The notes beneath the pieces are model-generated. The model worked only from the letters and a program-made list of their open reading frames with translations. It had not been told where the DNA came from and did not search any database. Positions 1-64,000 of a DNA stretch of 64,000 nucleotides are shown here, one piece after another. Position numbers and translations under genes: made by a program. The stretch is from Acinetobacter pittii (GTDB lineage Bacteria; Pseudomonadota; Gammaproteobacteria; Pseudomonadales; Moraxellaceae), in assembly GCF_034064985.1 (NCBI RefSeq), contig NZ_CP139249.1, positions 1,488,001 through 1,552,000 of the forward strand, given 5' to 3'. How positions within the stretch are numbered: position 1 is the first letter of the stretch; every line of letters begins with the position of its first letter.

Positions 1-22
1 TCAGCGCAAAAGTCATAAGGGG

Positions 23-52
23 AAAGCCTACTTGAAAGAGTAGGCTTTTTTT
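23..52 (+). terminator. Rho-independent terminator of an upstream gene outside the window
   Basis: A 10-bp perfect stem (23-32 with 39-48) closes a 6-base loop and runs into a T tract. No gene lies inside the window upstream of it, so it probably ends a plus-strand gene cut off by the left edge. Which gene that is cannot be read here. Confidence 0.75.
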
Positions 53-300
53 ATATTGTGTCTCGTGTTCTTTGAAATGGCTGAGTCATAAGAAAGAACA
101 AAGACCAAATAGTTTATCGACTGATTTATCAACTTTTAATCTATTGATAAACATTATTTTCCTTTTCAACCCATGTGAGTTTTGACAAAATGCAACAAGT
201 CACAATGGTCAATGCGGTTGTCACAAATTTATACTTTGTTAAGATTTTGCATGCCCCCAATTTATTTTTATTTAATTCAAAAGTTTGGATGTAATTTCTA

Positions 301-795
301 ATGGAAACACAATATAAGGTGTTATGTGTCTGTTTAGGAAATATTTGCCGTTCTCCCACGGCTGAGGTGGTTTTCAGACATTATTGTGATGCTCATCAAC
401 TCAGTGTTATTGTCGATTCAGCTGGAACCAGTAATTATCATCCAAATAAAGCGCCTGATCAGCGCAGTCAGTTGCATGCTAAAAAAAGAGGCTATGACTT
501 ATCGTCTTTACGAGCAAGACAGCTTTCAACTCAAGACTTTTTAGAGTTTGATTTGATTTTAGCAATGGATCATCAAAATTTTGAAGATATTCATGTAGTA
601 CTGCAAAGAGCAGTCTCACAATTTGGCGCTCATCAAATTCGTGCAAAAGTAGCTTTAATGAGTGAGCATGATCCTGAATATCCACAACAAGCGTTGCCAG
701 ATCCTTATTATGGCGGTGCGGATGGCTTTGAGCGTGTACTCAATCAATGTGAGTCTAGTAGTTTGGCGTGGGTTAATATTTTAAAAAACAATTGA
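301..795 (+). CDS. Low-molecular-weight protein-tyrosine phosphatase
   Basis: A 164-residue protein with the family signature CLGNICRSP near residues 10-18: the CX5R phosphate loop with nucleophilic Cys and binding Arg. The DPYYGGADGFE stretch near residues 132-142 carries the general-acid Asp of the family. Members remove phosphate from phosphotyrosine in cytosolic or tyrosine-kinase proteins; Wzb/Ptp enzymes act in capsule export. Here there is no kinase or capsule gene beside it, and the stop abuts the region where murB begins, so it probably shares a transcript with murB, the DUF218 gene and the hydrolase. Its substrate is unknown. The ATG has only a weak GGA-type ribosome site. The family is certain, the role is not. 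Confidence 0.9.
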   Translation: METQYKVLCVCLGNICRSPTAEVVFRHYCDAHQLSVIVDSAGTSNYHPNKAPDQRSQLHAKKRGYDLSSLRARQLSTQDFLEFDLILAMDHQNFEDIHVVLQRAVSQFGAHQIRAKVALMSEHDPEYPQQALPDPYYGGADGFERVLNQCESSSLAWVNILKNN

Positions 796-1857
<1,062 letters not shown>

Positions 1858-1861
1858 TTTT

Positions 1862-2986
1862 ATGCCAAAAGTACACTTAATGGTACGTTTAGTCCAAGTA
1901 GTCACCGTACTATTTGTGCTATTAGGCTGTTTCGTGGTTTTTTTATATTCGCCGTTTTATTCAAAACTTATTGTAGCTGGCCTTAACTATTTTGTTCCTG
2001 TTGACGTTAATCAGGTTGCTGCTGAAAGCCAAAGACAGGCTTCGTTAAGTGAGCATGATAATTTAGAGCCAGGTTCGAATTTATGGATCGCTCGTCAGGC
2101 CTATTTAAAACTGACAGAGCAAGCGTTACGTGAAAAAAGAACATCTGATCTGACCTATATTCAAGAGAATTATAAAGCTTTACAGCAAATTATTCTTTTA
2201 GAAGAAAAGGAACAGGATACAGAAGAACAGGAAACCACGGTAACCGTTCCTCTAGTCGCTAAAAATTCAGAAATTGATGCTGCAGATGAGGCGAGTAGCC
2301 CTGTTGATGAAACACTTTTTATTAATAGTTCTGAAAATAAGGCACTTACCGAGCAATATACAGAGTTTTTAGCAAGAAAACCTGTAGTACCAGAGCATCA
2401 AGAAGCTGTCAGTGAACCTGAACAGAAAATCGAATATGTACGTAAAAATCCAATACCTGTACAACCTAAAAAGTTATCAGAGCCTTATGCAATTGTTGTG
2501 TTGGGTGGAGGATTAACTTTAGATAAAAATGGTAAAGATATTGTTGTTAATGGCTATACGCGTTTGCGATTAGAAAAAACTTTAGAAGTTGAAAAACAAA
2601 ATCATTTACCTATTGTGCTGAGCGGTGTAGAAGCGCCTTATATGCAAGCTTGGTTAAAAGAGCGCGGTGTTGATGCCAAGCTATTAGAAAAGCGCAGTAT
2701 GAATACATGTGAAAATACTCGTTTTAGTTCTCTATTGCTTCAGAAAAAGGGTGGAGCACCGACGGTCATGCTGGTTACAGATGAATATCATATGCCGCGT
2801 ACACGCCGACTGTTTGCCTTAAATGGTATTGAAACTATTCCTGTTGTGGCTCCAATGCCAACTCCACTGACGCGCTGGCAACCAAGTGTACAAAATTACG
2901 ATCATAGCCGCCGTGCAAATTATGAATTACTTGCGACAATTCGCGACATGTTGTTTGGCTCAAGTGATTGTCGAGAGGTTCCTTAA
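1862..2986 (+). CDS. YdcF/SanA-family membrane protein (DUF218 domain)
   Basis: A 374-residue protein with one strong N-terminal membrane segment (about residues 10-32), then a charged, Glu/Gln-rich periplasmic linker of some 150 residues, and a C-terminal DUF218 domain. The domain begins at YAIVVLGGG (about residue 210) and keeps the family's ENTRFSS, DEYHMPRTR and RWQPS-like elements. Proteins of this group (YdcF, SanA, ElyC) act at the inner membrane in envelope homeostasis; their chemistry is poorly defined. The linker is longer than in YdcF and of low complexity. The ATG at 1862 is chosen because the alternative at 1838 overlaps murB. Its stop overlaps the next start by one base (TAATG). 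Confidence 0.75.
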   Translation: MPKVHLMVRLVQVVTVLFVLLGCFVVFLYSPFYSKLIVAGLNYFVPVDVNQVAAESQRQASLSEHDNLEPGSNLWIARQAYLKLTEQALREKRTSDLTYIQENYKALQQIILLEEKEQDTEEQETTVTVPLVAKNSEIDAADEASSPVDETLFINSSENKALTEQYTEFLARKPVVPEHQEAVSEPEQKIEYVRKNPIPVQPKKLSEPYAIVVLGGGLTLDKNGKDIVVNGYTRLRLEKTLEVEKQNHLPIVLSGVEAPYMQAWLKERGVDAKLLEKRSMNTCENTRFSSLLLQKKGGAPTVMLVTDEYHMPRTRRLFALNGIETIPVVAPMPTPLTRWQPSVQNYDHSRRANYELLATIRDMLFGSSDCREVP

Positions 2987-4014
2987 TGTCAGATATTCCA
3001 TTTCTCAATCCTGCCGTATTAAAACAATTAGATTTACCGGTTCCTAACCGTGATCTTACACCGCAGGTCTTGAGTCCACTTAATTTAAATACATTAGAAG
3101 AACCTTCTCGTGATTTGTTAGCTTACCGCAAATTATATGGTTTACATTTACTTGAGTGTGACCATTGGCAGGGCTATGTTCAAATGCCTTTATTCCGTTT
3201 GCATGTACAAGTTTTCAAACCCAAAGTAGAAAAAATACAAGGTACAGTTTGCCTATTGCATGGCTATCTTGAACATAGCGGTATTTATCAGCCAATTATC
3301 CGTGAAATTCTTGAGCAGGGTTTTAGCATCATTACTTATGATTTGCCTGGCCATGGATTAAGTGATGGTTCACCGGCCAGTATTAAAAATTTTGATCACT
3401 ATCAGCAAGTTTTGATGGCTGTTTATCAATATGTAAAACATGCAGATCAATTGCCAAAGCCATGGGTCGGTATCGGTCAGAGTACGGGTGGTGCAATCTG
3501 GATGCATCACTTATTGGAATATGCTGAAAAACGTCAAGATCCGATTGTAGATCGAGTACTTTTACTTTCTCCTTTGATTCGACCGGCAAAAACTGCATGG
3601 TGGCATAACCCTGTTGGATTGGGCATTATTCGCCGTATTAAGCGTCAAGTACCAAGACATTTTAGACGTAATAATCATAATCCTGAATTTTTACGTTTCA
3701 TTCGCTTAAAAGATCCGTTGCAACCCCGAATGATGGGAATGGACTGGATTTTGGCTATGTCAAAATGGATGCAGGAAATGGAAGCGCGACCTGCTTGCCG
3801 TATCCCAGTCTGGCTTGCACAAGGTGCTCTCGATCAAACGGTTGATTGGCGTTACAACATTGAATTTATTCGTCGTAAATTTAGGCTGCAAACGTTATTA
3901 ATGCTTGAAGAAGGCTCTCATCAATTAATTAATGAGCGTGCGGATATACGTGCGGCTTTAACAGGGTTGATTCCGGCCTTTTTACATGCAAAGCCAAAAC
4001 ATTTTTATTATTAA
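2986..4014 (+). CDS. Alpha/beta hydrolase, monoacylglycerol-lipase-like (S33 type)
   Basis: A 342-residue cytosolic hydrolase. The serine elbow GIGQSTGG gives the nucleophile. Candidate acid and base are the Asp of QGALDQTVDW and the His of EEGSHQLINE, and the LLHGYLEHSG loop near residue 85 would form the oxyanion hole. This arrangement is that of serine aminopeptidase S33/lysophospholipase proteins. The in-frame TTG at 2968 is possible, but the ATG at 2986 has a GAGAGG ribosome site about 9 bases upstream and one-base overlap with the preceding stop, which suggests coupled translation. The substrate, probably a lipid ester, cannot be told from sequence. Confidence 0.8.
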   Translation: MSDIPFLNPAVLKQLDLPVPNRDLTPQVLSPLNLNTLEEPSRDLLAYRKLYGLHLLECDHWQGYVQMPLFRLHVQVFKPKVEKIQGTVCLLHGYLEHSGIYQPIIREILEQGFSIITYDLPGHGLSDGSPASIKNFDHYQQVLMAVYQYVKHADQLPKPWVGIGQSTGGAIWMHHLLEYAEKRQDPIVDRVLLLSPLIRPAKTAWWHNPVGLGIIRRIKRQVPRHFRRNNHNPEFLRFIRLKDPLQPRMMGMDWILAMSKWMQEMEARPACRIPVWLAQGALDQTVDWRYNIEFIRRKFRLQTLLMLEEGSHQLINERADIRAALTGLIPAFLHAKPKHFYY

Positions 4015-4019
4015 AAATA

Positions 4020-4132
4020 ATGCATCTATCCAAAAATTTTAGATAGATGCATGACTGAATCTGGGGGCTTTTTTTTAATTTTTGATAAAGCTGTATGAAG
4101 CATTTATAGGGAGAGGGTGTCCCCCTATAAAT
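4020..4132. terminator. Two hairpins between converging genes
   Basis: An 11-bp perfect inverted repeat (4020-4030 with 4042-4052) is followed by a T8 tract at 4069-4076, and a second 10-bp repeat lies at 4102-4111 with 4123-4132. They sit between the ends of the hydrolase (plus) and the GltB-like gene (minus), so they probably stop transcription from both sides. The T tract does not directly follow either stem, so the mechanism is uncertain. Confidence 0.45.
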
Positions 4133-4157
4133 ACTTAACTGATAAAATTAATATCAA

Positions 4158-5831
4158 TTAAAAATGATTAGCATCCGCCATATTCCACATTCGATAATAA
4201 AAATTATCATCGTCATTATTAAGTTCAGATTGTAAAAGTTCACCTTCTTTTAAGAAAAAATGCAATTGAGCATAGTTCTTAATTTCACGGTCATTTACAC
4301 GCTGAGCCAAATGATGGGCTTTAATATCAGAAGGATGACGTAAACCAGCAGCAGCAATCATTTCTGATAGTGCATGCAATGTGTTTTTATGGAAATTAAA
4401 TACTCGTTCTGATTTAGTCGGTACATCAATTGCCTTTTGACGATCTTTATCTTGGGTTGCAACGCCTACTGGGCATTGGTTGGTATGACAGCTTTGTGCC
4501 TGAATACACCCGACGGCAAACATGAAACCGCGTGCTGAGTTAACCCAGTCAGCACCGAGTGCAAAAGTGCTGGCGATATCAAATGCACTAATGATTTTAC
4601 CACTAGCACCAATTTTAACTTGATCTCTTAGCCCTGCACCCACAAGAGTGTTATGGACAAAGCGTAAGCCTTCGCGTAATGGCGTGCCAATATTATCACT
4701 AAACTCAATTGGTGCTGCACCAGTACCACCTTCAGAACCATCCACAACAATAAAGTCGGGAACAATTTTTGTTTCAAGCATTGCTTTAACAATACTCATA
4801 AACTGCCAAGGTTGGCCAATACACAGTTTAAAACCAACTGGCTTGCCGCCAGATAATGTTCGCAGCTTCTGTAAGAAATGCATCATTTCAATTGGGGTAG
4901 AAAAACTAGAATGCTTAGCAGGAGAAATACAATCATGATCGCGTGAAACGCCACGGATTTGGGCAATTTCTTCGGTAATTTTATGCTTAGGTAAGATACC
5001 ACCATGGCCCGGTTTTGCACCTTGTGAAAGCTTTAATTCGATCATTTTGATCTGTGGCAATTGAGATTGTTTAGCAAATTTTTGCTCGTCAAATTTTCCA
5101 TCTAGGGTACGACAACCAAAATAACCACTGGCAATTTGCCAAACAATATCGCCGCCATTTTCGAGATGATAAGGGCTTAAACTTCCTTCGCCAGTATCAT
5201 GATAAAAACCGCCTAATTGTGCTCCTTTATTTAGTGCACGAATTGCATTCGCACTTAAACTACCAAAGCTCATGGCAGAAATATTCATAATAGAGGCGCT
5301 ATACGGTTGAAGACATTGTGCATTACCCACCTGAATACGGAAACTTTTGGGATCTGCAGGTGGGCAAGGGCTTATTGAGTGAACAATGAAGCGATAATTT
5401 TCTTGATAGACATCGATGATTGAACCAAAAGGTTTATCTGCATTTTCATTTTTAGCACGTTGATAAACTAAGCTTCTTTGCATCCGTGAAAAAGGTAGAG
5501 CGTCTTGATCCGCTTCAATAAAGTATTGGCGAATTTCAGGGCGTATATCTTCAAACAAAAAACGAAAATGCCCCATAATTGGGTAATTTCTTAAAATTGA
5601 ATGTTTATTCTGCAAAACATCATAAAGACCTAATAAGCTTAGGGCGCCTGTAACCACCCATAAACCGTTAAGGAGAGTGTCAGAGACAAAATAGTAGATA
5701 CTATGAGGGGTATATACAGTACGAAACCACGTAATACTGAGCGCAGTAAAAATACATAAAAACCAAATAGAATGGCGTGAGAAAAATGTATTGAGAAATT
5801 TATGTCGAATGATTTGTGCTGGACTCGCCAT
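4158..5831 (-). CDS. FMN-binding glutamate synthase family protein (GltB-like domain)
   Basis: A 557-residue protein with two N-terminal membrane segments (about residues 20-75) and a large glutamate-synthase central/FMN domain. Visible family elements are MSFGSLSANAIRALNKGA, KLSQGAKPGHGG, VDGSEGGTGAAP and the Cys cluster CIQAQSCHTNQCPVGVATQ, which in GltB holds the 3Fe-4S centre. There is no glutaminase domain, so it cannot be a complete glutamate synthase; stand-alone membrane-anchored versions are widespread and their reaction is unknown. The ATG at 5831 has AGGAA about 10 bases upstream; a TTG at 5882 would add 17 residues. It is monocistronic, with long AT-rich DNA upstream. Confidence 0.8.
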   Translation of the reverse strand: MASPAQIIRHKFLNTFFSRHSIWFLCIFTALSITWFRTVYTPHSIYYFVSDTLLNGLWVVTGALSLLGLYDVLQNKHSILRNYPIMGHFRFLFEDIRPEIRQYFIEADQDALPFSRMQRSLVYQRAKNENADKPFGSIIDVYQENYRFIVHSISPCPPADPKSFRIQVGNAQCLQPYSASIMNISAMSFGSLSANAIRALNKGAQLGGFYHDTGEGSLSPYHLENGGDIVWQIASGYFGCRTLDGKFDEQKFAKQSQLPQIKMIELKLSQGAKPGHGGILPKHKITEEIAQIRGVSRDHDCISPAKHSSFSTPIEMMHFLQKLRTLSGGKPVGFKLCIGQPWQFMSIVKAMLETKIVPDFIVVDGSEGGTGAAPIEFSDNIGTPLREGLRFVHNTLVGAGLRDQVKIGASGKIISAFDIASTFALGADWVNSARGFMFAVGCIQAQSCHTNQCPVGVATQDKDRQKAIDVPTKSERVFNFHKNTLHALSEMIAAAGLRHPSDIKAHHLAQRVNDREIKNYAQLHFFLKEGELLQSELNNDDDNFYYRMWNMADANHF

Positions 5832-6502
5832 ATTGGAACAAATTCCTAATGTTTTACTGGCACATACCTTGCCAAGAAGCAAGTCAAACTACAAGTATGG
5901 AATTGTTAGCTCACACCTAAAATAAAATATAAAATCCACACAAATAATAAAAATTAAGAGGAATTATTTATTTTGGATAAATTCCATTTTTAAAATGTGA
6001 AATTACTAGGAGCTGAGAATTAAATTTTTTGCTTTTTATTGTCTTTTCTAGATCTCTTAATTAATTTAAAAAATCTAATATATTTTTTAATTTTACATAG
6101 CGAATTGGATTGGGGGAAAGAGGATGACTTAATTTAGATTTAAAGCGAAATTTTGAATATACCGGAATTTATAAGAGGATCTTATCGATAATGTTGTTTT
6201 AGGATGAGTAAAAACAGAAAAAGACAAATTAAAAAAATAAGAAAAAACATCTGATGATTAAATACCTTATGAATATTAAATGTATTTTTACACAAGTTAA
6301 CAGATTATACAAATTAAATTACAGTTCCCTTTTCCTTATTTTTTTTCTTTCTTATCCATAAAAAATGCTTTTAGAGACAATTGAACTATCAGTAATTTAG
6401 TTATTTGTATTGCAAAACAAAGTGTTAAAATTAAAGAGTTGGGATGTTTTGATATATGACTATCTCTAATTTTAACCTATTGAAAATGCCAAGGTTTATA
6501 AC
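5832..6502. other. 671-bp AT-rich intergenic region without a recognisable gene
   Basis: The region separates two divergent genes and should hold both promoters. It is very AT-rich with many A and T runs, so promoter hexamers occur by chance everywhere and I do not pick one. I see no strong hairpin, no credible coding frame with a ribosome site, and no repeat. Confidence 0.5.
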
Positions 6503-7666
6503 GTGTTCCAACCACTTACCATCCAAACTCGACTCGGCGGATTCTACTTTTTCTACTATTCCATTGTGGGTACATTCATGCCTTATTGGAATTTATATCT
6601 TCAAGATCAGGGATTTAATTATCAAGAAATTGGTGTTTTATCCTCAATTGCGATTGTAACGCGTTTTTTTGCTCCTTTAGTTTGGGGGTGGATTGCTGAC
6701 AAATCTGGTAAACGAATGTTGCTTGTTCGGGTAGCAACTTGGATGGAGTCGTGTATATGGTTGGCTATTTTTATAGTGCCAAATACTTTTCAATCAGTTG
6801 CTTTGCTTATGCTTATTTTTAGTTTCTTTCAAAATGCGATTTTAGCTCAATTTGAGGGAGTTACTTTATTTTGGTTGGGTGATCAAAAAGCTAAACTTTA
6901 CGGCAAAATTCGTAAGTGGGGGTCTGTTGGGTTTATTGTTGGGGTATTCACTATTGGAGCAATTTTAGAAATAGTACCTATTTCAATGCTCCCAATTTTA
7001 CTATTAATTATCGCGTCTCTAGCGTTTATTTGGTCTTTCACAATCCGCGAACCTGATAGCGCACCTACTTCCCAAAAATATTTAGAATCTTTACTTCCTG
7101 TTCTTAAGCGCCCAACAGTGGCTGCTTTTTTTGCAATTGAATTTATTCTACTTTTTTCGCACGCACCTTTTTATAGTTTCTATAGTAATTTTCTGAAATC
7201 TTTGAATTTCAATACGACTGAAATTGGATTTTTATGGGCTATGGGCGTTTTTGCTGAAATTTTTATGTTTTCAATTGCCTCAAAGATTTTTCAACGCTTT
7301 TCGTGGCGCAGTTTAGTGATTGTGTGTCTGCTGGTGACGAGTATACGTTGGATGCTAGTTGCAGTATTTTCACATTATTTTATTGGTCAACTTTTTGCTC
7401 AGTGTTTACATGCCTTTAGTTTTGGTTTATTTCACTTGATTGCAATGAGGGTTATTTTTCAAAACTTCTCAGCGGGGCAACAGGGCCGCGGACAAGCACT
7501 TTACAGCACGATGTGGGGATTAGGGGTAGCCTTTGGTAGTGTTTTAGCTGGGCACTTCTGGAAAATTCTTTCTGGTGAAGTCATTTTTATGTGTGCAAGT
7601 GCGGTAGTGCTATTAGGCTTAGGTTTTGTGACGTGGCTTCCCAAACAAATCGACTCTTCCACATAA
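6503..7666 (+). CDS. MFS transporter of the HcaT/PPP family
   Basis: A 387-residue inner-membrane protein with about 12 hydrophobic segments. The opening GGFYFFYYSIVGTFMPYWNLYL and the cytoplasmic loop GWIADKSGKRM fit the MFS_1-like/HcaT (3-phenylpropionate permease) group, as does the short length. Translation most likely starts at the GTG at 6503, with AAGG nine bases upstream. The substrate is unknown; no aromatic catabolism genes lie nearby, so the phenylpropionate name should not be carried over. It appears to be a single-gene unit. Confidence 0.8.
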   Translation: MFQPLTIQTRLGGFYFFYYSIVGTFMPYWNLYLQDQGFNYQEIGVLSSIAIVTRFFAPLVWGWIADKSGKRMLLVRVATWMESCIWLAIFIVPNTFQSVALLMLIFSFFQNAILAQFEGVTLFWLGDQKAKLYGKIRKWGSVGFIVGVFTIGAILEIVPISMLPILLLIIASLAFIWSFTIREPDSAPTSQKYLESLLPVLKRPTVAAFFAIEFILLFSHAPFYSFYSNFLKSLNFNTTEIGFLWAMGVFAEIFMFSIASKIFQRFSWRSLVIVCLLVTSIRWMLVAVFSHYFIGQLFAQCLHAFSFGLFHLIAMRVIFQNFSAGQQGRGQALYSTMWGLGVAFGSVLAGHFWKILSGEVIFMCASAVVLLGLGFVTWLPKQIDSST

Positions 7667-7849
7667 GTTTGAGGTGAGATAAAACTTTAATAACTTTGTA
7701 TTGAAAAAAGCAAATAAATATAAAAATTGTTTGATGAGCTATAGTCGCACGTTACAGTTGAAAAATATTGTTTTTATATGGTTATGGAGCAATGATTTTC
7801 TAAAAAAATATGCTAACTTAAGTTCATGCGTTTAATGATTAATAAATCT

Positions 7850-8329
7850 ATGAAAAATATTTATATTATTGGATTATTGTGGGCTTGTTCTGGTTTAGCT
7901 GTGGCAGAAACAGCTACTCAACAGCCAGCCGAACAACCTGTTCGGACTGCAAGTAATCCTAACGCTATACGTATTGTTACGCGTCCTGAAATTATGGGAT
8001 TATGGGGAATGGAAATTCCAAATAATAAGAAATGTGTGGAATATTATAACTTTCGTAGTAGTAATGATGTAGTGATCAAAAGCGGTCAGGAATGGTCTTA
8101 TGGTATTTATGAATATCAACCATCTGATGATCCTAAAGAACAGCTAGCCGCTTTAGTGATGCAAATTAAATTTGATAATAATAAAGTAGATTGTTCTGGT
8201 CAGAAGCAAGACCAAACAGGTGATGTCTCACAATATTTTGTACAATGGAAAAACGACCATACCATCAATTTCTGTTCAACAGCTAAAGGTGAGCAGTGCT
8301 TTGCCACTTTACGTCGTGTATTACCATAA
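7850..8329 (+). CDS. Small exported protein of unknown function
   Basis: I do not recognise the family. The product is about 159 residues: a signal peptide (MKNIYIIGLLWACSGLAVA, predicted cleavage before ETATQQ), a Gln/Pro-rich linker, then a compact domain with four Cys (KKCVEYY, VDCSG, FCSTA, EQCFATL) that may pair as disulphides in the periplasm. Two in-frame ATGs further upstream (7826, 7835) are possible starts; none of the three has a convincing ribosome site. A bidirectional terminator follows directly. Confidence 0.6.
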   Translation: MKNIYIIGLLWACSGLAVAETATQQPAEQPVRTASNPNAIRIVTRPEIMGLWGMEIPNNKKCVEYYNFRSSNDVVIKSGQEWSYGIYEYQPSDDPKEQLAALVMQIKFDNNKVDCSGQKQDQTGDVSQYFVQWKNDHTINFCSTAKGEQCFATLRRVLP

Positions 8330-8341
8330 AATGGTAGATAT

Positions 8342-8374
8342 AAAAAAGCCTCTTAAAAATAAGAGGCTTTTTTT
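8342..8374. terminator. Bidirectional Rho-independent terminator
   Basis: A 13-bp AT-flanked stem containing GCCTCTTA and its complement, with a short A-rich loop and T runs on both strands, lies between the ends of the small exported protein (plus) and accC (minus). It can serve both. Confidence 0.8.
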
Positions 8375-8375
8375 A

Positions 8376-9743
8376 TTATGCAGTTTCAGCTTTCTTTTCT
8401 TCCACTTGCTTTAACAAGTGTTTTTCAAGGTAATGGATATCCATTGCTTGAGAGCAGAAGCTGTTATCTTGCAAAATAAGATCTTTATGTAAAGGAATAT
8501 TTGTTTTAATTCCCGTAAGGATCATTTCATCTAGTGCTTGACGCATACGAGCAATTGAAGTTTCACGGTCTTTACCATGAGAAATCAATTTAGCAATCAT
8601 AGAGTCATAGTAAGGTGGAATGCTGTATTCTGGGTAGATATGAGAATCTAAACGAATACCAGCGCCGCCTGGTGCATAGAAACTTTCAATTTTACCTGGT
8701 GAAGGTAAGAATGTTGTTGGATCTTCTGCATTGATACGGCATTCAATTGCATGTCCTTGAACTTTAATATCTTCTTGTTGAAGCTCTAGTCCTAGGCCAC
8801 CTGCAATACGTAACTGTTGTTCAATAATATCGACACCAGTAACCATTTCAGTTACAGGGTGCTCTACCTGAACACGAGTATTCATTTCAATGAAGAAGAA
8901 TTCACCGTCTTCAAATAAGAATTCAAACGTACCAGCACCACGATATTGCATTAACTGACAAGCATGAACACAAGCTTCTAAAATATCAGCTCGAGCTTGC
9001 TCTGGTAGGTTTGGTGCAGGTGCTTCTTCTAGTACTTTTTGATGGCGACGTTGTAATGAACAGTCACGGTCATATAAATGGATTGCATGACCATTACCAT
9101 CACCAAGAACTTGAACTTCGACATGGCGAGGTTTTTGTAAGAAGCGTTCCATGTAAACGGTATCATCACCGAACCACATTTCTGCATCGCGCTGTGCTGC
9201 TTGAACTGATTCAAGTAGTGTATCTACACGCTCAACAATACGCATACCACGACCACCACCACCAGAAGCCGCTTTAACAATAAGCGGGAAGCCGATTTCT
9301 TTCGCTTCTGCCAAGGCATTGTGGATGGTTACTGCGTGGTCGCAACCTGGTACAGTAGGTACGCCAGCTTTTTTCATGGCAACAATCGCAGAAACTTTAT
9401 TCCCCATAAGGCGGATATGTTCTGGACGTGGACCAATAAAAGTAAAGCCTGAGCTTTCTACAATTTCAGCAAACTCAGCATTTTCTGAAAGGAAACCATA
9501 ACCCGGGTGAATAGCATCAGCACCGGTAATTTCTGCAGCAGTAATAATTGCCGGGATATTTAAATAGCTATCACTACTTGCGCCCGGACCAATACATACT
9601 GCTTCATCAACAAAACGTAAATGCATCAAATCCTTATCGGCATCTGAATAGATACCAACAGTCTTGATTCCTAATGTTTTGCAAGCCCGGGTAATACGTA
9701 AAGCGATTTCACCACGGTTTGCAATTAAAACTTTTTGCAACAT
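8376..9743 (-). CDS. accC: Biotin carboxylase subunit of acetyl-CoA carboxylase
   Basis: AccC carboxylates the biotin on BCCP with ATP and bicarbonate, feeding malonyl-CoA synthesis. The 455-residue protein has the standard length. It shows the N-terminal [12 protein letters not shown], the Gly-rich ATP lid [12 protein letters not shown], the EKHLLK-like C terminus and the core [18 protein letters not shown] with metal- and bicarbonate-contacting residues. It is the last gene of aroQ-accB-accC, 17 bases after accB, which is the usual bacterial accBC pairing. Confidence 0.97.
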
Positions 9744-9760
9744 AGACGTCCCCGGGGTAA

Positions 9761-10180
9761 TTACGCGCGATAACGGAATAAAGGTTGACCGAATTGGATA
9801 ACTTCACCATTTTTCACTAAAATTTCTTCAATCACGCCACTTTGAGTTGCTTCAATTGGGTTCATGATTTTCATTGCTTCAATAATACCCAAAGTTTCAC
9901 CAGCAGATACTGTTTGACCTACTTTAACAAATGGTGCTTCGCCTGGGCTTGGAGCAGCGTAGAACACGCCAACCATTGGAGAAGTTTCAACTGCTCCACG
10001 CGGTGTTTTTGCAACTGGTGCTTCTGCAACAGGAGCAGCCGGAAGTGCTACACCAGCCGCAGCAACGACAGGATTGCGACGAGTTAAAGCGATTGATTGA
10101 TCACCTTCTTTAACTTCGATCGCTTGCAAGTCAGACTCAATCATTAAATCGATGAGTTTCTTAATTTTGCGGATATCCAT
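9761..10180 (-). CDS. accB: Biotin carboxyl carrier protein of acetyl-CoA carboxylase
   Basis: A 139-residue BCCP that carries carboxybiotin between AccC and the carboxyltransferase. The C-terminal biotinyl domain has the canonical EAMKIMN motif with the biotinylated Lys, preceded by the Ala/Pro-rich flexible linker (about residues 38-60). The N-terminal segment [26 protein letters not shown] is the family's AccC-contact helix. It follows aroQ by 17 bases and precedes accC by 17 bases in one operon. Confidence 0.97.
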
Positions 10181-10197
10181 GGGCGACTATTCCTAAA

Positions 10198-10653
10198 CTA
10201 GTTTGGGTTAGATGGTTGAATTTTTTCAATAGCGTAATCGAGTGCAAAACGATAGCCTTTTGCACCTAAACCACAAATCACGCCAATTGCTTTATCAGAT
10301 AAATAAGAATGATGTCTGAATGCCTCTCTTGCATGGACATTAGACAAATGAACTTCAATGAATGGAATTGCAACGCCAAGTAGGGCATCACGTAGAGCAA
10401 CTGAAGTGTGGGTGAGGGCAGCAGGGTTAATAATAATAAGTTTTACGCCTTCAGTTTGTGCCTGATGAATACGATCAACAATGGCACCTTCCCAGTTGCT
10501 TTGAAAAGTATCTAATGTGATTGAAGCTTGTTGAGCTTGGCTAATAAGTTGTTGGTTAATATCATCTAAGGTAAGATGACCATATACTTCTGGTTCGCGT
10601 TTTCCCAGCAAATTCAAATTCGGTCCATGAATCACCAAAATGGTCGAACTCAT
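10198..10653 (-). CDS. aroQ: Type II 3-dehydroquinate dehydratase
   Basis: A 151-residue dodecameric type II enzyme converting 3-dehydroquinate to 3-dehydroshikimate. It has the N-terminal [18 protein letters not shown] signature with the active-site Arg and Tyr, the substrate-binding [17 protein letters not shown], and the [17 protein letters not shown] loop with catalytic His. It heads the accBC operon, an arrangement common in gammaproteobacteria. The 235 bases upstream are AT-rich and hold no credible gene. Confidence 0.96.
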
Positions 10654-10888
10654 TCAGATTGCTCCAGCTCTAAAGTTGCAAATATTCTTTGCAAGATGTC
10701 TGCAAAGTTTGCTTATTATGGCATATGTTTCTACAATTTTTTTATAATTTGTTTTCATCATCGCAGAAAGGGTATACCAAATTCGGCTTATATATTGTAA
10801 ATTTTGCGATGATTTAGCAATGTTAAAAAATGACAAAATTTCAAGTAATTTAATGGAGCTTATTTTAAACTGAATTGACAAAAACAGT

Positions 10889-12214
10889 TCATGTATTTTG
10901 TGTAACGGCTATAGAGTTCTCTCCAATCACTAATAGCTCATTCCATCGAGTTAGATAATTTTTTGAACGGTGACATTGTTTCATATGCCAAGATGGATTA
11001 CGGGAATGATAACCGACTTGTAAATAGTGACTACCGAATCGGTTACGAACTGTGCTGAGTGTTTGCATTAATTGTTGTCTTTGCTGAATCAACTCAAGAG
11101 GTTGCCATAAATCATCAATGTGATGTTGACGGGGATGCAAACCACAAAATAAAACTCCAATCTTAATGTATTTTTTATTTTCTTTATATAAAACATCTAT
11201 TTGCTGCATAGCTGCTTTTGTTAATATGCATAAATCATCTGTGGCATAATTTAAGCCTATCGCTTGAGAAGACGCTTTTTTATAAGGTGGTTTATCTATT
11301 TTTTCATAAAGCATGACCTGAACGCAGGCGCACAGCTGTTCTTGTTTCATTAAACGGCGATGAGCTCGGTTAAGATGAAAAATAAGCGCTTGTTTAATAA
11401 TCTCAATGTTGGACAAAGCTTGAGCAAAACTACGTGTAGCTAAAATTCGTTTGGTGACGATGGCAGGATCGTCAAGTTGAATACAGGATTGGCCTTTTAG
11501 CTCACGAATGGTACGTGCCATAACCACAGAAAAAGCTTTTGCTAGATGATGCTCATTGGCAAAAGTTAAGTCTAAGCATGAATAAATCTCATAGCTACGT
11601 AATTGTTTGACTAATTGATGGCCAATTCCCCAGACTTCTTTGACTGAAGTGTGTTGCATGAGGTCTTCAAGAAGCAGAGGATCTAAAGTAGTGAAATTAC
11701 AAATTTTATTAAAGCTTGGAATCTTTTTAGCATAGTGATTGGCTAATTTTGCTTGAGTTTTTGAATATCCGATGCCAATACAGCAAGGTAAGCTTAACCA
11801 ACTTTCTAGAGTTTCTACGACTTTGGCACAGTAAGATTGGATATCTAGAGATTGAAGGTAAGGGGTAAGGCGAATAAAACATTCATCTATAGAATAAGCT
11901 TCTAAATCATCGGGCGAGAAAAACTCACCAAGAACTGAAAAAAAGCGACGCGACATCTCGGCATATAAAGTGTAGTTGCTTGAATAGACGTGTACACCTG
12001 CTTGAAGAGCGTCTTGCTCGATTTGATACCATGGAATACCCATTTTGATACCCATATTTTTTGCTTCTTCACTACGTGATACAACACATCCATCGTTGTT
12101 AGAAAGTACTACGACTGGTAGACCAATAAGTTTGGGATTAAATAGTCGCTCACAACTCACATAACAATTATTAATGTCTACGAGCGCGTAAATTTCGCGG
12201 TGTGAGATTTCCAT
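10889..12214 (-). CDS. umuC: Y-family DNA polymerase, UmuC type (orphan)
   Basis: A 441-residue catalytic subunit of a DNA polymerase V-like translesion enzyme. The N terminus YALVDINNCYVSCERLF holds the first metal-binding Asp and the steric-gate region; SIDECFI holds the second Asp-Glu pair. Helix-hairpin and little-finger regions follow (KEVWGIGHQLVKQL), and the C terminus has the UmuC-specific domain with LWQPLELIQQRQQLMQTL. No umuD lies beside it, unlike the enterobacterial umuDC operon; Acinetobacter is known to carry separate umuD-like and umuC genes. An in-frame ATG at 12229 would add five residues. An SOS-type operator overlaps the candidate promoter upstream. Confidence 0.9.
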   Translation of the reverse strand: MEISHREIYALVDINNCYVSCERLFNPKLIGLPVVVLSNNDGCVVSRSEEAKNMGIKMGIPWYQIEQDALQAGVHVYSSNYTLYAEMSRRFFSVLGEFFSPDDLEAYSIDECFIRLTPYLQSLDIQSYCAKVVETLESWLSLPCCIGIGYSKTQAKLANHYAKKIPSFNKICNFTTLDPLLLEDLMQHTSVKEVWGIGHQLVKQLRSYEIYSCLDLTFANEHHLAKAFSVVMARTIRELKGQSCIQLDDPAIVTKRILATRSFAQALSNIEIIKQALIFHLNRAHRRLMKQEQLCACVQVMLYEKIDKPPYKKASSQAIGLNYATDDLCILTKAAMQQIDVLYKENKKYIKIGVLFCGLHPRQHHIDDLWQPLELIQQRQQLMQTLSTVRNRFGSHYLQVGYHSRNPSWHMKQCHRSKNYLTRWNELLVIGENSIAVTQNT

Positions 12215-12285
12215 TATGATTTGCCCCATTAAGAATATTGGTAAAACTACATATTGATATAGTTTTCATAAACACAGTGATGGGA

Positions 12286-12314
12286 AGTATAGGATGAAAA
12301 AGTTGTATCTTGAA
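12286..12314 (-). promoter_or_regulatory. Candidate promoter of umuC
   Basis: On the minus strand a TTCAAG -35 element (12309-12314) and a TATACT -10 element (12286-12291) are separated by 17 bases. The -35 lies inside the operator at 12310-12330, so bound repressor would block RNA polymerase. Confidence 0.5.
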
Positions 12315-12330
12315 TATGTAACAAAATCAA
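12310..12330. promoter_or_regulatory. Candidate UmuDAb-type SOS operator
   Basis: A 21-base element starts TTGAA, ends TCAA and has ATGTAAC in its middle. By my recollection of the inverted repeat bound by the Acinetobacter repressor UmuDAb, 16 of 21 positions agree. It overlaps the -35 of umuC, about 95 bases before the start codon. Acinetobacter lacks LexA and uses UmuDAb with DdrR, so the position makes sense. The second half-site is weaker than consensus. Confidence 0.55.
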
Positions 12331-12426
12331 GTTAACAAAATTTTTAGCAGAATGCTAGGGTGGTTCTGTGGGTTTAACTTAGGTTAACCATGGAAAAAAT
12401 AGATAAGGAATTAATATTTTTAATAA

Positions 12427-12455
12427 AAAAGGAGATCGCATGGATCTCCTTTTTG
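12427..12455 (-). terminator. Terminator after the TonB receptor
   Basis: A stem of GGAGATC with its complement, extended by A and T runs on either side, closes a four- to five-base loop. It lies just downstream of the receptor stop on the minus strand; the flanking A run becomes a U tract in that transcript. Confidence 0.75.
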
Positions 12456-12480
12456 TGACACATTCAATGTCAGTTTTTGA

Positions 12481-14751
12481 TTACCATTTATGGCTATAAG
12501 AAACTTTCAGCGTTGCACCATTTGCCACTAAATGGCTAGTGTTATCGCTAGTTCGTAATAATTGGCTATAGAGAGGATAGTACTTGCGGTTAAACATGTT
12601 CTCTAAACCAATCGTCACAGTGTCTTTTTTGTTAAGCGCAAAGCTACTGATTAAATCTGCTGTTGTATAAGTTTTTACATCATAGCGACCAAAACTATTT
12701 TTGCCATTTAAGCGGTAATCTTCTGAACCGAAGTAAGTAGCTTGTAGGCGGTTGGTCCATGTTTCAGTTGGACTATAAGAAATATAACCCGTTAGTTTTA
12801 ATGGTGGAATACGGAAGCCTGTCATGTCTTGTTCAGCACCGTTTTGAGGTTTTTCACGACCTTTCATCCACGTAACACTACCACCAGTTCCCCAAACATT
12901 AGCATCGTCAATATAGTCAAAAGTTGCTTCAACACCAGTGACTTTCTCTTTGGTTCTAGTAAGGGCCAGACCATTGCTGAAAGATTGCACAGCGCCTAGA
13001 TCAGAAGTAGAGTGGAAGACTGCTAAACTTGAAGAGAAATTGTTGAAGGTTCCTTTCCAGCCCAATTCATAGTTATCAACTTTTATAGGTTCTAAAAATG
13101 AAGATGATAATTCATAATTTTTTTCCTTATTAGTATTATCTGCATTACGAATAATTACACCAACATCGGGTAATTGAAAACCTTGGTTAAACGATGCATA
13201 AATCGAGTGCTGGTCATTTGGAGAGAAAGTCAAATTGGCATTGTATAACCATGCATCAGCTTTTACTTTCCCACCTTGATATACATAAGGGTTTGGCTTA
13301 TATGATTGTGTTTTAGGATCAAATTGTGATAATGGAATAAAACTATCAATTTGGGCATAGCTATCTTCATAGCGTGTACCTGCTTCAGCCGACCATTGGT
13401 CATTAAAGCGATGTTTTAACTGTACAAAGCCACCAACACTTTGTGTGGTAAGTTCAGGTAAATAAATGAGCTTACCAGTTTTTACAAAATCTAGGCCACC
13501 AGATTGGTCATAAATATCAGGATTGAAAGTATCTAAAGGCATTTCGCTTTTTTCACGGCTAAAGTCACCACCCCAAACCAGTGAGGTGTCACCTAAAAAC
13601 TCAAGCGGTGTGGTAACAGTTAAACGGCTACCGAGTATGTTATTTTCTTGATAGATTTGGTCTACGTTTCCACCCCGATTCGGATTTTTTCGTGCATCAA
13701 ATGGTGAAAAACGTGTAAAGAAGTCGCGATAATAAATTTGTGCATCAACCTTATTACCAAAAAAGTCTTTATGGTTATAAGTTAAATTGTAGATCTGGTT
13801 TTCGTTTTTATTTTGGTCTTTGAGCTTTAAGCCTTTAATTGCTTTCGCTGGTACGGTTCCAGCAGGGGCATTCTTCACACTTGGGTCAGATGCATAATCT
13901 GAGTCTTGCTCGGCATTATAATAGTTTGCAGCGAATTGTAGGTATTGGTTGTCATCAATATGATAACCAAGTTTACCACCTACGCTGTAAGCATCGGCAT
14001 CATATAAATCGCCTTGACTTGGTTCCGGTGCAACACGGTCACCACTTGCATCGTACGGACTACCAATACGTTGGTAACCAAAGTCGAGCGCATAGTCAAA
14101 AGCGTTAAAGCTGCCTGTGAAATATTGATGAATATCGCCACTTAAAGCATTAGAACGGAAATTTGTTAAAGGTGTTTGAAGTCCAACAACTGTTTTTGCT
14201 GTAGGTTCGCCACCAGCCGCTTTCGTGGTAATTGAAATAATACCACCTGCAGCGCCACCACCATAAATTGCGTTACTGCCTCGAATCACTTCAATGTTGG
14301 CAATACTTTCAGGGTCAATTGCTGAAAGTCCGCGTGATGTGTCACGTGTAAGGTTCATTGGTACGCCATCAACCAAGATGAGGGCATTACGGCCACGTAA
14401 AGTTTGACCGTAATCGGTAATGGTTCGGCTTGAATCTGACAGGCCCGGTACGGCTTTTGCTAAAACGGTTGCAATACTTCCAGATGAACCATTTCTTAAA
14501 AGTTCAATTTGTTTTTCATCTAGCTTGGTGACTTGTTTGGCAGAGGTAGAGAGTTCATCTGCGCGTGAAGCAGTAATTGTAATTGTCGGGAGAGCTTCGG
14601 GTTTCTTTTCTGTTTCTGTAGTTTCAGCAGGTGAAGCAGCAAAAGCTGAATTGGAAAGAATAATGGCCCCACCAAGTGAAAGGAGTGGAATGATATTTTT
14701 TACTTCAGACTTCCTCGTAAAAAGTTTGTGACTTTTTATCTTATTTACCAT
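12481..14751 (-). CDS. TonB-dependent outer-membrane siderophore receptor
   Basis: A 756-residue outer-membrane importer. A long signal peptide (about residues 1-38, ending AFA) is followed by a TonB-box-like PTITITASR and a plug domain with GQTLRGRNALILVDGVP and IEVIRGSNAIYGGGAAGGIISITTK, then a beta barrel ending in an aromatic residue (SYSHKW). The family imports ferric siderophores using energy from TonB-ExbB-ExbD. It sits downstream of, and in the same direction as, the sbn-like operon, but with its own Fur-controlled promoter, so the obvious ligand is the ferric product of that operon. That ligand is inferred from position, not from sequence. Confidence 0.88.
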   Translation of the reverse strand: MVNKIKSHKLFTRKSEVKNIIPLLSLGGAIILSNSAFAASPAETTETEKKPEALPTITITASRADELSTSAKQVTKLDEKQIELLRNGSSGSIATVLAKAVPGLSDSSRTITDYGQTLRGRNALILVDGVPMNLTRDTSRGLSAIDPESIANIEVIRGSNAIYGGGAAGGIISITTKAAGGEPTAKTVVGLQTPLTNFRSNALSGDIHQYFTGSFNAFDYALDFGYQRIGSPYDASGDRVAPEPSQGDLYDADAYSVGGKLGYHIDDNQYLQFAANYYNAEQDSDYASDPSVKNAPAGTVPAKAIKGLKLKDQNKNENQIYNLTYNHKDFFGNKVDAQIYYRDFFTRFSPFDARKNPNRGGNVDQIYQENNILGSRLTVTTPLEFLGDTSLVWGGDFSREKSEMPLDTFNPDIYDQSGGLDFVKTGKLIYLPELTTQSVGGFVQLKHRFNDQWSAEAGTRYEDSYAQIDSFIPLSQFDPKTQSYKPNPYVYQGGKVKADAWLYNANLTFSPNDQHSIYASFNQGFQLPDVGVIIRNADNTNKEKNYELSSSFLEPIKVDNYELGWKGTFNNFSSSLAVFHSTSDLGAVQSFSNGLALTRTKEKVTGVEATFDYIDDANVWGTGGSVTWMKGREKPQNGAEQDMTGFRIPPLKLTGYISYSPTETWTNRLQATYFGSEDYRLNGKNSFGRYDVKTYTTADLISSFALNKKDTVTIGLENMFNRKYYPLYSQLLRTSDNTSHLVANGATLKVSYSHKW

Positions 14752-14785
14752 TGTCTCGCCCTGAGAGTGATTTTAAATTTGTCGA

Positions 14786-14815
14786 ATTATAAGTGAGAAT
14801 GATTGTAATTCACAA
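14786..14815 (-). promoter_or_regulatory. Promoter of the TonB receptor
   Basis: On the minus strand TTGTGA (14810-14815) and a perfect TATAAT (14786-14791) are 18 bases apart, about 35 bases before the receptor start codon. The Fur-like box lies in the spacer and over the -35. Confidence 0.6.
14795..14813. promoter_or_regulatory. Fur box of the TonB receptor
   Basis: GAGAATGATTGTAATTCAC matches 14 of 19 positions of the classical GATAATGATwATCATTATC Fur consensus. It occupies the receptor promoter, which implies iron repression. Confidence 0.65.
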
Positions 14816-14904
14816 TATCGTTGTTGGACAAAAAATAATAAAATTTATTTTTATTAATTGTTGTGTAGAGGAAGGTGCACCCATCGCTCTACACAACTGA
14901 AAAT

Positions 14905-15678
14905 TTATGAGATTTCTTTATAAGAATTCAAATGATTTTGATGGGCACGGCGAATAATGCTGCGGTCATCACCGAGTACAAAAAGCTGAACGGATTGTTG
15001 TTTCCACGCTGCAATATCTTCAGGTTGGCGCGGAATAGCACAGAAATGCTTTTGACTATTTTTAGTCTTTATATACATCTCTTGAACTTTTTCTTTCACT
15101 TTTGGATGGCTAGATTGCCATGGCATTCCCATAGATTGAGAAAGGTCGGCAGCACCTTCCAGAATAATATCAACGCCTTCAACTTTTAATATTTCATCTA
15201 GTTGTTCTAGTCCTTCTAAGCTTTCTATCATGGTAACGACAACCGTTTCGTTTGCTGCGTGTTGAACAAAACTAGCTAAATCATCTATGCCATATCGATT
15301 TAACCTTGTCGAGTTGAGTCCTCTTTGCCCAAGCGGCATATAGTGGCAATAGTTCACAGCTTCTTGAGCTTGCTGAGCATTTTCAATACGCGGAAAAACA
15401 ATACCCGTTACCCCTGCATCGAGCAGAGGTAGAACTAAATGGTTGGTGTTTAACGGCACCCTGACAAAGACATCAAGACTCATGGCTCTAGCGGCTAAAA
15501 TCATGGTCTCGACTTGAGACGTACTAAATAAAGTATGTTCCAAGTCGATAATAATAAAGTTGTAACCCGCAAGTGCCATTTGCTCGACATTAATCGGAGA
15601 AGCTACGGAACAAAAGATTCCGTAGAGCGTCTCGCCATTTGCTATTCGTTTCTTAAAAGAAATCGAATGTTTATTCAT
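14905..15678 (-). CDS. sbnG: SbnG-like citrate synthase (HpcH/HpaI aldolase fold)
   Basis: A 257-residue HpcH/HpaI-family protein with the family's IDLEHTLFS, VFPRIENAQQAQEAV and EGAADLSQSMG stretches. In the staphyloferrin B pathway SbnG is a metal-dependent citrate synthase that condenses oxaloacetate with acetyl-CoA, supplying citrate independently of the TCA cycle. Length and gene order match SbnG. By fold alone it could be an aldolase on 2-keto-3-deoxy sugars; context favours the siderophore role. The ATG at 15678 overlaps the end of the synthetase fusion by eight bases, implying coupled translation; an in-frame TTG lies two codons upstream. Confidence 0.82.
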   Translation of the reverse strand: MNKHSISFKKRIANGETLYGIFCSVASPINVEQMALAGYNFIIIDLEHTLFSTSQVETMILAARAMSLDVFVRVPLNTNHLVLPLLDAGVTGIVFPRIENAQQAQEAVNYCHYMPLGQRGLNSTRLNRYGIDDLASFVQHAANETVVVTMIESLEGLEQLDEILKVEGVDIILEGAADLSQSMGMPWQSSHPKVKEKVQEMYIKTKNSQKHFCAIPRQPEDIAAWKQQSVQLFVLGDDRSIIRRAHQNHLNSYKEIS

Positions 15679-18600
15679 ATTCAATTTCCTTAATAAGGCT
15701 GAGCGGGTTCGGCGTGGTTTGTACTCTTAAGCGAATTTCTGGAAGGAAACGGCGGCTTGCGAGCTGTTCAATATCAATGGTGTCATCTGTAAAGTTAAAC
15801 AATTCATATCGCTCGGCAAACTCTGGGTGAGCTTCTTTATGCTGATTAATAATGGTTCTTAACATGGTCCAGAATTTGATTTCATCGAAGTCATAATGTT
15901 CATTTAAGAAAATCGCTAACTCAGCCAGATTTACAAACCAAAGCGCATCTTGAGTAAAGTCTCTTAACTCATTTGGAGAGTGGGTTTCCAAGAACGAGTT
16001 CGGGTTAATCTTGGCGTGCTCTTTTGGCGCATCTTGTAAGTTGGGTAAAAGGCTCGGCTCACGTAAAAGATGACGACTAAAACGAATTCCATCATGGAAA
16101 TCTTTCAAAGCCGCTTTAACGGGTAAGCCATTTTTATGAATTAGTACCATGTTTTGTGCATGTGACTCTAAAGCAAGGCCGTGGCACCACAAAATATGCA
16201 TGATGGGTAAATAAGCATTGGTAAGTAATTTTTCTAACCAGAACTCAATACCATACTCTTGGATCCACTCATCGATTAGTGGTTTTTGGTCCGTATCAAC
16301 TTGCATTAGACCCGTTACAGGCGTTGCTGATTCGCCTTCTTTTAAGTAGCTGTAAATACTTTCGCGCCAAATACAAGCCAGTGCGCCGTATTGAACAGGA
16401 AGCGCAATTTGCTGGTTCACTGAAAGACCGCCGATCTCTCTTAAAATAACAGGCTTACGCTGTTTTTCTAAAATATGGTCTTGTTCAACAATGTTATAAA
16501 GCCAGTCACTCATTTTTGCCGCATTTTGGACGGTATGTGGTGCTAATACACGAGAGGTAGAAGTATTGACCAAGTTCATTGCCAATTTAAGAGAAAGCGC
16601 CGAGATATCACTAATATTTGATAAGGTTCGAATGGACTGTTGCGGTAAATAAGTCGGACCTTCAATATCTAACGGGATGATCAGTTGGTTGCTAATAGCA
16701 TCTTGATAATATAATTCAATAATTTTATCCCACTGCCACGGGTGAATTGGGGTAAGGATATAATTTTTAAACTCTACATTTTGCTCTTTCAATTGATCAT
16801 TGATAGTTTGCAGATCTTTCTCTGAAAAATGCTGTTTATAAAGCTGCTCTAAGTTAATGGTTTCACTTAAAACCAGTTTGCATAAACTGTTATGAGTCGC
16901 CACCCATTGAACCGTAAAACCTTCGGAAAGCTCTGGTGCATACTTTTGATTTTCTTTTAAATCGAAGCCGATACGAGACTTAAAACTCGGGTGATATAAA
17001 TGTGCATTGGTAATCCGTGCTTCTTGTTCTAAATAAGGCAAGGTTCTTAAAGGTTGAGCAGGGGCTTGGCTTAAAGTTTGCGCATGCTTAATGTAAGTTA
17101 AATTGAGTTCATCATTAAAGTTTTGCCATTTAACTGGGTCAGCTTCAATAATATTTTTTAAATCGGCAAGTAGCGTTTTTAAGCTAGGACGAGTTTCAGT
17201 GCCTAAAGTAATATCAGAACGGACTAAGCTTGAAGGATCTAACTTAATTCGTTTAAAACTAAAATGTCGTTTGGCCGCGCAAGTATAAAAAACGGTATCG
17301 GAAATATAAAACTTGATCTGACCTTTAGAAAACTCGTATTTAAAAGTATTTTCAAAAATGAGTGCTTCTAATAATTGACTCATTACGCGATTTTCCGCGA
17401 GGGTTTTATAATTGGTTTGTTGGGTTGGTTGAATAGGGCAAAGTGCTTCTGCGCCGCGATATTTATAAATAGGGTTTTCAACTTCAATCCAGATAGGATT
17501 GCCACCACTGTGGTAGAGCGTATTTAACATATTTGCCTTGATTGGTAATGTGAGTGAATTAATTAATAAATCGCGGTACTGCTGGCCTTTTACGCTAAAA
17601 TTTTCTTGCGTGAGCGTAAGGCGTGTGGCTTGCCAAAGTTCAGATTCTTCAATGGCTGTAACTCGTGCAATTGCACTGATGAGATGAGCAATGTGATTGA
17701 TCACGAAGTAATATTTTAAAAAGGTCCACGCATCTTTCTGAGAGAACCAAACGGTACTATCTTCAGAAATAGATGAGTCATCTTCTATCATTTCTGGGAC
17801 AATGCTAATGCCTTCCATGTCTCGAAGAATAAGGCGATGTGGATAGCCGTTTTTAAATTCCATTAAACTATTTTGCATGTGCGCTTCTACGCTAATGCCT
17901 TTATTTGCAAACAACTCAATTAATGGAATGAGTGAAACTTTAACGTACTGTTTCCACCAGAAAGTAATGAAGTCTTTCGCGTCTTTCGATTGTAGATTTT
18001 GATTCGGTGCTGCTTGCTGAATAATGCTTAAAAGCGGGATTTCATGGTTTTCATTTTCTTCAACCAAGCCACCGAGCATTCTGGTATTTTCTAATACCTC
18101 TGGCGTGAGTCCTGCTCTATAAAGAATGCCAAATGAACTTTCAAGCTCTGGAATTTTGACTGTTTTTGCCTCTAACTCCGGCAGAATCATAAGGTCTGGA
18201 TATTGCTCATTAATGTTTTGATTAATAATAATTTTGCTCGCATCAATCGCGCGTTCCATTTCGTCCATTGGGTTATTGCGAATGAAACTGGTAATTCGTA
18301 CATCAATTGATAGCTTTAAGAATAGATTCGATTGAGGCAACCATACTGTACGAACGGATGAGGTCGGCCATACGGTTTGACCTAAAGCTCCCAGATAGAT
18401 CACGTCTTGGCTGTCTAAATGTTTCTTTAAAGATGGATGTTGAAGTAAGAAATTAGCTTGCCAAGGATGGGTTGGCATTAGCTCGTAATTTGCTAAGTTT
18501 TCTTGTAAACGTTCTTTTGCAGTTTTTAAAACTTCATCTTCAATACAATGAGAAGGCTGTTCTTCACTTACAAGCTTTTGGATTAAAGAAGAATGGATTG

Positions 18601-19198
18601 CAAAGTAATGAAGTTGGAAACTTGCGCCTAACTCAGGGCTATACTTTTTCATGTCTTCTTTAGAGAAACCTAAATTGGCTTTAGAGGTCACATGAAAAGG
18701 GTGCCCATATAACATGCCTTGTTCGGTTGCCTGAAAACCACTTAACGCTTTAGTTACTGTTTGGGAAGGCTTATTTTCTAAAAAGAATTTTGTATTTTCG
18801 ATACTATTTACAATATCGGAGTACAGGTTCTTATTTTGATTTTTATCTTTAAATAAGCTATTCAATTCATCTGTAATCAGCTTCACTAATTTTTTAGGGT
18901 CGGTGAGTGAGTCAAATGTATTGTCACTTAAATTTTGCAAGGTAAAACCACGTTGATATCTATGGTAGCCAGTGGTGGATAGATGCTGAACTGCACCATA
19001 AACAGTCGTGTTAGACGCATTAAAGGTATAAGCAAAATACAGTGTGTCTGGTTGCTCCGCATATAGGGTGAATAAAGGAGAATCTTGAGCTGGGATAATG
19101 TGCTTTTCAAGATTTACTTTGAGTTCACGAAAGAAAGTATTCAGGTACTGTTCGAAAAGTTTATAAGACCATGCATCGGTTGTAATAATTGAGTTCAT
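15671..19198 (-). CDS. Fused double NIS siderophore synthetase (SbnE-SbnF-like)
   Basis: A 1175-residue protein made of two complete IucA/IucC-type synthetases in tandem. Half one (about 1-590) has GHPFHVTSK at 165-173, THPWQ and a C-terminal FhuF-like part with LILRDMEG. Half two (about 595-1175) has YHPSFKSRIGFD, PIHPWQWD, SIRTLSN, ESHAQNMVL and LKDFHDG. NIS synthetases adenylate a carboxylate and join it to an amine. In Staphylococcus, SbnE (citrate with diaminopropionate) and SbnF are separate neighbours in the same order, so I read this as an SbnE-SbnF fusion; assignment of each half rests on order and motifs. ATG at 19198 shares ATGA with the sbnD stop. An upstream in-frame extension overlaps sbnD and is rejected. 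Confidence 0.85.
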   Translation of the reverse strand: MNSIITTDAWSYKLFEQYLNTFFRELKVNLEKHIIPAQDSPLFTLYAEQPDTLYFAYTFNASNTTVYGAVQHLSTTGYHRYQRGFTLQNLSDNTFDSLTDPKKLVKLITDELNSLFKDKNQNKNLYSDIVNSIENTKFFLENKPSQTVTKALSGFQATEQGMLYGHPFHVTSKANLGFSKEDMKKYSPELGASFQLHYFAIHSSLIQKLVSEEQPSHCIEDEVLKTAKERLQENLANYELMPTHPWQANFLLQHPSLKKHLDSQDVIYLGALGQTVWPTSSVRTVWLPQSNLFLKLSIDVRITSFIRNNPMDEMERAIDASKIIINQNINEQYPDLMILPELEAKTVKIPELESSFGILYRAGLTPEVLENTRMLGGLVEENENHEIPLLSIIQQAAPNQNLQSKDAKDFITFWWKQYVKVSLIPLIELFANKGISVEAHMQNSLMEFKNGYPHRLILRDMEGISIVPEMIEDDSSISEDSTVWFSQKDAWTFLKYYFVINHIAHLISAIARVTAIEESELWQATRLTLTQENFSVKGQQYRDLLINSLTLPIKANMLNTLYHSGGNPIWIEVENPIYKYRGAEALCPIQPTQQTNYKTLAENRVMSQLLEALIFENTFKYEFSKGQIKFYISDTVFYTCAAKRHFSFKRIKLDPSSLVRSDITLGTETRPSLKTLLADLKNIIEADPVKWQNFNDELNLTYIKHAQTLSQAPAQPLRTLPYLEQEARITNAHLYHPSFKSRIGFDLKENQKYAPELSEGFTVQWVATHNSLCKLVLSETINLEQLYKQHFSEKDLQTINDQLKEQNVEFKNYILTPIHPWQWDKIIELYYQDAISNQLIIPLDIEGPTYLPQQSIRTLSNISDISALSLKLAMNLVNTSTSRVLAPHTVQNAAKMSDWLYNIVEQDHILEKQRKPVILREIGGLSVNQQIALPVQYGALACIWRESIYSYLKEGESATPVTGLMQVDTDQKPLIDEWIQEYGIEFWLEKLLTNAYLPIMHILWCHGLALESHAQNMVLIHKNGLPVKAALKDFHDGIRFSRHLLREPSLLPNLQDAPKEHAKINPNSFLETHSPNELRDFTQDALWFVNLAELAIFLNEHYDFDEIKFWTMLRTIINQHKEAHPEFAERYELFNFTDDTIDIEQLASRRFLPEIRLRVQTTPNPLSLIKEIEYE

Positions 19199-20400
19199 TC
19201 TTGTGCCTCTTCTAAAATTGTATCCATTAAGAATCTGTTCAAAATCACCACTAATCCCGCACCGATAAAAAATAGTGAGGTGCAAATTAATGCAGCAGTA
19301 ATATTGAAAAATGAGTAGGTGAGCGTGATCGTGATTGGGCCAATAAGTTGTCCTAAGACAAAGGCACTGTTAGAAATACCAATCACTTTTCCTTGGCTTT
19401 GAGCGCCGGCTTTTAGAGAAATTGTGTGCAAGATCGAAGGAATAAGGGCTGCAAAGCAGAAGCCTTGTATGAGTCGTAACACAAGAATCAGCCAGAGATT
19501 AGAAACCCAGATCAATGCGAAAATCGTGATACCGCAAATTAAGGATGCGTAAATGAAGTTATTAAAAGAATCTCCTTTATCATCATTTCTTTTTCCCCAA
19601 TAGGTTGCAGCAATAAAGGCTGCTCCCCATGAAAGCGCATGAATGGTTCCCGTTAAACTCGCAGCAGATAACGATGAGTGAGTGCTTTGGCTTATTTCAC
19701 TAATGTATAAAACGAAGCAGGACACCAAACCAAAGCCGCCCGCTTGAACCAAAATGCCGGCGCTTAACCATGAAAAAATCGTTCTATCAAAGAAAGCTGG
19801 AAGCTTAGATTTCTCTTTGGTTTTTGTGGTTTCGGTTTTAACGGGATTGGTTAATACAAATGACGCAATCACAATGAGTGTCATCACAACAAATGCTGTC
19901 GCGTTGAGTAATATTTCAACCCGCCATTGATCCATAAATATCCCGCCGAGTACGGGACCACATAGGCAAGCGAGTGCAACACTACTTTGCAGTTGTCCAA
20001 AAGCGGCGCCTCGTTCTTGCTCATTCGAGAGATATGAAACATAAGCATTTAAAATCACGGAAAGACCGCAAAACCCGAGTAAAATTCGCGCGAAAATAAA
20101 TAGGTATAAATGCTGGGCGCTCGCCATGAGCAGTATTGAAATACAGAAACCCGCCAGAGAAAGTAACAAGGCTTTTTTATGGCCGAATGTGTCGGATAGG
20201 TGGCCAACAATCGGTGCTGTAAATAAGCTGCCAATAGCCGGAGCCGCGAGTGCCAAACCTGCCCAGATAGTGGGAGCACTCATATGCGCCGTCAGTTTTT
20301 CCATATAGAGCGGCATGATCGGAATAAGCACCATGAGCCCGAAAGTGGAAAAAAACTGACAGAGCAAAATAATGAAATGATCTAGGCGAGATGAGCGCAT
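19195..20400 (-). CDS. sbnD: SbnD-like MFS siderophore exporter
   Basis: A 401-residue inner-membrane transporter with about 12 membrane segments and the MFS loop GHLSDTFGHKKA between segments 2 and 3. It lies between the sbnC-like and sbnEF-like genes, as sbnD does in Staphylococcus, with a 3-base gap upstream and a 4-base ATGA overlap downstream. SbnD is taken to export staphyloferrin B; here the same role, inner membrane to periplasm, follows from context. The substrate cannot be seen in the sequence. Confidence 0.82.
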   Translation of the reverse strand: MRSSRLDHFIILLCQFFSTFGLMVLIPIMPLYMEKLTAHMSAPTIWAGLALAAPAIGSLFTAPIVGHLSDTFGHKKALLLSLAGFCISILLMASAQHLYLFIFARILLGFCGLSVILNAYVSYLSNEQERGAAFGQLQSSVALACLCGPVLGGIFMDQWRVEILLNATAFVVMTLIVIASFVLTNPVKTETTKTKEKSKLPAFFDRTIFSWLSAGILVQAGGFGLVSCFVLYISEISQSTHSSLSAASLTGTIHALSWGAAFIAATYWGKRNDDKGDSFNNFIYASLICGITIFALIWVSNLWLILVLRLIQGFCFAALIPSILHTISLKAGAQSQGKVIGISNSAFVLGQLIGPITITLTYSFFNITAALICTSLFFIGAGLVVILNRFLMDTILEEAQE

Positions 20401-20403
20401 GAT

Positions 20404-22098
20404 TTAGATATCCATGGTCTCATAGCTAGAAACAGATAAGCTGTGATAGGGGTTTGGCGTAGTTCCGATTTTACTTGGCATGCCTGTTGAGTCGCTTTCT
20501 TGCGCAAGTAAAGGCGTAAGTAGCTGTTTGAATGGCCAAGTCTTATTGTCAAAAAGATAGGTTTGAATTTGCGATTTTGTTTGTTCTGAAATGGGTTGGG
20601 TTTCTACAAAATCTTGAATAATGTCTTGAACCATCTCCCAAAAATCGCTTTCTGTAAGATCCGTATATTTCAAGATAGCTAAAGCAATCGGGTAGAGATT
20701 AATTTGAATCCCTAAGGTAATGAAGTAATTAAATAAGTCTTCGTTTTTAGTAAAGATAAGATTGTTCGGCGTGCTGGTATCGATGGTATAAATCGGAGGA
20801 GTAAAACCACTTTCTTCAATGGCTGTGGTACATATTCTTAAGGTATCGTGGTCACGCAAAATAAAGCATTTCAACTTATTATTTTCATAACACACCATGG
20901 TGTTTTGCCCGTGACATTCAGGCATGATGCCTTTCGACCAAAGCGTTAAGAATGTTTGAATAAAATGAACACTTAAGTCTTTTAGTAATGACCATTTGTC
21001 GCCTTCAACGCCTAAAGCTTCCCATGGGTCGACATAGGTACAGCTTAAAGCTGACATAGTGATTGGAGTGACATTTTTGTCTCGGCAAAAGTCCGGTAAA
21101 TGTCGGACTTGGCAACCAATCACCCCTAAATTTTTTACAATCGGCTCTTGTTTACCCAGCACCCACCAGTGGGTTTCATTGCTCAAAAAGAGGCGATTTT
21201 TTATTAAAGCAGTTTCATTAATGACGTCATTTAAAAAATCATAAGCCGTATGTCCATTCATTAAATAACGGCCTGGCATAGAACGGATTGCGCCTAATGT
21301 TTTGGCATTGGTTGATAGTTTTAAATGTAGAGTAGGGTTTGTGTTGTGAATCAGCGTTCTTAAAGAAGAAGTCGGTAAACCAATCGTGGTGACATGGTTT
21401 AGGTCAATACCTTCATACTTATTTTCTTTAAGCTTTAAATAGCGATGTTGCGTCTCTAACAAAGGCAGGGCTAAGTAGTCATCTGAAAGCTCAGCCATTT
21501 TGTCAGTAATAAGACTTTCCTCAACTTCTGATAACAGAAGCTCTTTGTGAGGAATCGACTCCATATTGTTGATCACATCATCCTTCTTAAATGCCCACCA
21601 ATACACCTCAATTTCTTTTTGAGTTGTGATTGGTGCAAGTTCACCTTTTGAGTGAGCGAACGGATGAAATGGACGGTCAGCTACCAGTGAGAGCAGTTCG
21701 CTAGTAACTAAAGGCGAAGAAAATGAAAGGGCTGACTGTAAAATTTGGGGAATTTTTTCAGCCGTTACTAAGTTGTCTAGCCAGTAATTAATCGCTTTTT
21801 GATGGTGTGGCGATGGCCACCAATTTGCTTGGGTTAAATAGTTAAAAACTTCAGAAATAGAAATTTTAGATGTCGTATTGCTCAACAGGTTATGAAGCAG
21901 AACTTCGGGATGAGTAACATAGAAAGGATTTACACCATCTACTTTTAAACAGTTGAAATAGAGTTCCAACTCATCATTGAGAGTAATTGCCAGATAAGGC
22001 TTTTTATAGGAAATATGATCTTTAAAATCTCCATAATTCTCCATGTAGAGTGCATCTATCGTTTTTTGTAGTTGTGCTGTGTAAATCCGATCTAACAT
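20404..22098 (-). CDS. sbnC: SbnC-like NIS siderophore synthetase
   Basis: A 564-residue IucA/IucC-type synthetase. Visible are the ATP-site elements TIGLPTSSLRTL and LKLSTNAKTLGAIRSM, and the C-terminal MPECHGQNTMVCYEN with LRDHDTLR, which match the FhuF-like half of the family. In staphyloferrin B assembly SbnC adds 2-oxoglutarate to the citryl-diamine intermediate. Position directly after sbnB and before sbnD matches that cluster. The ATG at 22098 is chosen; a 25-residue upstream extension would overlap the sbnB end. Placement as SbnC rather than another NIS type is by gene order. Confidence 0.82.
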   Translation of the reverse strand: MLDRIYTAQLQKTIDALYMENYGDFKDHISYKKPYLAITLNDELELYFNCLKVDGVNPFYVTHPEVLLHNLLSNTTSKISISEVFNYLTQANWWPSPHHQKAINYWLDNLVTAEKIPQILQSALSFSSPLVTSELLSLVADRPFHPFAHSKGELAPITTQKEIEVYWWAFKKDDVINNMESIPHKELLLSEVEESLITDKMAELSDDYLALPLLETQHRYLKLKENKYEGIDLNHVTTIGLPTSSLRTLIHNTNPTLHLKLSTNAKTLGAIRSMPGRYLMNGHTAYDFLNDVINETALIKNRLFLSNETHWWVLGKQEPIVKNLGVIGCQVRHLPDFCRDKNVTPITMSALSCTYVDPWEALGVEGDKWSLLKDLSVHFIQTFLTLWSKGIMPECHGQNTMVCYENNKLKCFILRDHDTLRICTTAIEESGFTPPIYTIDTSTPNNLIFTKNEDLFNYFITLGIQINLYPIALAILKYTDLTESDFWEMVQDIIQDFVETQPISEQTKSQIQTYLFDNKTWPFKQLLTPLLAQESDSTGMPSKIGTTPNPYHSLSVSSYETMDI

Positions 22099-22115
22099 TT
22101 TAGTTATTCCTATTC

Positions 22116-23129
22116 TTATAAAAGCGGTAGAACCGTGCCAACGTTTTGTTCTTGTGCAGCATTGAAGAACCATTTAGCGCAGACAATGTCATCAATCGCC
22201 ATGCCCATTGGGTTTAGCAAAATGATTTCATCTTCGTGTTCGCGGCCGTTTTTATGACCAATAATGATGTCGCCAAGTTCAGCATGTAGTTTTTCACGGC
22301 TGAATAAGCCATCTTCAACCAGTACGTTGATGACTTTCTTTTCTCGGTTTGATTGATCCCAGTCATCTACAATCACTTTGTCTACTTTTAAGAAGACTTC
22401 AGGCTCAATGTCCATAATTGAAATATTTGAAACAAAGCAGCCTTTTTTAAGCCACTCAAATGGAATGTAAGGTTTATCTGAAACTGTGCAGGTAATGAGG
22501 ACATCGGCTTGTTGAATCGCAGACTTAGCACTGTCATGAATTTCAATTTCTAAATGTGGATATTCTGATAAAAACAACGCTTTGAGTTTTTCAGCTGCTT
22601 CAGGGTTCACATCAAATAAATGGATTTTTTTCACTTGAGCGTATTGCTCAAGTACAGTTTTAATCTGCATTTGAGCAATTGGACCGCAGCCAATTACAGT
22701 AATGTCTGAAAAGTCTTTTTTTGCTAGATATTTAATTGAAACACCAGTAATTGCCGCAGTTCGCATGGCACTGATGAGACTGCCTTCCATCACTGCAACT
22801 GGATAATTTGTTTCTGAGTCATTTAAAACAATCAGTGCGCTGGCACGCGGAATATTGAATTTTTTAGGGTTATGTTGTCTTGAACCAATCCATTTGATTC
22901 CGGCAATCGGGTCGTTGCCGCCTAAATAACAAGGCATAGCGATAATACGGTCCGCAATATGGTCAGCACCTTGCCAGCGAAGATAAGGTTTTAAGGGTTG
23001 TACAAACTGCTTATTTGCATGCAGGGTTAAACCTTCAGTAATCGCTTCAATAAATGAATTACTATGATTTGCGCCAAGATTTAATAAATCTGATTGACTT
23101 AAATAGCGAAGGGTAGCCAAATTGCTCAT
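22116..23129 (-). CDS. sbnB: SbnB-like N-(1-amino-1-carboxyethyl)glutamate dehydrogenase
   Basis: A 337-residue ornithine cyclodeaminase/mu-crystallin fold protein. It shares long identical stretches with staphylococcal SbnB as I recall it: FVQPLKPYLR, HIADRIIAMP, GIKWIGS, SNISIMD, NREKK and DEIILLNPMGMAI. The Rossmann site is VIGCGPIAQMQ. SbnB oxidatively hydrolyses N-(1-amino-1-carboxyethyl)-L-glutamate with NAD to release L-2,3-diaminopropionate and 2-oxoglutarate, both building blocks of staphyloferrin B. It follows sbnA by 21 bases and precedes sbnC by 17. Confidence 0.92.
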   Translation of the reverse strand: MSNLATLRYLSQSDLLNLGANHSNSFIEAITEGLTLHANKQFVQPLKPYLRWQGADHIADRIIAMPCYLGGNDPIAGIKWIGSRQHNPKKFNIPRASALIVLNDSETNYPVAVMEGSLISAMRTAAITGVSIKYLAKKDFSDITVIGCGPIAQMQIKTVLEQYAQVKKIHLFDVNPEAAEKLKALFLSEYPHLEIEIHDSAKSAIQQADVLITCTVSDKPYIPFEWLKKGCFVSNISIMDIEPEVFLKVDKVIVDDWDQSNREKKVINVLVEDGLFSREKLHAELGDIIIGHKNGREHEDEIILLNPMGMAIDDIVCAKWFFNAAQEQNVGTVLPLL

Positions 23130-23150
23130 GAATATTTCCTAAGGAGAAGG

Positions 23151-24155
23151 TTAAACAACATTTTGTAAAGTAAGGTTTTCTTGGCGTCGTACGTTTCGAT
23201 TGAAGTGGCGCTTCTTGATCATTTCGAACCATTCATCTTCATAAACCAGATCGAGATAACGGTCACCGCGATCGGGCAGCAACGTTAAGACGCACGATCC
23301 ATCAGGAATGGTTGGAATCAGTTTTTTGATGGCTGAAATTGACGAGCCGCTCGAACCGCCTGCAAAAATTCCTTCATATTCAAGAAGCTCTCTGCAACCG
23401 AGTGCCGACTCATAGTCATCTACATAAATGACATCATCAATTTCATCGGGGGAGAGTAGTGGTGGGACAGTACTTGCACCAATACCAGGAATTTCGCGTG
23501 GACCAGATGTGCCACCGAACAACACAGAGCCGACGATATCGACTGCGATCACTTTTAATTCTGGAAATCTTTCTTTAAGGCGACGAGATACGCCCATAAT
23601 CGTGCCTGAGGTGCTCGCCCCAATCACGAGGTAATCAATTTTGCGGTCAATTTGATTTAGGATTTCTTCTGCTTCTCCAAAATAATGGCTTTTCCAGTTG
23701 TTTGGATTTGCATACTGATTAATCCAGACAGCATTCGGCAGTTGTTGGCAGAGTCGTTTTACAGTGTCAATTCTGGTTTTTAAGTAACCGCCGTTTTGGT
23801 CTTTTTCAGAGACCATTTCGATATTGGCCTTGTAGAGCTTCAACATTTGTAAGTTTGCTGAGGCAATTTTCGGGTCAATAACCGCAGTAAATTTTAATCC
23901 ATAGATTTTGCATGCCATTGCAAGCGCAATAGCTAAGTTCCCTGATGAACTTTCAACAATATGACTATCTTTATTAATCACTCCAGATTTCAGGCCTTCC
24001 TGTAGCATGAATAATGCCGGACGGTCTTTAATACTTCCTCCTGGGTTTAACAATTCCATTTTCGCAATCACTGAGATCGATTGATGCGTGAATAGCCTTG
24101 ATAATTGTAGTAGTGGCGTTTTACCTATGCAGTCGAGAATATTTTCATGGATCAT
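23151..24155 (-). CDS. sbnA: SbnA-like 2,3-diaminopropionate biosynthesis synthase (PLP)
   Basis: A 334-residue cysteine-synthase-fold PLP enzyme. PLP is held by the Lys in NPGGSIKDRPA; ESSSGNLAIALA and GASTSGTIMG contact substrate and phosphate. Stretches typical of SbnA rather than CysK are WINQYANPNNWKSHY, PGIGAS, DDYESALGCRELLEYEGIFAGGSSGS and LPDRGDRYLDLVYEDEW. SbnA joins O-phospho-L-serine and L-glutamate to form the SbnB substrate. It is the first gene of the operon, preceded by a Fur-like box 34 bases before the start. Confidence 0.93.
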   Translation of the reverse strand: MIHENILDCIGKTPLLQLSRLFTHQSISVIAKMELLNPGGSIKDRPALFMLQEGLKSGVINKDSHIVESSSGNLAIALAMACKIYGLKFTAVIDPKIASANLQMLKLYKANIEMVSEKDQNGGYLKTRIDTVKRLCQQLPNAVWINQYANPNNWKSHYFGEAEEILNQIDRKIDYLVIGASTSGTIMGVSRRLKERFPELKVIAVDIVGSVLFGGTSGPREIPGIGASTVPPLLSPDEIDDVIYVDDYESALGCRELLEYEGIFAGGSSGSSISAIKKLIPTIPDGSCVLTLLPDRGDRYLDLVYEDEWFEMIKKRHFNRNVRRQENLTLQNVV

Positions 24156-24189
24156 GGTAGATCTTCTCAGGTTTTTATGTGGTGTGAAT

Positions 24190-24208
24190 GATAATGATTA
24201 TTAATTAA
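24190..24208. promoter_or_regulatory. Fur box of the sbn-like operon
   Basis: The first 12 bases, GATAATGATTAT, match the Fur consensus perfectly and the whole 19-mer matches 14 positions. It lies upstream of sbnA in AT-rich DNA where the promoter must be. I could not choose the promoter hexamers with confidence. Confidence 0.65.
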
Positions 24209-24781
24209 ATTATTATTACCATTTGTGCCATGATTGTTGCGGTTTGTAACTCAAAAAAGGAGGGACTTAGAGGATTTTTCACTAATTTTTTTTATCTAAT
24301 TATTTGAATCGTAATATTTAAGTTTTACAAAAGGATTAATAAATAAATCTTTTTAAATATAATGACATAGGCAATAAATTACTTTTAATCTAAAAAAATT
24401 AATTTAATTAAGACAGATGCAAGAAATTCTTTTGAAGAAATAAAATGAAATTTATGAACTCACCCGCGTAATTGATGCATCACTATTCTGTAGTAAGCAT
24501 GGGTAGATTTAAGGCTTAAAGAAGAGATAAGTATTTAAAGACTGACTTAAGATGCTTTGAATAATGAACTGAAATTAATCAAGTGGCAGTTATTGATATG
24601 AAAATGTCTGAAAATGATATGTTTAGATAGATATGATCATTTTCATAAGCGCTATATTTTCAATGGATCAGTTGAGTCCAGAAAGTATAGTAATGCGTGT
24701 TTCGCATTTTGTCTTATGGGTCTTTCAAGCTGTCTTTGTCATAAAAGACAGCTTTTTTTATGCTGATTTGACCCAGATAGT
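24209..24781 (+). ncRNA. Gene-free 570-bp region ending in an orphan plus-strand terminator: possible small RNA
   Basis: The genes on both sides (sbnA operon, nasS) are on the minus strand, yet a strong intrinsic terminator oriented for the plus strand lies at 24727-24759 with no plus-strand gene before it. I see no credible ribosome site or conserved frame. A small RNA starting somewhere between about 24590 and 24650 is the simplest reading. No promoter stands out and I recognise no known RNA family. Confidence 0.3.
24727..24759 (+). terminator. Rho-independent terminator, plus strand, no obvious gene
   Basis: An 11-bp perfect stem AAGCTGTCTTT with its complement, a 6-base loop and a run of T follow on the plus strand only; the other strand lacks a U tract. 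It therefore does not belong to nasS, which ends nearby on the minus strand. Confidence 0.65.
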
Positions 24782-25804
24782 TTATGAAGTATATCGCTGT
24801 TTGGCTTGTTTATAAGCCTCAAGATGAATACATTGAGCTCCCAAACTGGTGATTTGTGCTTGCTCGATTTGAAGTTCATCCCATTTTTGCATTTGTTCGA
24901 GCAGCCAATAAAAGTCTTCTACTTTTGGAAGTGCACTTTCTTTTACTAAATGACGGACAATATCCTGAATCATAAAATATTTATCGACATGCACTTCTTC
25001 TGAGCAATGAAAACGAACGATTCCAGACTCAACTAATAATTTTAGAATTGGAGCAAAGTCCTGTAACTCGCTCAACTCTTGTTGGGCTTTCATGATTGCG
25101 GCGGTGAGTGCGACGAGCGTTTGTGGATGCTGCTCCGCCCATTCTTGCGTTACGGCTAAAACCTTGTCAGCGATAGACGGAATAACGTTTTGGCTTGAGC
25201 AAATTATTTTACTTAAACCAAGAAGCTCACCTTGGGTATTCCAAGGTTCGCCTACACAAAAACCATCAATCACATGTTTATCCAGTGCTTCGACCATATA
25301 AGGTGGCGGTAATGTTTTGAGCTGAATAGATTGAGCAAGTTCAGGGTTTGCTAAAGCGAGCCACTCTCTTAAACAGTAATGGTGAATAGAATGCTTAAAC
25401 ACATGCGCCAACGAAATGGAGTGGCCTTGTCCAAGATAACTTGCCACTTTTCGTGCCGTTACTTGTGCGGTGTCATTTTCTTGAATTGCAAGTTGATGAG
25501 TAAGTTTTTGACTTAAGCTAATAAAAGCACGATTTTCACTTAAAACCAGCGATGTTTGTAACGGTGTACCAATTTGATCTGCGCCTACAGCCGCCGCAGG
25601 TAACATTGCAGATAAACAATGCGCTGCATCTAATAGACCAAAAGCAAGACGGTCGCGCAGACTCGCCCACGATGCTTCTTTAACTAAAGTAACTTCTAAA
25701 CCTTCTTCTTCAAAGAAACCTCTTTGTTTTGCCCAAAGCAACGCAAGACAATCAAGCAAAGGAATATAGCCGAGTTGTAATTGAGTCTTTTCTAATCTGC
25801 TCAT
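24782..25804 (-). CDS. nasS: NasS-like nitrate/nitrite sensor (NrtA/CmpA-type binding protein)
   Basis: A 340-residue periplasmic-binding-protein fold of the NrtA/CmpA group without a signal peptide, so it stays in the cytosol. It opens LQLGYIPLLDCLALLWAKQRGFFEEEGL and has GFCVGEPWNTQGE in the second lobe. In NasS-NasT systems NasS sequesters the ANTAR protein NasT and releases it when nitrate or nitrite binds. The start codon directly follows the stop of nasT, so the two are co-translated, and the nitrate genes follow divergently. The assignment rests on the pairing as well as the fold. Confidence 0.85.
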   Translation of the reverse strand: MSRLEKTQLQLGYIPLLDCLALLWAKQRGFFEEEGLEVTLVKEASWASLRDRLAFGLLDAAHCLSAMLPAAAVGADQIGTPLQTSLVLSENRAFISLSQKLTHQLAIQENDTAQVTARKVASYLGQGHSISLAHVFKHSIHHYCLREWLALANPELAQSIQLKTLPPPYMVEALDKHVIDGFCVGEPWNTQGELLGLSKIICSSQNVIPSIADKVLAVTQEWAEQHPQTLVALTAAIMKAQQELSELQDFAPILKLLVESGIVRFHCSEEVHVDKYFMIQDIVRHLVKESALPKVEDFYWLLEQMQKWDELQIEQAQITSLGAQCIHLEAYKQAKQRYTS

Positions 25805-26395
25805 TTATTCATCCTTTAATTGATTGCCAAGTAATTTTTGAGCGTCAAGTAAACGCCGTGCCATTTCTCCAATTGTAATGCGGTGGCTCATCGCATTTTT
25901 TCTAAGAAGTTGAAATGCAGTTTCTTCAGGTAAGCCATGCAGTTGCATAAGTAGCACTTTGGCCTTTTCAACATCCTTACGGTCAGCAAGTTTGGTTTGA
26001 GCTTCTTTTAAATCACCTTCGAGTTTTTTGTGCTTTTTATATTGCTCAATTGAGATTTCTAAAATGGTATGTAAGCGAGAAGGGTCGATGCCATCGACAA
26101 TATACGCAGTTACTCCCGCATCGATGGCTTGTTTAATGGTGTCTTTATCGGAATTTTTGGTAAATAGAACTGTAGGCAGGTCATAGCTACTGACACAGCT
26201 TTCAATAATGTCACGATGGGGATGATCCATATCAAGCAAGATGACATCAGCTTGCAAATGTTCCAGACGGAAAATATTCAAATGATCCAAAGTAAGGCAT
26301 GCAACTACTTCAAAATCATTTTCAAGCAAACTTTTTCTTATATAGTCGGCTCGCGCATGATCATCATCAATAAGGGCTATTTTGAGTTTTGGCAT
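25805..26395 (-). CDS. nasT: NasT-like ANTAR antiterminator
   Basis: A 196-residue protein: a receiver-like domain (about 1-120; VILLDMDHP around the usual phosphoacceptor), a coiled-coil linker, and a C-terminal ANTAR RNA-binding domain (about 135-190; KAKVLLMQLHGLPEETAFQLLRK, SHRITIGEMARRLLDA). ANTAR proteins bind paired hexaloop hairpins in leader RNA and prevent termination. The likely target is the leader of the divergent nasA operon, which has such a hairpin at 26770-26787. NasS, encoded next, should hold it inactive without nitrate. Confidence 0.88.
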   Translation of the reverse strand: MPKLKIALIDDDHARADYIRKSLLENDFEVVACLTLDHLNIFRLEHLQADVILLDMDHPHRDIIESCVSSYDLPTVLFTKNSDKDTIKQAIDAGVTAYIVDGIDPSRLHTILEISIEQYKKHKKLEGDLKEAQTKLADRKDVEKAKVLLMQLHGLPEETAFQLLRKNAMSHRITIGEMARRLLDAQKLLGNQLKDE

Positions 26396-26533
26396 AAGTT
26401 CAGAAAATCAGGCTAAGAAAATGCGCCAATTCGACGCGTTTTTGTTATCAATTATTTAAGCAAGATTAATGCCATAGCAAACTAAAGAAAAAATCGAGCT
26501 TTATCGCTAAATTAGCATGCTTAATGACGCTAC

Positions 26534-26550
26534 TGATCAATCTTGGTGCA
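26534..26550 (+). promoter_or_regulatory. Candidate NtrC enhancer site of nasA
   Basis: TGATCAATCTTGGTGCA agrees at 13 of 17 positions with the NtrC palindrome TGCACCATATTGGTGCA, with one half perfect. It lies about 165 bases before the sigma-54 promoter, a normal enhancer distance. Confidence 0.55.
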
Positions 26551-26713
26551 AAAATGCGATTCATTTTGTAGCAGAGCGTATTTTTACCTGAACCCTATAA
26601 GTGTGCAAGGCTAGAGTAGTTCAAGAGGTGAGAGTGATCATTTTTATTTTTTTAAAAATTTTATCTATATGAAAAATAATAATAAAAAAATATTAATTTA
26701 ATTTTTTAGAAAG

Positions 26714-26730
26714 CTGGCATACAAAATGCT
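26714..26730 (+). promoter_or_regulatory. Sigma-54 promoter of the nasA operon
   Basis: CTGGCATACAAAATGCT has the invariant GG-N10-GC spacing of sigma-54 promoters with TGGCA at -24 and TGC at -12. Transcription should start near 26741, just before the first leader hairpin and about 110 bases before the nasA start. Confidence 0.65.
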
Positions 26731-26742
26731 TATTCAATAACA

Positions 26743-26787
26743 GGTCGAAGACGACCATGAGTTTTAAAGACGGCCAATGATGTCCGT
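26743..26787 (+). promoter_or_regulatory. Candidate ANTAR leader (two hairpins) for NasT
   Basis: The second hairpin (26770-26787) has a 6-bp stem with one mismatch and the loop AATGAT, which has the A at position 1 and G at position 4 that ANTAR domains require. The first (26743-26756, GGTCG with CGACC) lies 13 bases upstream but its loop fits poorly. I found no terminator with a U tract before the nasA start, so the mechanism after NasT binding is unclear. Confidence 0.5.
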
Positions 26788-26851
26788 TCTGATCGAGTTT
26801 GTGAATACCTTGGTGTGCACAAAGAAGTTACGTTCAGTCGGAGTGAAGGCA

Positions 26852-28192
26852 ATGTCTTTGAATTTGTCAGCCACAAAAGCAACATCTATTAAGCTGTTTA
26901 ATTTTACAGTTCCAGCGATGCGGGCCTTCCACATGAGTTGGCTCGCTTTTTTTGCTTGCTTTTTTGCGTGGTTTGCCTGTGCACCTCTCATGCCTGTCAT
27001 TGCAGGTGAGTTCCATTTAACAAAAGATCAAATTGCTAACATTAGTATTGCAGCCGTTGCTGTCACGATTGTCGTACGTTTGGTTGTGGGACCTTTGTGT
27101 GACAAATATGGTCCACGTAAAGCATACATCACACTTTTACTTGTCGGCAGTATTCCTGTCATTGGAATCACTGCGGTTAGAAGTTACGAATCCTTTCTCT
27201 TTTTCCGCTTTTTGATTGGTGCTATTGGCGCAAGCTTTGTCATCACTCAATATCACACCAGCGTCATGTTTGCGCCAAATGTAGTGGGCACAGCCAATGC
27301 AACCGCCGTAGGTTGGGGTAATGCCGGCGGTGGGACAACACAAGCAGTCATGCCTTTGATTCTCTCTGCAATTGTGATGTTTGGCGTTGAGCAATCTATG
27401 GGCTGGCGTATCGCACTTTTAATGCCCGGCGTAATGATGCTTGTGGTGGCATTCATGTACTGGAAATTTACCCAAGACTGCCCACAAGGCAACTTTGATG
27501 AGCTGCGCGCTCAAGGCATCGCAACCGATAGCGGTAAAAAAGGCGGCTGGGCTGTAATGAAACAAGCAGCTGGCAATTACCGTGTCTGGATTTTATTTGG
27601 TACATACGGCGCATGTTTTGGTGTTGAGATTTTTATGCACAACATTTTGGCCATGTACTACGTCGAAAAATTTCACTTTGGCTTAAAAGAGGCAGGCTTA
27701 ACTGCCGGAATTTTAGGACTACTTGCCATATTTGCTCGCTCTTTAGGAGGTTTTCTTTCTGACAAAGTAGCAATCAAAAAAGGCTTGGATGGCCGTACAA
27801 AACTACTCTTTGTCATGATTTTAGGCGAAGGGCTATTCCTGATTTTATTTTCACAAATGAATGTCGCGCACTTAGCCATCATGAGCATGGTGGTCTTTGC
27901 ACTCTTCATCAACATGGCATGCGGTGCGACCTATGCCATGGTTCCATTTATCGACCGCGAAGCACTGGGCGGTGTATCTGGCATTATCGGTGCCGGAGGC
28001 AATGCAGGCGCGGTCGTTGCAGGTTTTTTATTAAAAGGTATGACAGATATTCAATCTTGCCTGATGGCATTAGGTGGATTTGTCATTGTCGCTGGATGCT
28101 TCGTGATGTTGATTCGCTTCTCGGTAGAGCACAAGGCAAAAGAACAACGTCTATTTGAGCAAGCTATTTTAGATCGCAATAACGCAGCTTAA
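26852..28192 (+). CDS. nasA: Nitrate/nitrite MFS transporter (NarK/NasA type)
   Basis: A 446-residue inner-membrane transporter with 12 predicted segments. It has the nitrate-porter features FFAWFACAPLMPVI in segment 1, the loop GPLCDKYGPRKAYI, and the two nitrate signatures GWGNAGGGTTQAVMP and GGVSGIIGAGGNAGAVV. The family imports nitrate, sometimes with nitrite exchange. The ATG at 26852 has GTGAAGG upstream and agrees with the family N terminus; the longer frame from 26777 would run through the leader hairpin. It heads the assimilatory operon, with nirB 27 bases downstream. Confidence 0.92.
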   Translation: MSLNLSATKATSIKLFNFTVPAMRAFHMSWLAFFACFFAWFACAPLMPVIAGEFHLTKDQIANISIAAVAVTIVVRLVVGPLCDKYGPRKAYITLLLVGSIPVIGITAVRSYESFLFFRFLIGAIGASFVITQYHTSVMFAPNVVGTANATAVGWGNAGGGTTQAVMPLILSAIVMFGVEQSMGWRIALLMPGVMMLVVAFMYWKFTQDCPQGNFDELRAQGIATDSGKKGGWAVMKQAAGNYRVWILFGTYGACFGVEIFMHNILAMYYVEKFHFGLKEAGLTAGILGLLAIFARSLGGFLSDKVAIKKGLDGRTKLLFVMILGEGLFLILFSQMNVAHLAIMSMVVFALFINMACGATYAMVPFIDREALGGVSGIIGAGGNAGAVVAGFLLKGMTDIQSCLMALGGFVIVAGCFVMLIRFSVEHKAKEQRLFEQAILDRNNAA

Positions 28193-28219
28193 AAGCAACG
28201 TGATTTGAGGAGAAACACT

Positions 28220-30766
28220 ATGAAATTGGTAATGATTGGTCATGGTATGGTGGGCCACAAATTCATCGAAGCCATTTTAGAAAAAGCAGATGATGAACTG
28301 GAAATCACGATTCTCGCGGAAGAGCCTCGTATCGCGTATGACCGCGTACATTTGACAGAATATTTTTCGGGGAAATCGGCAAAAGATTTATCTTTAGCTC
28401 GTTTTGACTTTGCAGATGCGCATGGCATTGACTTACGTTTAAACACGAAAGCAACGGCAATTGATACAGCTGCGCAAATAGTTACAACCAACCATGGTGA
28501 TGTGATTAGCTATGACAAATTGGTGTTGGCAACGGGCTCTTATGCATTTGTTCCTCCAATTCCGGGTAATGACCGTGAAAACTGTTTTGTTTACCGTACG
28601 ATTGAAGACTTAGATGCGATTCGTGCAGCGAGTCTCAATGCAAAAACGGGTGTAGTCATTGGTGGTGGTTTACTTGGTCTTGAGGCAGCCAAAGCGTTGC
28701 GTGATTTAGATTTAGAAACCCATGTTGTTGAGTTTGCGCCACGTTTAATGGCAGTTCAAATTGATGACTTGGGCGGTAAAGTTTTACGCCGTAAAATTGA
28801 AAACCTTGGTGTAAAAGTTCATACACAAAAAGCGACTCAATCTATCGAATGTGGCAACAGCACTACACATGTAATGAAATTTGCAGATGGTAGCGAGCTT
28901 GAAGCAGATGTCATTTTATTCTCTGCGGGGATCCGTCCACGTGATGAACTTGCACGTAACAGTGGTCTCGCGATTGGTGAGCGTGGCGGTATTGTCATTA
29001 ATGATTATTGCCAAACTTCAGATAACAATATTTATGCCATTGGTGAATGTGCACTTTGGCAAAACAAAATTTATGGTTTGGTTGCTCCGGGCTATGACAT
29101 GGCACGTATTGCAGCAAAACACATTTTAGATGAAGAGTGTCATTGCTTCGCTGGTGCAGACATGAGCACCAAGTTGAAGTTGATGGGTGTTGATGTTGCT
29201 TCTGTCGGTGATGCGCATGCCATGACGCCGGGTGCATTAAGCTATTTTTATGCAGATGAGCATGCACTGGTTTATAAAAAGATCGTTGTAAATGCAGATA
29301 AAACCAAATTGCTTGGTGCAGTTTTGGTGGGTGATGCCAAAGAATACAACGACCTTTTACAAATGATGTTAAACGGTCTGGCTTTACCAGAAGTACCTGA
29401 AAGCTTGATTATGCCGGGCTTTGAGCAGTCGGCAGGAAAATCTGGTGGTAGCGGTGTCGATTTATTGCCTGATAGCGCAACAATCTGTTCATGTAACAAC
29501 GTCTCAAAAGCGGACATCTGCCAAGCAATTAGCGATGGTTCGACCTCTTTAGGTGCATTAAAGAAATGTACCAAAGCAGCAACTGCTTGTGGTGGCTGTG
29601 CACCATTAGTGACTCAAGTGTTGAAGTCAGAGTTACAGCGTCAAGGTGTAACTGTAAACAATCACATTTGCGAACACTTCCCGTACTCGCGCCAAGAGTT
29701 GTATCACTTGGTTCGTGTTAATGAAATCAAAACCTTTGATGATTTGATTCATCAACATGGTCATGGTTTAGGATGTGATATTTGTAAACCTGCTGCGGCA
29801 AATATCTTGGCATCTTGCTGGAACGATTTCGTCCTTGAGCCAAGCCATGCTGGTCTACAAGACAGTAATGACTACTACTTGGGTAACATTCAAAAAGATG
29901 GTTCTTACTCGGTTGTGCCGCGTATGGCAGGTGGTGAAGTGACTCCAGATGGTTTGATTGCCATTGGTCAAATCGCGAAAAAATATAACTTATATACCAA
30001 AATTACTGGCGGTCAACGCGTTGACATGTTTGGCGCACAAGTCCACGAGCTTCCATTCATTTGGGAAGAGTTAAATGCTGCGGGATTCGAGTCTGGTCAT
30101 GCTTACGGTAAATCATTGCGTACCGTGAAATCTTGTGTGGGAAGTACTTGGTGCCGTTACGGTGTAGACAACTCGGTTGGTTTAGCGATCGAACTTGAAA
30201 ACCGCTACAAAGGTTTACGTTCACCGCATAAATTAAAAATGGCGGTGTCTGGCTGTACTCGTGAATGTGCGGAAGCACAAGGTAAAGACGTCGGTATTAT
30301 CGCGACCGAAAAAGGTTGGAACCTTTATGTCTGTGGTAACGGTGGTATGAAACCACGTCATGCAGAATTACTTGCCTCTGACCTCGATAAAGCAACGCTC
30401 ATCCGTTATATCGACCGTTTCTATATGTTCTACATTCAAACCGCAGACCGTTTACAACGTACCAGTGTATGGCGTGACAACATGGAAGGTGGCCTAGATT
30501 ACCTTAAATCTGTAGTTGTAGATGATTCACTTGGTTTGGCGGCTGAGCTTGAGCGCCGTATGGAACACATTATTGGCACATATCAAGACGAATGGCGTAC
30601 TGCGGTAGAAAATCCTGAAGTACGTAAACGTTTCCAAACTTATATCAATGCAGATGCAAATGAACAGGCTGATCCACACATTCAATTTACGACTGAACGT
30701 GGTCAAATCCGCCCATTAACTGAAGCTGAACGTTCAGAAGACCGCATTCCAATGGTTGAAGCATAA
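28220..30766 (+). CDS. nirB: Assimilatory NAD(P)H nitrite reductase, large subunit
   Basis: NirB reduces nitrite to ammonium in the cytosol with six electrons from NAD(P)H. The 848-residue chain has an N-terminal FAD/NAD oxidoreductase domain (IGHGMVGHKF, then VVIGGGLLGLEAA), a BFD-like 2Fe-2S region with Cys near 423, 425, 457 and 460, a second Cys pair in GCDICKPA, and a sulphite/nitrite reductase ferredoxin-like and siroheme domain. The siroheme/4Fe-4S ligands are Cys 639, 645, 679 and 683 in the expected CX5C and CX3C spacing. The ATG at 28220 has GAGGAG upstream; a TTG five codons before it is less likely. Confidence 0.95.
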   Translation: MKLVMIGHGMVGHKFIEAILEKADDELEITILAEEPRIAYDRVHLTEYFSGKSAKDLSLARFDFADAHGIDLRLNTKATAIDTAAQIVTTNHGDVISYDKLVLATGSYAFVPPIPGNDRENCFVYRTIEDLDAIRAASLNAKTGVVIGGGLLGLEAAKALRDLDLETHVVEFAPRLMAVQIDDLGGKVLRRKIENLGVKVHTQKATQSIECGNSTTHVMKFADGSELEADVILFSAGIRPRDELARNSGLAIGERGGIVINDYCQTSDNNIYAIGECALWQNKIYGLVAPGYDMARIAAKHILDEECHCFAGADMSTKLKLMGVDVASVGDAHAMTPGALSYFYADEHALVYKKIVVNADKTKLLGAVLVGDAKEYNDLLQMMLNGLALPEVPESLIMPGFEQSAGKSGGSGVDLLPDSATICSCNNVSKADICQAISDGSTSLGALKKCTKAATACGGCAPLVTQVLKSELQRQGVTVNNHICEHFPYSRQELYHLVRVNEIKTFDDLIHQHGHGLGCDICKPAAANILASCWNDFVLEPSHAGLQDSNDYYLGNIQKDGSYSVVPRMAGGEVTPDGLIAIGQIAKKYNLYTKITGGQRVDMFGAQVHELPFIWEELNAAGFESGHAYGKSLRTVKSCVGSTWCRYGVDNSVGLAIELENRYKGLRSPHKLKMAVSGCTRECAEAQGKDVGIIATEKGWNLYVCGNGGMKPRHAELLASDLDKATLIRYIDRFYMFYIQTADRLQRTSVWRDNMEGGLDYLKSVVVDDSLGLAAELERRMEHIIGTYQDEWRTAVENPEVRKRFQTYINADANEQADPHIQFTTERGQIRPLTEAERSEDRIPMVEA

Positions 30767-30779
30767 AAGGAGAATCTCT

Positions 30780-32402
30780 ATGAATATTGTACAAGACAAA
30801 AATATGCTTCCTGATGATCAATGGATTGATGTATGTGCACTCGATGATTTAACCCCAAACACTGGCGCGGGTGCACTAGTGGGTGGTCAAGCTGTGGCAA
30901 TCTTTCGTGTAGGGCATGAAAAACGTGTTTACGTGTTAAGCAATAAAGATCCGTTTAGCCAAGCCAACGTCATGAGCCGCGGCATTATTGGCGATTTGCA
31001 AGGTGAGCGGGTCATTGCATCGCCAATCTATAAACAACACTTTAGTTTAGCAACAGGTCGTTGTTTAGAAGATAAAGACCAAAAACTCTCAGTTTATCCG
31101 AGCAAAATTGTTGATGGTCGTGTTTTGGTCAATCCTGTGCCGCAAAAAACATATATTACTAATACAGGTGTGTCTCAAGACAAACTTAAACTAGTACTGA
31201 TTGGTAATGGTTTAGCAGGGATGCGTTGTCTAGAAGATTTACTGGATATGGCACCAGACCGTTATGACGTCACAGTAATTGGTGAAGAACCATGGGGTAA
31301 CTATAACCGTATTATGTTATCTCCGGTTTTATCAGGCGAAAAAACCATTGAAGATATTATGCTGCACCCACCAAAGTGGTATGACGATAAAGGCATTAAA
31401 TTTATTGCCGGTGACAAGGCTGTAAAAATTGATCGCCCACGTAAAGTGGTTTACACCGAAAAAGGTCAGACAGTCGATTATGACCGTCTGATCTTGGCAA
31501 CTGGTTCGGCACCATTTATTCCACCAGTTCAAGGTGTTGACTTAAAAGGCGTGTTAACTTTCCGCGATATTTATGACGTCAACACCATGATTGAATACTG
31601 CGGTTCAAAAACCAACGCTGTGGTGATTGGCGGTGGTTTACTTGGTTTAGAAGCAGCGTACGGTTTAAAACAACGCGGTATGAATGTGACTGTGCTGCAT
31701 TTAATGGACCGTATTATGGAACGCCAACTCGACAGCCGTGCGAGTCAATTACTTCGTCATAGTATTGAGCAAAAAGGCATTCATATTATTACCGAAGCAA
31801 ATACAGAGGCGTTAATTGGTGATGAAGATGGTCATGTGAAACAAATCCGTTTAAAAGATGGTACGGTTTTAGATGCTGACCTTGTGGTGTTCGCTGTAGG
31901 TATTCGTCCAAATATTAGCTTGGCGCAAAGTGCAGGATTACGTTGTAATCGTGGTGTATTGGTGAATGACACCATGCAAACGTTTGATCCAAGTATTTAC
32001 GCGGTGGGTGAATGTATTGAACATCGTGGTCAAACTTTTGGTTTGGTTGAGCCACTATGGGGCCAAGCTTTTATTTGCGCGACCCATTTAGCAGAGCATG
32101 GCAGCTTAACTTTTAAAGCGCCAACCGTACCGACTCAGTTAAAAGTCAGTGGTGTCGATGTATTCTCGGCAGGCAATTTTGAGCCGAAAGATGATTATGA
32201 AGACATTATCCTGAACGATGAAAAACGCCAGATTTATAAGCGTATTATCATTCAAAGCGATCGAGTAATCGGTGCAGTATTGTTTGGTGATACTGAAGAT
32301 GGCATGTGGTATGCAGAGTTAATTGCAGACCAAACCCCTGTTTCTTCATTTAGAAATAAACTGCTATTTGGTCGAGATTTTGCATTAAAAAATGCAGGCT
32401 AA
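30780..32402 (+). CDS. NirD-like domain fused to an FAD/NAD(P)H oxidoreductase
   Basis: A 540-residue protein. The first 120 residues (WIDVCALDDLTPNTG to VDGRVLVNPV) are the NirD fold, a Rieske-like domain without the Fe-S Cys/His pairs, as in other NirD proteins. The rest is a pyridine nucleotide-disulphide oxidoreductase like the N-terminal part of NirB (LVLIGNGLAGMRC, VVIGGGLLGLEAAYGL, YAVGECIEHRG). It therefore combines nitrite reductase small subunit with an extra electron-input module that may serve NirB, the nitrate reductase encoded next, or both. It starts 13 bases after nirB with an AAAGGAGA site. Confidence 0.85.
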   Translation: MNIVQDKNMLPDDQWIDVCALDDLTPNTGAGALVGGQAVAIFRVGHEKRVYVLSNKDPFSQANVMSRGIIGDLQGERVIASPIYKQHFSLATGRCLEDKDQKLSVYPSKIVDGRVLVNPVPQKTYITNTGVSQDKLKLVLIGNGLAGMRCLEDLLDMAPDRYDVTVIGEEPWGNYNRIMLSPVLSGEKTIEDIMLHPPKWYDDKGIKFIAGDKAVKIDRPRKVVYTEKGQTVDYDRLILATGSAPFIPPVQGVDLKGVLTFRDIYDVNTMIEYCGSKTNAVVIGGGLLGLEAAYGLKQRGMNVTVLHLMDRIMERQLDSRASQLLRHSIEQKGIHIITEANTEALIGDEDGHVKQIRLKDGTVLDADLVVFAVGIRPNISLAQSAGLRCNRGVLVNDTMQTFDPSIYAVGECIEHRGQTFGLVEPLWGQAFICATHLAEHGSLTFKAPTVPTQLKVSGVDVFSAGNFEPKDDYEDIILNDEKRQIYKRIIIQSDRVIGAVLFGDTEDGMWYAELIADQTPVSSFRNKLLFGRDFALKNAG

Positions 32403-32420
32403 ATAGGGAAAGGAGCAGTT

Positions 32421-35201
32421 ATGAATAGTATTCCAAGCGTTGAAATTGATAGCTCCGACCATGTTGCAAAAACAATCAAAACAACATGTCCATATTGTGG
32501 GGTGGGCTGTGGTGTTAGCGTAAACGTCCAACAAAAACCTCAAGGGCCTGTAGTACAAGTTGAGGGGGATGCCGAGCATCCTTCCAACTTTGGACGCTTA
32601 TGTATTAAAGGTAGCCGACTTGCGGATACTTTGGGGTTAGAAACACGTGTTTTACAACCAATGATGGGACGAAAAGCTGATCGGGTGGTAACGACATGGG
32701 ATGCCGCCATCAATAAAATTGCTGATAAATTCCAATCTTGTATCGACAAATATGGACATGACAGCATTGCATTTTATGTTTCTGGTCAGCTTTTGACTGA
32801 AGACTATTATGTGGTGAACAAGTTTGTAAAAGGCTATTTGGGTACTGCAAATATCGACACCAACTCGCGCCTTTGTATGTCATCTGCGGTGGCAGGTCAC
32901 AAACGTAGCTTTGGTGAAGATCTTGTCCCTGCAAGTTATGAAGATTTTGAACATGCCGACATGGTGGTATTGGTCGGTTCCAATACCGCATGGTGCCATC
33001 CTGTGCTGTATCAGCGGATTATGCAGGCTAAAAGCCACAATCCAAATATGTTTGTTGTGGTGATTGATCCACGTTTTACCAGTACTTGTGAACAAGCGGA
33101 TTTACATTTACCGATTTTGCCGGGCCAAGATGTCGCTTTATTTAATGGCTTATTTCAATATCTATATCAAAATGGCCATGCCGATCAGGCCTTTGTAGAT
33201 ACTTATACCGAAGGTTTGCACGATGTTTTGGAAAGCAGTGAGCCAGAAACCGATATTGAATATGTGGCAAAGCGTACGGGAATTACGTTCGATAAGTTGC
33301 AACAGTTTTTTGAGAAATTTGCGCAGACTGAAAAAGTCATTACCCTATTTTCAATGGGTGTGAATCAATCAAGTCAGGGTGTAAATAAAGCCAATAGTAT
33401 TATTAACTGTCATTTATTGACTGGAAAAATTGGTAAGCTCGGCGCTGCTCCATTTTCAATGACTGGTCAGCCCAACGCGATGGGTGGTCGAGAAGTGGGT
33501 GGCTTAGCCAATATGCTAGCGGCACACATGGACTTAGATAACCCATTACATCAAAAAGTAGTGCAAACCTTTTGGGATAGCCCATTTATTGCAACTCAAG
33601 CTGGTTTGAAAGCAGTTGATTTATTTAATGCGGTTGAAGCTGGAAAAATTAAAGCCATCTGGATTATGGCAACTAATCCAGTGGTGAGTTTGCCAGATGC
33701 CGATCAGGTGAAACGTGCTTTAGAGAAATGCGAATTGGTCGTTGTGTCAGATATCTGTGCCGATACGGATACTACAGCTTACGCCGATATTTTGCTTCCA
33801 GCTTTAGGTTGGGGTGAAAAAGATGGCACAGTGACGAACTCTGAGCGCCGTATTTCACGTCAACGTGCTTTTTTACCTGCGCCGGGTGAAGCAAAAGCGG
33901 ATTGGTGGTCTGTTAGCCAAGTCGCGAAAAAATTAGGCTTCAATGGTTTTGATTTCGCGAGTGCTGTTGATATTTTCAATGAGCATGCAGCGTTATCGGC
34001 ACAAGACAATGCAGAAATAGATACTCGTGAACAAAGTAATAATTTTCGTTATTTCAATCTGAAAGGGTTAATGAATCTAAGTGGTGCTGAGTACGATGCT
34101 CTGCAACCAGTACAATGGCCAGTATGGGATAAAAAACAAGACGCTAAAGCTGTTCAACAACTGTTTGGCAAGGGCCAGTTTAGTCACAAAAACACCAAGG
34201 CAAAATTGGTTCCGACTGTTGCAATTAATCCCGTACATGCAATTTCAGAAGATTATCCGCTCATTTTGAATACGGGGCGTATCCGTGACCAATGGCACAC
34301 CATGACTCGTACTGGTTTGTCACCAAATTTGACCAGTCACCGCGCTGAACCATTCTGTGAGATTCATCCAAGTGATGCTTTGAAGTTTGGCGTACGTGAT
34401 CAAGGCTTAGTAGAAGTTCGTTCGAAATGGGGCAGTTGTGTACTACGTGTGACCTTCTCATCGGGGGTACGTCGTGGGCAAATTTTTGCACCGATTCACT
34501 GGACTGAACAGGTTGCATCCGACGCCCGCATTGGTAAAGTCGTTAATCCAGAAGTTGATGCAATTTCAGGTGAACCTGAGTTCAAACATACGCCTGTAAT
34601 CATTCAGCCGTTCTATACCACTTGGCAGGGCGTGCTCTATATTCGTGAAGGATACGATTCGCATATTCAAGAATCGCTACATCACTGTGCATGGTGGACC
34701 AAGGTCAAAATGGTTAAAACCAACCGTTATGAACTTGCAGACCGCCAAACTTTTCACGATACTCAAAAGAATCTGAAAAGCTTTTTACCATTTGCCGATG
34801 AAACCTTTGAATGGTTAAGCATAGAAGATATCTCTTCACAACTGAGCCATAGCGTTATTTTGAAAGATGGCATTGTAATTGCAAGTCTATATATTGCACC
34901 GCCAGATTTATTGCCAGACCGTGATTGGGTAGCGAGTCTCTTTAAACGAGAACGTTTGAGTGCCTTGCACCGAAAAGCTTTACTAGCGGGTATGCCAATG
35001 TCGGCTACCAATAATGATGGGCCTTTAGTGTGTAGTTGTTTTAAAGTAGGTAAGAATAAAATTATCGACGTGATAAAAACACAAAACATTACCCATGAAA
35101 AACAGGTTACTGCATGTTTAAAAGCAGGTGGGAACTGTGGTTCATGTTTACCTGAGATTCGTGGCTTAATTAAAGCTTGCCAACAAGAGGTGGAAGTGTG
35201 A
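32421..35201 (+). CDS. nasC: Assimilatory nitrate reductase, molybdopterin catalytic subunit
   Basis: A 926-residue cytosolic Mo-bisMGD enzyme reducing nitrate to nitrite. The N-terminal CPYCGVGCGV (Cys 23, 26, 30) and GRLCIKGS bind the 4Fe-4S cluster; the MopB core shows GQLLTEDYYVVNKF, NSRLCMSSAV, MTGQPNAMGGREVGG and a C-terminal cofactor-binding TGRIRDQWHTMTRTG. The last 60 residues are a BFD-like 2Fe-2S domain (CSCFKVGKNKIID, then GGNCGSCLPE), typical of NasA/NasC-type enzymes that take electrons from a flavoprotein. The neighbouring NirD-FAD fusion is the likely donor. Its TGA overlaps the mobA GTG. The symbol (nasA, nasC or narB) varies between species. Confidence 0.93.
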   Translation: MNSIPSVEIDSSDHVAKTIKTTCPYCGVGCGVSVNVQQKPQGPVVQVEGDAEHPSNFGRLCIKGSRLADTLGLETRVLQPMMGRKADRVVTTWDAAINKIADKFQSCIDKYGHDSIAFYVSGQLLTEDYYVVNKFVKGYLGTANIDTNSRLCMSSAVAGHKRSFGEDLVPASYEDFEHADMVVLVGSNTAWCHPVLYQRIMQAKSHNPNMFVVVIDPRFTSTCEQADLHLPILPGQDVALFNGLFQYLYQNGHADQAFVDTYTEGLHDVLESSEPETDIEYVAKRTGITFDKLQQFFEKFAQTEKVITLFSMGVNQSSQGVNKANSIINCHLLTGKIGKLGAAPFSMTGQPNAMGGREVGGLANMLAAHMDLDNPLHQKVVQTFWDSPFIATQAGLKAVDLFNAVEAGKIKAIWIMATNPVVSLPDADQVKRALEKCELVVVSDICADTDTTAYADILLPALGWGEKDGTVTNSERRISRQRAFLPAPGEAKADWWSVSQVAKKLGFNGFDFASAVDIFNEHAALSAQDNAEIDTREQSNNFRYFNLKGLMNLSGAEYDALQPVQWPVWDKKQDAKAVQQLFGKGQFSHKNTKAKLVPTVAINPVHAISEDYPLILNTGRIRDQWHTMTRTGLSPNLTSHRAEPFCEIHPSDALKFGVRDQGLVEVRSKWGSCVLRVTFSSGVRRGQIFAPIHWTEQVASDARIGKVVNPEVDAISGEPEFKHTPVIIQPFYTTWQGVLYIREGYDSHIQESLHHCAWWTKVKMVKTNRYELADRQTFHDTQKNLKSFLPFADETFEWLSIEDISSQLSHSVILKDGIVIASLYIAPPDLLPDRDWVASLFKRERLSALHRKALLAGMPMSATNNDGPLVCSCFKVGKNKIIDVIKTQNITHEKQVTACLKAGGNCGSCLPEIRGLIKACQQEVEV

Positions 35202-35827
35202 ATAAGGGATATCCCGTAACTGATCTGGTCATTTTGGCGGGTGGACAAGCCCGCCGTATGAATGGTTTAAATAAGCTGTTGCAGCAATTTGATGGCGATA
35301 CGCAACTACTCAAAATTCATCAAAAACTAAAGTCATCTGTATCTGAAATTTGGGTAAATAGTCATCGTGATTATTCGATTTATCAAAGTATTGTGCCTGA
35401 TATTAAGTGTTTTCAAGATGATGCTTCCGGTTTTTTCGGCCCACTTATGGGCATGAAAAGCGCATGGTCACATGTAAAAGCAGATTATGTTTTGTGTATT
35501 CCCTGTGATGTGACGTATATACCTACGCAAGTCGTTGCGAAATTACACAGCGCACTACGCAAAAATAAACAAGCTCAGGCAGCCTATGTTTCAATTAATG
35601 GGGATGCTTTATACCCATTTTGCTTATTAAAGCGTGAAAGCCTGATTACGATACGAGAGCAAATTGATAAACAACGATTAAGTTTAAAAGAGTGCTTTAA
35701 GCTTTTACATGCACAAGTCGCCGTATTTCAAAAACAAAACTTATTTTTTCATAGCATTAACTCTTTGGATGAGCTCCAACAATATAAACAAATCAATGCT
35801 TTTAAAGAGATATTTACCGCGAGTTAA
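35198..35827 (+). CDS. mobA: Molybdenum cofactor guanylyltransferase
   Basis: A 209-residue enzyme that attaches GMP to molybdopterin to form the MGD cofactor needed by the nitrate reductase next door. The LAGGQARRMNGLNKLL motif is the family's GTP-binding LAGGxxxRMGGxDK, slightly altered, and IPCDVTYIPTQVV holds the metal-binding Asp. The likely start is the GTG at 35198, which shares GTGA with the nasC stop and has AGAGGTGG upstream. It is the last gene of the nasA transcript; 148 bases follow before the next gene. Confidence 0.88.
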   Translation: MNKGYPVTDLVILAGGQARRMNGLNKLLQQFDGDTQLLKIHQKLKSSVSEIWVNSHRDYSIYQSIVPDIKCFQDDASGFFGPLMGMKSAWSHVKADYVLCIPCDVTYIPTQVVAKLHSALRKNKQAQAAYVSINGDALYPFCLLKRESLITIREQIDKQRLSLKECFKLLHAQVAVFQKQNLFFHSINSLDELQQYKQINAFKEIFTAS

Positions 35828-35891
35828 ACATTAGATTCTATCAATTTACAAACTAAAGTGATGTTATAAACAAATTTTAAATGATGCGTTC

Positions 35892-35920
35892 TTGACTATC
35901 TAATATATAAGTTCTATTTT
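35892..35920 (+). promoter_or_regulatory. Candidate sigma-70 promoter
   Basis: TTGACT (35892-35897) and TATTTT (35915-35920) are 17 bases apart and about 55 bases before the next start codon. The -10 is poor and the DNA is AT-rich, so this is only a candidate. Confidence 0.35.
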
Positions 35921-35975
35921 GGAACTTGTTATTTTAATTCTAGCTAGATGTATAAAAATAAACGGAGCCAGAAAA

Positions 35976-38249
35976 ATGATGGACGCAGCTCAGCAAAGTA
36001 AAACAGATGTGACCGCATGTATCTTATGTTCTAGAAATTGCGGTTTAAGTGTTGAAATTAAAGATAACCAGTTTGTCAAAATTAAAGGTGATCCCGAACA
36101 TGCTTTTTCTCAAGGTTACATTTGTCAAAAAGCTGCCAGATTACAGCATTACCAGCAACACGCAGACCGTTTGACCACACCTTTGAAACGTCAACCTGAT
36201 GGATCATTTCAAGAAGTAAGTTGGGATGTTGCCATACAAGAAATTGCTGATCGATTAGCGCAGATTAGAGATGATTTTGGTGGGACTGCTTTTGCTTCGG
36301 TTGGGGGCGGTGGCCAAGGCAATCATTTAGGTGCAGCGTATGGTCGACAACTTTTGCTGGCCATGAAAAGTTATTATGCTTACAACTCACTTGCCCAAGA
36401 AAAAACGGGCGATTTTTGGCTCAATGGACGTTTGTTTGGTAGTCAGGCCTGCCATACTACAGAAGATGTTGAACACGCCGACTATGTACTTTTCATTGGA
36501 ACAAATCCTTTTCAGGCCCATGGCATTCCCAACGCTCGAGACACGCTAAAACATATTAAGAAAGATCCAAATCGAACCATGGTGGTGTTTGACCCGCGTG
36601 TTACCGAAACAGCAAAACAAGCTGATATTCATGTGCAACTAAAACCGGGGACAGATGCTTTTTTAATGTCGGCCATGATTGCGATCATTATTAAAGAAAA
36701 GCTTTATGATGCAGCGTTTATTGAGCAGCATACACATGGGTTTGAAGAAGTAAAAGCTGCATTTAGTCGAGTTCCAATTGAAGACTATATTGTCAAGGCA
36801 GATGTTCCAGTCGATTTGATTTACCAAGTAGTTCGAGATTTTGCCAAGGCAAAAAGAGGCTGTGTACGTATCGATTTAGGTATTCAACATACTTTAAATA
36901 CTACCTTAAACGGGTATTTAGAAAAACTACTGTACTTACTGACTGGAAACTTTGGAAAACAAGGTGCCAATAATTTGCATACCATGTTTATTCCAATCTT
37001 AAGCGATACAGATGAAAGAAAGCCGAAATATAGACGTAGTGTTTACCATAAAATGTTCCCGATTTCCGGGTTTTTCCCGCCTAATATTTTACCCGATGAA
37101 ATCTTAAAAGCAGGGGAAAAGCGAATTCGTGCTGTGTTTGTAGATAGCTGTAATCCACTATTAACCTATCCTGATACACCAGCTTATGAGGAAGCATTTA
37201 AAGCATTAGATTTGTTGGTTGTGGTGGATGTTGCCATGACGGAAACCGCTAGGCTTGCGGACTACATTTTGCCGGCTCACACTCAGTTTGAAAAATGGGA
37301 ATTTACGGGCTTTAATCTTGAGTTCCCTAAGAATGGCTTTCATCTCAGACATCCTGTATTGACCGCTCAAACGAATACTTTACCGGAAGCCGAAATTTAT
37401 ACTCGATTACTTGAAGCCATGCAGGTGATTCCAAAACGCTTTCCAGTTTTAGAAAAAATAGCTGCGGTCGACTCGAAAAAAACAGCCTATTTACCTTACT
37501 TGTTGGCATTGGGACTTACTTTTGCACGAAATAAAAAATATATTCCTTTTGCTGCTTCAATTCTCTATCGTACTTTAGGTAAACAGTTAGAAAAATCAGC
37601 TGGTTCAGTTGCTTTTTTATTACCGCTGTCGATTCAATATGCTGTCTTACATACTAAAGCGGTACGCCGTGCAGGGTACAAGGGTAATCCGTTAACACAA
37701 GGTGTCAAACTATTTGAACAAATTTTAAAGCAACGTTCAGGTATGGTTTTATCGCAACATGAATATGATGAAGTCTGGAAACTGGTAGCTTATAAAGATA
37801 AGAAAATACGTCTAGCTATTCCCGAGATGTTAACTGAGCTCACAAATTTAAAAAATCATCCGGTTAATGTTGAAGAATTTCCATTCATACTTTTATCAGG
37901 TGAGCGACGTAGCTATAACGCCAATCAAATTTACCGTGACCCAGCTTGGCGAAAAGTAGATGCTGAAGGGGCTTTACGAATTCATCCAGAAGATGCAAAA
38001 CAACTAAATGTAGATGCAGGAGGTCAGCTTAAATGTATTTCACAACATGGAGAAATCCAAGTTACTGTAGATTTTGATGAGGGAATGCGAAAAGGAGTTG
38101 TTTCGCTTCCACATGGTTATGGCATGCGCTTTCAAGGTGGAGAACCAATTGGACCACAATTAAATCAATTAATTTCCGCTGAACATTGTGATCCTTTATC
38201 TAAAACGCCGTACCATAAATATGTACCCATCCGCTTAGAAAAGTGCTAG
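35976..38249 (+). CDS. Molybdopterin oxidoreductase of unknown substrate
   Basis: A 757-residue MopB-family enzyme. Cys 15, 18 and 22 (CILCSRNCGL) and YICQKA bind a 4Fe-4S cluster; the core has FASVGGGGQGNHLGAAYGRQ, LFIGTNPFQAHGIPNARD and VFDPRVTETAKQADIHVQL, and the C-terminal dinucleotide-binding barrel is present (LLSGERRSYNANQIYRD). There is no twin-arginine signal, so it is cytosolic. Residues about 490-570 hold a hydrophobic insertion I cannot place. No small subunit lies beside it. Formate dehydrogenase, nitrate reductase and other activities are all possible; the sequence does not decide. ATG 35976 or 35979 may start it, with GGAG upstream. Confidence 0.75.
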   Translation: MMDAAQQSKTDVTACILCSRNCGLSVEIKDNQFVKIKGDPEHAFSQGYICQKAARLQHYQQHADRLTTPLKRQPDGSFQEVSWDVAIQEIADRLAQIRDDFGGTAFASVGGGGQGNHLGAAYGRQLLLAMKSYYAYNSLAQEKTGDFWLNGRLFGSQACHTTEDVEHADYVLFIGTNPFQAHGIPNARDTLKHIKKDPNRTMVVFDPRVTETAKQADIHVQLKPGTDAFLMSAMIAIIIKEKLYDAAFIEQHTHGFEEVKAAFSRVPIEDYIVKADVPVDLIYQVVRDFAKAKRGCVRIDLGIQHTLNTTLNGYLEKLLYLLTGNFGKQGANNLHTMFIPILSDTDERKPKYRRSVYHKMFPISGFFPPNILPDEILKAGEKRIRAVFVDSCNPLLTYPDTPAYEEAFKALDLLVVVDVAMTETARLADYILPAHTQFEKWEFTGFNLEFPKNGFHLRHPVLTAQTNTLPEAEIYTRLLEAMQVIPKRFPVLEKIAAVDSKKTAYLPYLLALGLTFARNKKYIPFAASILYRTLGKQLEKSAGSVAFLLPLSIQYAVLHTKAVRRAGYKGNPLTQGVKLFEQILKQRSGMVLSQHEYDEVWKLVAYKDKKIRLAIPEMLTELTNLKNHPVNVEEFPFILLSGERRSYNANQIYRDPAWRKVDAEGALRIHPEDAKQLNVDAGGQLKCISQHGEIQVTVDFDEGMRKGVVSLPHGYGMRFQGGEPIGPQLNQLISAEHCDPLSKTPYHKYVPIRLEKC

Positions 38250-38372
38250 AAATAAAGTAGGGCATATAACAGGTTGACGCCGCACTGATTTTGTAAAGCT
38301 TTAAAGTTTGAGCTAAAACGGTACGGCCGAAATTTCAAATACAACCCGAAAAGTTATGGATGATAAATAGAA

Positions 38373-38389
38373 TTGGAACAAATTTTGCA
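38373..38389 (+). promoter_or_regulatory. Candidate sigma-54 promoter of the moa-moe operon
   Basis: TTGGAACAAATTTTGCA has GG-N10-GC spacing and a full TTGCA -12 element. It lies about 95 bases before moaA. I did not find a convincing NtrC palindrome upstream. Confidence 0.45.
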
Positions 38390-38485
38390 ATGAAAGATCA
38401 AAGCACTACTAAGGCGCAATTTTAAAAGTTTAATTGCTCATAATCAGTGCTTGCAATATTTGAACTGTTCTCGATATGAGTGCAA

Positions 38486-39520
38486 ATGATGAAACAATAT
38501 CACTCTGAAACTGCGCCAATGCTTTTGCAAGATCAATATGGGCGCATCAAGCGAAAATTACGAATTTCGGTAACTGATCGCTGTAATTTTAAGTGTGTGT
38601 ATTGCATGCCTGAACATCCTGAATGGCTAAATAAACAAGATTTGCTTAGTTTTGAGGCGCTCTTTCAGTTTTGCAGTTTTATGGTGCAACAAGGTATTGA
38701 AAGCATCCGTATTACGGGTGGCGAACCATTAATGCGTCAAGGCATTGTCCATTTCGTCCGTGATTTACAAGCTTTAAAATTATTAGGCTTAAAACGTATT
38801 TCAATGACCACCAATGGACATTACCTTGCAAAGTACGCTCAGCAATTAAAAGATGCTGGTCTAGATGATTTAAATATTAGTCTAGATAGCCTAGATCCAG
38901 TTCAATTTAAAGAACTCACCAAGAAAAAGTTAGAACCAGTTCTTGAGGGTATTCAAGCTGCCAAAGATGCAGGGCTACCCTTTAAAATTAACTGTGTGTT
39001 AATGAAAAATAAAAATGACGATCAAATCTTACCTATGGTGAGATGGTCAATCGCCAATCATATTCCGCTACGTTTTATTGAGTTTATGCCGCTTGATGGT
39101 GATGCACTCTGGTCAAATAAAGATGTGGTGAGTGAAGCAGAAATTTTACAGACATTACAACCGCATTATTCGGTACAAGTCATCGAGCAACAACATGAGC
39201 CAGCGCGTCAATATCTACTTAATAATAGCTACACTCTAGGCATCATTTCGACCATTACTCATTCATTTTGCCACCAATGTGACCGCATACGACTAACGGC
39301 ACAAGGTGAGCTATATAACTGTCTATTTGCGCAGGAGGGTTTAAATATTAAGCCGCAGCTTCAAGCATTATTACGCGCACATAACTCAACCGATCATGTT
39401 CTGCATAGTCAGCAATTAAAAGATCAAGTTATACCGTATATCTGGCACAAAGCAAAAGGCTTTCACGCCTTACAACATCAACAAACCCGTAAAATCAGTA
39501 TGCATATGCTTGGGGGATAA
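38486..39520 (+). CDS. moaA: GTP 3',8-cyclase
   Basis: A 344-residue radical SAM enzyme performing the first step of molybdopterin synthesis, rearranging GTP. The N-terminal CNFKCVYCMPE (CX3CX2C) binds the SAM cluster; the C-terminal CHQCDRIRLTAQGELYNCLF (CX2CX13C) binds the second cluster; the chain ends in the Gly-Gly the family needs. Starts at GTG 38480, ATG 38486 and ATG 38489 are all in frame and none has a strong ribosome site; I give 38486. The stop is directly followed by the moaD start. Confidence 0.94.
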   Translation: MMKQYHSETAPMLLQDQYGRIKRKLRISVTDRCNFKCVYCMPEHPEWLNKQDLLSFEALFQFCSFMVQQGIESIRITGGEPLMRQGIVHFVRDLQALKLLGLKRISMTTNGHYLAKYAQQLKDAGLDDLNISLDSLDPVQFKELTKKKLEPVLEGIQAAKDAGLPFKINCVLMKNKNDDQILPMVRWSIANHIPLRFIEFMPLDGDALWSNKDVVSEAEILQTLQPHYSVQVIEQQHEPARQYLLNNSYTLGIISTITHSFCHQCDRIRLTAQGELYNCLFAQEGLNIKPQLQALLRAHNSTDHVLHSQQLKDQVIPYIWHKAKGFHALQHQQTRKISMHMLGG

Positions 39521-39775
39521 ATGCAGCAATCTATCCAAATTAAAATCGAATCATTCGGTGCAATTGAAAAATTGCTTCCCCAAAATCTTTCGATCGTTTG
39601 TCCTACCAATATTTTAGTGAAAGATGTCTTAGATCAAATTGTGACTTTACATCCGGAATGCACACAGGCCATGGAAAAATGTGCATGTGCGATAGAGGAT
39701 AACGTTATAACCAGACAATCTGCCTTAAGTGAGCCATGTACTTTGGTTTTATTGTCACCAGTTGCAGGAGGGTAA
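39521..39775 (+). CDS. moaD: Molybdopterin synthase sulphur carrier subunit
   Basis: An 84-residue ubiquitin-fold protein ending SPVAGG. The terminal Gly-Gly is adenylated and then thiocarboxylated, and the sulphur passes to precursor Z by the MoaD-MoaE complex. It starts on the base after the moaA stop and ends three bases before moaE. Confidence 0.9.
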   Translation: MQQSIQIKIESFGAIEKLLPQNLSIVCPTNILVKDVLDQIVTLHPECTQAMEKCACAIEDNVITRQSALSEPCTLVLLSPVAGG

Positions 39776-39778
39776 GTC

Positions 39779-40264
39779 ATGCGAGATTTTGCACGTATAC
39801 AAGAGCAGGCTTTAAGCCTAGATACTTTTGATCCTATTGAATCATTTCCTGAATGCGGTGGAATTGATATTTTTATGGGTACAGTTCGTAATCACCATGA
39901 AGGTAAAGCGGTTAAGGCCTTGAAATATACCTCGTATAAACCGCTTTCTGAAAAAATGATACGTGAAATTGAACTGGAAATTGAGAAAAAGTATCAGGTA
40001 TCTTATGTGCGAGTTGTTCATCGGATTGGATATCTAGATGTGGGCGAAACAGCAATCATTGCAATTGCTTATGCAGCCCACCGCCGTGAAGCTTTTCAAG
40101 CATGCGAAGAAGCGGTTGAGCGGGTTAAACATGAAGTGCCTGTGTTTAAAGAAGAGTTCTTTACAGATGGCACGAGTCATTATGTAGAGGGCTGCTGTAT
40201 TCGTAAGGATGCACCGCACGAACACAAGCATCACCATCATGCCGGCCATGAACACTCACACTGA
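39779..40264 (+). CDS. moaE: Molybdopterin synthase catalytic subunit
   Basis: A 161-residue MoaE. The core GGIDIFMGTVRNHHEGKAVKALKYTSYKPLS and HRIGYLDVGETAIIAIAYAAHRREAFQACEEAVERVK hold the catalytic Lys/Arg set of the family, and PVFKEEFFTDG is the conserved end of the fold. About 14 residues beyond it form a His-rich tail (HEHKHHHHAGHEHSH) that could bind metal; I do not know that it has a role. It begins after moaD with GGAGGG upstream. Confidence 0.92.
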   Translation: MRDFARIQEQALSLDTFDPIESFPECGGIDIFMGTVRNHHEGKAVKALKYTSYKPLSEKMIREIELEIEKKYQVSYVRVVHRIGYLDVGETAIIAIAYAAHRREAFQACEEAVERVKHEVPVFKEEFFTDGTSHYVEGCCIRKDAPHEHKHHHHAGHEHSH

Positions 40265-40287
40265 AATAAGCAAGACTAGGATAAATA

Positions 40288-41211
40288 ATGAAAAACGTAG
40301 GAATGAAGCCGGAAAGTTATCGTGTTGCTGAAGCACAAGCAATTTTATATGCACCACCGCACTGTATTGAATTATTAAGACAGGGAAATACCGAAAAAGG
40401 AGATGCATTAAAAACCGCACGTGTAGCAGGAATCTTGGCAGCAAAACGAACTGATGAGCTGATTCCTTTGTGTCATCCACTGCCGATTTATCGGGCAGAT
40501 GTCGAATATGAACTAGAACATGATTTTGTAAAGATTATTACCGTGGTGGAAACCATTGGTCCAACTGGCGTAGAAATGGAAGCCTTAACGGCTGCAAGTC
40601 TTGCAGGGTTAACCATTTACGACATGTTAAAACCGCATTGTGAACCAGAAGAACTCTGGATGGATCAATGTAAATTGCTTAAGAAAAAAGGTGGCAAATC
40701 ACACTTTAAGCGAGTTCTTCGTCAGCCTGTTTCGGCTGCTGTTATTGTGTTGTCAGACACCGTAGCAGCGGGTAGAAAGCCCGATACTGCCGGAAAATCT
40801 GTGGTTGAAACTTTAACCGAGGCAGGATTTGATCCAATTCATTACCAAATTTTGCCAGATGAAGCGGATACTTTAAAAAACTTAGTGCTTGAGTTGAGCA
40901 AATCATATGCTTGCATTATGACCGTTGGTGGAACTGGAATTGGTAAGCGTGATATTACGGTTGATACGCTAGAACCTCTTCTTGAGCGTAAGCTAGATGG
41001 CTTAATGGAAGCTGCGCGTTCATTTGGACAAAAACGCACGCCATATGCTGCAATGTCGCGTGGAGTAGCTGGTTTTATTGATCGTTCTTTAGTGGTGACT
41101 TTACCGGGAAGCCGTGGTGGAGCAAGCGAATCAATGGCTGCTATTTTACCTGCCTTAGTCCATATTTTTGATGTTTGCCGTGATCTACCACATCCGGGAG
41201 GCTATGAGTAA
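40288..41211 (+). CDS. moaCB: Bifunctional MoaC-MoaB/MogA cofactor protein
   Basis: A 307-residue fusion. Residues 1-150 are MoaC, cyclic pyranopterin monophosphate synthase, with TARVAGILAAKRTDELIPLCHPLP and PTGVEMEALTAAS holding the catalytic Lys/His/Glu. Residues 155-307 are a MoaB/MogA-type molybdopterin adenylyltransferase with MTVGGTGIGKRDITVDTLEPLLER and LPGSRGGASESMAAI. It supplies two steps missing as separate genes here: precursor Z formation and adenylylation before metal insertion. The stop overlaps moeA by one base. Confidence 0.92.
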   Translation: MKNVGMKPESYRVAEAQAILYAPPHCIELLRQGNTEKGDALKTARVAGILAAKRTDELIPLCHPLPIYRADVEYELEHDFVKIITVVETIGPTGVEMEALTAASLAGLTIYDMLKPHCEPEELWMDQCKLLKKKGGKSHFKRVLRQPVSAAVIVLSDTVAAGRKPDTAGKSVVETLTEAGFDPIHYQILPDEADTLKNLVLELSKSYACIMTVGGTGIGKRDITVDTLEPLLERKLDGLMEAARSFGQKRTPYAAMSRGVAGFIDRSLVVTLPGSRGGASESMAAILPALVHIFDVCRDLPHPGGYE

Positions 41212-42446
41212 TGACTGGTTGTGGTGCAGAACGTGGATTGATTAGCGTAGACGAAGCAATTGGACTGATTAGTAACCGACCTAAAAAATTAGGTTCAATT
41301 CAGCAACCTCTTCAAAATAGCCTAAGTAGGTATCTTGCTAAAGAAATTTATTCAGAAATTAATTTGCCAAGCTTCTCTCAAAGTGCTGTGGATGGCTATG
41401 CACTTTGTTGTCATGCCGAAGATTTAAATAATCAAAAGTTTCAGATTACTGGCGAGATTCGTGCTGGAAGCGAAAGTCATAACATTTTGAGTGAAGGTCA
41501 AGCAATTCGTATATTTACAGGCGGCAAAATTCCTGAAGGGACAACGCATGTAGCACGGCAAGAAGTCGTATCGGTTGTTTCGCCACAAGAGATTTGTTTA
41601 ACGGAGTATATACGCCCTCAAGCTGATATTCGTTTTACTGGCGAAGAAATCCAGCAAGGGCAGTTACTTGCGCAAGTTGGACAATTTTTGAATATTGGAA
41701 GTTTGGCTGCCTTAAGTATGGCGGGAGTGCAAACCGTTGAAGTCTATCGTGCGCCGAAAGTAGCTGTTTTGATCACGGGTGATGAAGTTGCCGAAACAGC
41801 AGAAGATCTTGCTGAAGGTAAAATCTTTGATGCAAATGGACCATTACTAAAAGCTTGGTTTGAAGATTACGGTTTAGAGATTGAACTCATTCATGTGGTA
41901 GATGAAGCGGAGCAAGTCACGTATTACTTTAATCAGTTAAAAGATAGTCATGATGTCATCATAACCACAGGCGGAGTGTCAGTAGGTGATTATGACTTTG
42001 TTCGACCATGCGCTTTTGAGACGGGCTTTGAACAGATCTTTTGGAAAGTAAAACAAAAGCCGGGTAAGCCACTCTTTTTTGCTGAATATTCTCACACTGG
42101 AAAAGATCACCGTTGTTATTTGCTTGGGTTACCGGGTAATCCGGCTGCGGTCTATGTCTCTATGCAGGTTTACGGTAAAGCATTGCTTGACACTTTGCAG
42201 GGAAATCAAGCAGGGCCAGAATGGTTTAGTGCAATTTTAGATCATGATTTAAAAGAAGATGCGCGTGAACGTTTTCTAAGAATGCATGCTTATTTTGACA
42301 ATGGACAACTTAAAGTTAAAAGTCTGGCAAAACAGCAATCACACATGCTCAGTAATTTAATGCAGGCCAATTGTCTGGTGCGAATTCCGGCAAGTGTGAA
42401 ACTAGAAGCAGGTCATATTTTGAAGGGCGTATTTATTTCAAATTAA
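41211..42446 (+). CDS. moeA: Molybdopterin molybdenumtransferase
   Basis: A 411-residue MoeA inserting molybdate into adenylylated molybdopterin. It has the N-terminal SQSAVDGYAL motif, FTGGKIPEG, the MogA-like domain with ITGDEVAE, ITTGGVSVGDYDFV and LGLPGNPAAVYVS, and a C-terminal beta domain. Last gene of the moaA-moaD-moaE-moaCB-moeA operon; start codon overlaps the moaCB stop. A palindrome follows at 42464. Confidence 0.94.
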   Translation: MTGCGAERGLISVDEAIGLISNRPKKLGSIQQPLQNSLSRYLAKEIYSEINLPSFSQSAVDGYALCCHAEDLNNQKFQITGEIRAGSESHNILSEGQAIRIFTGGKIPEGTTHVARQEVVSVVSPQEICLTEYIRPQADIRFTGEEIQQGQLLAQVGQFLNIGSLAALSMAGVQTVEVYRAPKVAVLITGDEVAETAEDLAEGKIFDANGPLLKAWFEDYGLEIELIHVVDEAEQVTYYFNQLKDSHDVIITTGGVSVGDYDFVRPCAFETGFEQIFWKVKQKPGKPLFFAEYSHTGKDHRCYLLGLPGNPAAVYVSMQVYGKALLDTLQGNQAGPEWFSAILDHDLKEDARERFLRMHAYFDNGQLKVKSLAKQQSHMLSNLMQANCLVRIPASVKLEAGHILKGVFISN

Positions 42447-42463
42447 TAACCAGTATTGATAAA

Positions 42464-42494
42464 TATAACTCACTATATAATTGAGTGAGTTATA
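42464..42494 (+). terminator. Terminator-like hairpin after moeA
   Basis: An 11-bp perfect stem (42464-42474 with 42484-42494) with a 9-base loop lies 17 bases after moeA. The following tract is AT-rich but not a pure T run, so termination is likely rather than certain. Confidence 0.5.
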
Positions 42495-42662
42495 TTTATT
42501 AAGCAATTTTAAATAATAACTTTTAATTTTTTATAATAAAAATTCTTTTATAAAGTTGATAAGAAGTTATTTTTATAATGAATCTTGCATAACTCGTGGT
42601 AAGTGGTTTAGGGTATAAACAATAGGGCCATTAGGCTAGGAAATATCGAGGAACGCATAAAG

Positions 42663-43145
42663 ATGAAATGGGACGACATCGGTGATCAACCTTGTTCGGT
42701 TGCTCGTATGCTATCAGTGATTGGCGATCGATGGACGATGCTAATATTACGTAATGCTTTTATGGGAATACGCCGTTTTGACGATTTTCAAAAGTCATTA
42801 GGTGTCACTCGTCATGTCCTTTCGGATCGCTTAAAGCGGTTGGTTGAATATGAAATTTTAGTCAAAGCCCCTTATTTTGATCGTCAAGAACGCTTTGAAT
42901 ATAAATTGACTGATAAAGGTTTTGAGCTTTATCCAATTATTTTATCTATGGCGAATTGGGCAGATAAATGGATGGATCAAGGTTTAGGCAAACCTTTAGA
43001 ATATCGCCATAAAACGTGTGGTCATAAGTTTGAACCAGTCATGGTATGTTCGGTTTGCCGTGAACCTTTACATGCAAAACAAGTTCAGGTTTCAGCTGGG
43101 CCGGGCTACTTTGCATATATGCAGCAAAAACAGAAACAAGCTTAA
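42663..43145 (+). CDS. HxlR-family transcriptional regulator
   Basis: A 160-residue winged-helix protein. CSVARMLSVIGDRWTMLILRNAFMGIRRFDDFQKSLGVTR and the wing LTDKGFELYPIILSMANWADKW are typical of HxlR. Beyond the domain there is a small Cys/His-rich tail (KTCGHKFEPVMVCSVCREPLH) that may bind zinc, a feature seen in several HxlR proteins. Its target is unknown: the moa operon upstream and the MocR gene downstream (opposite strand) look unrelated. Confidence 0.88.
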   Translation: MKWDDIGDQPCSVARMLSVIGDRWTMLILRNAFMGIRRFDDFQKSLGVTRHVLSDRLKRLVEYEILVKAPYFDRQERFEYKLTDKGFELYPIILSMANWADKWMDQGLGKPLEYRHKTCGHKFEPVMVCSVCREPLHAKQVQVSAGPGYFAYMQQKQKQA

Positions 43146-43161
43146 TTTTCCTCTCTATAAA

Positions 43162-44553
43162 TTACGAAGACTCCTGTTGAATCGCATCAGCTAGAGTCTT
43201 ATAGATATGGTCATGATTTGACTGTGTTACATTAAAGCGTATGAATTGGCCAGCATTGGAAGCTTGGCTAAACGCGTTTCCTGGTGCAAGAATAACCTGA
43301 TGATTAATACAATATTTTGCAATTTCTGAAGCTTCAACTCCCTTTGGCAAATGACACCAAACAAAAATTCCCGCTTGAGGCTTAATCCATGGTTTTATAC
43401 CCAAAGGTTCTAACTGAGTAATGGTATCGTGCATTGCTTTTGCTAATCGGACCTTTAATAATTCTATATGTTTACGATAAGACCCATCTGTTAAAGCACT
43501 TAATAAAACTTCAGCTGATACGCCATTGTGAGAAAAGCTTGTGGCAATTTTCAGGTCAGTGAGCTGATCAATCCATTTTGGTTTAGCGATAATATAGCCA
43601 CAACGAATAGATGCTGATAACGTTTTAGAAAAACTTCCAATAAAGATTACACGTGAAAGATTATCCAAAGCTGCAAGTCGAGGAGCGGCGTTATATTCAA
43701 AATCTGAAAAAATATCATCTTCAACGACAATCAAATTGGATTGTTCAATCAGTTTTAATAGTTGATGTGCTGTAGAAAGAGACAGTGTCGCTCCAGTTGG
43801 ATTGTGAATTCCTGAGTTGGTGATATAAAGACGTGGGTTGTAAGTCTCAATTGCTTCTTTAAATGCCTCTAAGTCAGGACCTGTTGGTGTGTAGGGAATA
43901 CCAATAACTTTGACTTGATGAACTTTAAGTAATGCATGAAAGTTAAAATAACAAGGATCATCAATGAGAACGACATCATCGGGCTTTAGTAAAAATCGGC
44001 ATACTAAATCAATCGCTTGAGTTCCTGAGTCTGTTAAAAGTACTTGATTAAGATTTGCATTGATACCTTTTGCTTGAGCGCGTCTTGCCAGTAAACCACG
44101 TAGAGCGGGTAATCCTAATGGCGTTGAATAACCCATCAAACAATCATCTGGGCTTCTTGCGGCCGACCTTAATGCTTTACGAATACTGTCTAATGGCATC
44201 CAATCATCAGGTAGCCAACCGCAGCCGGGTTTAAAAACATCTGCTTTTGCTTCTAAAGATTGACGTGAAATCCATAATGGATCGACTGAGCGATCTAATT
44301 TAGGACCTAATTCACTTAAAGCTAAAGGTGCGAGCGGACCAACAATATAAAAACCAGATCCAGTTCTTGACTCGATTTTGCCTAAAGCAATTAATCTTTC
44401 ATATGCTTCTACGATGGTTGAGACAGAAAAGCCAAGCTCATTCGCCAATTTGCGAACAGAAGGCAAGCGTGCTCCAGGCATTAAAGACCGATTTTTTATT
44501 TGTTGCTCAATCTCTGAAATGACAATTTCAATTTTGGTTTTGTTCTGGTTCAC
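43162..44553 (-). CDS. MocR-type regulator (GntR winged helix plus aminotransferase domain)
   Basis: A 463-residue fusion of an N-terminal GntR winged helix (about 1-75; GARLPSVRKLANELGFSVSTIVEAYERL) and a class I aminotransferase fold (about 110-460). The PLP Lys is in GSFSKTLSASIRCGY; IDDPCYFNF and ITNSGIHNPTGA also bind cofactor. MocR proteins bind PLP or amino compounds and regulate neighbours. The divergent EamA exporter, 123 bases away, is the obvious target. Loss of catalytic activity is usual in the group but cannot be shown here. Confidence 0.9.
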   Translation of the reverse strand: MNQNKTKIEIVISEIEQQIKNRSLMPGARLPSVRKLANELGFSVSTIVEAYERLIALGKIESRTGSGFYIVGPLAPLALSELGPKLDRSVDPLWISRQSLEAKADVFKPGCGWLPDDWMPLDSIRKALRSAARSPDDCLMGYSTPLGLPALRGLLARRAQAKGINANLNQVLLTDSGTQAIDLVCRFLLKPDDVVLIDDPCYFNFHALLKVHQVKVIGIPYTPTGPDLEAFKEAIETYNPRLYITNSGIHNPTGATLSLSTAHQLLKLIEQSNLIVVEDDIFSDFEYNAAPRLAALDNLSRVIFIGSFSKTLSASIRCGYIIAKPKWIDQLTDLKIATSFSHNGVSAEVLLSALTDGSYRKHIELLKVRLAKAMHDTITQLEPLGIKPWIKPQAGIFVWCHLPKGVEASEIAKYCINHQVILAPGNAFSQASNAGQFIRFNVTQSNHDHIYKTLADAIQQESS

Positions 44554-44676
44554 TGACTTACAATCCGAACTGTACTGGTTATTAATACATTACAGTTCTT
44601 TTAAATTGTACTGCTTTGTATCTGGTTTATTCACCTTAGCACAGCTTAAATTCTTCGTATAGTAATGGAGAAAATT

Positions 44677-45540
44677 ATGAATAGGTTTATGAATGGCTGG
44701 GTGAATGGTTTTATTGGCGTGGCTATTTTTGCGGGATCACTACCAGCAACACGCGTAGCCGTAATGGGGTTCGAACCGGGTTTTCTAACTGCGGCCCGTG
44801 CGGCAATTGCAGGTATTTTAGGTCTTATTCTTATTTTGGTTTTAAAACAAAAAAAACCAGCCAAGCAAGATTGGTGGCCTCTTGCCATCGTTGCTTTAGG
44901 CGTGGTGATAGGTTTTCCACTATTTACAGCGCTTGCTCTCCAATACATGAATGCGGCTCATTCAATCGTTTTTGTTAGTCTTTTGCCGCTTGCAACTGCA
45001 ATATTTGCTGTGTTGAGAGGCGGAGAAAAACCTAATCAATTTTTCTGGATATTTGCAATCTTGGGGAGCGCGGTTGTATTTGCTTATATGTTCTTCATCT
45101 CTGGTGATACCTCACTTGGGATAGGAGACTTTTATATGTTAATGGCGATTATTTTATGTGGTTTTGGCTATGCAGAAGGCGGTGTACTTTCAAGAAAAAT
45201 AGGAGGGTGGCAGGTCATTTGTTGGGCGCTAATTTTGTCACTACCTTTTATGCTGTTTCTGACTATTTTTTATATGCCGGTTTCATTCCAAAGTGTGTCT
45301 CCATCAGCTCTAGTCGGTCTTATTTATGTGTCTTTATTTAGTATGCTGATTGGTTTTTTCTTTTGGTACAAAGGACTTGCACAAGGAGGAATTGCTGCGA
45401 TTAGCCAACTACAACTTTTACAACCTTTAATGGGATTAGGAATTGCTGCGGCCTTGTTACATGAGCAGGTAAGTTGGTCAATGTTGGTGGTTACAGCAGC
45501 AACGATTTTATGCGTCGCTGCTGCCAAAAAATTTACTTAA
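44677..45540 (+). CDS. EamA/DMT-family inner-membrane transporter
   Basis: A 287-residue protein with ten hydrophobic segments in two EamA repeats. It probably exports a metabolite or amino acid. The start at 44677 has GGAG six bases upstream; an in-frame ATG four codons earlier lacks one. It is divergent from the MocR gene, a common regulator-transporter pair, so expression is probably controlled by that regulator. Substrate unknown. Confidence 0.85.
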   Translation: MNRFMNGWVNGFIGVAIFAGSLPATRVAVMGFEPGFLTAARAAIAGILGLILILVLKQKKPAKQDWWPLAIVALGVVIGFPLFTALALQYMNAAHSIVFVSLLPLATAIFAVLRGGEKPNQFFWIFAILGSAVVFAYMFFISGDTSLGIGDFYMLMAIILCGFGYAEGGVLSRKIGGWQVICWALILSLPFMLFLTIFYMPVSFQSVSPSALVGLIYVSLFSMLIGFFFWYKGLAQGGIAAISQLQLLQPLMGLGIAAALLHEQVSWSMLVVTAATILCVAAAKKFT

Positions 45541-45542
45541 TT

Positions 45543-45854
45543 TTATAAACAATTTGCTGGTTTAGGGATTCCTGCTAAACGACTTAAATGACGCGCCACT
45601 AAACCAGTATTAAATTGTTGCTGTAAAACAGCATTATTAATCTCTGGACTGACCGTTTTCATTAAAAATTTAATCAGCGGGCGAGTTGCTGGAGAATGTC
45701 CAAATTGTTGATAAAACTGACGTACAGCTGCTAAAACTTCAAAATGCCAATCAGTGAGTTCAAGATCAAGCGATTTGGCAAGTTCTTGTGCAACTTCGGG
45801 ATTCCAGATTGTGTAATCAACCAAATGACCATCTTGATCTAATTCTAAATTCAT
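45543..45854 (-). CDS. tusE: Sulphur-relay protein TusE (DsrC family)
   Basis: A 103-residue DsrC/TusE protein with the family's WNPEVAQELAKSLDLELTDWHFEVL and a penultimate Cys (PANCL) that receives sulphur from TusD. TusE hands it to MnmA for 2-thiouridine at the wobble base of Lys, Glu and Gln tRNAs. Last gene of tusDCBE; only two bases separate its stop from the end of the converging exporter gene. Confidence 0.92.
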   Translation of the reverse strand: MNLELDQDGHLVDYTIWNPEVAQELAKSLDLELTDWHFEVLAAVRQFYQQFGHSPATRPLIKFLMKTVSPEINNAVLQQQFNTGLVARHLSRLAGIPKPANCL

Positions 45855-45872
45855 GAAACCAGCCTAAATATA

Positions 45873-46157
45873 TTATTTAAGAGAAATACAGCGATTAAAC
45901 GTCAAAATCAGATCCGTAAATTGATCATAATCTAATACATTAATCTGAGCTAAAGTACCTGTATCAAGTAAGTCTTTTTCGATGCTTAAACATGAAACAG
46001 ATTCAAATGATCGAATCATTTCAGTAGAAAGCTGTGCAACAGAATCACCCATAAAAACAATCTGGTCACCTGCCTGAAAAAGATGACTTAACTCATCAAT
46101 AATCTTAGGCGTAGCGTGGTAAGAAGATTGCACAAGATAAAGAGTTGATGGATTCAT
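45873..46157 (-). CDS. tusB: Sulphur-relay protein TusB (DsrH family)
   Basis: A 94-residue DsrH-like protein starting MNPSTLYLVQSSYHAT with QAGDQIVFMGDSV. With TusC and TusD it forms the hexamer that passes sulphur to TusE. It diverges more than its partners. The ATG at 46157, with AAGG upstream, is preferred over a TTG at 46181 that overlaps tusC. Role inferred mainly from operon position. Confidence 0.8.
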   Translation of the reverse strand: MNPSTLYLVQSSYHATPKIIDELSHLFQAGDQIVFMGDSVAQLSTEMIRSFESVSCLSIEKDLLDTGTLAQINVLDYDQFTDLILTFNRCISLK

Positions 46158-46174
46158 TAAAATTACACCTTCAT

Positions 46175-46525
46175 CTACCAATATAGAACATGATCAAAAG
46201 ATTGAATAAACTCAGCATTCAACTGAACGAATTCAATTTCTTGTTCGGTTTTTTGTACAAGAGGATGCTGCTGATTTTTACTTTCAATCAGAATAGGACT
46301 CAAGTCATAGAACTCAAAACTTTCGACCATATTTGAAGCTACTTTAAAAGACTGAGCAAACTGATCAAAGCTCAGATCATTTTGCAAAAGACTAAGAGCC
46401 GCATCTTTCAATAATACTTTGACTGGTGAGCCAAAGGTTGCTAAAACCATAGTAGCGGAAAGGCTTTCATTGATTTGAAGACTGGTTAAATTGGCTTGGC
46501 TTAAAATGACGAGTACAGATTTCAC
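46175..46525 (-). CDS. tusC: Sulphur-relay protein TusC (DsrF family)
   Basis: A 116-residue DsrE/F-fold protein, structural member of the TusBCD complex. The order tusD-tusC-tusB-tusE is complete here. ESLSATMVLATFGSPVKVLLKDAAL is the recognisable core. No catalytic Cys is present, as expected for TusC. Confidence 0.82.
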   Translation of the reverse strand: MKSVLVILSQANLTSLQINESLSATMVLATFGSPVKVLLKDAALSLLQNDLSFDQFAQSFKVASNMVESFEFYDLSPILIESKNQQHPLVQKTEQEIEFVQLNAEFIQSFDHVLYW

Positions 46526-46569
46526 ACAATATACCTTTTAAAAGCAACAATCTAAGCAAACAAAGTAAC

Positions 46570-46938
46570 TTAAAATTGAATAAGACGAGATGCTGTCTGT
46601 ACTGCATCAGCAAGTTCACCTAACCCGACAAGTTCAAAGTCTTTGGCAAGGTTGTGATGAGTAAGGTGATGGCGACTGGCATTTTCTGCATCTGTAATAC
46701 CACGAGCGAGGGCAGCACTCACACAAACAGGAAGACGAATAGCAAGCTTTTGCCATTCATGCGTTAAATTACGCTGGTCGTCAGGAACCCATTGAAAATC
46801 ATTAGCAACCTGCACGCCATCTTGGTAAAAGAATACACGGAAGTCTTCATTTTTACTTTTGAGTGCCTGAGCAAGTCCTAACGCATGCCAAGCATGAATG
46901 GAAGTAGGAGCAGAGGTAATTAGTAGTAATGTACTCAT
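46570..46938 (-). CDS. tusD: Sulphur-relay protein TusD (DsrE family)
   Basis: A 122-residue DsrE-like protein with the sulphur-accepting Cys in LPVCVSAALARGI, in the place of the catalytic Cys of E. coli TusD. It takes persulphide sulphur from TusA and passes it to TusE. First gene of the tus operon, 44 bases before tusC. Confidence 0.9.
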   Translation of the reverse strand: MSTLLLITSAPTSIHAWHALGLAQALKSKNEDFRVFFYQDGVQVANDFQWVPDDQRNLTHEWQKLAIRLPVCVSAALARGITDAENASRHHLTHHNLAKDFELVGLGELADAVQTASRLIQF

Positions 46939-47003
46939 TGAGAATTCACTATGGTCATACGTCTAAATGGGCGTAGATACATTAAGAGAAAGGTAAGTAT
47001 ACA

Positions 47004-48011
47004 ATGATTTTAGTGACAGGTGGTTTAGGCTTTATCGGTTCACACATTGCGTTGAGTCTTATGGCTCAAGGGCAAGAAGTGGTAATCGTCGATAATTTGG
47101 CTAATTCGACCTTGCAAACGCTTGAACGGCTAGAGTTTATTTCTGGTATGTACGTTCCATTTGTTAAACTTGATGTACGTAATACACCCGCATTGAATAA
47201 GGTTTTCGAGCAATATTCAATTGATGCGGTTATTCATACTGCCGGGTTTAAATCAATTGAAGAATCTAACCTTAAACCTCTTGAATATTATAATGATAAT
47301 GTTAGTTGCATCATGAGTTTACTACGCGCAATGCAACGTACAGGTGTTCGTCACTTTATTCATCTGTCTAGCCTTGCAGCTTATGGTAAATCTGGACTGC
47401 AATTAAGTGAAACAGAAGAATTTAATTACGCTTATCCTAATCCCTACATTAAGTCTCAACAGATGATTGAAGAAATTATCCGTGATACTTATAAAATTGA
47501 TCATGAGTGGAAAATTGCAATCTTGCGCTTATCTAATATTGTAGGTGCATTTGAACATGGCGTGTTAGGTGAGTATGTCGCTCAGCTCCCTAAAAATATC
47601 GTGCCGCTCGCGATGCAAGTCGCAGCAATGCAGCGTGATTTGATTGAATTACAAGATCAAGCTGAAACATCAGATCATACGACTGAACGCAGTTTTCTCC
47701 ATGTTTTAGATTTGTGCGAGGCGGTGAGTGCGAGTTTACATTGGCTGCGTGATCAAACACATTGTTGCGAAGCATTTAATATTGCCCATGATCAAGTTCA
47801 TTCAATTCGTCAATTACTCGATGAAATTTCACAAGTCACTCAAGCTGAGATTCCAACACAAACAGCAATTTATAAGCATGTTGAGTTGGATCAAGTTGGA
47901 GCTAATATTGAAAAAGCCAAAACATTACTGCAATGGGCACCAAAACGCCCATTAAAACAAATGATCGAAGATGAATGGCGCTTTTATCAAAATACATTAA
48001 ATGGAAGATAA
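47004..48011 (+). CDS. GalE-like NAD-dependent epimerase/dehydratase with altered active site
   Basis: A 335-residue extended short-chain dehydrogenase resembling UDP-glucose 4-epimerase. The NAD site is TGGLGFIGSHIA, followed by VDNLANS and HTAGFKSIEES; HLSSLAAYG gives the active-site Ser. The usual YxxxK is PYIKSQQ: the Tyr is present, but the position of the catalytic Lys is Gln (CAA codon). The substrate-binding half is also divergent (no FGDDYxTRDGT segment). Epimerase activity is therefore doubtful. It is alone between tusD (divergent) and fumC, with no sugar genes around. Confidence 0.75.
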   Translation: MILVTGGLGFIGSHIALSLMAQGQEVVIVDNLANSTLQTLERLEFISGMYVPFVKLDVRNTPALNKVFEQYSIDAVIHTAGFKSIEESNLKPLEYYNDNVSCIMSLLRAMQRTGVRHFIHLSSLAAYGKSGLQLSETEEFNYAYPNPYIKSQQMIEEIIRDTYKIDHEWKIAILRLSNIVGAFEHGVLGEYVAQLPKNIVPLAMQVAAMQRDLIELQDQAETSDHTTERSFLHVLDLCEAVSASLHWLRDQTHCCEAFNIAHDQVHSIRQLLDEISQVTQAEIPTQTAIYKHVELDQVGANIEKAKTLLQWAPKRPLKQMIEDEWRFYQNTLNGR

Positions 48012-48127
48012 GATAATGATTCTTATTTACAATAATGGAATGCTTGAGTACGATATTCAAAATTAACTAGCCAGAGCAAACACTTGCTTCAGCCCGTGAG
48101 TTCTTTATTGAGATAACCGAGGTTTCT

Positions 48128-49522
48128 ATGCAAACACGAATTGAACATGACACGATGGGTGAGATTGAAGTTCCAAATGAAGCATTGTGGGGAGCACAGA
48201 CTCAACGCAGCTTACAGAACTTTAAAATTGGGCAAGAACGATTACCTCGTGCCATGATTCGAGCAATGGGTTTGGTCAAAAAGGCTGCTGCAATAACCAA
48301 TGCTGAACTTGAACAATTACCGCAAGACTTGAGCCAATATATTGTGGGTGCAGCTGAAGAAGTCATTGATGGCAAGTGGGATTCACAGTTTCCTTTAGTT
48401 GTCTGGCAAACGGGTTCTGGTACGCAAAGTAATATGAACTGTAATGAAGTGATTGCCAATATTGCGAACCAGAAATTAGGGCAAGCCTTAGGGGCTCAAA
48501 AGCCAGTACATCCAAACGATCATGTCAATCGTGCTCAATCAACAAACGACTCATTTCCAACGGCCATTCACGTGGCAGCAAGTTTGCAAATTAATGAATT
48601 ACTGATCCCTGCGGTCGAGCAACTTAAAGCGACTTTGCAAAAAAAATCTGATGAGTTCCAAGATATTGTCAAAATTGGCCGTACTCATTTGCAAGATGCC
48701 ACGCCATTAACTTTAGGCCAAGAGTTTAGTGGCTATGTTTCTCAGCTTGAGCATGGATTGGTTCGATTACAACAGGCTTTAACTGGTTTATATGAATTGC
48801 CATTGGGTGGAACTGCTGTAGGGACTGGGTTAAATGCACATCCTAACTATGCAGTAAAAGCAGCCGCACAGCTTGCTCTACTTACAGGTTTACCTTTTGT
48901 AACTGCACCCAATAAATTTGAAGCTCTAGCAGGACGGGACGCCGCTGTTTTTGCATCAGGTGCATTAAAAACGTTGGCTGTAAGCTTAAACAAAATTGCG
49001 AATGATATTCGTTGGTTGGCAAGTGGTCCACGTTGTGGTTTTGGTGAAATCCGTATTCCAGAAAATGAACCTGGTTCAAGCATTATGCCGGGGAAAGTAA
49101 ACCCAACACAAAGTGAAGCAATGACCATGGTGGTTGCACAAGTGCTTGGCAATGACACAACCATTAATGTGGCTGGTGCCTCAGGTAACTTTGAGTTAAA
49201 CGTATTTATGCCTGTAATTGCTTATAACTTATTGCAATCTATTCAATTGCTTGGGGACGCTTGTAATAGCTTTAACGACCATTGTGCAGTAGGAATTGAG
49301 CCTAATCGCGATAAGATTGACCACTTCTTACATAACTCTCTCATGTTGGTCACAGCGTTAAATCCGGTAATTGGCTATGAAAATTCTGCAAAAGTTGCAA
49401 AGACTGCTTATAAAGAAAATAAAACGTTGAAGCAGGTCGCTGTTGAGCTTGGTTTGGTTACAGCGGAACAATTTGACGAAGTAGTTAAACCTGAAAAGAT
49501 GGTTTCACCAAATAGTAAGTAA
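48128..49522 (+). CDS. fumC: Class II fumarate hydratase
   Basis: A 464-residue oxygen-stable fumarase interconverting fumarate and malate. It has [17 protein letters not shown], the [14 protein letters not shown] segment with active-site His and the lid signature [13 protein letters not shown]. It uses a single-gene unit ending in a terminator. Confidence 0.96.
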
Positions 49523-49556
49523 TCACTAAAAACAATGTAAGCGTTAATGTTTATAT

Positions 49557-49580
49557 AAAAGCCCTCATCTGAGGGCTTTT
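49557..49580 (+). terminator. Terminator of fumC
   Basis: A 10-bp stem (49557-49566 with 49571-49580) with loop ATCT and terminal T4 lies 35 bases after fumC. It may also work on the opposite strand. Confidence 0.75.
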
Positions 49581-49619
49581 ATAGGTAGAGACTAACTTAT
49601 AGCTTGAGATCGGAAAATA

Positions 49620-49913
49620 TCAAAGTAAGCCTTCTATATATTCCCAACCATGAGATTTCATAGTCTCAAACTTCTTTTTTAGCTCTTCTTTTTCGTAGTT
49701 ATGAGGATCGCCTGCTAAAAGAACATGATACGAGTTAGTTTCTGGTTCTATAGTCACTTCAATAATTTCTACTGGTTGGATCACTCCACTCTCAGTTAGA
49801 CCAGAGTCTATAAAACATATTCCTTTTACAGGAATAACAGTACAGTCATATTCTTTGGAAATAAAATAATTATTTGCTGAAGCGGAATACGTACGTGATG
49901 CTCTAACTTTCAT
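49620..49913 (-). CDS. Small protein of unknown function
   Basis: I do not recognise this 97-residue protein. It has no membrane segment or signal peptide; a short positively charged start is followed by a beta-rich middle and a charged C-terminal helix (EKEELKKKFETMKSHGWEYI). The start is well supported by AAGGAGG seven bases before the ATG at 49913. Confidence 0.6.
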   Translation of the reverse strand: MKVRASRTYSASANNYFISKEYDCTVIPVKGICFIDSGLTESGVIQPVEIIEVTIEPETNSYHVLLAGDPHNYEKEELKKKFETMKSHGWEYIEGLL

Positions 49914-50086
49914 GTGTACCTCCTTCAAGCGTAGAAAGGGAATGTTTTAGTCTGGCGTGCTTGTAGAGTTAATACTGTTTAATTTATATAGTGATTTTAT
50001 TTTTTACTTCAATATTCTAATTATAGATTTTTTATTAGCATAAAATACTGTTAGCTATAATTTACAAGTAAGGTATTAAAAAAATT

Positions 50087-50788
50087 ATGAATCAAAAGCC
50101 ACTTTCAGTTGTTTTAATTCCTGGTTATATGCTTGACGAATCTCTGTGGAATGAAGTCATAAATGAGGTGCCTAAAGAGTGGAATATATCTCGAGCTACT
50201 TTAGAAGAAGGGCAAACAATCAAAGAGATTGCTCAGAATATTGCTAAAAATGCGCCTGAGAGCTTTGTACTAATTGGATTCTCACTTGGAGGATACATTG
50301 CGAGATCTATAGTGGAGCAATTTCCTGAAAAAGTTAAGGCACTTGTTTTAATAGCATCTTCATTACGTTCAGATACAGAAGAGCAGAAAAGTCAAAAGTT
50401 AACGGCGATTAAGCTTAACTCGGGGAAAAATTTCCATGGACTAAGTTCAATATCGATTGAAAAAACACTTCATCCATCGAATGTTCAGAATCGTGCTCTC
50501 GTAAAAAGAATCCAAGAGATGGGCAAGACTCTAGGTTACGAAGAGTTCGTTAAACAATCTATGTTAGATAGAAATTCTTATGATATGAGTAAGATCACAT
50601 GCCCAACTTTAATTATTTCTGGTGCAGAGGACCAGCTGCGTTCTAAGGAAGAGGCGATAGAATTATTAGATCAGTTGCCACATGCAAAGCTTGAGATAAT
50701 TAAAAATACGGGCCATATGATTCCGATTGAGCAGCCGAAGACATTGGTTTCAGTGATTTCAACTTGGTTAAGTACTTATCATTTATGA
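50087..50788 (+). CDS. Alpha/beta-fold hydrolase
   Basis: A 233-residue cytosolic hydrolase. The nucleophile is in IGFSLGGYIA, acid in SGAEDQLRS, and His in KNTGHMIPIEQP; LIPGYMLDESLW would form the oxyanion hole. Resembles small esterases/BioH-like enzymes but no metabolite can be assigned. Its 3' end overlaps the converging small gene by 6 bases. Confidence 0.8.
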   Translation: MNQKPLSVVLIPGYMLDESLWNEVINEVPKEWNISRATLEEGQTIKEIAQNIAKNAPESFVLIGFSLGGYIARSIVEQFPEKVKALVLIASSLRSDTEEQKSQKLTAIKLNSGKNFHGLSSISIEKTLHPSNVQNRALVKRIQEMGKTLGYEEFVKQSMLDRNSYDMSKITCPTLIISGAEDQLRSKEEAIELLDQLPHAKLEIIKNTGHMIPIEQPKTLVSVISTWLSTYHL

Positions 50789-51046
50789 AGGCCTAACTTT
50801 TGTTTTCTTCGTTAAAATCTTAATAATTTTGTAAACTTGATTACCGAGTTTAATTTTTTGATGAATGGTTGCATGATCAAGCTGCTCCCATAACTCAAAT
50901 GGGAAAAACTCTGAACTATGATCAAATATCCATAACCATTGGTAGCTATTATTAAGCGTACTTTTATCAAAACGGACATCTTGTACTTTGACAATCTTAA
51001 ACTGTTTATGATGTTCGTCTTGAAGAATAATTTCATGGTTCTCCAT
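50783..51046 (-). CDS. Small protein of unknown function
   Basis: An 87-residue reading frame with aromatic-rich middle (SYQWLWIFDHSSEFFPFELWEQL) and a basic end. Not recognised. Candidate starts at 51061 and 51046 both have weak ribosome sites. Ends overlapping the hydrolase gene tail to tail. Confidence 0.45.
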   Translation of the reverse strand: MENHEIILQDEHHKQFKIVKVQDVRFDKSTLNNSYQWLWIFDHSSEFFPFELWEQLDHATIHQKIKLGNQVYKIIKILTKKTKVRPS

Positions 51047-51241
51047 TAGACATCCATCCATTAAATACAATGTTTAATTTTACTCAAATTAATACTATTT
51101 GATTAACTTGTTAGGTTGGCATTCATTTACAAAAGATTTCGAGTTGTAAAGTTTGTCATTTTCAAAATGAAAATAATCTTTACTTTTGAAATACAAGGTT
51201 TTAAATAGCTTACATTGTAAGAAGAGGAGGTAGATGTCAGA

Positions 51242-51277
51242 ATGGACATTGAAATTTATCTTCGAGTATCGCTATGA
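51242..51277 (+). CDS. Possible 11-residue leader peptide before the BLUF gene
   Basis: ATG at 51242 follows the strong ribosome-site-like GAAGAGGAGG (51221-51230) by 11 bases and encodes MDIEIYLRVSL, ending in a TGA that overlaps the BLUF ATG (ATGA at 51274). An alternative frame from 51234 encodes 23 residues and runs past the BLUF start. The BLUF ATG has no good site of its own, so coupling is plausible; I cannot tell whether the peptide is made. Confidence 0.3.
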   Translation: MDIEIYLRVSL

Positions 51278-51717
51278 GTTTAATAGGCTTTATGTATGCA
51301 AGTAAAACCAATAGTGAACATAGTCAAATAAAACAAGATTTAATTGATATTCTCACAGAAGCGGTCAAATTCAATTCACATAATGATATTACAGGAGTAC
51401 TTTACTATGGTAATGGATACTTCTTGCAATATTTGGAAGGTGAGAAAGAACAGGTCGAATCGCTTTTTTATAATTTAATTTTAAAAGATTCGAGACACCA
51501 AAACTGCGAAATCATTTTTTCTGAATCATCCGAACAACGTTTATTTAAACATTGGAGCATGAAATTTGCTCCTATTAATACGAAAATAAAAGATTTCTTT
51601 CGCCATCATCATGTTGATGAGTTTAATCCATATTTGCTTAACACTACATCCATTCCAACTTTTATTGAATTGCTTGTAGATCAACCTAATCATAAAGTTG
51701 ATCAATACCAAGTTTAA
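51274..51717 (+). CDS. BLUF-domain blue-light sensor protein
   Basis: A 147-residue single-domain BLUF photoreceptor. Near the N terminus MYASKT holds the flavin-contact Tyr (residue 8); DITGVLYYGNGYFLQYLEGE holds the Gln that switches hydrogen bonds (about residue 50) and the FAD pocket; HWSMKF holds the semi-conserved Trp and Met. The protein resembles A. baumannii BlsA, but looks like a paralogue. It has no output domain, so it probably acts by contact with a partner. No obvious partner is encoded nearby. Confidence 0.88.
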   Translation: MSLIGFMYASKTNSEHSQIKQDLIDILTEAVKFNSHNDITGVLYYGNGYFLQYLEGEKEQVESLFYNLILKDSRHQNCEIIFSESSEQRLFKHWSMKFAPINTKIKDFFRHHHVDEFNPYLLNTTSIPTFIELLVDQPNHKVDQYQV

Positions 51718-51763
51718 TCAAAATTAGGAATGACATTGGGTTTTAAGTGTTCTGTTTAAATTT

Positions 51764-51786
51764 AAGCTCTCTTCGGAGAGCTTTTT
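51764..51786 (+). terminator. Terminator of the BLUF gene
   Basis: Stem AAGCTCTC with its complement around a TTCG tetraloop, followed by T5; a textbook intrinsic terminator 46 bases after the gene. Confidence 0.85.
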
Positions 51787-51958
51787 ATCACAAAGGCTGA
51801 AAGTTTCACTAATTAATAATGAATTGGCGTTGAATAAGCCGTCATAATTGTTAAAATGCCCACCTTATTCTGTTTTTATATTGTTTTTTGTTTTGCATTT
51901 GTTTTGCGAAGTTAGAGATAAAAATATTAAAAACAGCTGCTTAGTTAAGGACTTTTGA

Positions 51959-52450
51959 ATGCTCTCTATTTATTTAACAGATACCCAGCAACATGTGCAA
52001 TTTAATGATTATCCTAGTGATCAGCCGGTTAAGTTTCTGTTAAATCTTAAAAAGATTTTTCCAAGTACAGCGGACTTATTATTGCCAGTTTTACCTGAAG
52101 ATAATGACCTAGAAAATGTAACTTGGGAATCAACCTCAAAAGATTTTGAAATCTTTAAAAAGCTATTAGCGGGATGGGGTGTTATTGAGCTTCGTTTAAA
52201 TGCAATTACTGCTTACAAAGATAAAAACTTTGCAAATGAGTTAGTGAAACAAGCACAGGTAAAACGTAAGAAAACAGCCCAAAAGAACCACCAGCTTTCT
52301 TTAGTTGCACTTGATTATATTTTTATGCACGAAGTTCATGCATTAATTGATGCTGAATTGGTCACTATTGGTGAGAAATTCTACTTACCCACCTTGCGTG
52401 AGCAATGGAAGGGTACAGTTTCAGACCAAGTGCTCAACGGAAAACTATAA
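51959..52450 (+). CDS. Protein of unknown function
   Basis: A 163-residue soluble protein I cannot name. It is mixed alpha/beta, without signal peptide or Cys clusters, with a basic stretch in the middle (VKRKKTAQKN) and a long C-terminal helix region. AAGGA lies 8 bases before the ATG; a strong terminator follows directly, so it is a real gene. Nearby genes give no clue. Confidence 0.65.
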   Translation: MLSIYLTDTQQHVQFNDYPSDQPVKFLLNLKKIFPSTADLLLPVLPEDNDLENVTWESTSKDFEIFKKLLAGWGVIELRLNAITAYKDKNFANELVKQAQVKRKKTAQKNHQLSLVALDYIFMHEVHALIDAELVTIGEKFYLPTLREQWKGTVSDQVLNGKL

Positions 52451-52459
52451 TTTAAATGC

Positions 52460-52490
52460 AAAAGGTGAATTTATAAAAATTCACCTTTTT
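52460..52490 (+). terminator. Terminator after the 163-residue gene
   Basis: A 13-bp stem (52460-52472 with 52477-52489) with a 4-base loop and terminal T run lies 10 bases after the stop. Confidence 0.85.
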
Positions 52491-52609
52491 ATTTTCTAAT
52501 TAAATCAATATCTTATAATTTTAAGTTTGCTTATACAAAAGTTTACAAGAAAAGAATGCGTTTTTTTCAATGTGGCAGATACATTGCTTATATAAATACA
52601 AAATTATTG

Positions 52610-52820
52610 CGGGAGAGAGGTTCATTAAGAACCCGCCGAAGGAGCAACAAGCCCGGAAACTCTCAGGCAAAAGGACTGTAATAATTAAAAAATCTGGAGA
52701 GAAGCTTAGATTTATAAGAATGGAAAACAATAACTTATAAATTATAAACTCACCGAAGGGGAAGATCTAAACGTTAAAAGGTAACGTTGGGGTCGAAACT
52801 CTCAGGTACCAATGACAGAT
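52610..52820 (+). ncRNA. Tandem glycine riboswitch
   Basis: Two glycine-aptamer cores lie in tandem. Core one has GCCGAAGGAGCAA (52635-52647) and GAAACTCTCAGGCAAAAGGAC (from 52656); core two has CACCGAAGGGG (from 52751) and GAAACTCTCAGGTACC (from 52795), with P1 from ATCTG (52693) and CAGAT (52816). Glycine binding stabilises P1; the released or trapped ACAGA could instead pair with TCTGT at 52859-52863 around the ribosome site, suggesting translational control of the next gene. I cannot tell from the sequence whether it is on or off with glycine. Confidence 0.9.
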
Positions 52821-52864
52821 GGGCTGTACTGATGAAATGTTTTTGCATTTCTGAGGAGTCTGTT

Positions 52865-54109
52865 ATGCCACATGTTATTGTGATAGGTGCGGGAATCACA
52901 GGGGTTACCTCTGCTTATGAATTATCGCAACTGGGTTATCAAGTCACAGTGATTGATCGACATTTATATCCTGCAATGGAAACATCCTTTGCCAATGGAG
53001 GGCAATTATCGGCTTGTAACGCTGAAGTATGGAACCAAAAAGCCACCGTGATTAAAGGCTTTAAATGGATGAGACAAAAAGATGCTCCTCTATTGTTAAA
53101 CCCTTCATTTAGTTTGCATAAGTATAGTTGGCTAGTTGAATTTCTATCGCATATTAAAAACTATGAAGCAAATACGATCGAGACGGTGCGTTTGGCATTG
53201 CTTGCTCGTAAGCGTTTGTTTGAAGTTGCTGAAAAAGAGCAGCTTGAGTTTGATTTGGAGAAACGTGGAATCCTCCATATGTATCATAGTAAAGCTGACT
53301 ATGAGATTGCTAAACAAGTTAATAACGTATTGAACAAAGGTACATTAGAGCGCTATTCGGTTTCACCTGATGAAATGAAAACAATAGAACCATCTTTGAC
53401 GGGTGACTATTTCGGTGGTTACTACACGCCAAGTGATGCAACGGGGGATATTCATAAATATTCAACCTCTTTGGCTGAAAAGACTAAAGAATATGGCGTT
53501 CAATATAAGTTCGGCCTAGAAGTTATGGACATTAAGTGCAGCGCAGACAAAGTAGTCGTGACTTGTCAGCCAAGTGCGGAGCATCCTTATCTGGTTGAAT
53601 CTGATCACATCCAACTTGAAGGTGATGTACTTGTGGTTTGTGGTGGTGTAGGGAGCTATCAACTTGCCGATATGATTGGTGAGCGAGTAAATGTGTATCC
53701 AGTAAAAGGTTATTCAATTACTGTGCAATTAAAAGATGAGCATAGCGTAAAGAATGCTCCTTGGGTGAGCTTACTAGATGAAAGTGCAAAAATTGTGACC
53801 TCTCGCTTAGGTAAAGATCGACTACGTGTAGCGGGGACTGCTGAGTTTAACGGCTATAACCGTGACATACGGGCTGATCGTATTCAACCATTAGTGAATT
53901 GGGTAAACCGTAATTTTGATATTTCAACAGAGCATGTGGTGCCTTGGGCAGGGTTAAGACCTATGATGCCGAATATGTTGCCAGTAGTGAAACAATCTAA
54001 ACAACCTCGCGTTTTTTATAATACAGGGCATGGGCATTTAGGTTGGACTTTGTCTGCAGCAACCGCAGTTTTAGTCGGTCAGGATATTGCTCAAAAATAT
54101 CCAGCGTAG
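52865..54109 (+). CDS. DadA-like D-amino acid dehydrogenase / glycine-type FAD oxidoreductase
   Basis: A 414-residue DAO-family flavoprotein. VIGAGITGVTSAYELSQLGYQVTVIDR is the FAD-binding Rossmann, SFANGGQLS and GILHMYHSKAD are DadA-like, and the C-terminal GHGHLGWTLSAATAVLVGQDIA is the second FAD motif. DadA enzymes oxidise D-amino acids and pass electrons to the quinone pool. The glycine riboswitch directly upstream suggests glycine is a real substrate here. ATG 52865 has GAGGAG six bases upstream. Not beside dadX, so not the alanine catabolic operon. Confidence 0.85.
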   Translation: MPHVIVIGAGITGVTSAYELSQLGYQVTVIDRHLYPAMETSFANGGQLSACNAEVWNQKATVIKGFKWMRQKDAPLLLNPSFSLHKYSWLVEFLSHIKNYEANTIETVRLALLARKRLFEVAEKEQLEFDLEKRGILHMYHSKADYEIAKQVNNVLNKGTLERYSVSPDEMKTIEPSLTGDYFGGYYTPSDATGDIHKYSTSLAEKTKEYGVQYKFGLEVMDIKCSADKVVVTCQPSAEHPYLVESDHIQLEGDVLVVCGGVGSYQLADMIGERVNVYPVKGYSITVQLKDEHSVKNAPWVSLLDESAKIVTSRLGKDRLRVAGTAEFNGYNRDIRADRIQPLVNWVNRNFDISTEHVVPWAGLRPMMPNMLPVVKQSKQPRVFYNTGHGHLGWTLSAATAVLVGQDIAQKYPA

Positions 54110-54115
54110 AAAGTA

Positions 54116-54143
54116 AAAAGCCAGTGTTCAAACACTGGCTTTT
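54116..54143. terminator. Bidirectional terminator
   Basis: A 12-bp perfect stem (AAAAGCCAGTGT with its complement) and a 4-base loop separate the converging dadA-like and LprI-like genes; both strands end in T-rich sequence. Confidence 0.85.
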
Positions 54144-54153
54144 ATCTAAAGAG

Positions 54154-54780
54154 TTAGTCATATAAGCGGTAGATTCCGCTAAAACGCTCACAGCCTTTTT
54201 GCTGGGTTTTCACATTCAGTAAAGCTTTTTGGAAATTAAACTGATATTTACAGTTATGCTCATTGTCTAAAATTTCATTTTTTTCTTCAGGTGAACTATA
54301 AGCCATCAAAGAAATCGTTTGAGTTTCTTTGCGGTTATTTGGATTGCGGTATGCTATACCTTCAATCTTGATTTTATCTTTCGCGAGCTGATGGACCTGA
54401 ATGTGTACAGGCTGTGCTGCTAGATGTCCATTCTCAAACTTAAGATAATGCTGGGTAAGCGTTTGCTTAAGCGATGCATAAAAATTTAAGTCATCAGTAC
54501 GTAAATCAAACTGTTGTTGAATACATGTATTACTCTTGCATTGCTCAGTATGTTTAGACCATAACTTTTGTGTATCCTGTAAGAGCTGTAAGGGGGCATC
54601 AGTGACTAAATATGCAGAAAGATATTTATTATTGAGTTGCTTTCTCGATTCACTAAATGTTTTTGAACAGATTTTAAGCTCAGCTCCAGTATTGGAGCAG
54701 TCTATTGTTTCTGCAAAGACAAGAGGTGAACATAAACAGCTCAGTGTCACGACAAAACTTAATCTTTTCAATTGATTCAT
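54154..54780 (-). CDS. LprI-like exported protein (lysozyme-inhibitor-type N-terminal domain)
   Basis: A 208-residue exported protein with a signal peptide ending PLVFA, then Cys-rich DCSNTGAELKICSKTFSESRKQLNNKY and EQCKSNTCIQQQFDLRTDDL, characteristic of the LprI/DUF1311 family, some of which inhibit lysozyme. The C-terminal half is unassigned and has another Cys pair. An in-frame ATG at 54798 is possible. Confidence 0.6.
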   Translation of the reverse strand: MNQLKRLSFVVTLSCLCSPLVFAETIDCSNTGAELKICSKTFSESRKQLNNKYLSAYLVTDAPLQLLQDTQKLWSKHTEQCKSNTCIQQQFDLRTDDLNFYASLKQTLTQHYLKFENGHLAAQPVHIQVHQLAKDKIKIEGIAYRNPNNRKETQTISLMAYSSPEEKNEILDNEHNCKYQFNFQKALLNVKTQQKGCERFSGIYRLYD

Positions 54781-54898
54781 ATCAGTATTAGACAGCATGA
54801 TCGCTTATACTTTCAGTCTACTTTGCTAGGTGTACTATAGCGAAACAGAACGGCTGAATACAAGATTTCTTAAGTTTTTATGGAAGGTAATAATTTAT

Positions 54899-55390
54899 AT
54901 GGTTGCTCAGATTCGTATTGGACAAGGAATGGATGTACACGCCTTTGAAGAGGGGAACTTCGTTACATTGGCGGGTATTCAAATTCCACATACACATGGT
55001 TTGAAAGCGCATTCTGATGGTGACGTGGTACTTCATGCGCTATGTGATGCTTTATTAGGTGCTTTAGCACTTGGTGATATTGGACAACATTTTCCTGATA
55101 CTGACCCAGAATACAAAGGCGCAGATAGCCGAGTATTGTTAAAGCATGTTTATCAATTAATCTTAGACCGTGGTTATCAGTTAAATAATGCCGATATTAC
55201 GGTGGCTTGCGAGCGTCCAAAATTAGCTAAGCATAATCTTGAAATGCGTCAAAGCATTGCTGATGTTTTAAATGTCGATATTAATCAAATTAGTATTAAA
55301 GCAACGACAACCGAAAAACTTGGGTTTACCGGTCGTCAAGAAGGTATTTTGGCTACAGCGACTGTTTTAGTCTCTCATCACACCAAGTGA
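54899..55390 (+). CDS. ispF: 2-C-methyl-D-erythritol 2,4-cyclodiphosphate synthase
   Basis: A 163-residue trimeric MEP pathway enzyme. Zn is bound by Asp and His in GMDVHAF and the His of HSDGDVVLHALCDALLGALALGDIG; the family's ATTTEKLGFTGRQEGI follows. The ATG at 54899 has GAAGG 11 bases upstream; a longer frame from 54830 adds an unconserved 23 residues. Its stop overlaps the converging phosphatase-like gene by 13 bases. Confidence 0.95.
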   Translation: MVAQIRIGQGMDVHAFEEGNFVTLAGIQIPHTHGLKAHSDGDVVLHALCDALLGALALGDIGQHFPDTDPEYKGADSRVLLKHVYQLILDRGYQLNNADITVACERPKLAKHNLEMRQSIADVLNVDINQISIKATTTEKLGFTGRQEGILATATVLVSHHTK

Positions 55391-55902
55391 TCGGCCTGCT
55401 GCAAAGACTGTTGAAGTTCTAAAGTTGCCTTACGGCCTTGTAGCTGTAAGGTAATACTATGAATGAGTCCAGTCCAAGTCTCATTAGGTTCCCAAATTTC
55501 GTGTAATAAATCTTGAGATGCAGGCATATCCATATTCATATAAAACTGTCTATAAACATACATAAGGCAACTTACGCGTTTATTTTTGGCGCAATGTATC
55601 CAAACAATTTCATTTTGCACTAAATGATCAATTAGATCTAAAACTAATAAGCACTGCTCAGCAGAAGGCATCTCCCAATCAATTGGAATATGAATATAAT
55701 TTAAACCAAGGTCTAAACAAATACGGTCTTCATTCTCAAGATGATTTGAAGCATTAGTTAAAGCAAGGTTAATGACTGTGCTACAACCAAACTCTTTAAT
55801 CAATTTTAGTTGTTCAGCAGAAGGCTGGGCCGAGCTAAATAAATGTTCATGAATAATCGAAAATGCGGGAATTTGAGATAATGATTGTTCAAGGGTTGTC
55901 AT
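55378..55902 (-). CDS. Protein-tyrosine-phosphatase-fold protein (DUF442-like)
   Basis: A 174-residue protein with a dual-specificity-phosphatase-like fold: SSAQPSAEQLKLIKEFGCSTVINLAL near the start and the loop VWIHCAKNKRVSCLMYVY. The loop has Arg five positions after Cys (CX4R) rather than the classical CX5R, as in DUF442/BLH relatives. Activity and substrate unknown. Overlaps the ispF 3' end. Confidence 0.7.
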   Translation of the reverse strand: MTTLEQSLSQIPAFSIIHEHLFSSAQPSAEQLKLIKEFGCSTVINLALTNASNHLENEDRICLDLGLNYIHIPIDWEMPSAEQCLLVLDLIDHLVQNEIVWIHCAKNKRVSCLMYVYRQFYMNMDMPASQDLLHEIWEPNETWTGLIHSITLQLQGRKATLELQQSLQQADHLV

Positions 55903-56057
55903 GATCGCACTCTACAAGAGTAGGCTTAGCTTATTGTGTAGAATGTTATACACGATTCTAGAGAATAGTTGAAATACAGCCTGCTTATATATTCGACAAC
56001 GTTATCAAAATTTTAAAAATAATTAACTGGAAAAGTACAAGTCTTATAAAATAAAAA

Positions 56058-56080
56058 AACAGCATCATAAAGATGCTGTT
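56058..56080 (-). terminator. Terminator of argF
   Basis: A 9-bp stem AACAGCATC with its complement around ATAAA, with an A7 run that gives a U tract in the minus transcript, lies just past argF. Confidence 0.85.
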
Positions 56081-56094
56081 TCCTATGTAAATAC

Positions 56095-57012
56095 TTAAGC
56101 TTTTAGATTTTCATTCAATAAAAATTCGACTAAAGCTTTTTGAGCATGAAGACGATTTTCTGCCTCATCCCATACGACTGCATTTTTATGATCGAGCATG
56201 GTTTCAGAAATTTCCTCACCACGATGAGCAGGTAAGCAATGCATGAATAAACAGTCCGGGTGAGCAAGGCTCATTAATTTTTCGTTAACCTGAAAATCAG
56301 CAAAGGCCTTTTCACGAAGTTTTTGTTCTTCTTCTTGGCCCATGCTTGCCCATACATCTGTCACAATGAGATCAGCATTTACTGCTGCATCTTCTGCATT
56401 ATCAAAAAGCTCAACACAATGACCAAACTCTGCTAAAAATTCAGGTTTAGGTTCATATCCTTTTGGCGATGCAATTTTGAGTTTGAAACCCATCATGTGT
56501 GCAGCTTCAATATATGAATTACACATATTATTACCATCACCAATCCAAGCAACGGTTTTGCCTTCAATGCTGCCGCGGTGTTCAATATAAGTTTGTAAGT
56601 CAGCAAGTAACTGGCATGGATGATGATCATCAGTTAAGCCGTTAATTACAGGAACTTTTGAGTAAGATGCAAAGCGTTCAACAATGTCATGACCAAAGGT
56701 ACGAATCATCACAATATCAAGCATACTTGAAATTACACGTGCTGAGTCTTCGATTGGTTCGCCACGACCTAATTGTGTGTCACGAGGCGATAAGAAAATC
56801 GCACTGCCGCCAAATTGGTTAATACCTGCTTCAAAAGAGATACGTGTACGCGTACTAGATTTCTCAAAAATCATTCCCAATACTTTACCGACAAAAGGTT
56901 GGTAGACCTTATTGTCATGTTGCATTTTTTTAAGCTCGCTCGCGCGTTCTAAGATGCGATTAAGTTCTAGAGTGGATAGATCACGTAAAGTCAGGAAATG
57001 TCTTAGAGCCAT
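56095..57012 (-). CDS. argF: Ornithine carbamoyltransferase
   Basis: A 305-residue anabolic OTCase making citrulline from ornithine and carbamoyl phosphate. [13 protein letters not shown] binds carbamoyl phosphate; HPCQLLADL and [11 protein letters not shown] hold the ornithine-site and catalytic His/Cys. It is monocistronic. Confidence 0.96.
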
Positions 57013-57124
57013 GTAGCTACTCCATAATAATTGTTTTGAAATACAACAATTATCTGTTGTTGGCTGGGTGGATGTGGGAAAAAAGAAGTCTACTATACTA
57101 TAAGCATTTTAAAATGCAAAAGAA

Positions 57125-57778
57125 TTAGTCTTTATGATGGCCCTTTAAGAAAATATCTACACAATAATTAATATAATCAATGACTTCTTTCTCATCAGGA
57201 GGGAGTGGCATTCCCATAATCATACGCCATTCAATATCACGTAAAATTCCAAAATACATTAATGAAGAATAATCTGGAGATGCGCAAAAAATTTCTTCAG
57301 CTTGGTGAGAGAGTAAAAGTGCCTGAGCAATTGTGTTTTGTACATCTTGAGCGCACTTTTCATATAAGTATTGGCTCAAAGTTGCATTGCATTGGGTTTG
57401 CTCAATAACTAGACGTAAAAAAGCGATATGTTCAGGTTGAATAATATGAGTATAAAAACGAATAAGAGTTTGAACTAAATAATCGCGTAGAGAGGTTTGT
57501 GAGGGCTGAAATGGAATGCAAATATCTTTAAAGAACATTTCTCGTCGATAGTCGCAAATTGCTGTGAATAAACCATCTTTATTGCCAAAATACTTATATA
57601 TTGAAGCTTTTGAGCCACCCGCATGATTCACAATGTCATCGAGTGAAACGGCATCATATCCTTTATCCAGAAACAGCTCGGTTGCGCTTAACAATAATGC
57701 TAAACGACGTTCAATACCGCGACGTGTTTGTGGTTTATCACATACTGAGTGATGTGACTCAAGGACTGGATCATGCAT
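57125..57778 (-). CDS. TetR-family transcriptional regulator
   Basis: A 217-residue repressor. The N-terminal helix-turn-helix is LLLSATELFLDKGYDAVSLDDIVNHAGGSKASIYKYFGNKDGLFTAI; the C-terminal ligand domain is unassigned. No linked transporter is visible. Its promoter must lie between 57779 and about 57850. Confidence 0.88.
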   Translation of the reverse strand: MHDPVLESHHSVCDKPQTRRGIERRLALLLSATELFLDKGYDAVSLDDIVNHAGGSKASIYKYFGNKDGLFTAICDYRREMFFKDICIPFQPSQTSLRDYLVQTLIRFYTHIIQPEHIAFLRLVIEQTQCNATLSQYLYEKCAQDVQNTIAQALLLSHQAEEIFCASPDYSSLMYFGILRDIEWRMIMGMPLPPDEKEVIDYINYCVDIFLKGHHKD

Positions 57779-57996
57779 ATAATTTCATAACAACGGTTAA
57801 CTTTGCCTATCTAGTATAGCAAAACTAGCTTTAAGGATGGCTATTAGCTTTCTTTTAGGTTATCTGCTGAGCAGTAAGTGGTTAATTAATGAAATAAACT
57901 AATAGAAAATATAAGCTTAGATTAGGTTTTAGATAGGTATAATGATGTAACCTTATGTTTATTTAGAATTTAATTAAAAATTACTAATAAAAACAA

Positions 57997-58021
57997 AGCG
58001 GCTAAGAATGACTTAACCGCT
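57997..58021 (-). terminator. Terminator of ntrBC
   Basis: An imperfect stem (AGCGG with CCGCT, one mismatch, then TAAG with CTTA) around AATGA, followed by a U-rich tract on the minus strand. Confidence 0.6.
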
Positions 58022-58043
58022 CTGAACTTAACTCATAAGCTGT

Positions 58044-59537
58044 CTAGGCTTCAGTTTGAGTAACCTTGTGCTCATCTTCTTCGTCATCATCTGCAGAATC
58101 CATTCCAAGTTCTTTTAACTTGCGTGTTAAGGTATTGCGACCCCAACCCAATAATTCTGCTGCATGACGTTTGCGTCCACGTGTTTGTTGCAAAGCAGCA
58201 TTAATTAACGTGCGTTCAAACATTGGTGTGGCAATATCTAAAATTTTCATTTCACCATTTTTAAGCTTTTGAATAGCCCATTGATTTAGTAGTTCATCCC
58301 AATGATGTAGAGAAATACGCTCAAAAGAAGGTGCCGGTTGACTAGAATCACTATTCTTTTGCAATGGAACTTGTTTGAGCTCAGAAGGTAAATCTTCTGG
58401 ATAAACTTCGCGGCCAGTAATCATTACAGTTAGCCAGCGGCAAGTATTCTCAAGTTGTCGTACGTTACCCGGCCATGGTAACTGTTGCATGTAGTCCGTT
58501 GTTTCAGTGCGTAGAATTTTTGGACTTACGCCAAGTTCTTTACCTGCACGCGCAAGGAAATGCTGCGCAAGCATTGGAATATCTTCACTACGGTGGGCAA
58601 GCTTAGGAATGTGAATACGAATCACATTTAAGCGGTGATATAAGTCTTCACGGAAGCGACCTTCATTTACTAGCTTTTCTAAATCCTGATGTGTTGCTGC
58701 CACGATTCGAACATCAACTTTAACTGGAATGTGTCCACCTACACGATAGAACTCACCGTCAGCGAGTACGCGAAGCAATCGAGTCTGAGTTTCAAATGGC
58801 ATATCACCAATTTCATCAAGGAATAACGTTCCGCCATTTGCCTGTTCAAAGCGGCCTTGATGCTGAGTATTTGCTCCTGTGAAAGCGCCTTTTTCATGAC
58901 CAAATAACTCGGTTTCAATTAAGTCTTTTGGTATCGCAGCCATATTTAAAGCAATAAAAGGTTTGGCACGGCGTGGGGAATGCTTGTGCAAAGCATGAGC
59001 AACTAATTCTTTACCTGTACCCGATTCACCATTAATTAAAACGGTAATATGGGATTGAGACAAACGGCCGATAGCACGGAAAACCTCCTGCATTGCCGGA
59101 GATTCACCAATAATTTCTGTTGATTGAAGAGGTGAAGCAGTTTTCGTAGCTTCTTGTTGTTGTAGTTTGTTGATATGCAGAATCGCACGATTGACTAAAG
59201 CTAAAGCCTCATCAATGTCAAAAGGTTTTGGTAAATACTCAAATGCACCTGTTTGATAGCTTGATACAGCAGACTCTAAGTCAGAATGTGCTGTCATAAT
59301 AATGACAGGTAAATCTGGATGAGTGTTTTTGACTTTAGATAAAAAAGTTAAACCATCAATTCCAGGCATGCGGATGTCAGTTAAGATGACATCGGGAGCA
59401 TCATGGTGCAAACGTTCAAGCGCAGTTTGAGCTTCTTCAAAATTGGTAACATCAAAACCTTCCTCTTTAAAGGTCTTTTCCAATACCCATCGCATGGCGC
59501 GATCATCATCAATAACCCATATTTTATTTCGCGACAC
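58044..59537 (-). CDS. ntrC: Nitrogen regulator NtrC (sigma-54 activator)
   Basis: A 497-residue response regulator activating sigma-54 promoters under nitrogen limitation. Receiver domain with LTDIRMPG; AAA+ domain with Walker A GESGTGKE and the sigma-54 contact GAFTGAN; Walker B GTLFLDEIGDMP; C-terminal Fis-type helix-turn-helix (RKRHAAELLGWGRNTLTRKLKEL). The start is probably the GTG at 59537, with GGGAG upstream and a 14-base overlap with ntrB. It is the likely activator of the sigma-54 sites before nasA, moaA and its own operon. Confidence 0.94.
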   Translation of the reverse strand: MSRNKIWVIDDDRAMRWVLEKTFKEEGFDVTNFEEAQTALERLHHDAPDVILTDIRMPGIDGLTFLSKVKNTHPDLPVIIMTAHSDLESAVSSYQTGAFEYLPKPFDIDEALALVNRAILHINKLQQQEATKTASPLQSTEIIGESPAMQEVFRAIGRLSQSHITVLINGESGTGKELVAHALHKHSPRRAKPFIALNMAAIPKDLIETELFGHEKGAFTGANTQHQGRFEQANGGTLFLDEIGDMPFETQTRLLRVLADGEFYRVGGHIPVKVDVRIVAATHQDLEKLVNEGRFREDLYHRLNVIRIHIPKLAHRSEDIPMLAQHFLARAGKELGVSPKILRTETTDYMQQLPWPGNVRQLENTCRWLTVMITGREVYPEDLPSELKQVPLQKNSDSSQPAPSFERISLHHWDELLNQWAIQKLKNGEMKILDIATPMFERTLINAALQQTRGRKRHAAELLGWGRNTLTRKLKELGMDSADDDEEDEHKVTQTEA

Positions 59538-60633
59538 GGTCTGACTCCCAAGGTAAATATAAGCTAAAAATTGTTTTTCCAGGAACAGATTGGCATTCAA
59601 TCATTCCGTTATGTTGATGCATAATATTCTGTGCAATACTCAGGCCAAGCCCAGTACCTTTTGCTCGTCCAGTAACCAATGGATAGAATACTGACTCCAA
59701 AATACTTTCAGGAATGCCTGGTCCATTGTCCTCTATGTCGACTCGCACTGTAGATCGATTTAGTACACCGTTAATTGTGACAAGACGTTGTATACGTGTA
59801 CGTAGAATTAACTCCGGTTCGTGATCTATAAAAAATGCTTTGTTTTCTGTGATGGCTTGAATTGCATTTACACTAATGTTGAGCATGACTTGTATTAACT
59901 GATCACGATCAGCATTAACATCGGGTAAAGACAAATCATAATCCCGTATAATTTTAATTTTCTTCTTTGTCTGGTTGGCGATAAGTGAACGCACTCGCTC
60001 CAAAGGCTCGTGTACGTTAACATTTTCATAACTTGGGAGTTGTCTAGAACCCAACATAGTATCTGCCAAGTTAGTTAAACGATCTACTTCATTAATAATG
60101 ACATCTGTAAATTCAGCATAACTCTTATCATTCAAACTGCGCGCGAGTAATTGAGTTGCACCACGAATACCTGCCAGTGGGTTCTTAATTTCGTGCGCAA
60201 CGCCACGTACAAGCTGTCTGGCTACCTGATGTTGTTGTACCAGATTTTCTTCTTTAGAAATCTTTAACATACGATCAATCGGGTTGAGCTCAATCAAGAG
60301 TAATGGATGATAACTCTTACCTGCATTTAATTGAGACACCGTGTAATCAACATGAAGGTCTTTAAAGTTGACATTAATAACAGCTTCTCGACGTGTATAA
60401 GGTTGACCGGTTTTTATGGTGTTTAATAACGCTTCATGTGTATTAAAAGTATCATCAGGCGCATGAAGTAGGTTTAGAACGGGCTGTCCTGAAGCTCGAA
60501 GCAAACTAATATCAAATAGTGCTTCGCAGGCAGAATTTAAATAAAAAATATTTAAGTTACTATCGATCAATAAAATCGCAGTAGTTAGGTTGTCTACCAA
60601 TAGGCGATAGTCGATAGGGTTGTGTTGATCCAT
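59524..60633 (-). CDS. ntrB: Nitrogen sensor kinase/phosphatase NtrB
   Basis: A 369-residue cytosolic histidine kinase controlling NtrC phosphorylation in response to PII. N-terminal PAS domain (about 1-110), HisKA with the phosphoacceptor in GVAHEIKNPLAGIRGATQLL, and an ATPase with NISVNAIQAIT, DNGPGIPESIL and GTGLGLSIAQNI. First gene of ntrBC; glnA is not beside it. Confidence 0.94.
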   Translation of the reverse strand: MDQHNPIDYRLLVDNLTTAILLIDSNLNIFYLNSACEALFDISLLRASGQPVLNLLHAPDDTFNTHEALLNTIKTGQPYTRREAVINVNFKDLHVDYTVSQLNAGKSYHPLLLIELNPIDRMLKISKEENLVQQHQVARQLVRGVAHEIKNPLAGIRGATQLLARSLNDKSYAEFTDVIINEVDRLTNLADTMLGSRQLPSYENVNVHEPLERVRSLIANQTKKKIKIIRDYDLSLPDVNADRDQLIQVMLNISVNAIQAITENKAFFIDHEPELILRTRIQRLVTINGVLNRSTVRVDIEDNGPGIPESILESVFYPLVTGRAKGTGLGLSIAQNIMHQHNGMIECQSVPGKTIFSLYLPWESDRVAK

Positions 60634-60713
60634 TAGCGAATCGTTCCTGTCTTAAAATAGCGCAATGGCATCTTCTTGGTTATCGGATTTTCACCGTTAT
60701 AGAACATGAACGA

Positions 60714-60730
60714 TGCAAAATATACGCCAA
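60714..60730 (-). promoter_or_regulatory. Sigma-54 promoter of ntrBC
   Basis: On the minus strand TTGGCGTATATTTTGCA has GG-N10-GC spacing and a perfect TTGCA. It lies about 80 bases before ntrB; the NtrC-like sites lie 105-180 bases further upstream. Confidence 0.6.
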
Positions 60731-60835
60731 CTTTGTTTATGGGTTATTTTAAAGTTTTAAGGTATTTAAAAACGCGCTGAAATCGGTCTTTATGTCTATT
60801 GATAAAAACTGATGGCTTAAAAATAGATAATAACA

Positions 60836-60893
60836 TGAACCAACTTGGTGCAAAGGTGAGTTTTGGTGCAAATGTTGGTCGTATTTTGGTGCA
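60836..60893. promoter_or_regulatory. Cluster of NtrC-type sites upstream of ntrBC
   Basis: Three copies of TTGGTGCA (60845-60852, 60863-60870, 60886-60893). The first belongs to TGAACCAACTTGGTGCA (60836-60852), which agrees with the NtrC palindrome at 14 of 17 positions; the other two are half-sites. They lie between ntrB (minus) and rimO (plus). Confidence 0.55.
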
Positions 60894-60974
60894 TTACACA
60901 AAGAGTAGGCTTTCCACCTATGCTTGCGGCAAGAAAAGACATACAATACGCGCATTCAAGTGGAGCGCAGATTC

Positions 60975-62318
60975 ATGAAGACCCCCAAAGTCGGTTTTGT
61001 TTCTTTAGGTTGTCCTAAGGCATTGGTAGATTCTGAACGAATTTTAACTCAGTTAAAGACTGAAGGTTATCAAGTTGCATCAGATTATGATGGTGCTGAT
61101 TTAGTAGTTGTTAATACCTGTGGTTTTATTGAATCTGCGGTACAAGAGTCGCTAGATGCAATTGGCGAGGCCATGAGTGAAAATGGTCGAGTGATCGTTA
61201 CCGGATGCTTAGGTAAAGACGAAGATAAAATTCGTCAAATGCATCCAAACGTTTTAAAGGTTACTGGTGCAGCAGCTTATCAAGATGTGATGGAAGCTGT
61301 ACATGAATATGTACCGGCACCACCTAAACATAATCCGTTTGTTGATTTGGTTCCTGAGCAGGGAATTCGTTTAACCCCTAAACATTATGCTTACTTAAAA
61401 ATATCTGAAGGCTGCAACCATCGTTGTACCTTCTGTATTATTCCAAGTATGCGTGGCGATCTTGTTTCTCGTCCAGTCGGAAGTGTACTGGAAGAAGCTG
61501 CTGCGCTTAAAAGAGCAGGCGTTAAAGAAATCTTGGTTATTTCTCAAGATACATCAGCTTATGGTGTGGATACCAAATACAAGCTTGATTTCTGGAATGG
61601 CCAACCTGTTAAAACAAAATTCTTTGATATGTGTGAAGCACTAGGCCAACTTGGCATCTGGGTGCGCTTACATTATGTTTATCCATATCCACATGTCGAT
61701 GCAGTTATTGACTTAATGGCACAAGGTAAAATCCTGCCATATCTTGATATTCCATTCCAACATGCAAGCCCGCGTATTCTTAAGTTAATGAAGCGTCCGG
61801 CTCACAGTGAAAATACACTCGAAAAAATTAAATTGTGGCGTGAAAAATGCCCGGATCTTGTGATTCGTTCTACATTTGTAGTGGGTTTCCCAGGTGAAAC
61901 TGAAGAAGATTTTCAAATATTGCTCGATTGGTTAGTTGAAGCTGAACTTGATCGTGTTGGCTGCTTTACCTACTCACCAGTAGAAGGCGCTACGGCAAAT
62001 GATTTACCAGATCATGTGCCTGAAGAAATTAAGCAAGAGCGTTACGAGCGCTTTATGCAGGTGCAGCAACAAATTTCTGCTGCTAAGTTGCAAAAACGTA
62101 TTGGTCAAACGATGACTGTATTAGTCGATAGTTTGGAAGATGAATATCCTGTTGCTGTTGCACGTTCTTATGCGGATGCTCCGGAAATTGACGGTAATGT
62201 CTTTGTAGAAGATATCGATAAGAGCACTATTCAACCAGGCGATATGTTGGAAGTCGAAATCACCGATGCGGATGAATACGACTTATTTGCAAAGTTAATT
62301 AAAATTAAGTCGGTTTAA
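60975..62318 (+). CDS. rimO: Ribosomal protein S12 methylthiotransferase
   Basis: A 447-residue radical SAM methylthiotransferase modifying Asp of ribosomal protein S12. N-terminal UPF0004 domain with [12 protein letters not shown], radical [18 protein letters not shown] (CX3CX2C), and a C-terminal TRAM domain (about 375-447). The ATG at 60975 has GGAG 9 bases upstream; a longer frame is unconserved. Confidence 0.95.
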
Positions 62319-62369
62319 TCGATAACGATTCAAAAAAGCATTCAGTTTAAGAGGTTTTGGAGCAAACTC

Positions 62370-63098
62370 ATGGCGGAAACAATTAGCCCCCGTTATTCAC
62401 GCATTTTATTAAAACTATCTGGTGAGGCATTGTCAGGTAACAAAGACATGGGTATTGATGCCCAAGTTCTTGATCAAATGTCCCTTTCAATTGCTCACTT
62501 AGTTGGTTTGGGCGTGCAAGTGGGTATCGTTGTTGGTGGCGGTAACTTGTATCGTGGTAGCCAGTTGCAAAAAGATGGCTTGGTTGGTCGTGTTACTGGC
62601 GATCAAATGGGGATGCTTGCAACTGTAATGAACGGTTTGGCTATGCGTGATGCATTGGTTCGCCGTAATATCAGAACTCGTCTTATGTCTGCATTGCCAA
62701 TTGGTACGGTGGTAGAATCTTATTCAAGTCGTGATGCGATTCGTCATTTGAGTCAGGGTGAAGTTTGTGTTTTTGTTGCTGGTACAGGAAATCCATTCTT
62801 TACAACTGATACAGCAGCATGCTTACGCGGAATTGAAATTGAAGCGAATTTAATTCTAAAAGCAACTAAAGTAGATGGCGTATATAATAAAGATCCAAGT
62901 AAATACGAAGATGCAGTTAAATACGATCATTTAACTTTTGATCAGGTATTAGACGAAAAGCTTGGTGTTATGGATTTGACAGCTATTTGTTTGTGTCGTG
63001 ACCATAATGTGCCGCTACAAGTTTTTGATATGAATAAATCAGGTGCGCTATTGTCAGTGGTAATGGGCGAAAAAGAAGGTACACGCGTTACTAAATAA
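62370..63098 (+). CDS. pyrH: Uridylate kinase
   Basis: A 242-residue hexameric UMP kinase with [22 protein letters not shown] and the [17 protein letters not shown] site. Pyrimidine nucleotide synthesis; in the conserved pyrH-frr-uppS group. Confidence 0.96.
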
Positions 63099-63183
63099 TG
63101 TACGTGTTGTTGAAAGCTCTTTATACTAGCGCTAAATTAAATTTGTTAAATACATTCTTGAATAAATAAGTAAGGTAGATCAT

Positions 63184-63738
63184 ATGATTAACGATCTGAA
63201 AAAAGACAGCGAACAGCGTATGTTAAAAACTCTTGATTCTTTGGAACAAGGGTTTGCTAAAGTTCGTACCGGCCGTGCACACCCATCAATTTTAAATGGT
63301 GTGATGGTTCCTTACTACGGTTCTGATGTGCCTTTAAATCAAGTAGCAAACGTAGGTATTGAAGATTCTCGTACCCTTGTTGTTCAACCATTTGAACGTA
63401 CTATGGTATCTGCTATTGATAAGGCAATCCGTGAAAGCGATCTTGGTTTAAACCCGATTACGGCAGATTCAATTCGTGTCCCTTTACCTGCATTAACTGA
63501 AGAAACACGTCGTGATATGCAAAAAGTTGCACGTAGTGAAGCTGAAAATGCAAAAGTTGCGATTCGTAATATTCGCCGTGATGTGTTAGGTGATATTAAA
63601 GCGCTATTGAAAGAAAAAGAAATTTCTGAAGATGATGAGCGTCGTGCAGGTGAGGATATTCAGAAAATTACAGACAAATATGTTGCAGAAGTAGACAAAC
63701 GTCTTGCAGCGAAAGAAGCAGAATTGATGAAGGTCTAA
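63184..63738 (+). CDS. frr: Ribosome recycling factor
   Basis: A 184-residue RRF that, with EF-G, splits post-termination ribosomes. [28 protein letters not shown], and VAIRNIRRD are family signatures. Follows pyrH and precedes uppS by five bases. Confidence 0.96.
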
Positions 63739-63743
63739 ATTTT

Positions 63744-64000
63744 ATGACCGATTCAGAAGAGTATCATCTTCCTAAGCATGTTGCCATCATCATGGATGGC
63801 AACAACCGCTTTGCAAAAAAAAATCAAATGCAAAAAGGCGATGGACATCGAGAAGGTAAAAATGTTCTTGATCCTATCGTTGAACATTGTAAAAAAACGG
63901 GTATTCGTGCTTTAACGGTTTTTGCATTTTCAAGCGAAAATTGGAATCGACCACAATTTGAAGTCGATCTGCTTATGAAGCTTCTTGAAGAAACTATTCA
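63744..64000 (+). CDS. uppS: Isoprenyl transferase UppS (undecaprenyl diphosphate synthase), cut by the window edge
   Basis: The first 85 codons of a cis-prenyltransferase. VAIIMDGNNRFAKK holds the catalytic Asp and phosphate loop, GHREGKN and LTVFAFSSENWNRP follow in the family's order. The enzyme makes the C55 lipid carrier for cell-wall synthesis. The rest lies beyond the right edge. Confidence 0.93.
   Translation, partial: MTDSEEYHLPKHVAIIMDGNNRFAKKNQMQKGDGHREGKNVLDPIVEHCKKTGIRALTVFAFSSENWNRPQFEVDLLMKLLEETI

Follow-up and report, generated by a model that had tools for sequence, protein, structure and literature searches.

An sbn-type siderophore operon of Acinetobacter that lacks sbnH and carries an Arg-to-Phe change in SbnE

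The genome of Acinetobacter pittii carries an sbn-type operon in which the decarboxylase gene sbnH is absent and an otherwise invariant arginine of the SbnE synthetase is replaced by phenylalanine. The absence of sbnH from all ten named Acinetobacter loci, against its presence in nearly all fetched loci of other genera, and the Arg-to-Phe change are the new observations of this study. Because there is no decarboxylase and a key residue of the preceding enzyme is lost, the product is probably a slightly different molecule from staphyloferrin B. Tentatively, and as something near a toss-up, we propose that the operon descended from sbn and that its SbnE half now uses a carboxylate-free amine, giving a staphyloferrin B analogue.

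The operon lies on the minus strand of the window (the whole 64,000-nucleotide stretch of DNA that was analysed), with all seven open reading frames (ORFs) present: sbnA, B, C, D, a fused sbnEF, sbnG and a TonB receptor gene. Its features are as follows:

24189..24203, no strand assigned: Fur-box-like site TGATAATNATTATCA upstream of sbnA, one mismatch to a 15-base inverted motif
23151..24155, minus: sbnA; TIGR03945, 435.9 bits against a cut-off of 349.95; PDB 5d84 (deposited as SbnA), E 4.9e-117
22116..23129, minus: sbnB; TIGR03944, 402.5 bits against a cut-off of 326.9; PDB 4m54, E 1.3e-120
20404..22098, minus: sbnC, NIS synthetase predicted to add 2-oxoglutarate; top family NF033583 (SbnC), 254.5 bits, under the cut-off of 700
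19195..20400, minus: sbnD, MFS exporter; Pfam MFS_1
15671..19198, minus: sbnEF, fused NIS synthetases of 1175 aa, N half SbnE-type and C half SbnF-type; IucA_IucC and FhuF, two stretches each
17720..17722, minus: Phe493 codon of SbnEF; by sequence alignment this residue corresponds to AcsD R501
14905..15678, minus: sbnG; PDB 4tv5 (deposited as aldolase), E 1.5e-59; Pfam HpcH_HpaI
14752..14904, minus: spacer of 153 bp separating sbnG from the receptor gene; in most other loci sbnH comes after sbnG
12481..14751, minus: TonB-dependent siderophore receptor; TIGR01783, 249.7 bits, above cut-off; Plug and barrel domains

By homology, SbnA is N-(2-amino-2-carboxyethyl)-L-glutamate synthase, which performs the opening step towards L-2,3-diaminopropionate (L-Dap); SbnB is a dehydrogenase that yields L-Dap and 2-oxoglutarate, and SbnG is a citrate synthase with an HpcH/HpaI aldolase fold. 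We take PDB 4m54, deposited as a putative ornithine cyclodeaminase, to be S. aureus SbnB, and 4tv5 to be SbnG. The best solved-structure match of SbnC is 7cbb (E 3.4e-52), deposited as an IucA/IucC family protein and presumably S. aureus SbnC; its ORF has an alternative start at 22173. The fused ORF scores 579 bits with the SbnF family NF033586 (residues 631-1196 covered), under the cut-off of 900, and both the SbnC and SbnF NCBIfam models, whose cut-offs are thus not reached, are of the exception type. The N half of SbnEF matches the synthetases AcsD and IucA, AcsD being the best PDB match, and the sbnEF start was set by comparison with 1175-aa homologues. An enzyme pair for L-Dap synthesis, three NIS synthetases (E and F fused) and SbnG are thus all encoded together, and the locus is an sbn-type operon in an Acinetobacter genome. 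The first-pass annotation had described a staphyloferrin B-type locus with typical SbnA and SbnB followed by a TonB receptor, and the seven ORFs, the family and PDB matches and the receptor gene 153 bp past sbnG bear it out. Its gaps and overlaps of 3-17 bases hold for every junction except A-B: from the probable starts, the gaps are 21 bp (A-B), 17 bp (B-C) and 3 bp (C-D), and the overlaps 4 bp (D-EF) and 8 bp (EF-G).

The S. aureus sbn genes run in the order A, B, C, D, E, F, G, the same as in the window. The available part of PMC3179956 gives the S. aureus operon as sbnA-I, of which the window shares A-G; unlike that operon, the window has E and F fused, neither sbnH nor sbnI among the ORFs of the operon, and a TonB receptor attached. 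The sbn loci of Marinomonas, Marinobacter, Zobellella and Pseudoalteromonas share the fused sbnEF and the order A-B-C-D-EF-G, but have sbnH right after sbnG and keep the SbnE Arg. A fused SbnEF without sbnI, but with sbnH, is also described for Methylobacterium aquaticum 22A, whose siderophore was demonstrated by CAS and mutants (PMC9301485, accessible text). An MFS gene between sbnC and sbnE is found in Acinetobacter and in many, not all, of the other loci listed.

The supposition that this locus might be undescribed in the genus is overtaken by the literature. In the available portions of the papers, Acinetobacter sp. DR1 was tabulated in 2011 as 'Staphyloferrin B?' with the sbnH homologue noted as missing (PMC3179956), its sbn operon was reported in 2017 to be induced on C30 alkane, with CAS activity (PMC5658608), and such clusters are also mentioned in PMC11089254 and PMC11162802. 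The operon of A. oleivorans DR1, compared here by its published description, is very probably the same locus, although the 2017 account, in the part at hand, gives sbnE and sbnI as missing (PMC5658608), whereas the window has E as part of the EF fusion and lacks H. No product structure for an Acinetobacter sbn locus was found in the literature searched. Baumannoferrin clusters carry amine N-hydroxylase and acyltransferase genes, and neither type occurs among the ORFs of the operon. The baumannoferrin gene list is given in PMC10483418 (available part).

The missing decarboxylase is a property of the genus as sampled. No sbnH was found among the ORFs of the window's operon, where the first-pass annotation names none either, nor SbnH in any of ten named Acinetobacter loci, each with 7.6-10 kb of downstream DNA, whereas SbnH is present in 67 of 69 loci of other genera (of 241 confirmed stretches the 80 best were kept, amounting to 76 loci). 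The two negative loci have only 773 and 882 bp left downstream. Three of the 67 positive loci were the source of the SbnH queries; scores for the remaining 64 are 358-852 bits, and LysA reaches at most 138. Among the 69 loci, the full set of A, B, C and G is seen in 56, SbnH accompanying it in 55, and the rest are partial or rearranged; two loci, L095 and L115, are of the same species. A hidden sbnH elsewhere in the window's own genome was considered and rejected: a profile search gave one SbnH relative, and the genome has one PF02784 gene, which is LysA (533 bits, cut-off 298). An AcsE-type decarboxylase beside the synthetases, as in achromobactin clusters, is likewise absent from the locus, LysA being the only relative in the genome. 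The E-F fusion was rejected as the reason for the loss, because 16 fused loci of other genera retain SbnH. Among the 16 Acinetobacter genomes with sbnEF, a second relative above 200 bits occurs only in G137; it carries a fused acyl carrier domain, adjoins an acyl ligase and is located on a different contig.

In the SbnE half, 36 alignment columns are invariant in the 69 other loci, a set that leaves S. aureus SbnE outside, and just one of them is altered in all 11 Acinetobacter rows, from Arg (69/69) to Phe. The same Phe occurs in 16/16 Acinetobacter genomes carrying the fusion, the window's own included, and Arg is retained in the 16 loci of other genera that combine the fusion with SbnH. With looser thresholds, 4 of 59 columns are altered at 97% conservation, and seven at 93% in a 40-sequence set. 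A further synthetase, that of G067, keeps Arg in a cluster without a detected decarboxylase, although its alignment is weaker. According to the accessible part of the AcsD study (PMC3323832), R501 is implicated in recognising the acceptor carboxylate: R501K lowers activity with L-Ser 14-fold and retains activity with ethylenediamine, and R501A is inactive with all nucleophiles tested. Phe at this position is therefore not a proven carboxylate-free pocket. The same source lists L-Dap and 1,3-diaminopropane among AcsD acceptors, and reports that Glu442 prefers the amine to sit two carbons away from the nucleophile, L-2,4-diaminobutyrate (three-carbon spacing) being barely active; this Glu is conserved in the SbnE half. 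The loss of SbnH and the Arg-to-Phe change are perhaps one event each, and their correlation may reflect a single evolutionary event; each is seen in one genus only, so the coincidence cannot be replicated. 'Staphyloferrin B-like', as the first-pass annotation put it, therefore fits the gene set and needs a qualifier, since without SbnH and with this change in the acceptor pocket authentic staphyloferrin B should not be expected by default.

The operon would be under iron control. In the pathway we propose, SbnA and SbnB would make L-Dap and 2-oxoglutarate, and SbnG would supply citrate. The SbnE half would join citrate to a carboxylate-free amine instead of L-Dap, and the decarboxylase would be dispensable because the first synthetase takes such an amine. 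The SbnF half would then attach L-Dap, and SbnC 2-oxoglutarate; the product would leave through SbnD, and its ferric form would return through the TonB receptor. The favoured amine is 1,3-diaminopropane from Dat and Ddc, with ethanolamine and ethylenediamine as alternatives. In the window's genome Dat is above cut-off, and the gene after dat has L-2,4-diaminobutyrate decarboxylase as its best match (387 bits, under the cut-off of 900); production of 1,3-diaminopropane has been reported for Acinetobacter (PMC10267138, available part). The most specific version, possible and on the whole doubtful, is that Arg-to-Phe let SbnE use abundant 1,3-diaminopropane and made the decarboxylase redundant, giving an undescribed one-carbon homologue (C17H26N4O11, 462.160). 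The spacing rule reported for Glu442 of AcsD agrees better with ethylenediamine or ethanolamine than with 1,3-diaminopropane.

Product masses differ between this reading and its rivals: the calculated monoisotopic values are 448.144 for staphyloferrin B, 492.134 with the extra carboxylate, 462.160 for the analogue with 1,3-diaminopropane and 449.128 for the one with ethanolamine. If SbnE still takes L-Dap, the carboxylate stays and SbnF and SbnC tolerate it, the product would be carboxy-staphyloferrin B (C17H24N4O13, 492.134). SbnH is missing and LysA is its sole relative in the genome, yet SbnA and SbnB are the best-conserved proteins of the operon, and the acceptance of L-Dap by AcsD points the same way. 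In achromobactin, 2-oxoglutarate is likewise placed on a carboxylate-bearing diamino acid. This reading predicts, however, that the Arg is kept; instead, of the strictly conserved SbnE columns, this is the only one that every Acinetobacter row has lost; SbnC would also meet a new substrate, yet shows no special change. We regard it as unlikely. We give no more credence to authentic staphyloferrin B made with an unlinked decarboxylation, either by LysA or another enzyme on citryl-Dap, or by Ddc on free L-Dap to give ethylenediamine. The genome encodes LysA and a group II decarboxylase, the Ddc-first version also agrees with Arg-to-Phe and the spacing rule, and staphyloferrin B production is reported in Ralstonia and Cupriavidus (PMC3179956, available part). 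On the other hand, nearly all loci of other genera keep a dedicated SbnH, and disruption of sbnH made Methylobacterium 22A CAS-negative (PMC9301485, accessible text). A LysA-level match occurs in all 175 Acinetobacter genomes searched, with or without sbn, and therefore nothing marks LysA as recruited.

That sbnH loss broke the pathway and the remainder persists by chance is very improbable. Of the 33 genomes that bear the receptor, 17 have no sbnEF, so the biosynthetic genes can be missing or have been lost. Against decay, mean dN/dS per gene is 0.015-0.110 relative to eight loci (the comparison covered eight Acinetobacter loci and L047), and no internal stops occur in the seven pieces tested (the same loci and L044), the receptor being left out; the remaining operon genes are under purifying selection. 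The upstream region, aligned for the window and nine loci, is near-identical in most and weaker in L042 and L047; conservation of the upstream box in most loci likewise speaks against decay. In DR1, induction of the sbn genes goes along with CAS activity, a link limited by an acinetobactin-type cluster in the same strain, and the available part of the account shows no sbn mutant (PMC5658608).

The query mark of 2011 over staphyloferrin B without SbnH thereby turns into a specific hypothesis that can be tested. If it is correct, a single change in an active site allows a NIS pathway to lose a step, and an undescribed siderophore is predicted in the A. calcoaceticus-baumannii complex. It would also bear on annotation (antiSMASH-type 'staphylobactin' calls), on siderophore-drug design and on the identity of the ferric siderophore imported by the associated receptor, which is more widespread than the operon.

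With at most two mismatches, the 15-base motif has three matches in the window against 0.78 expected (5 of 100 shuffles reach three): the site upstream of sbnA with one mismatch, and two with two; the 19-base Fur consensus has none. The receptor gene follows sbnG in 10/10 named Acinetobacter loci, and the idea of a receptor dedicated to sbn is weakened by the 17 genomes that carry it without sbnEF; G032, G087 and G090 give partial receptor matches, the last with stops.

Three of the 16 sbnEF genomes (G014, G045 and G157) show one stop within the query range of 1204 aa; these stops precede the 1175-aa start, because the open frames are 1187-1192 codons. G157 also has a second, weak PF02784 match (85 bits). 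The possibility that accelerated evolution of SbnC signals a new substrate was considered and rejected, since neither relative rates nor lineage-specific substitutions (39 of 79 loci plus the window, hand-picked) single it out. The highest rate ratios against a mixed proteobacterial set are those of SbnE (1.22) and SbnG (1.20), both modest.

The operon is composed of six sbn genes and a receptor gene read from the minus strand, with a Fur-box-like site beside them:

12481-24155, minus strand: sbnA, sbnB, sbnC, sbnD, fused sbnEF, sbnG and a TonB-dependent receptor (seven genes)
153 bp, minus strand: spacing between sbnG and the receptor gene
19198, minus strand: probable start of sbnEF (1175 aa, as in homologues; the full ORF has 1204 aa)
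24189-24203: Fur-box-like site with one mismatch, from a motif search

This gene content, proposed in the first-pass annotation, was borne out by the ORFs, the NCBIfam profiles and the structure matches. SbnA and SbnB, the diaminopropionate pair, both exceed their NCBIfam cut-offs; among solved structures, SbnA matches 5d84 best (an entry named SbnA), and SbnB matches 4m54 best, an entry named as a putative ornithine cyclodeaminase that we take to be S. aureus SbnB. SbnG and SbnC match 4tv5 and 7cbb, presumably the S. aureus SbnG and SbnC structures, respectively. In profile and structure-database comparisons, the C half of SbnEF resembles SbnF and the N half resembles AcsD and IucA; judged by comparison with its 1175-aa homologues, translation most likely begins at 19198. 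The Fur-box region can be aligned between the window and nine loci, and the box is near-identical in most of them and weaker in L042 and L047.

The same annotation knew of no description of the locus in the genus; an Acinetobacter sbn locus does already appear in passages of PMC3179956 and PMC5658608. In the former, the entry for Acinetobacter sp. DR1 reads “Staphyloferrin B?” and sbnH is given as missing. According to excerpts of the latter, the DR1 operon is induced on C30 alkane (sbnA on hexadecane too), CAS activity is present, and sbnE and sbnI are called missing. Because these excerpts also report an acinetobactin-type cluster in DR1 and contain no sbn mutant, they do not link the CAS signal to sbn. 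Passages elsewhere note an A. pittii NI-siderophore region with SbnA/SbnB (PMC11089254), a staphylobactin cluster family of which about 4.2% falls in Acinetobacter (PMC11162802), and three staphylobactin-like clusters with 12% similarity (PMC10149724). Among the open-licence literature matches listed (titles, abstract starts and passages), no determination of the sbn product in Acinetobacter was found.

The gene for the decarboxylase SbnH was sought by tblastn, with the SbnH proteins of three plasmid loci as queries, in 76 loci with an SbnEF alignment (from the best 80 of 241 confirmed stretches) and in the plasmid loci themselves (together, the best-80 set). In this set, SbnH was found in none of the 10 Acinetobacter loci, with 7.6 to 10 kb after sbnEF covered, and in 67 of the 69 non-Acinetobacter loci, the three query donors included. 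Apart from these donors, the 64 positive loci give 358-852 bits, compared with no more than 138 for LysA; in the two negative loci (L068 and L107) the contig ends after 773 and 882 bp. Genes A, B, C and G occur together in 56 of the 69, of which 55 have SbnH. Fusion of E and F is ruled out as the cause of the loss, because 16 SbnH-bearing loci of the best-80 set also have the fused form. In the window's genome (3.89 Mb, two contigs, rated 100% complete), no relative of SbnH other than LysA was found: the SbnH profile picks up one gene, scoring at the LysA level, and NCBIfam identifies the single PF02784 gene as LysA.

A second SbnH-profile match, each above 200 bits, occurs in five of 175 Acinetobacter genomes (G095, G137, G124, G144 and G159), and in all of these except G137, SbnA is not over its cut-off. 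The G095 match (432 bits) is an SbnH/AcsE-like decarboxylase in a different, separate three-synthetase NIS cluster (L120, G095:C1:1917000-1936000), perhaps achromobactin-like, which also has an SbnG-like aldolase. The G137 match (G137:C19, L119:5784-7397) resembles diaminopimelate decarboxylase, is fused to an acyl carrier domain and adjoins an acyl ligase; similar-scoring genes occur in G124, G144 and G159.

The SbnE half itself differs at one telling residue. As described in passages of PMC3323832, AcsD couples citrate with L-serine, and its R501 is modelled as binding the carboxylate of the acceptor; R501K lowers L-serine activity 14-fold and leaves ethylenediamine activity about unchanged, R501A is inactive with any nucleophile tried, L-Dap is also a substrate, and use of 1,3-diaminopropane as acceptor has been reported as well. 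R501 aligns with SbnEF position 493 (HMMER alignment, with the AcsD numbering and the SbnEF codon checked). When the 69 non-Acinetobacter loci of the best-80 set were compared with 11 Acinetobacter rows (the window and 10 loci), one of 36 strictly invariant SbnE-half columns was changed in all 11 rows, namely this one, from Arg to Phe; with conservation relaxed to 97%, four of 59 columns were changed, this Arg included. The equivalent of the catalytic Glu442 is kept in 99/99 rows, and in the SbnF half the position aligned to R501 is Asp in 40/40 sequences, Acinetobacter or not.

Phe is likewise present in 16/16 Acinetobacter genomes with fused sbnEF, the window's own included. Of 52 proteins found with SbnEF, the six nearest have it (five of them named Acinetobacter, the sixth with 79% identity), and so does P0034. 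Arg is present in 40 of the 45 others, and the five exceptions (P0032, P0048 and P0050-P0052) measure 662-792 aa and lack a full fused pair. P0034, recorded in UniRef under the nematode Ditylenchus dipsaci, combines a TonB plug with NIS synthetase domains and shares 76% identity with SbnEF across 31% of the query length; it is probably bacterial contamination.

Because the Arg is lost in the same genus as the decarboxylase, the sequences suggest that the SbnE half takes an amine without a carboxylate, which would make the decarboxylation step unnecessary; L-Dap as first acceptor would predict a retained Arg. The fit between the two losses rests on one genus, so we offer this switch of acceptor as a hypothesis. 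We favour 1,3-diaminopropane as the acceptor for the following reasons. The window's genome has Dat and a Ddc-like gene, the latter below its family's cut-off, and acinetoferrin contains 1,3-diaminopropane. Baumannoferrin contains it as well (in a passage of PMC10483418), and production of this diamine by Acinetobacter has been reported (in the abstract of PMC10267138). Against this choice, the two-carbon spacing preferred by AcsD Glu442 matches ethanolamine or ethylenediamine, either of which could be the acceptor instead. The candidate products can be distinguished by calculated mass.

Fused sbnEF was found in 16 of the 175 Acinetobacter genomes (15 at 94-100%, one at 65%), and SbnA over its cut-off in 17. 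It should be mentioned that G081, which has the receptor and no fused sbnEF, carries an SbnA-family gene over the cut-off (G081:C131:76671-77582), perhaps of another L-Dap pathway. Comparison of the window with eight Acinetobacter loci gives a mean dN/dS per gene of 0.015 to 0.110, and no internal stops occur in seven coding pieces, the receptor not among them, of ten Acinetobacter loci; a product formed in the absence of SbnH is thus presumably of use.

At least one flank is common with the window in five of the 10 named loci (L039, L041, L044, L045 and L046). G061 has no sbn genes at the corresponding site, and its operon begins about 58 kb away. In G067, the umuC/NMT1 site (L122, G067:C1:642500-661800) has a receptor with 92% identity to that of the window, adjoining a different NIS cluster that encodes three synthetases, an N-monooxygenase, an FhuF-like reductase and a second TonB receptor; we take this cluster to be probably baumannoferrin-like, and the arrangement is a siderophore-cluster swap at one site. 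Separately, in G000 (L128, G000:C1:1910000-1925000), a two-module NRPS with a thioesterase lies beside an MFS gene and a gene resembling those for enterochelin esterase; together they are probably a second siderophore system of this genome, catecholate in type.

With matches required to reach E 1e-150, the receptor is present in 33 of the 175 genomes, 17 of which have no sbnEF (three of those copies are partial). In some of the latter (G031, G067, G090, G098 and G172) it lies beside other NIS clusters, the G090 copy being broken. The receptor may therefore serve more than one ligand, or take up the siderophores of others.
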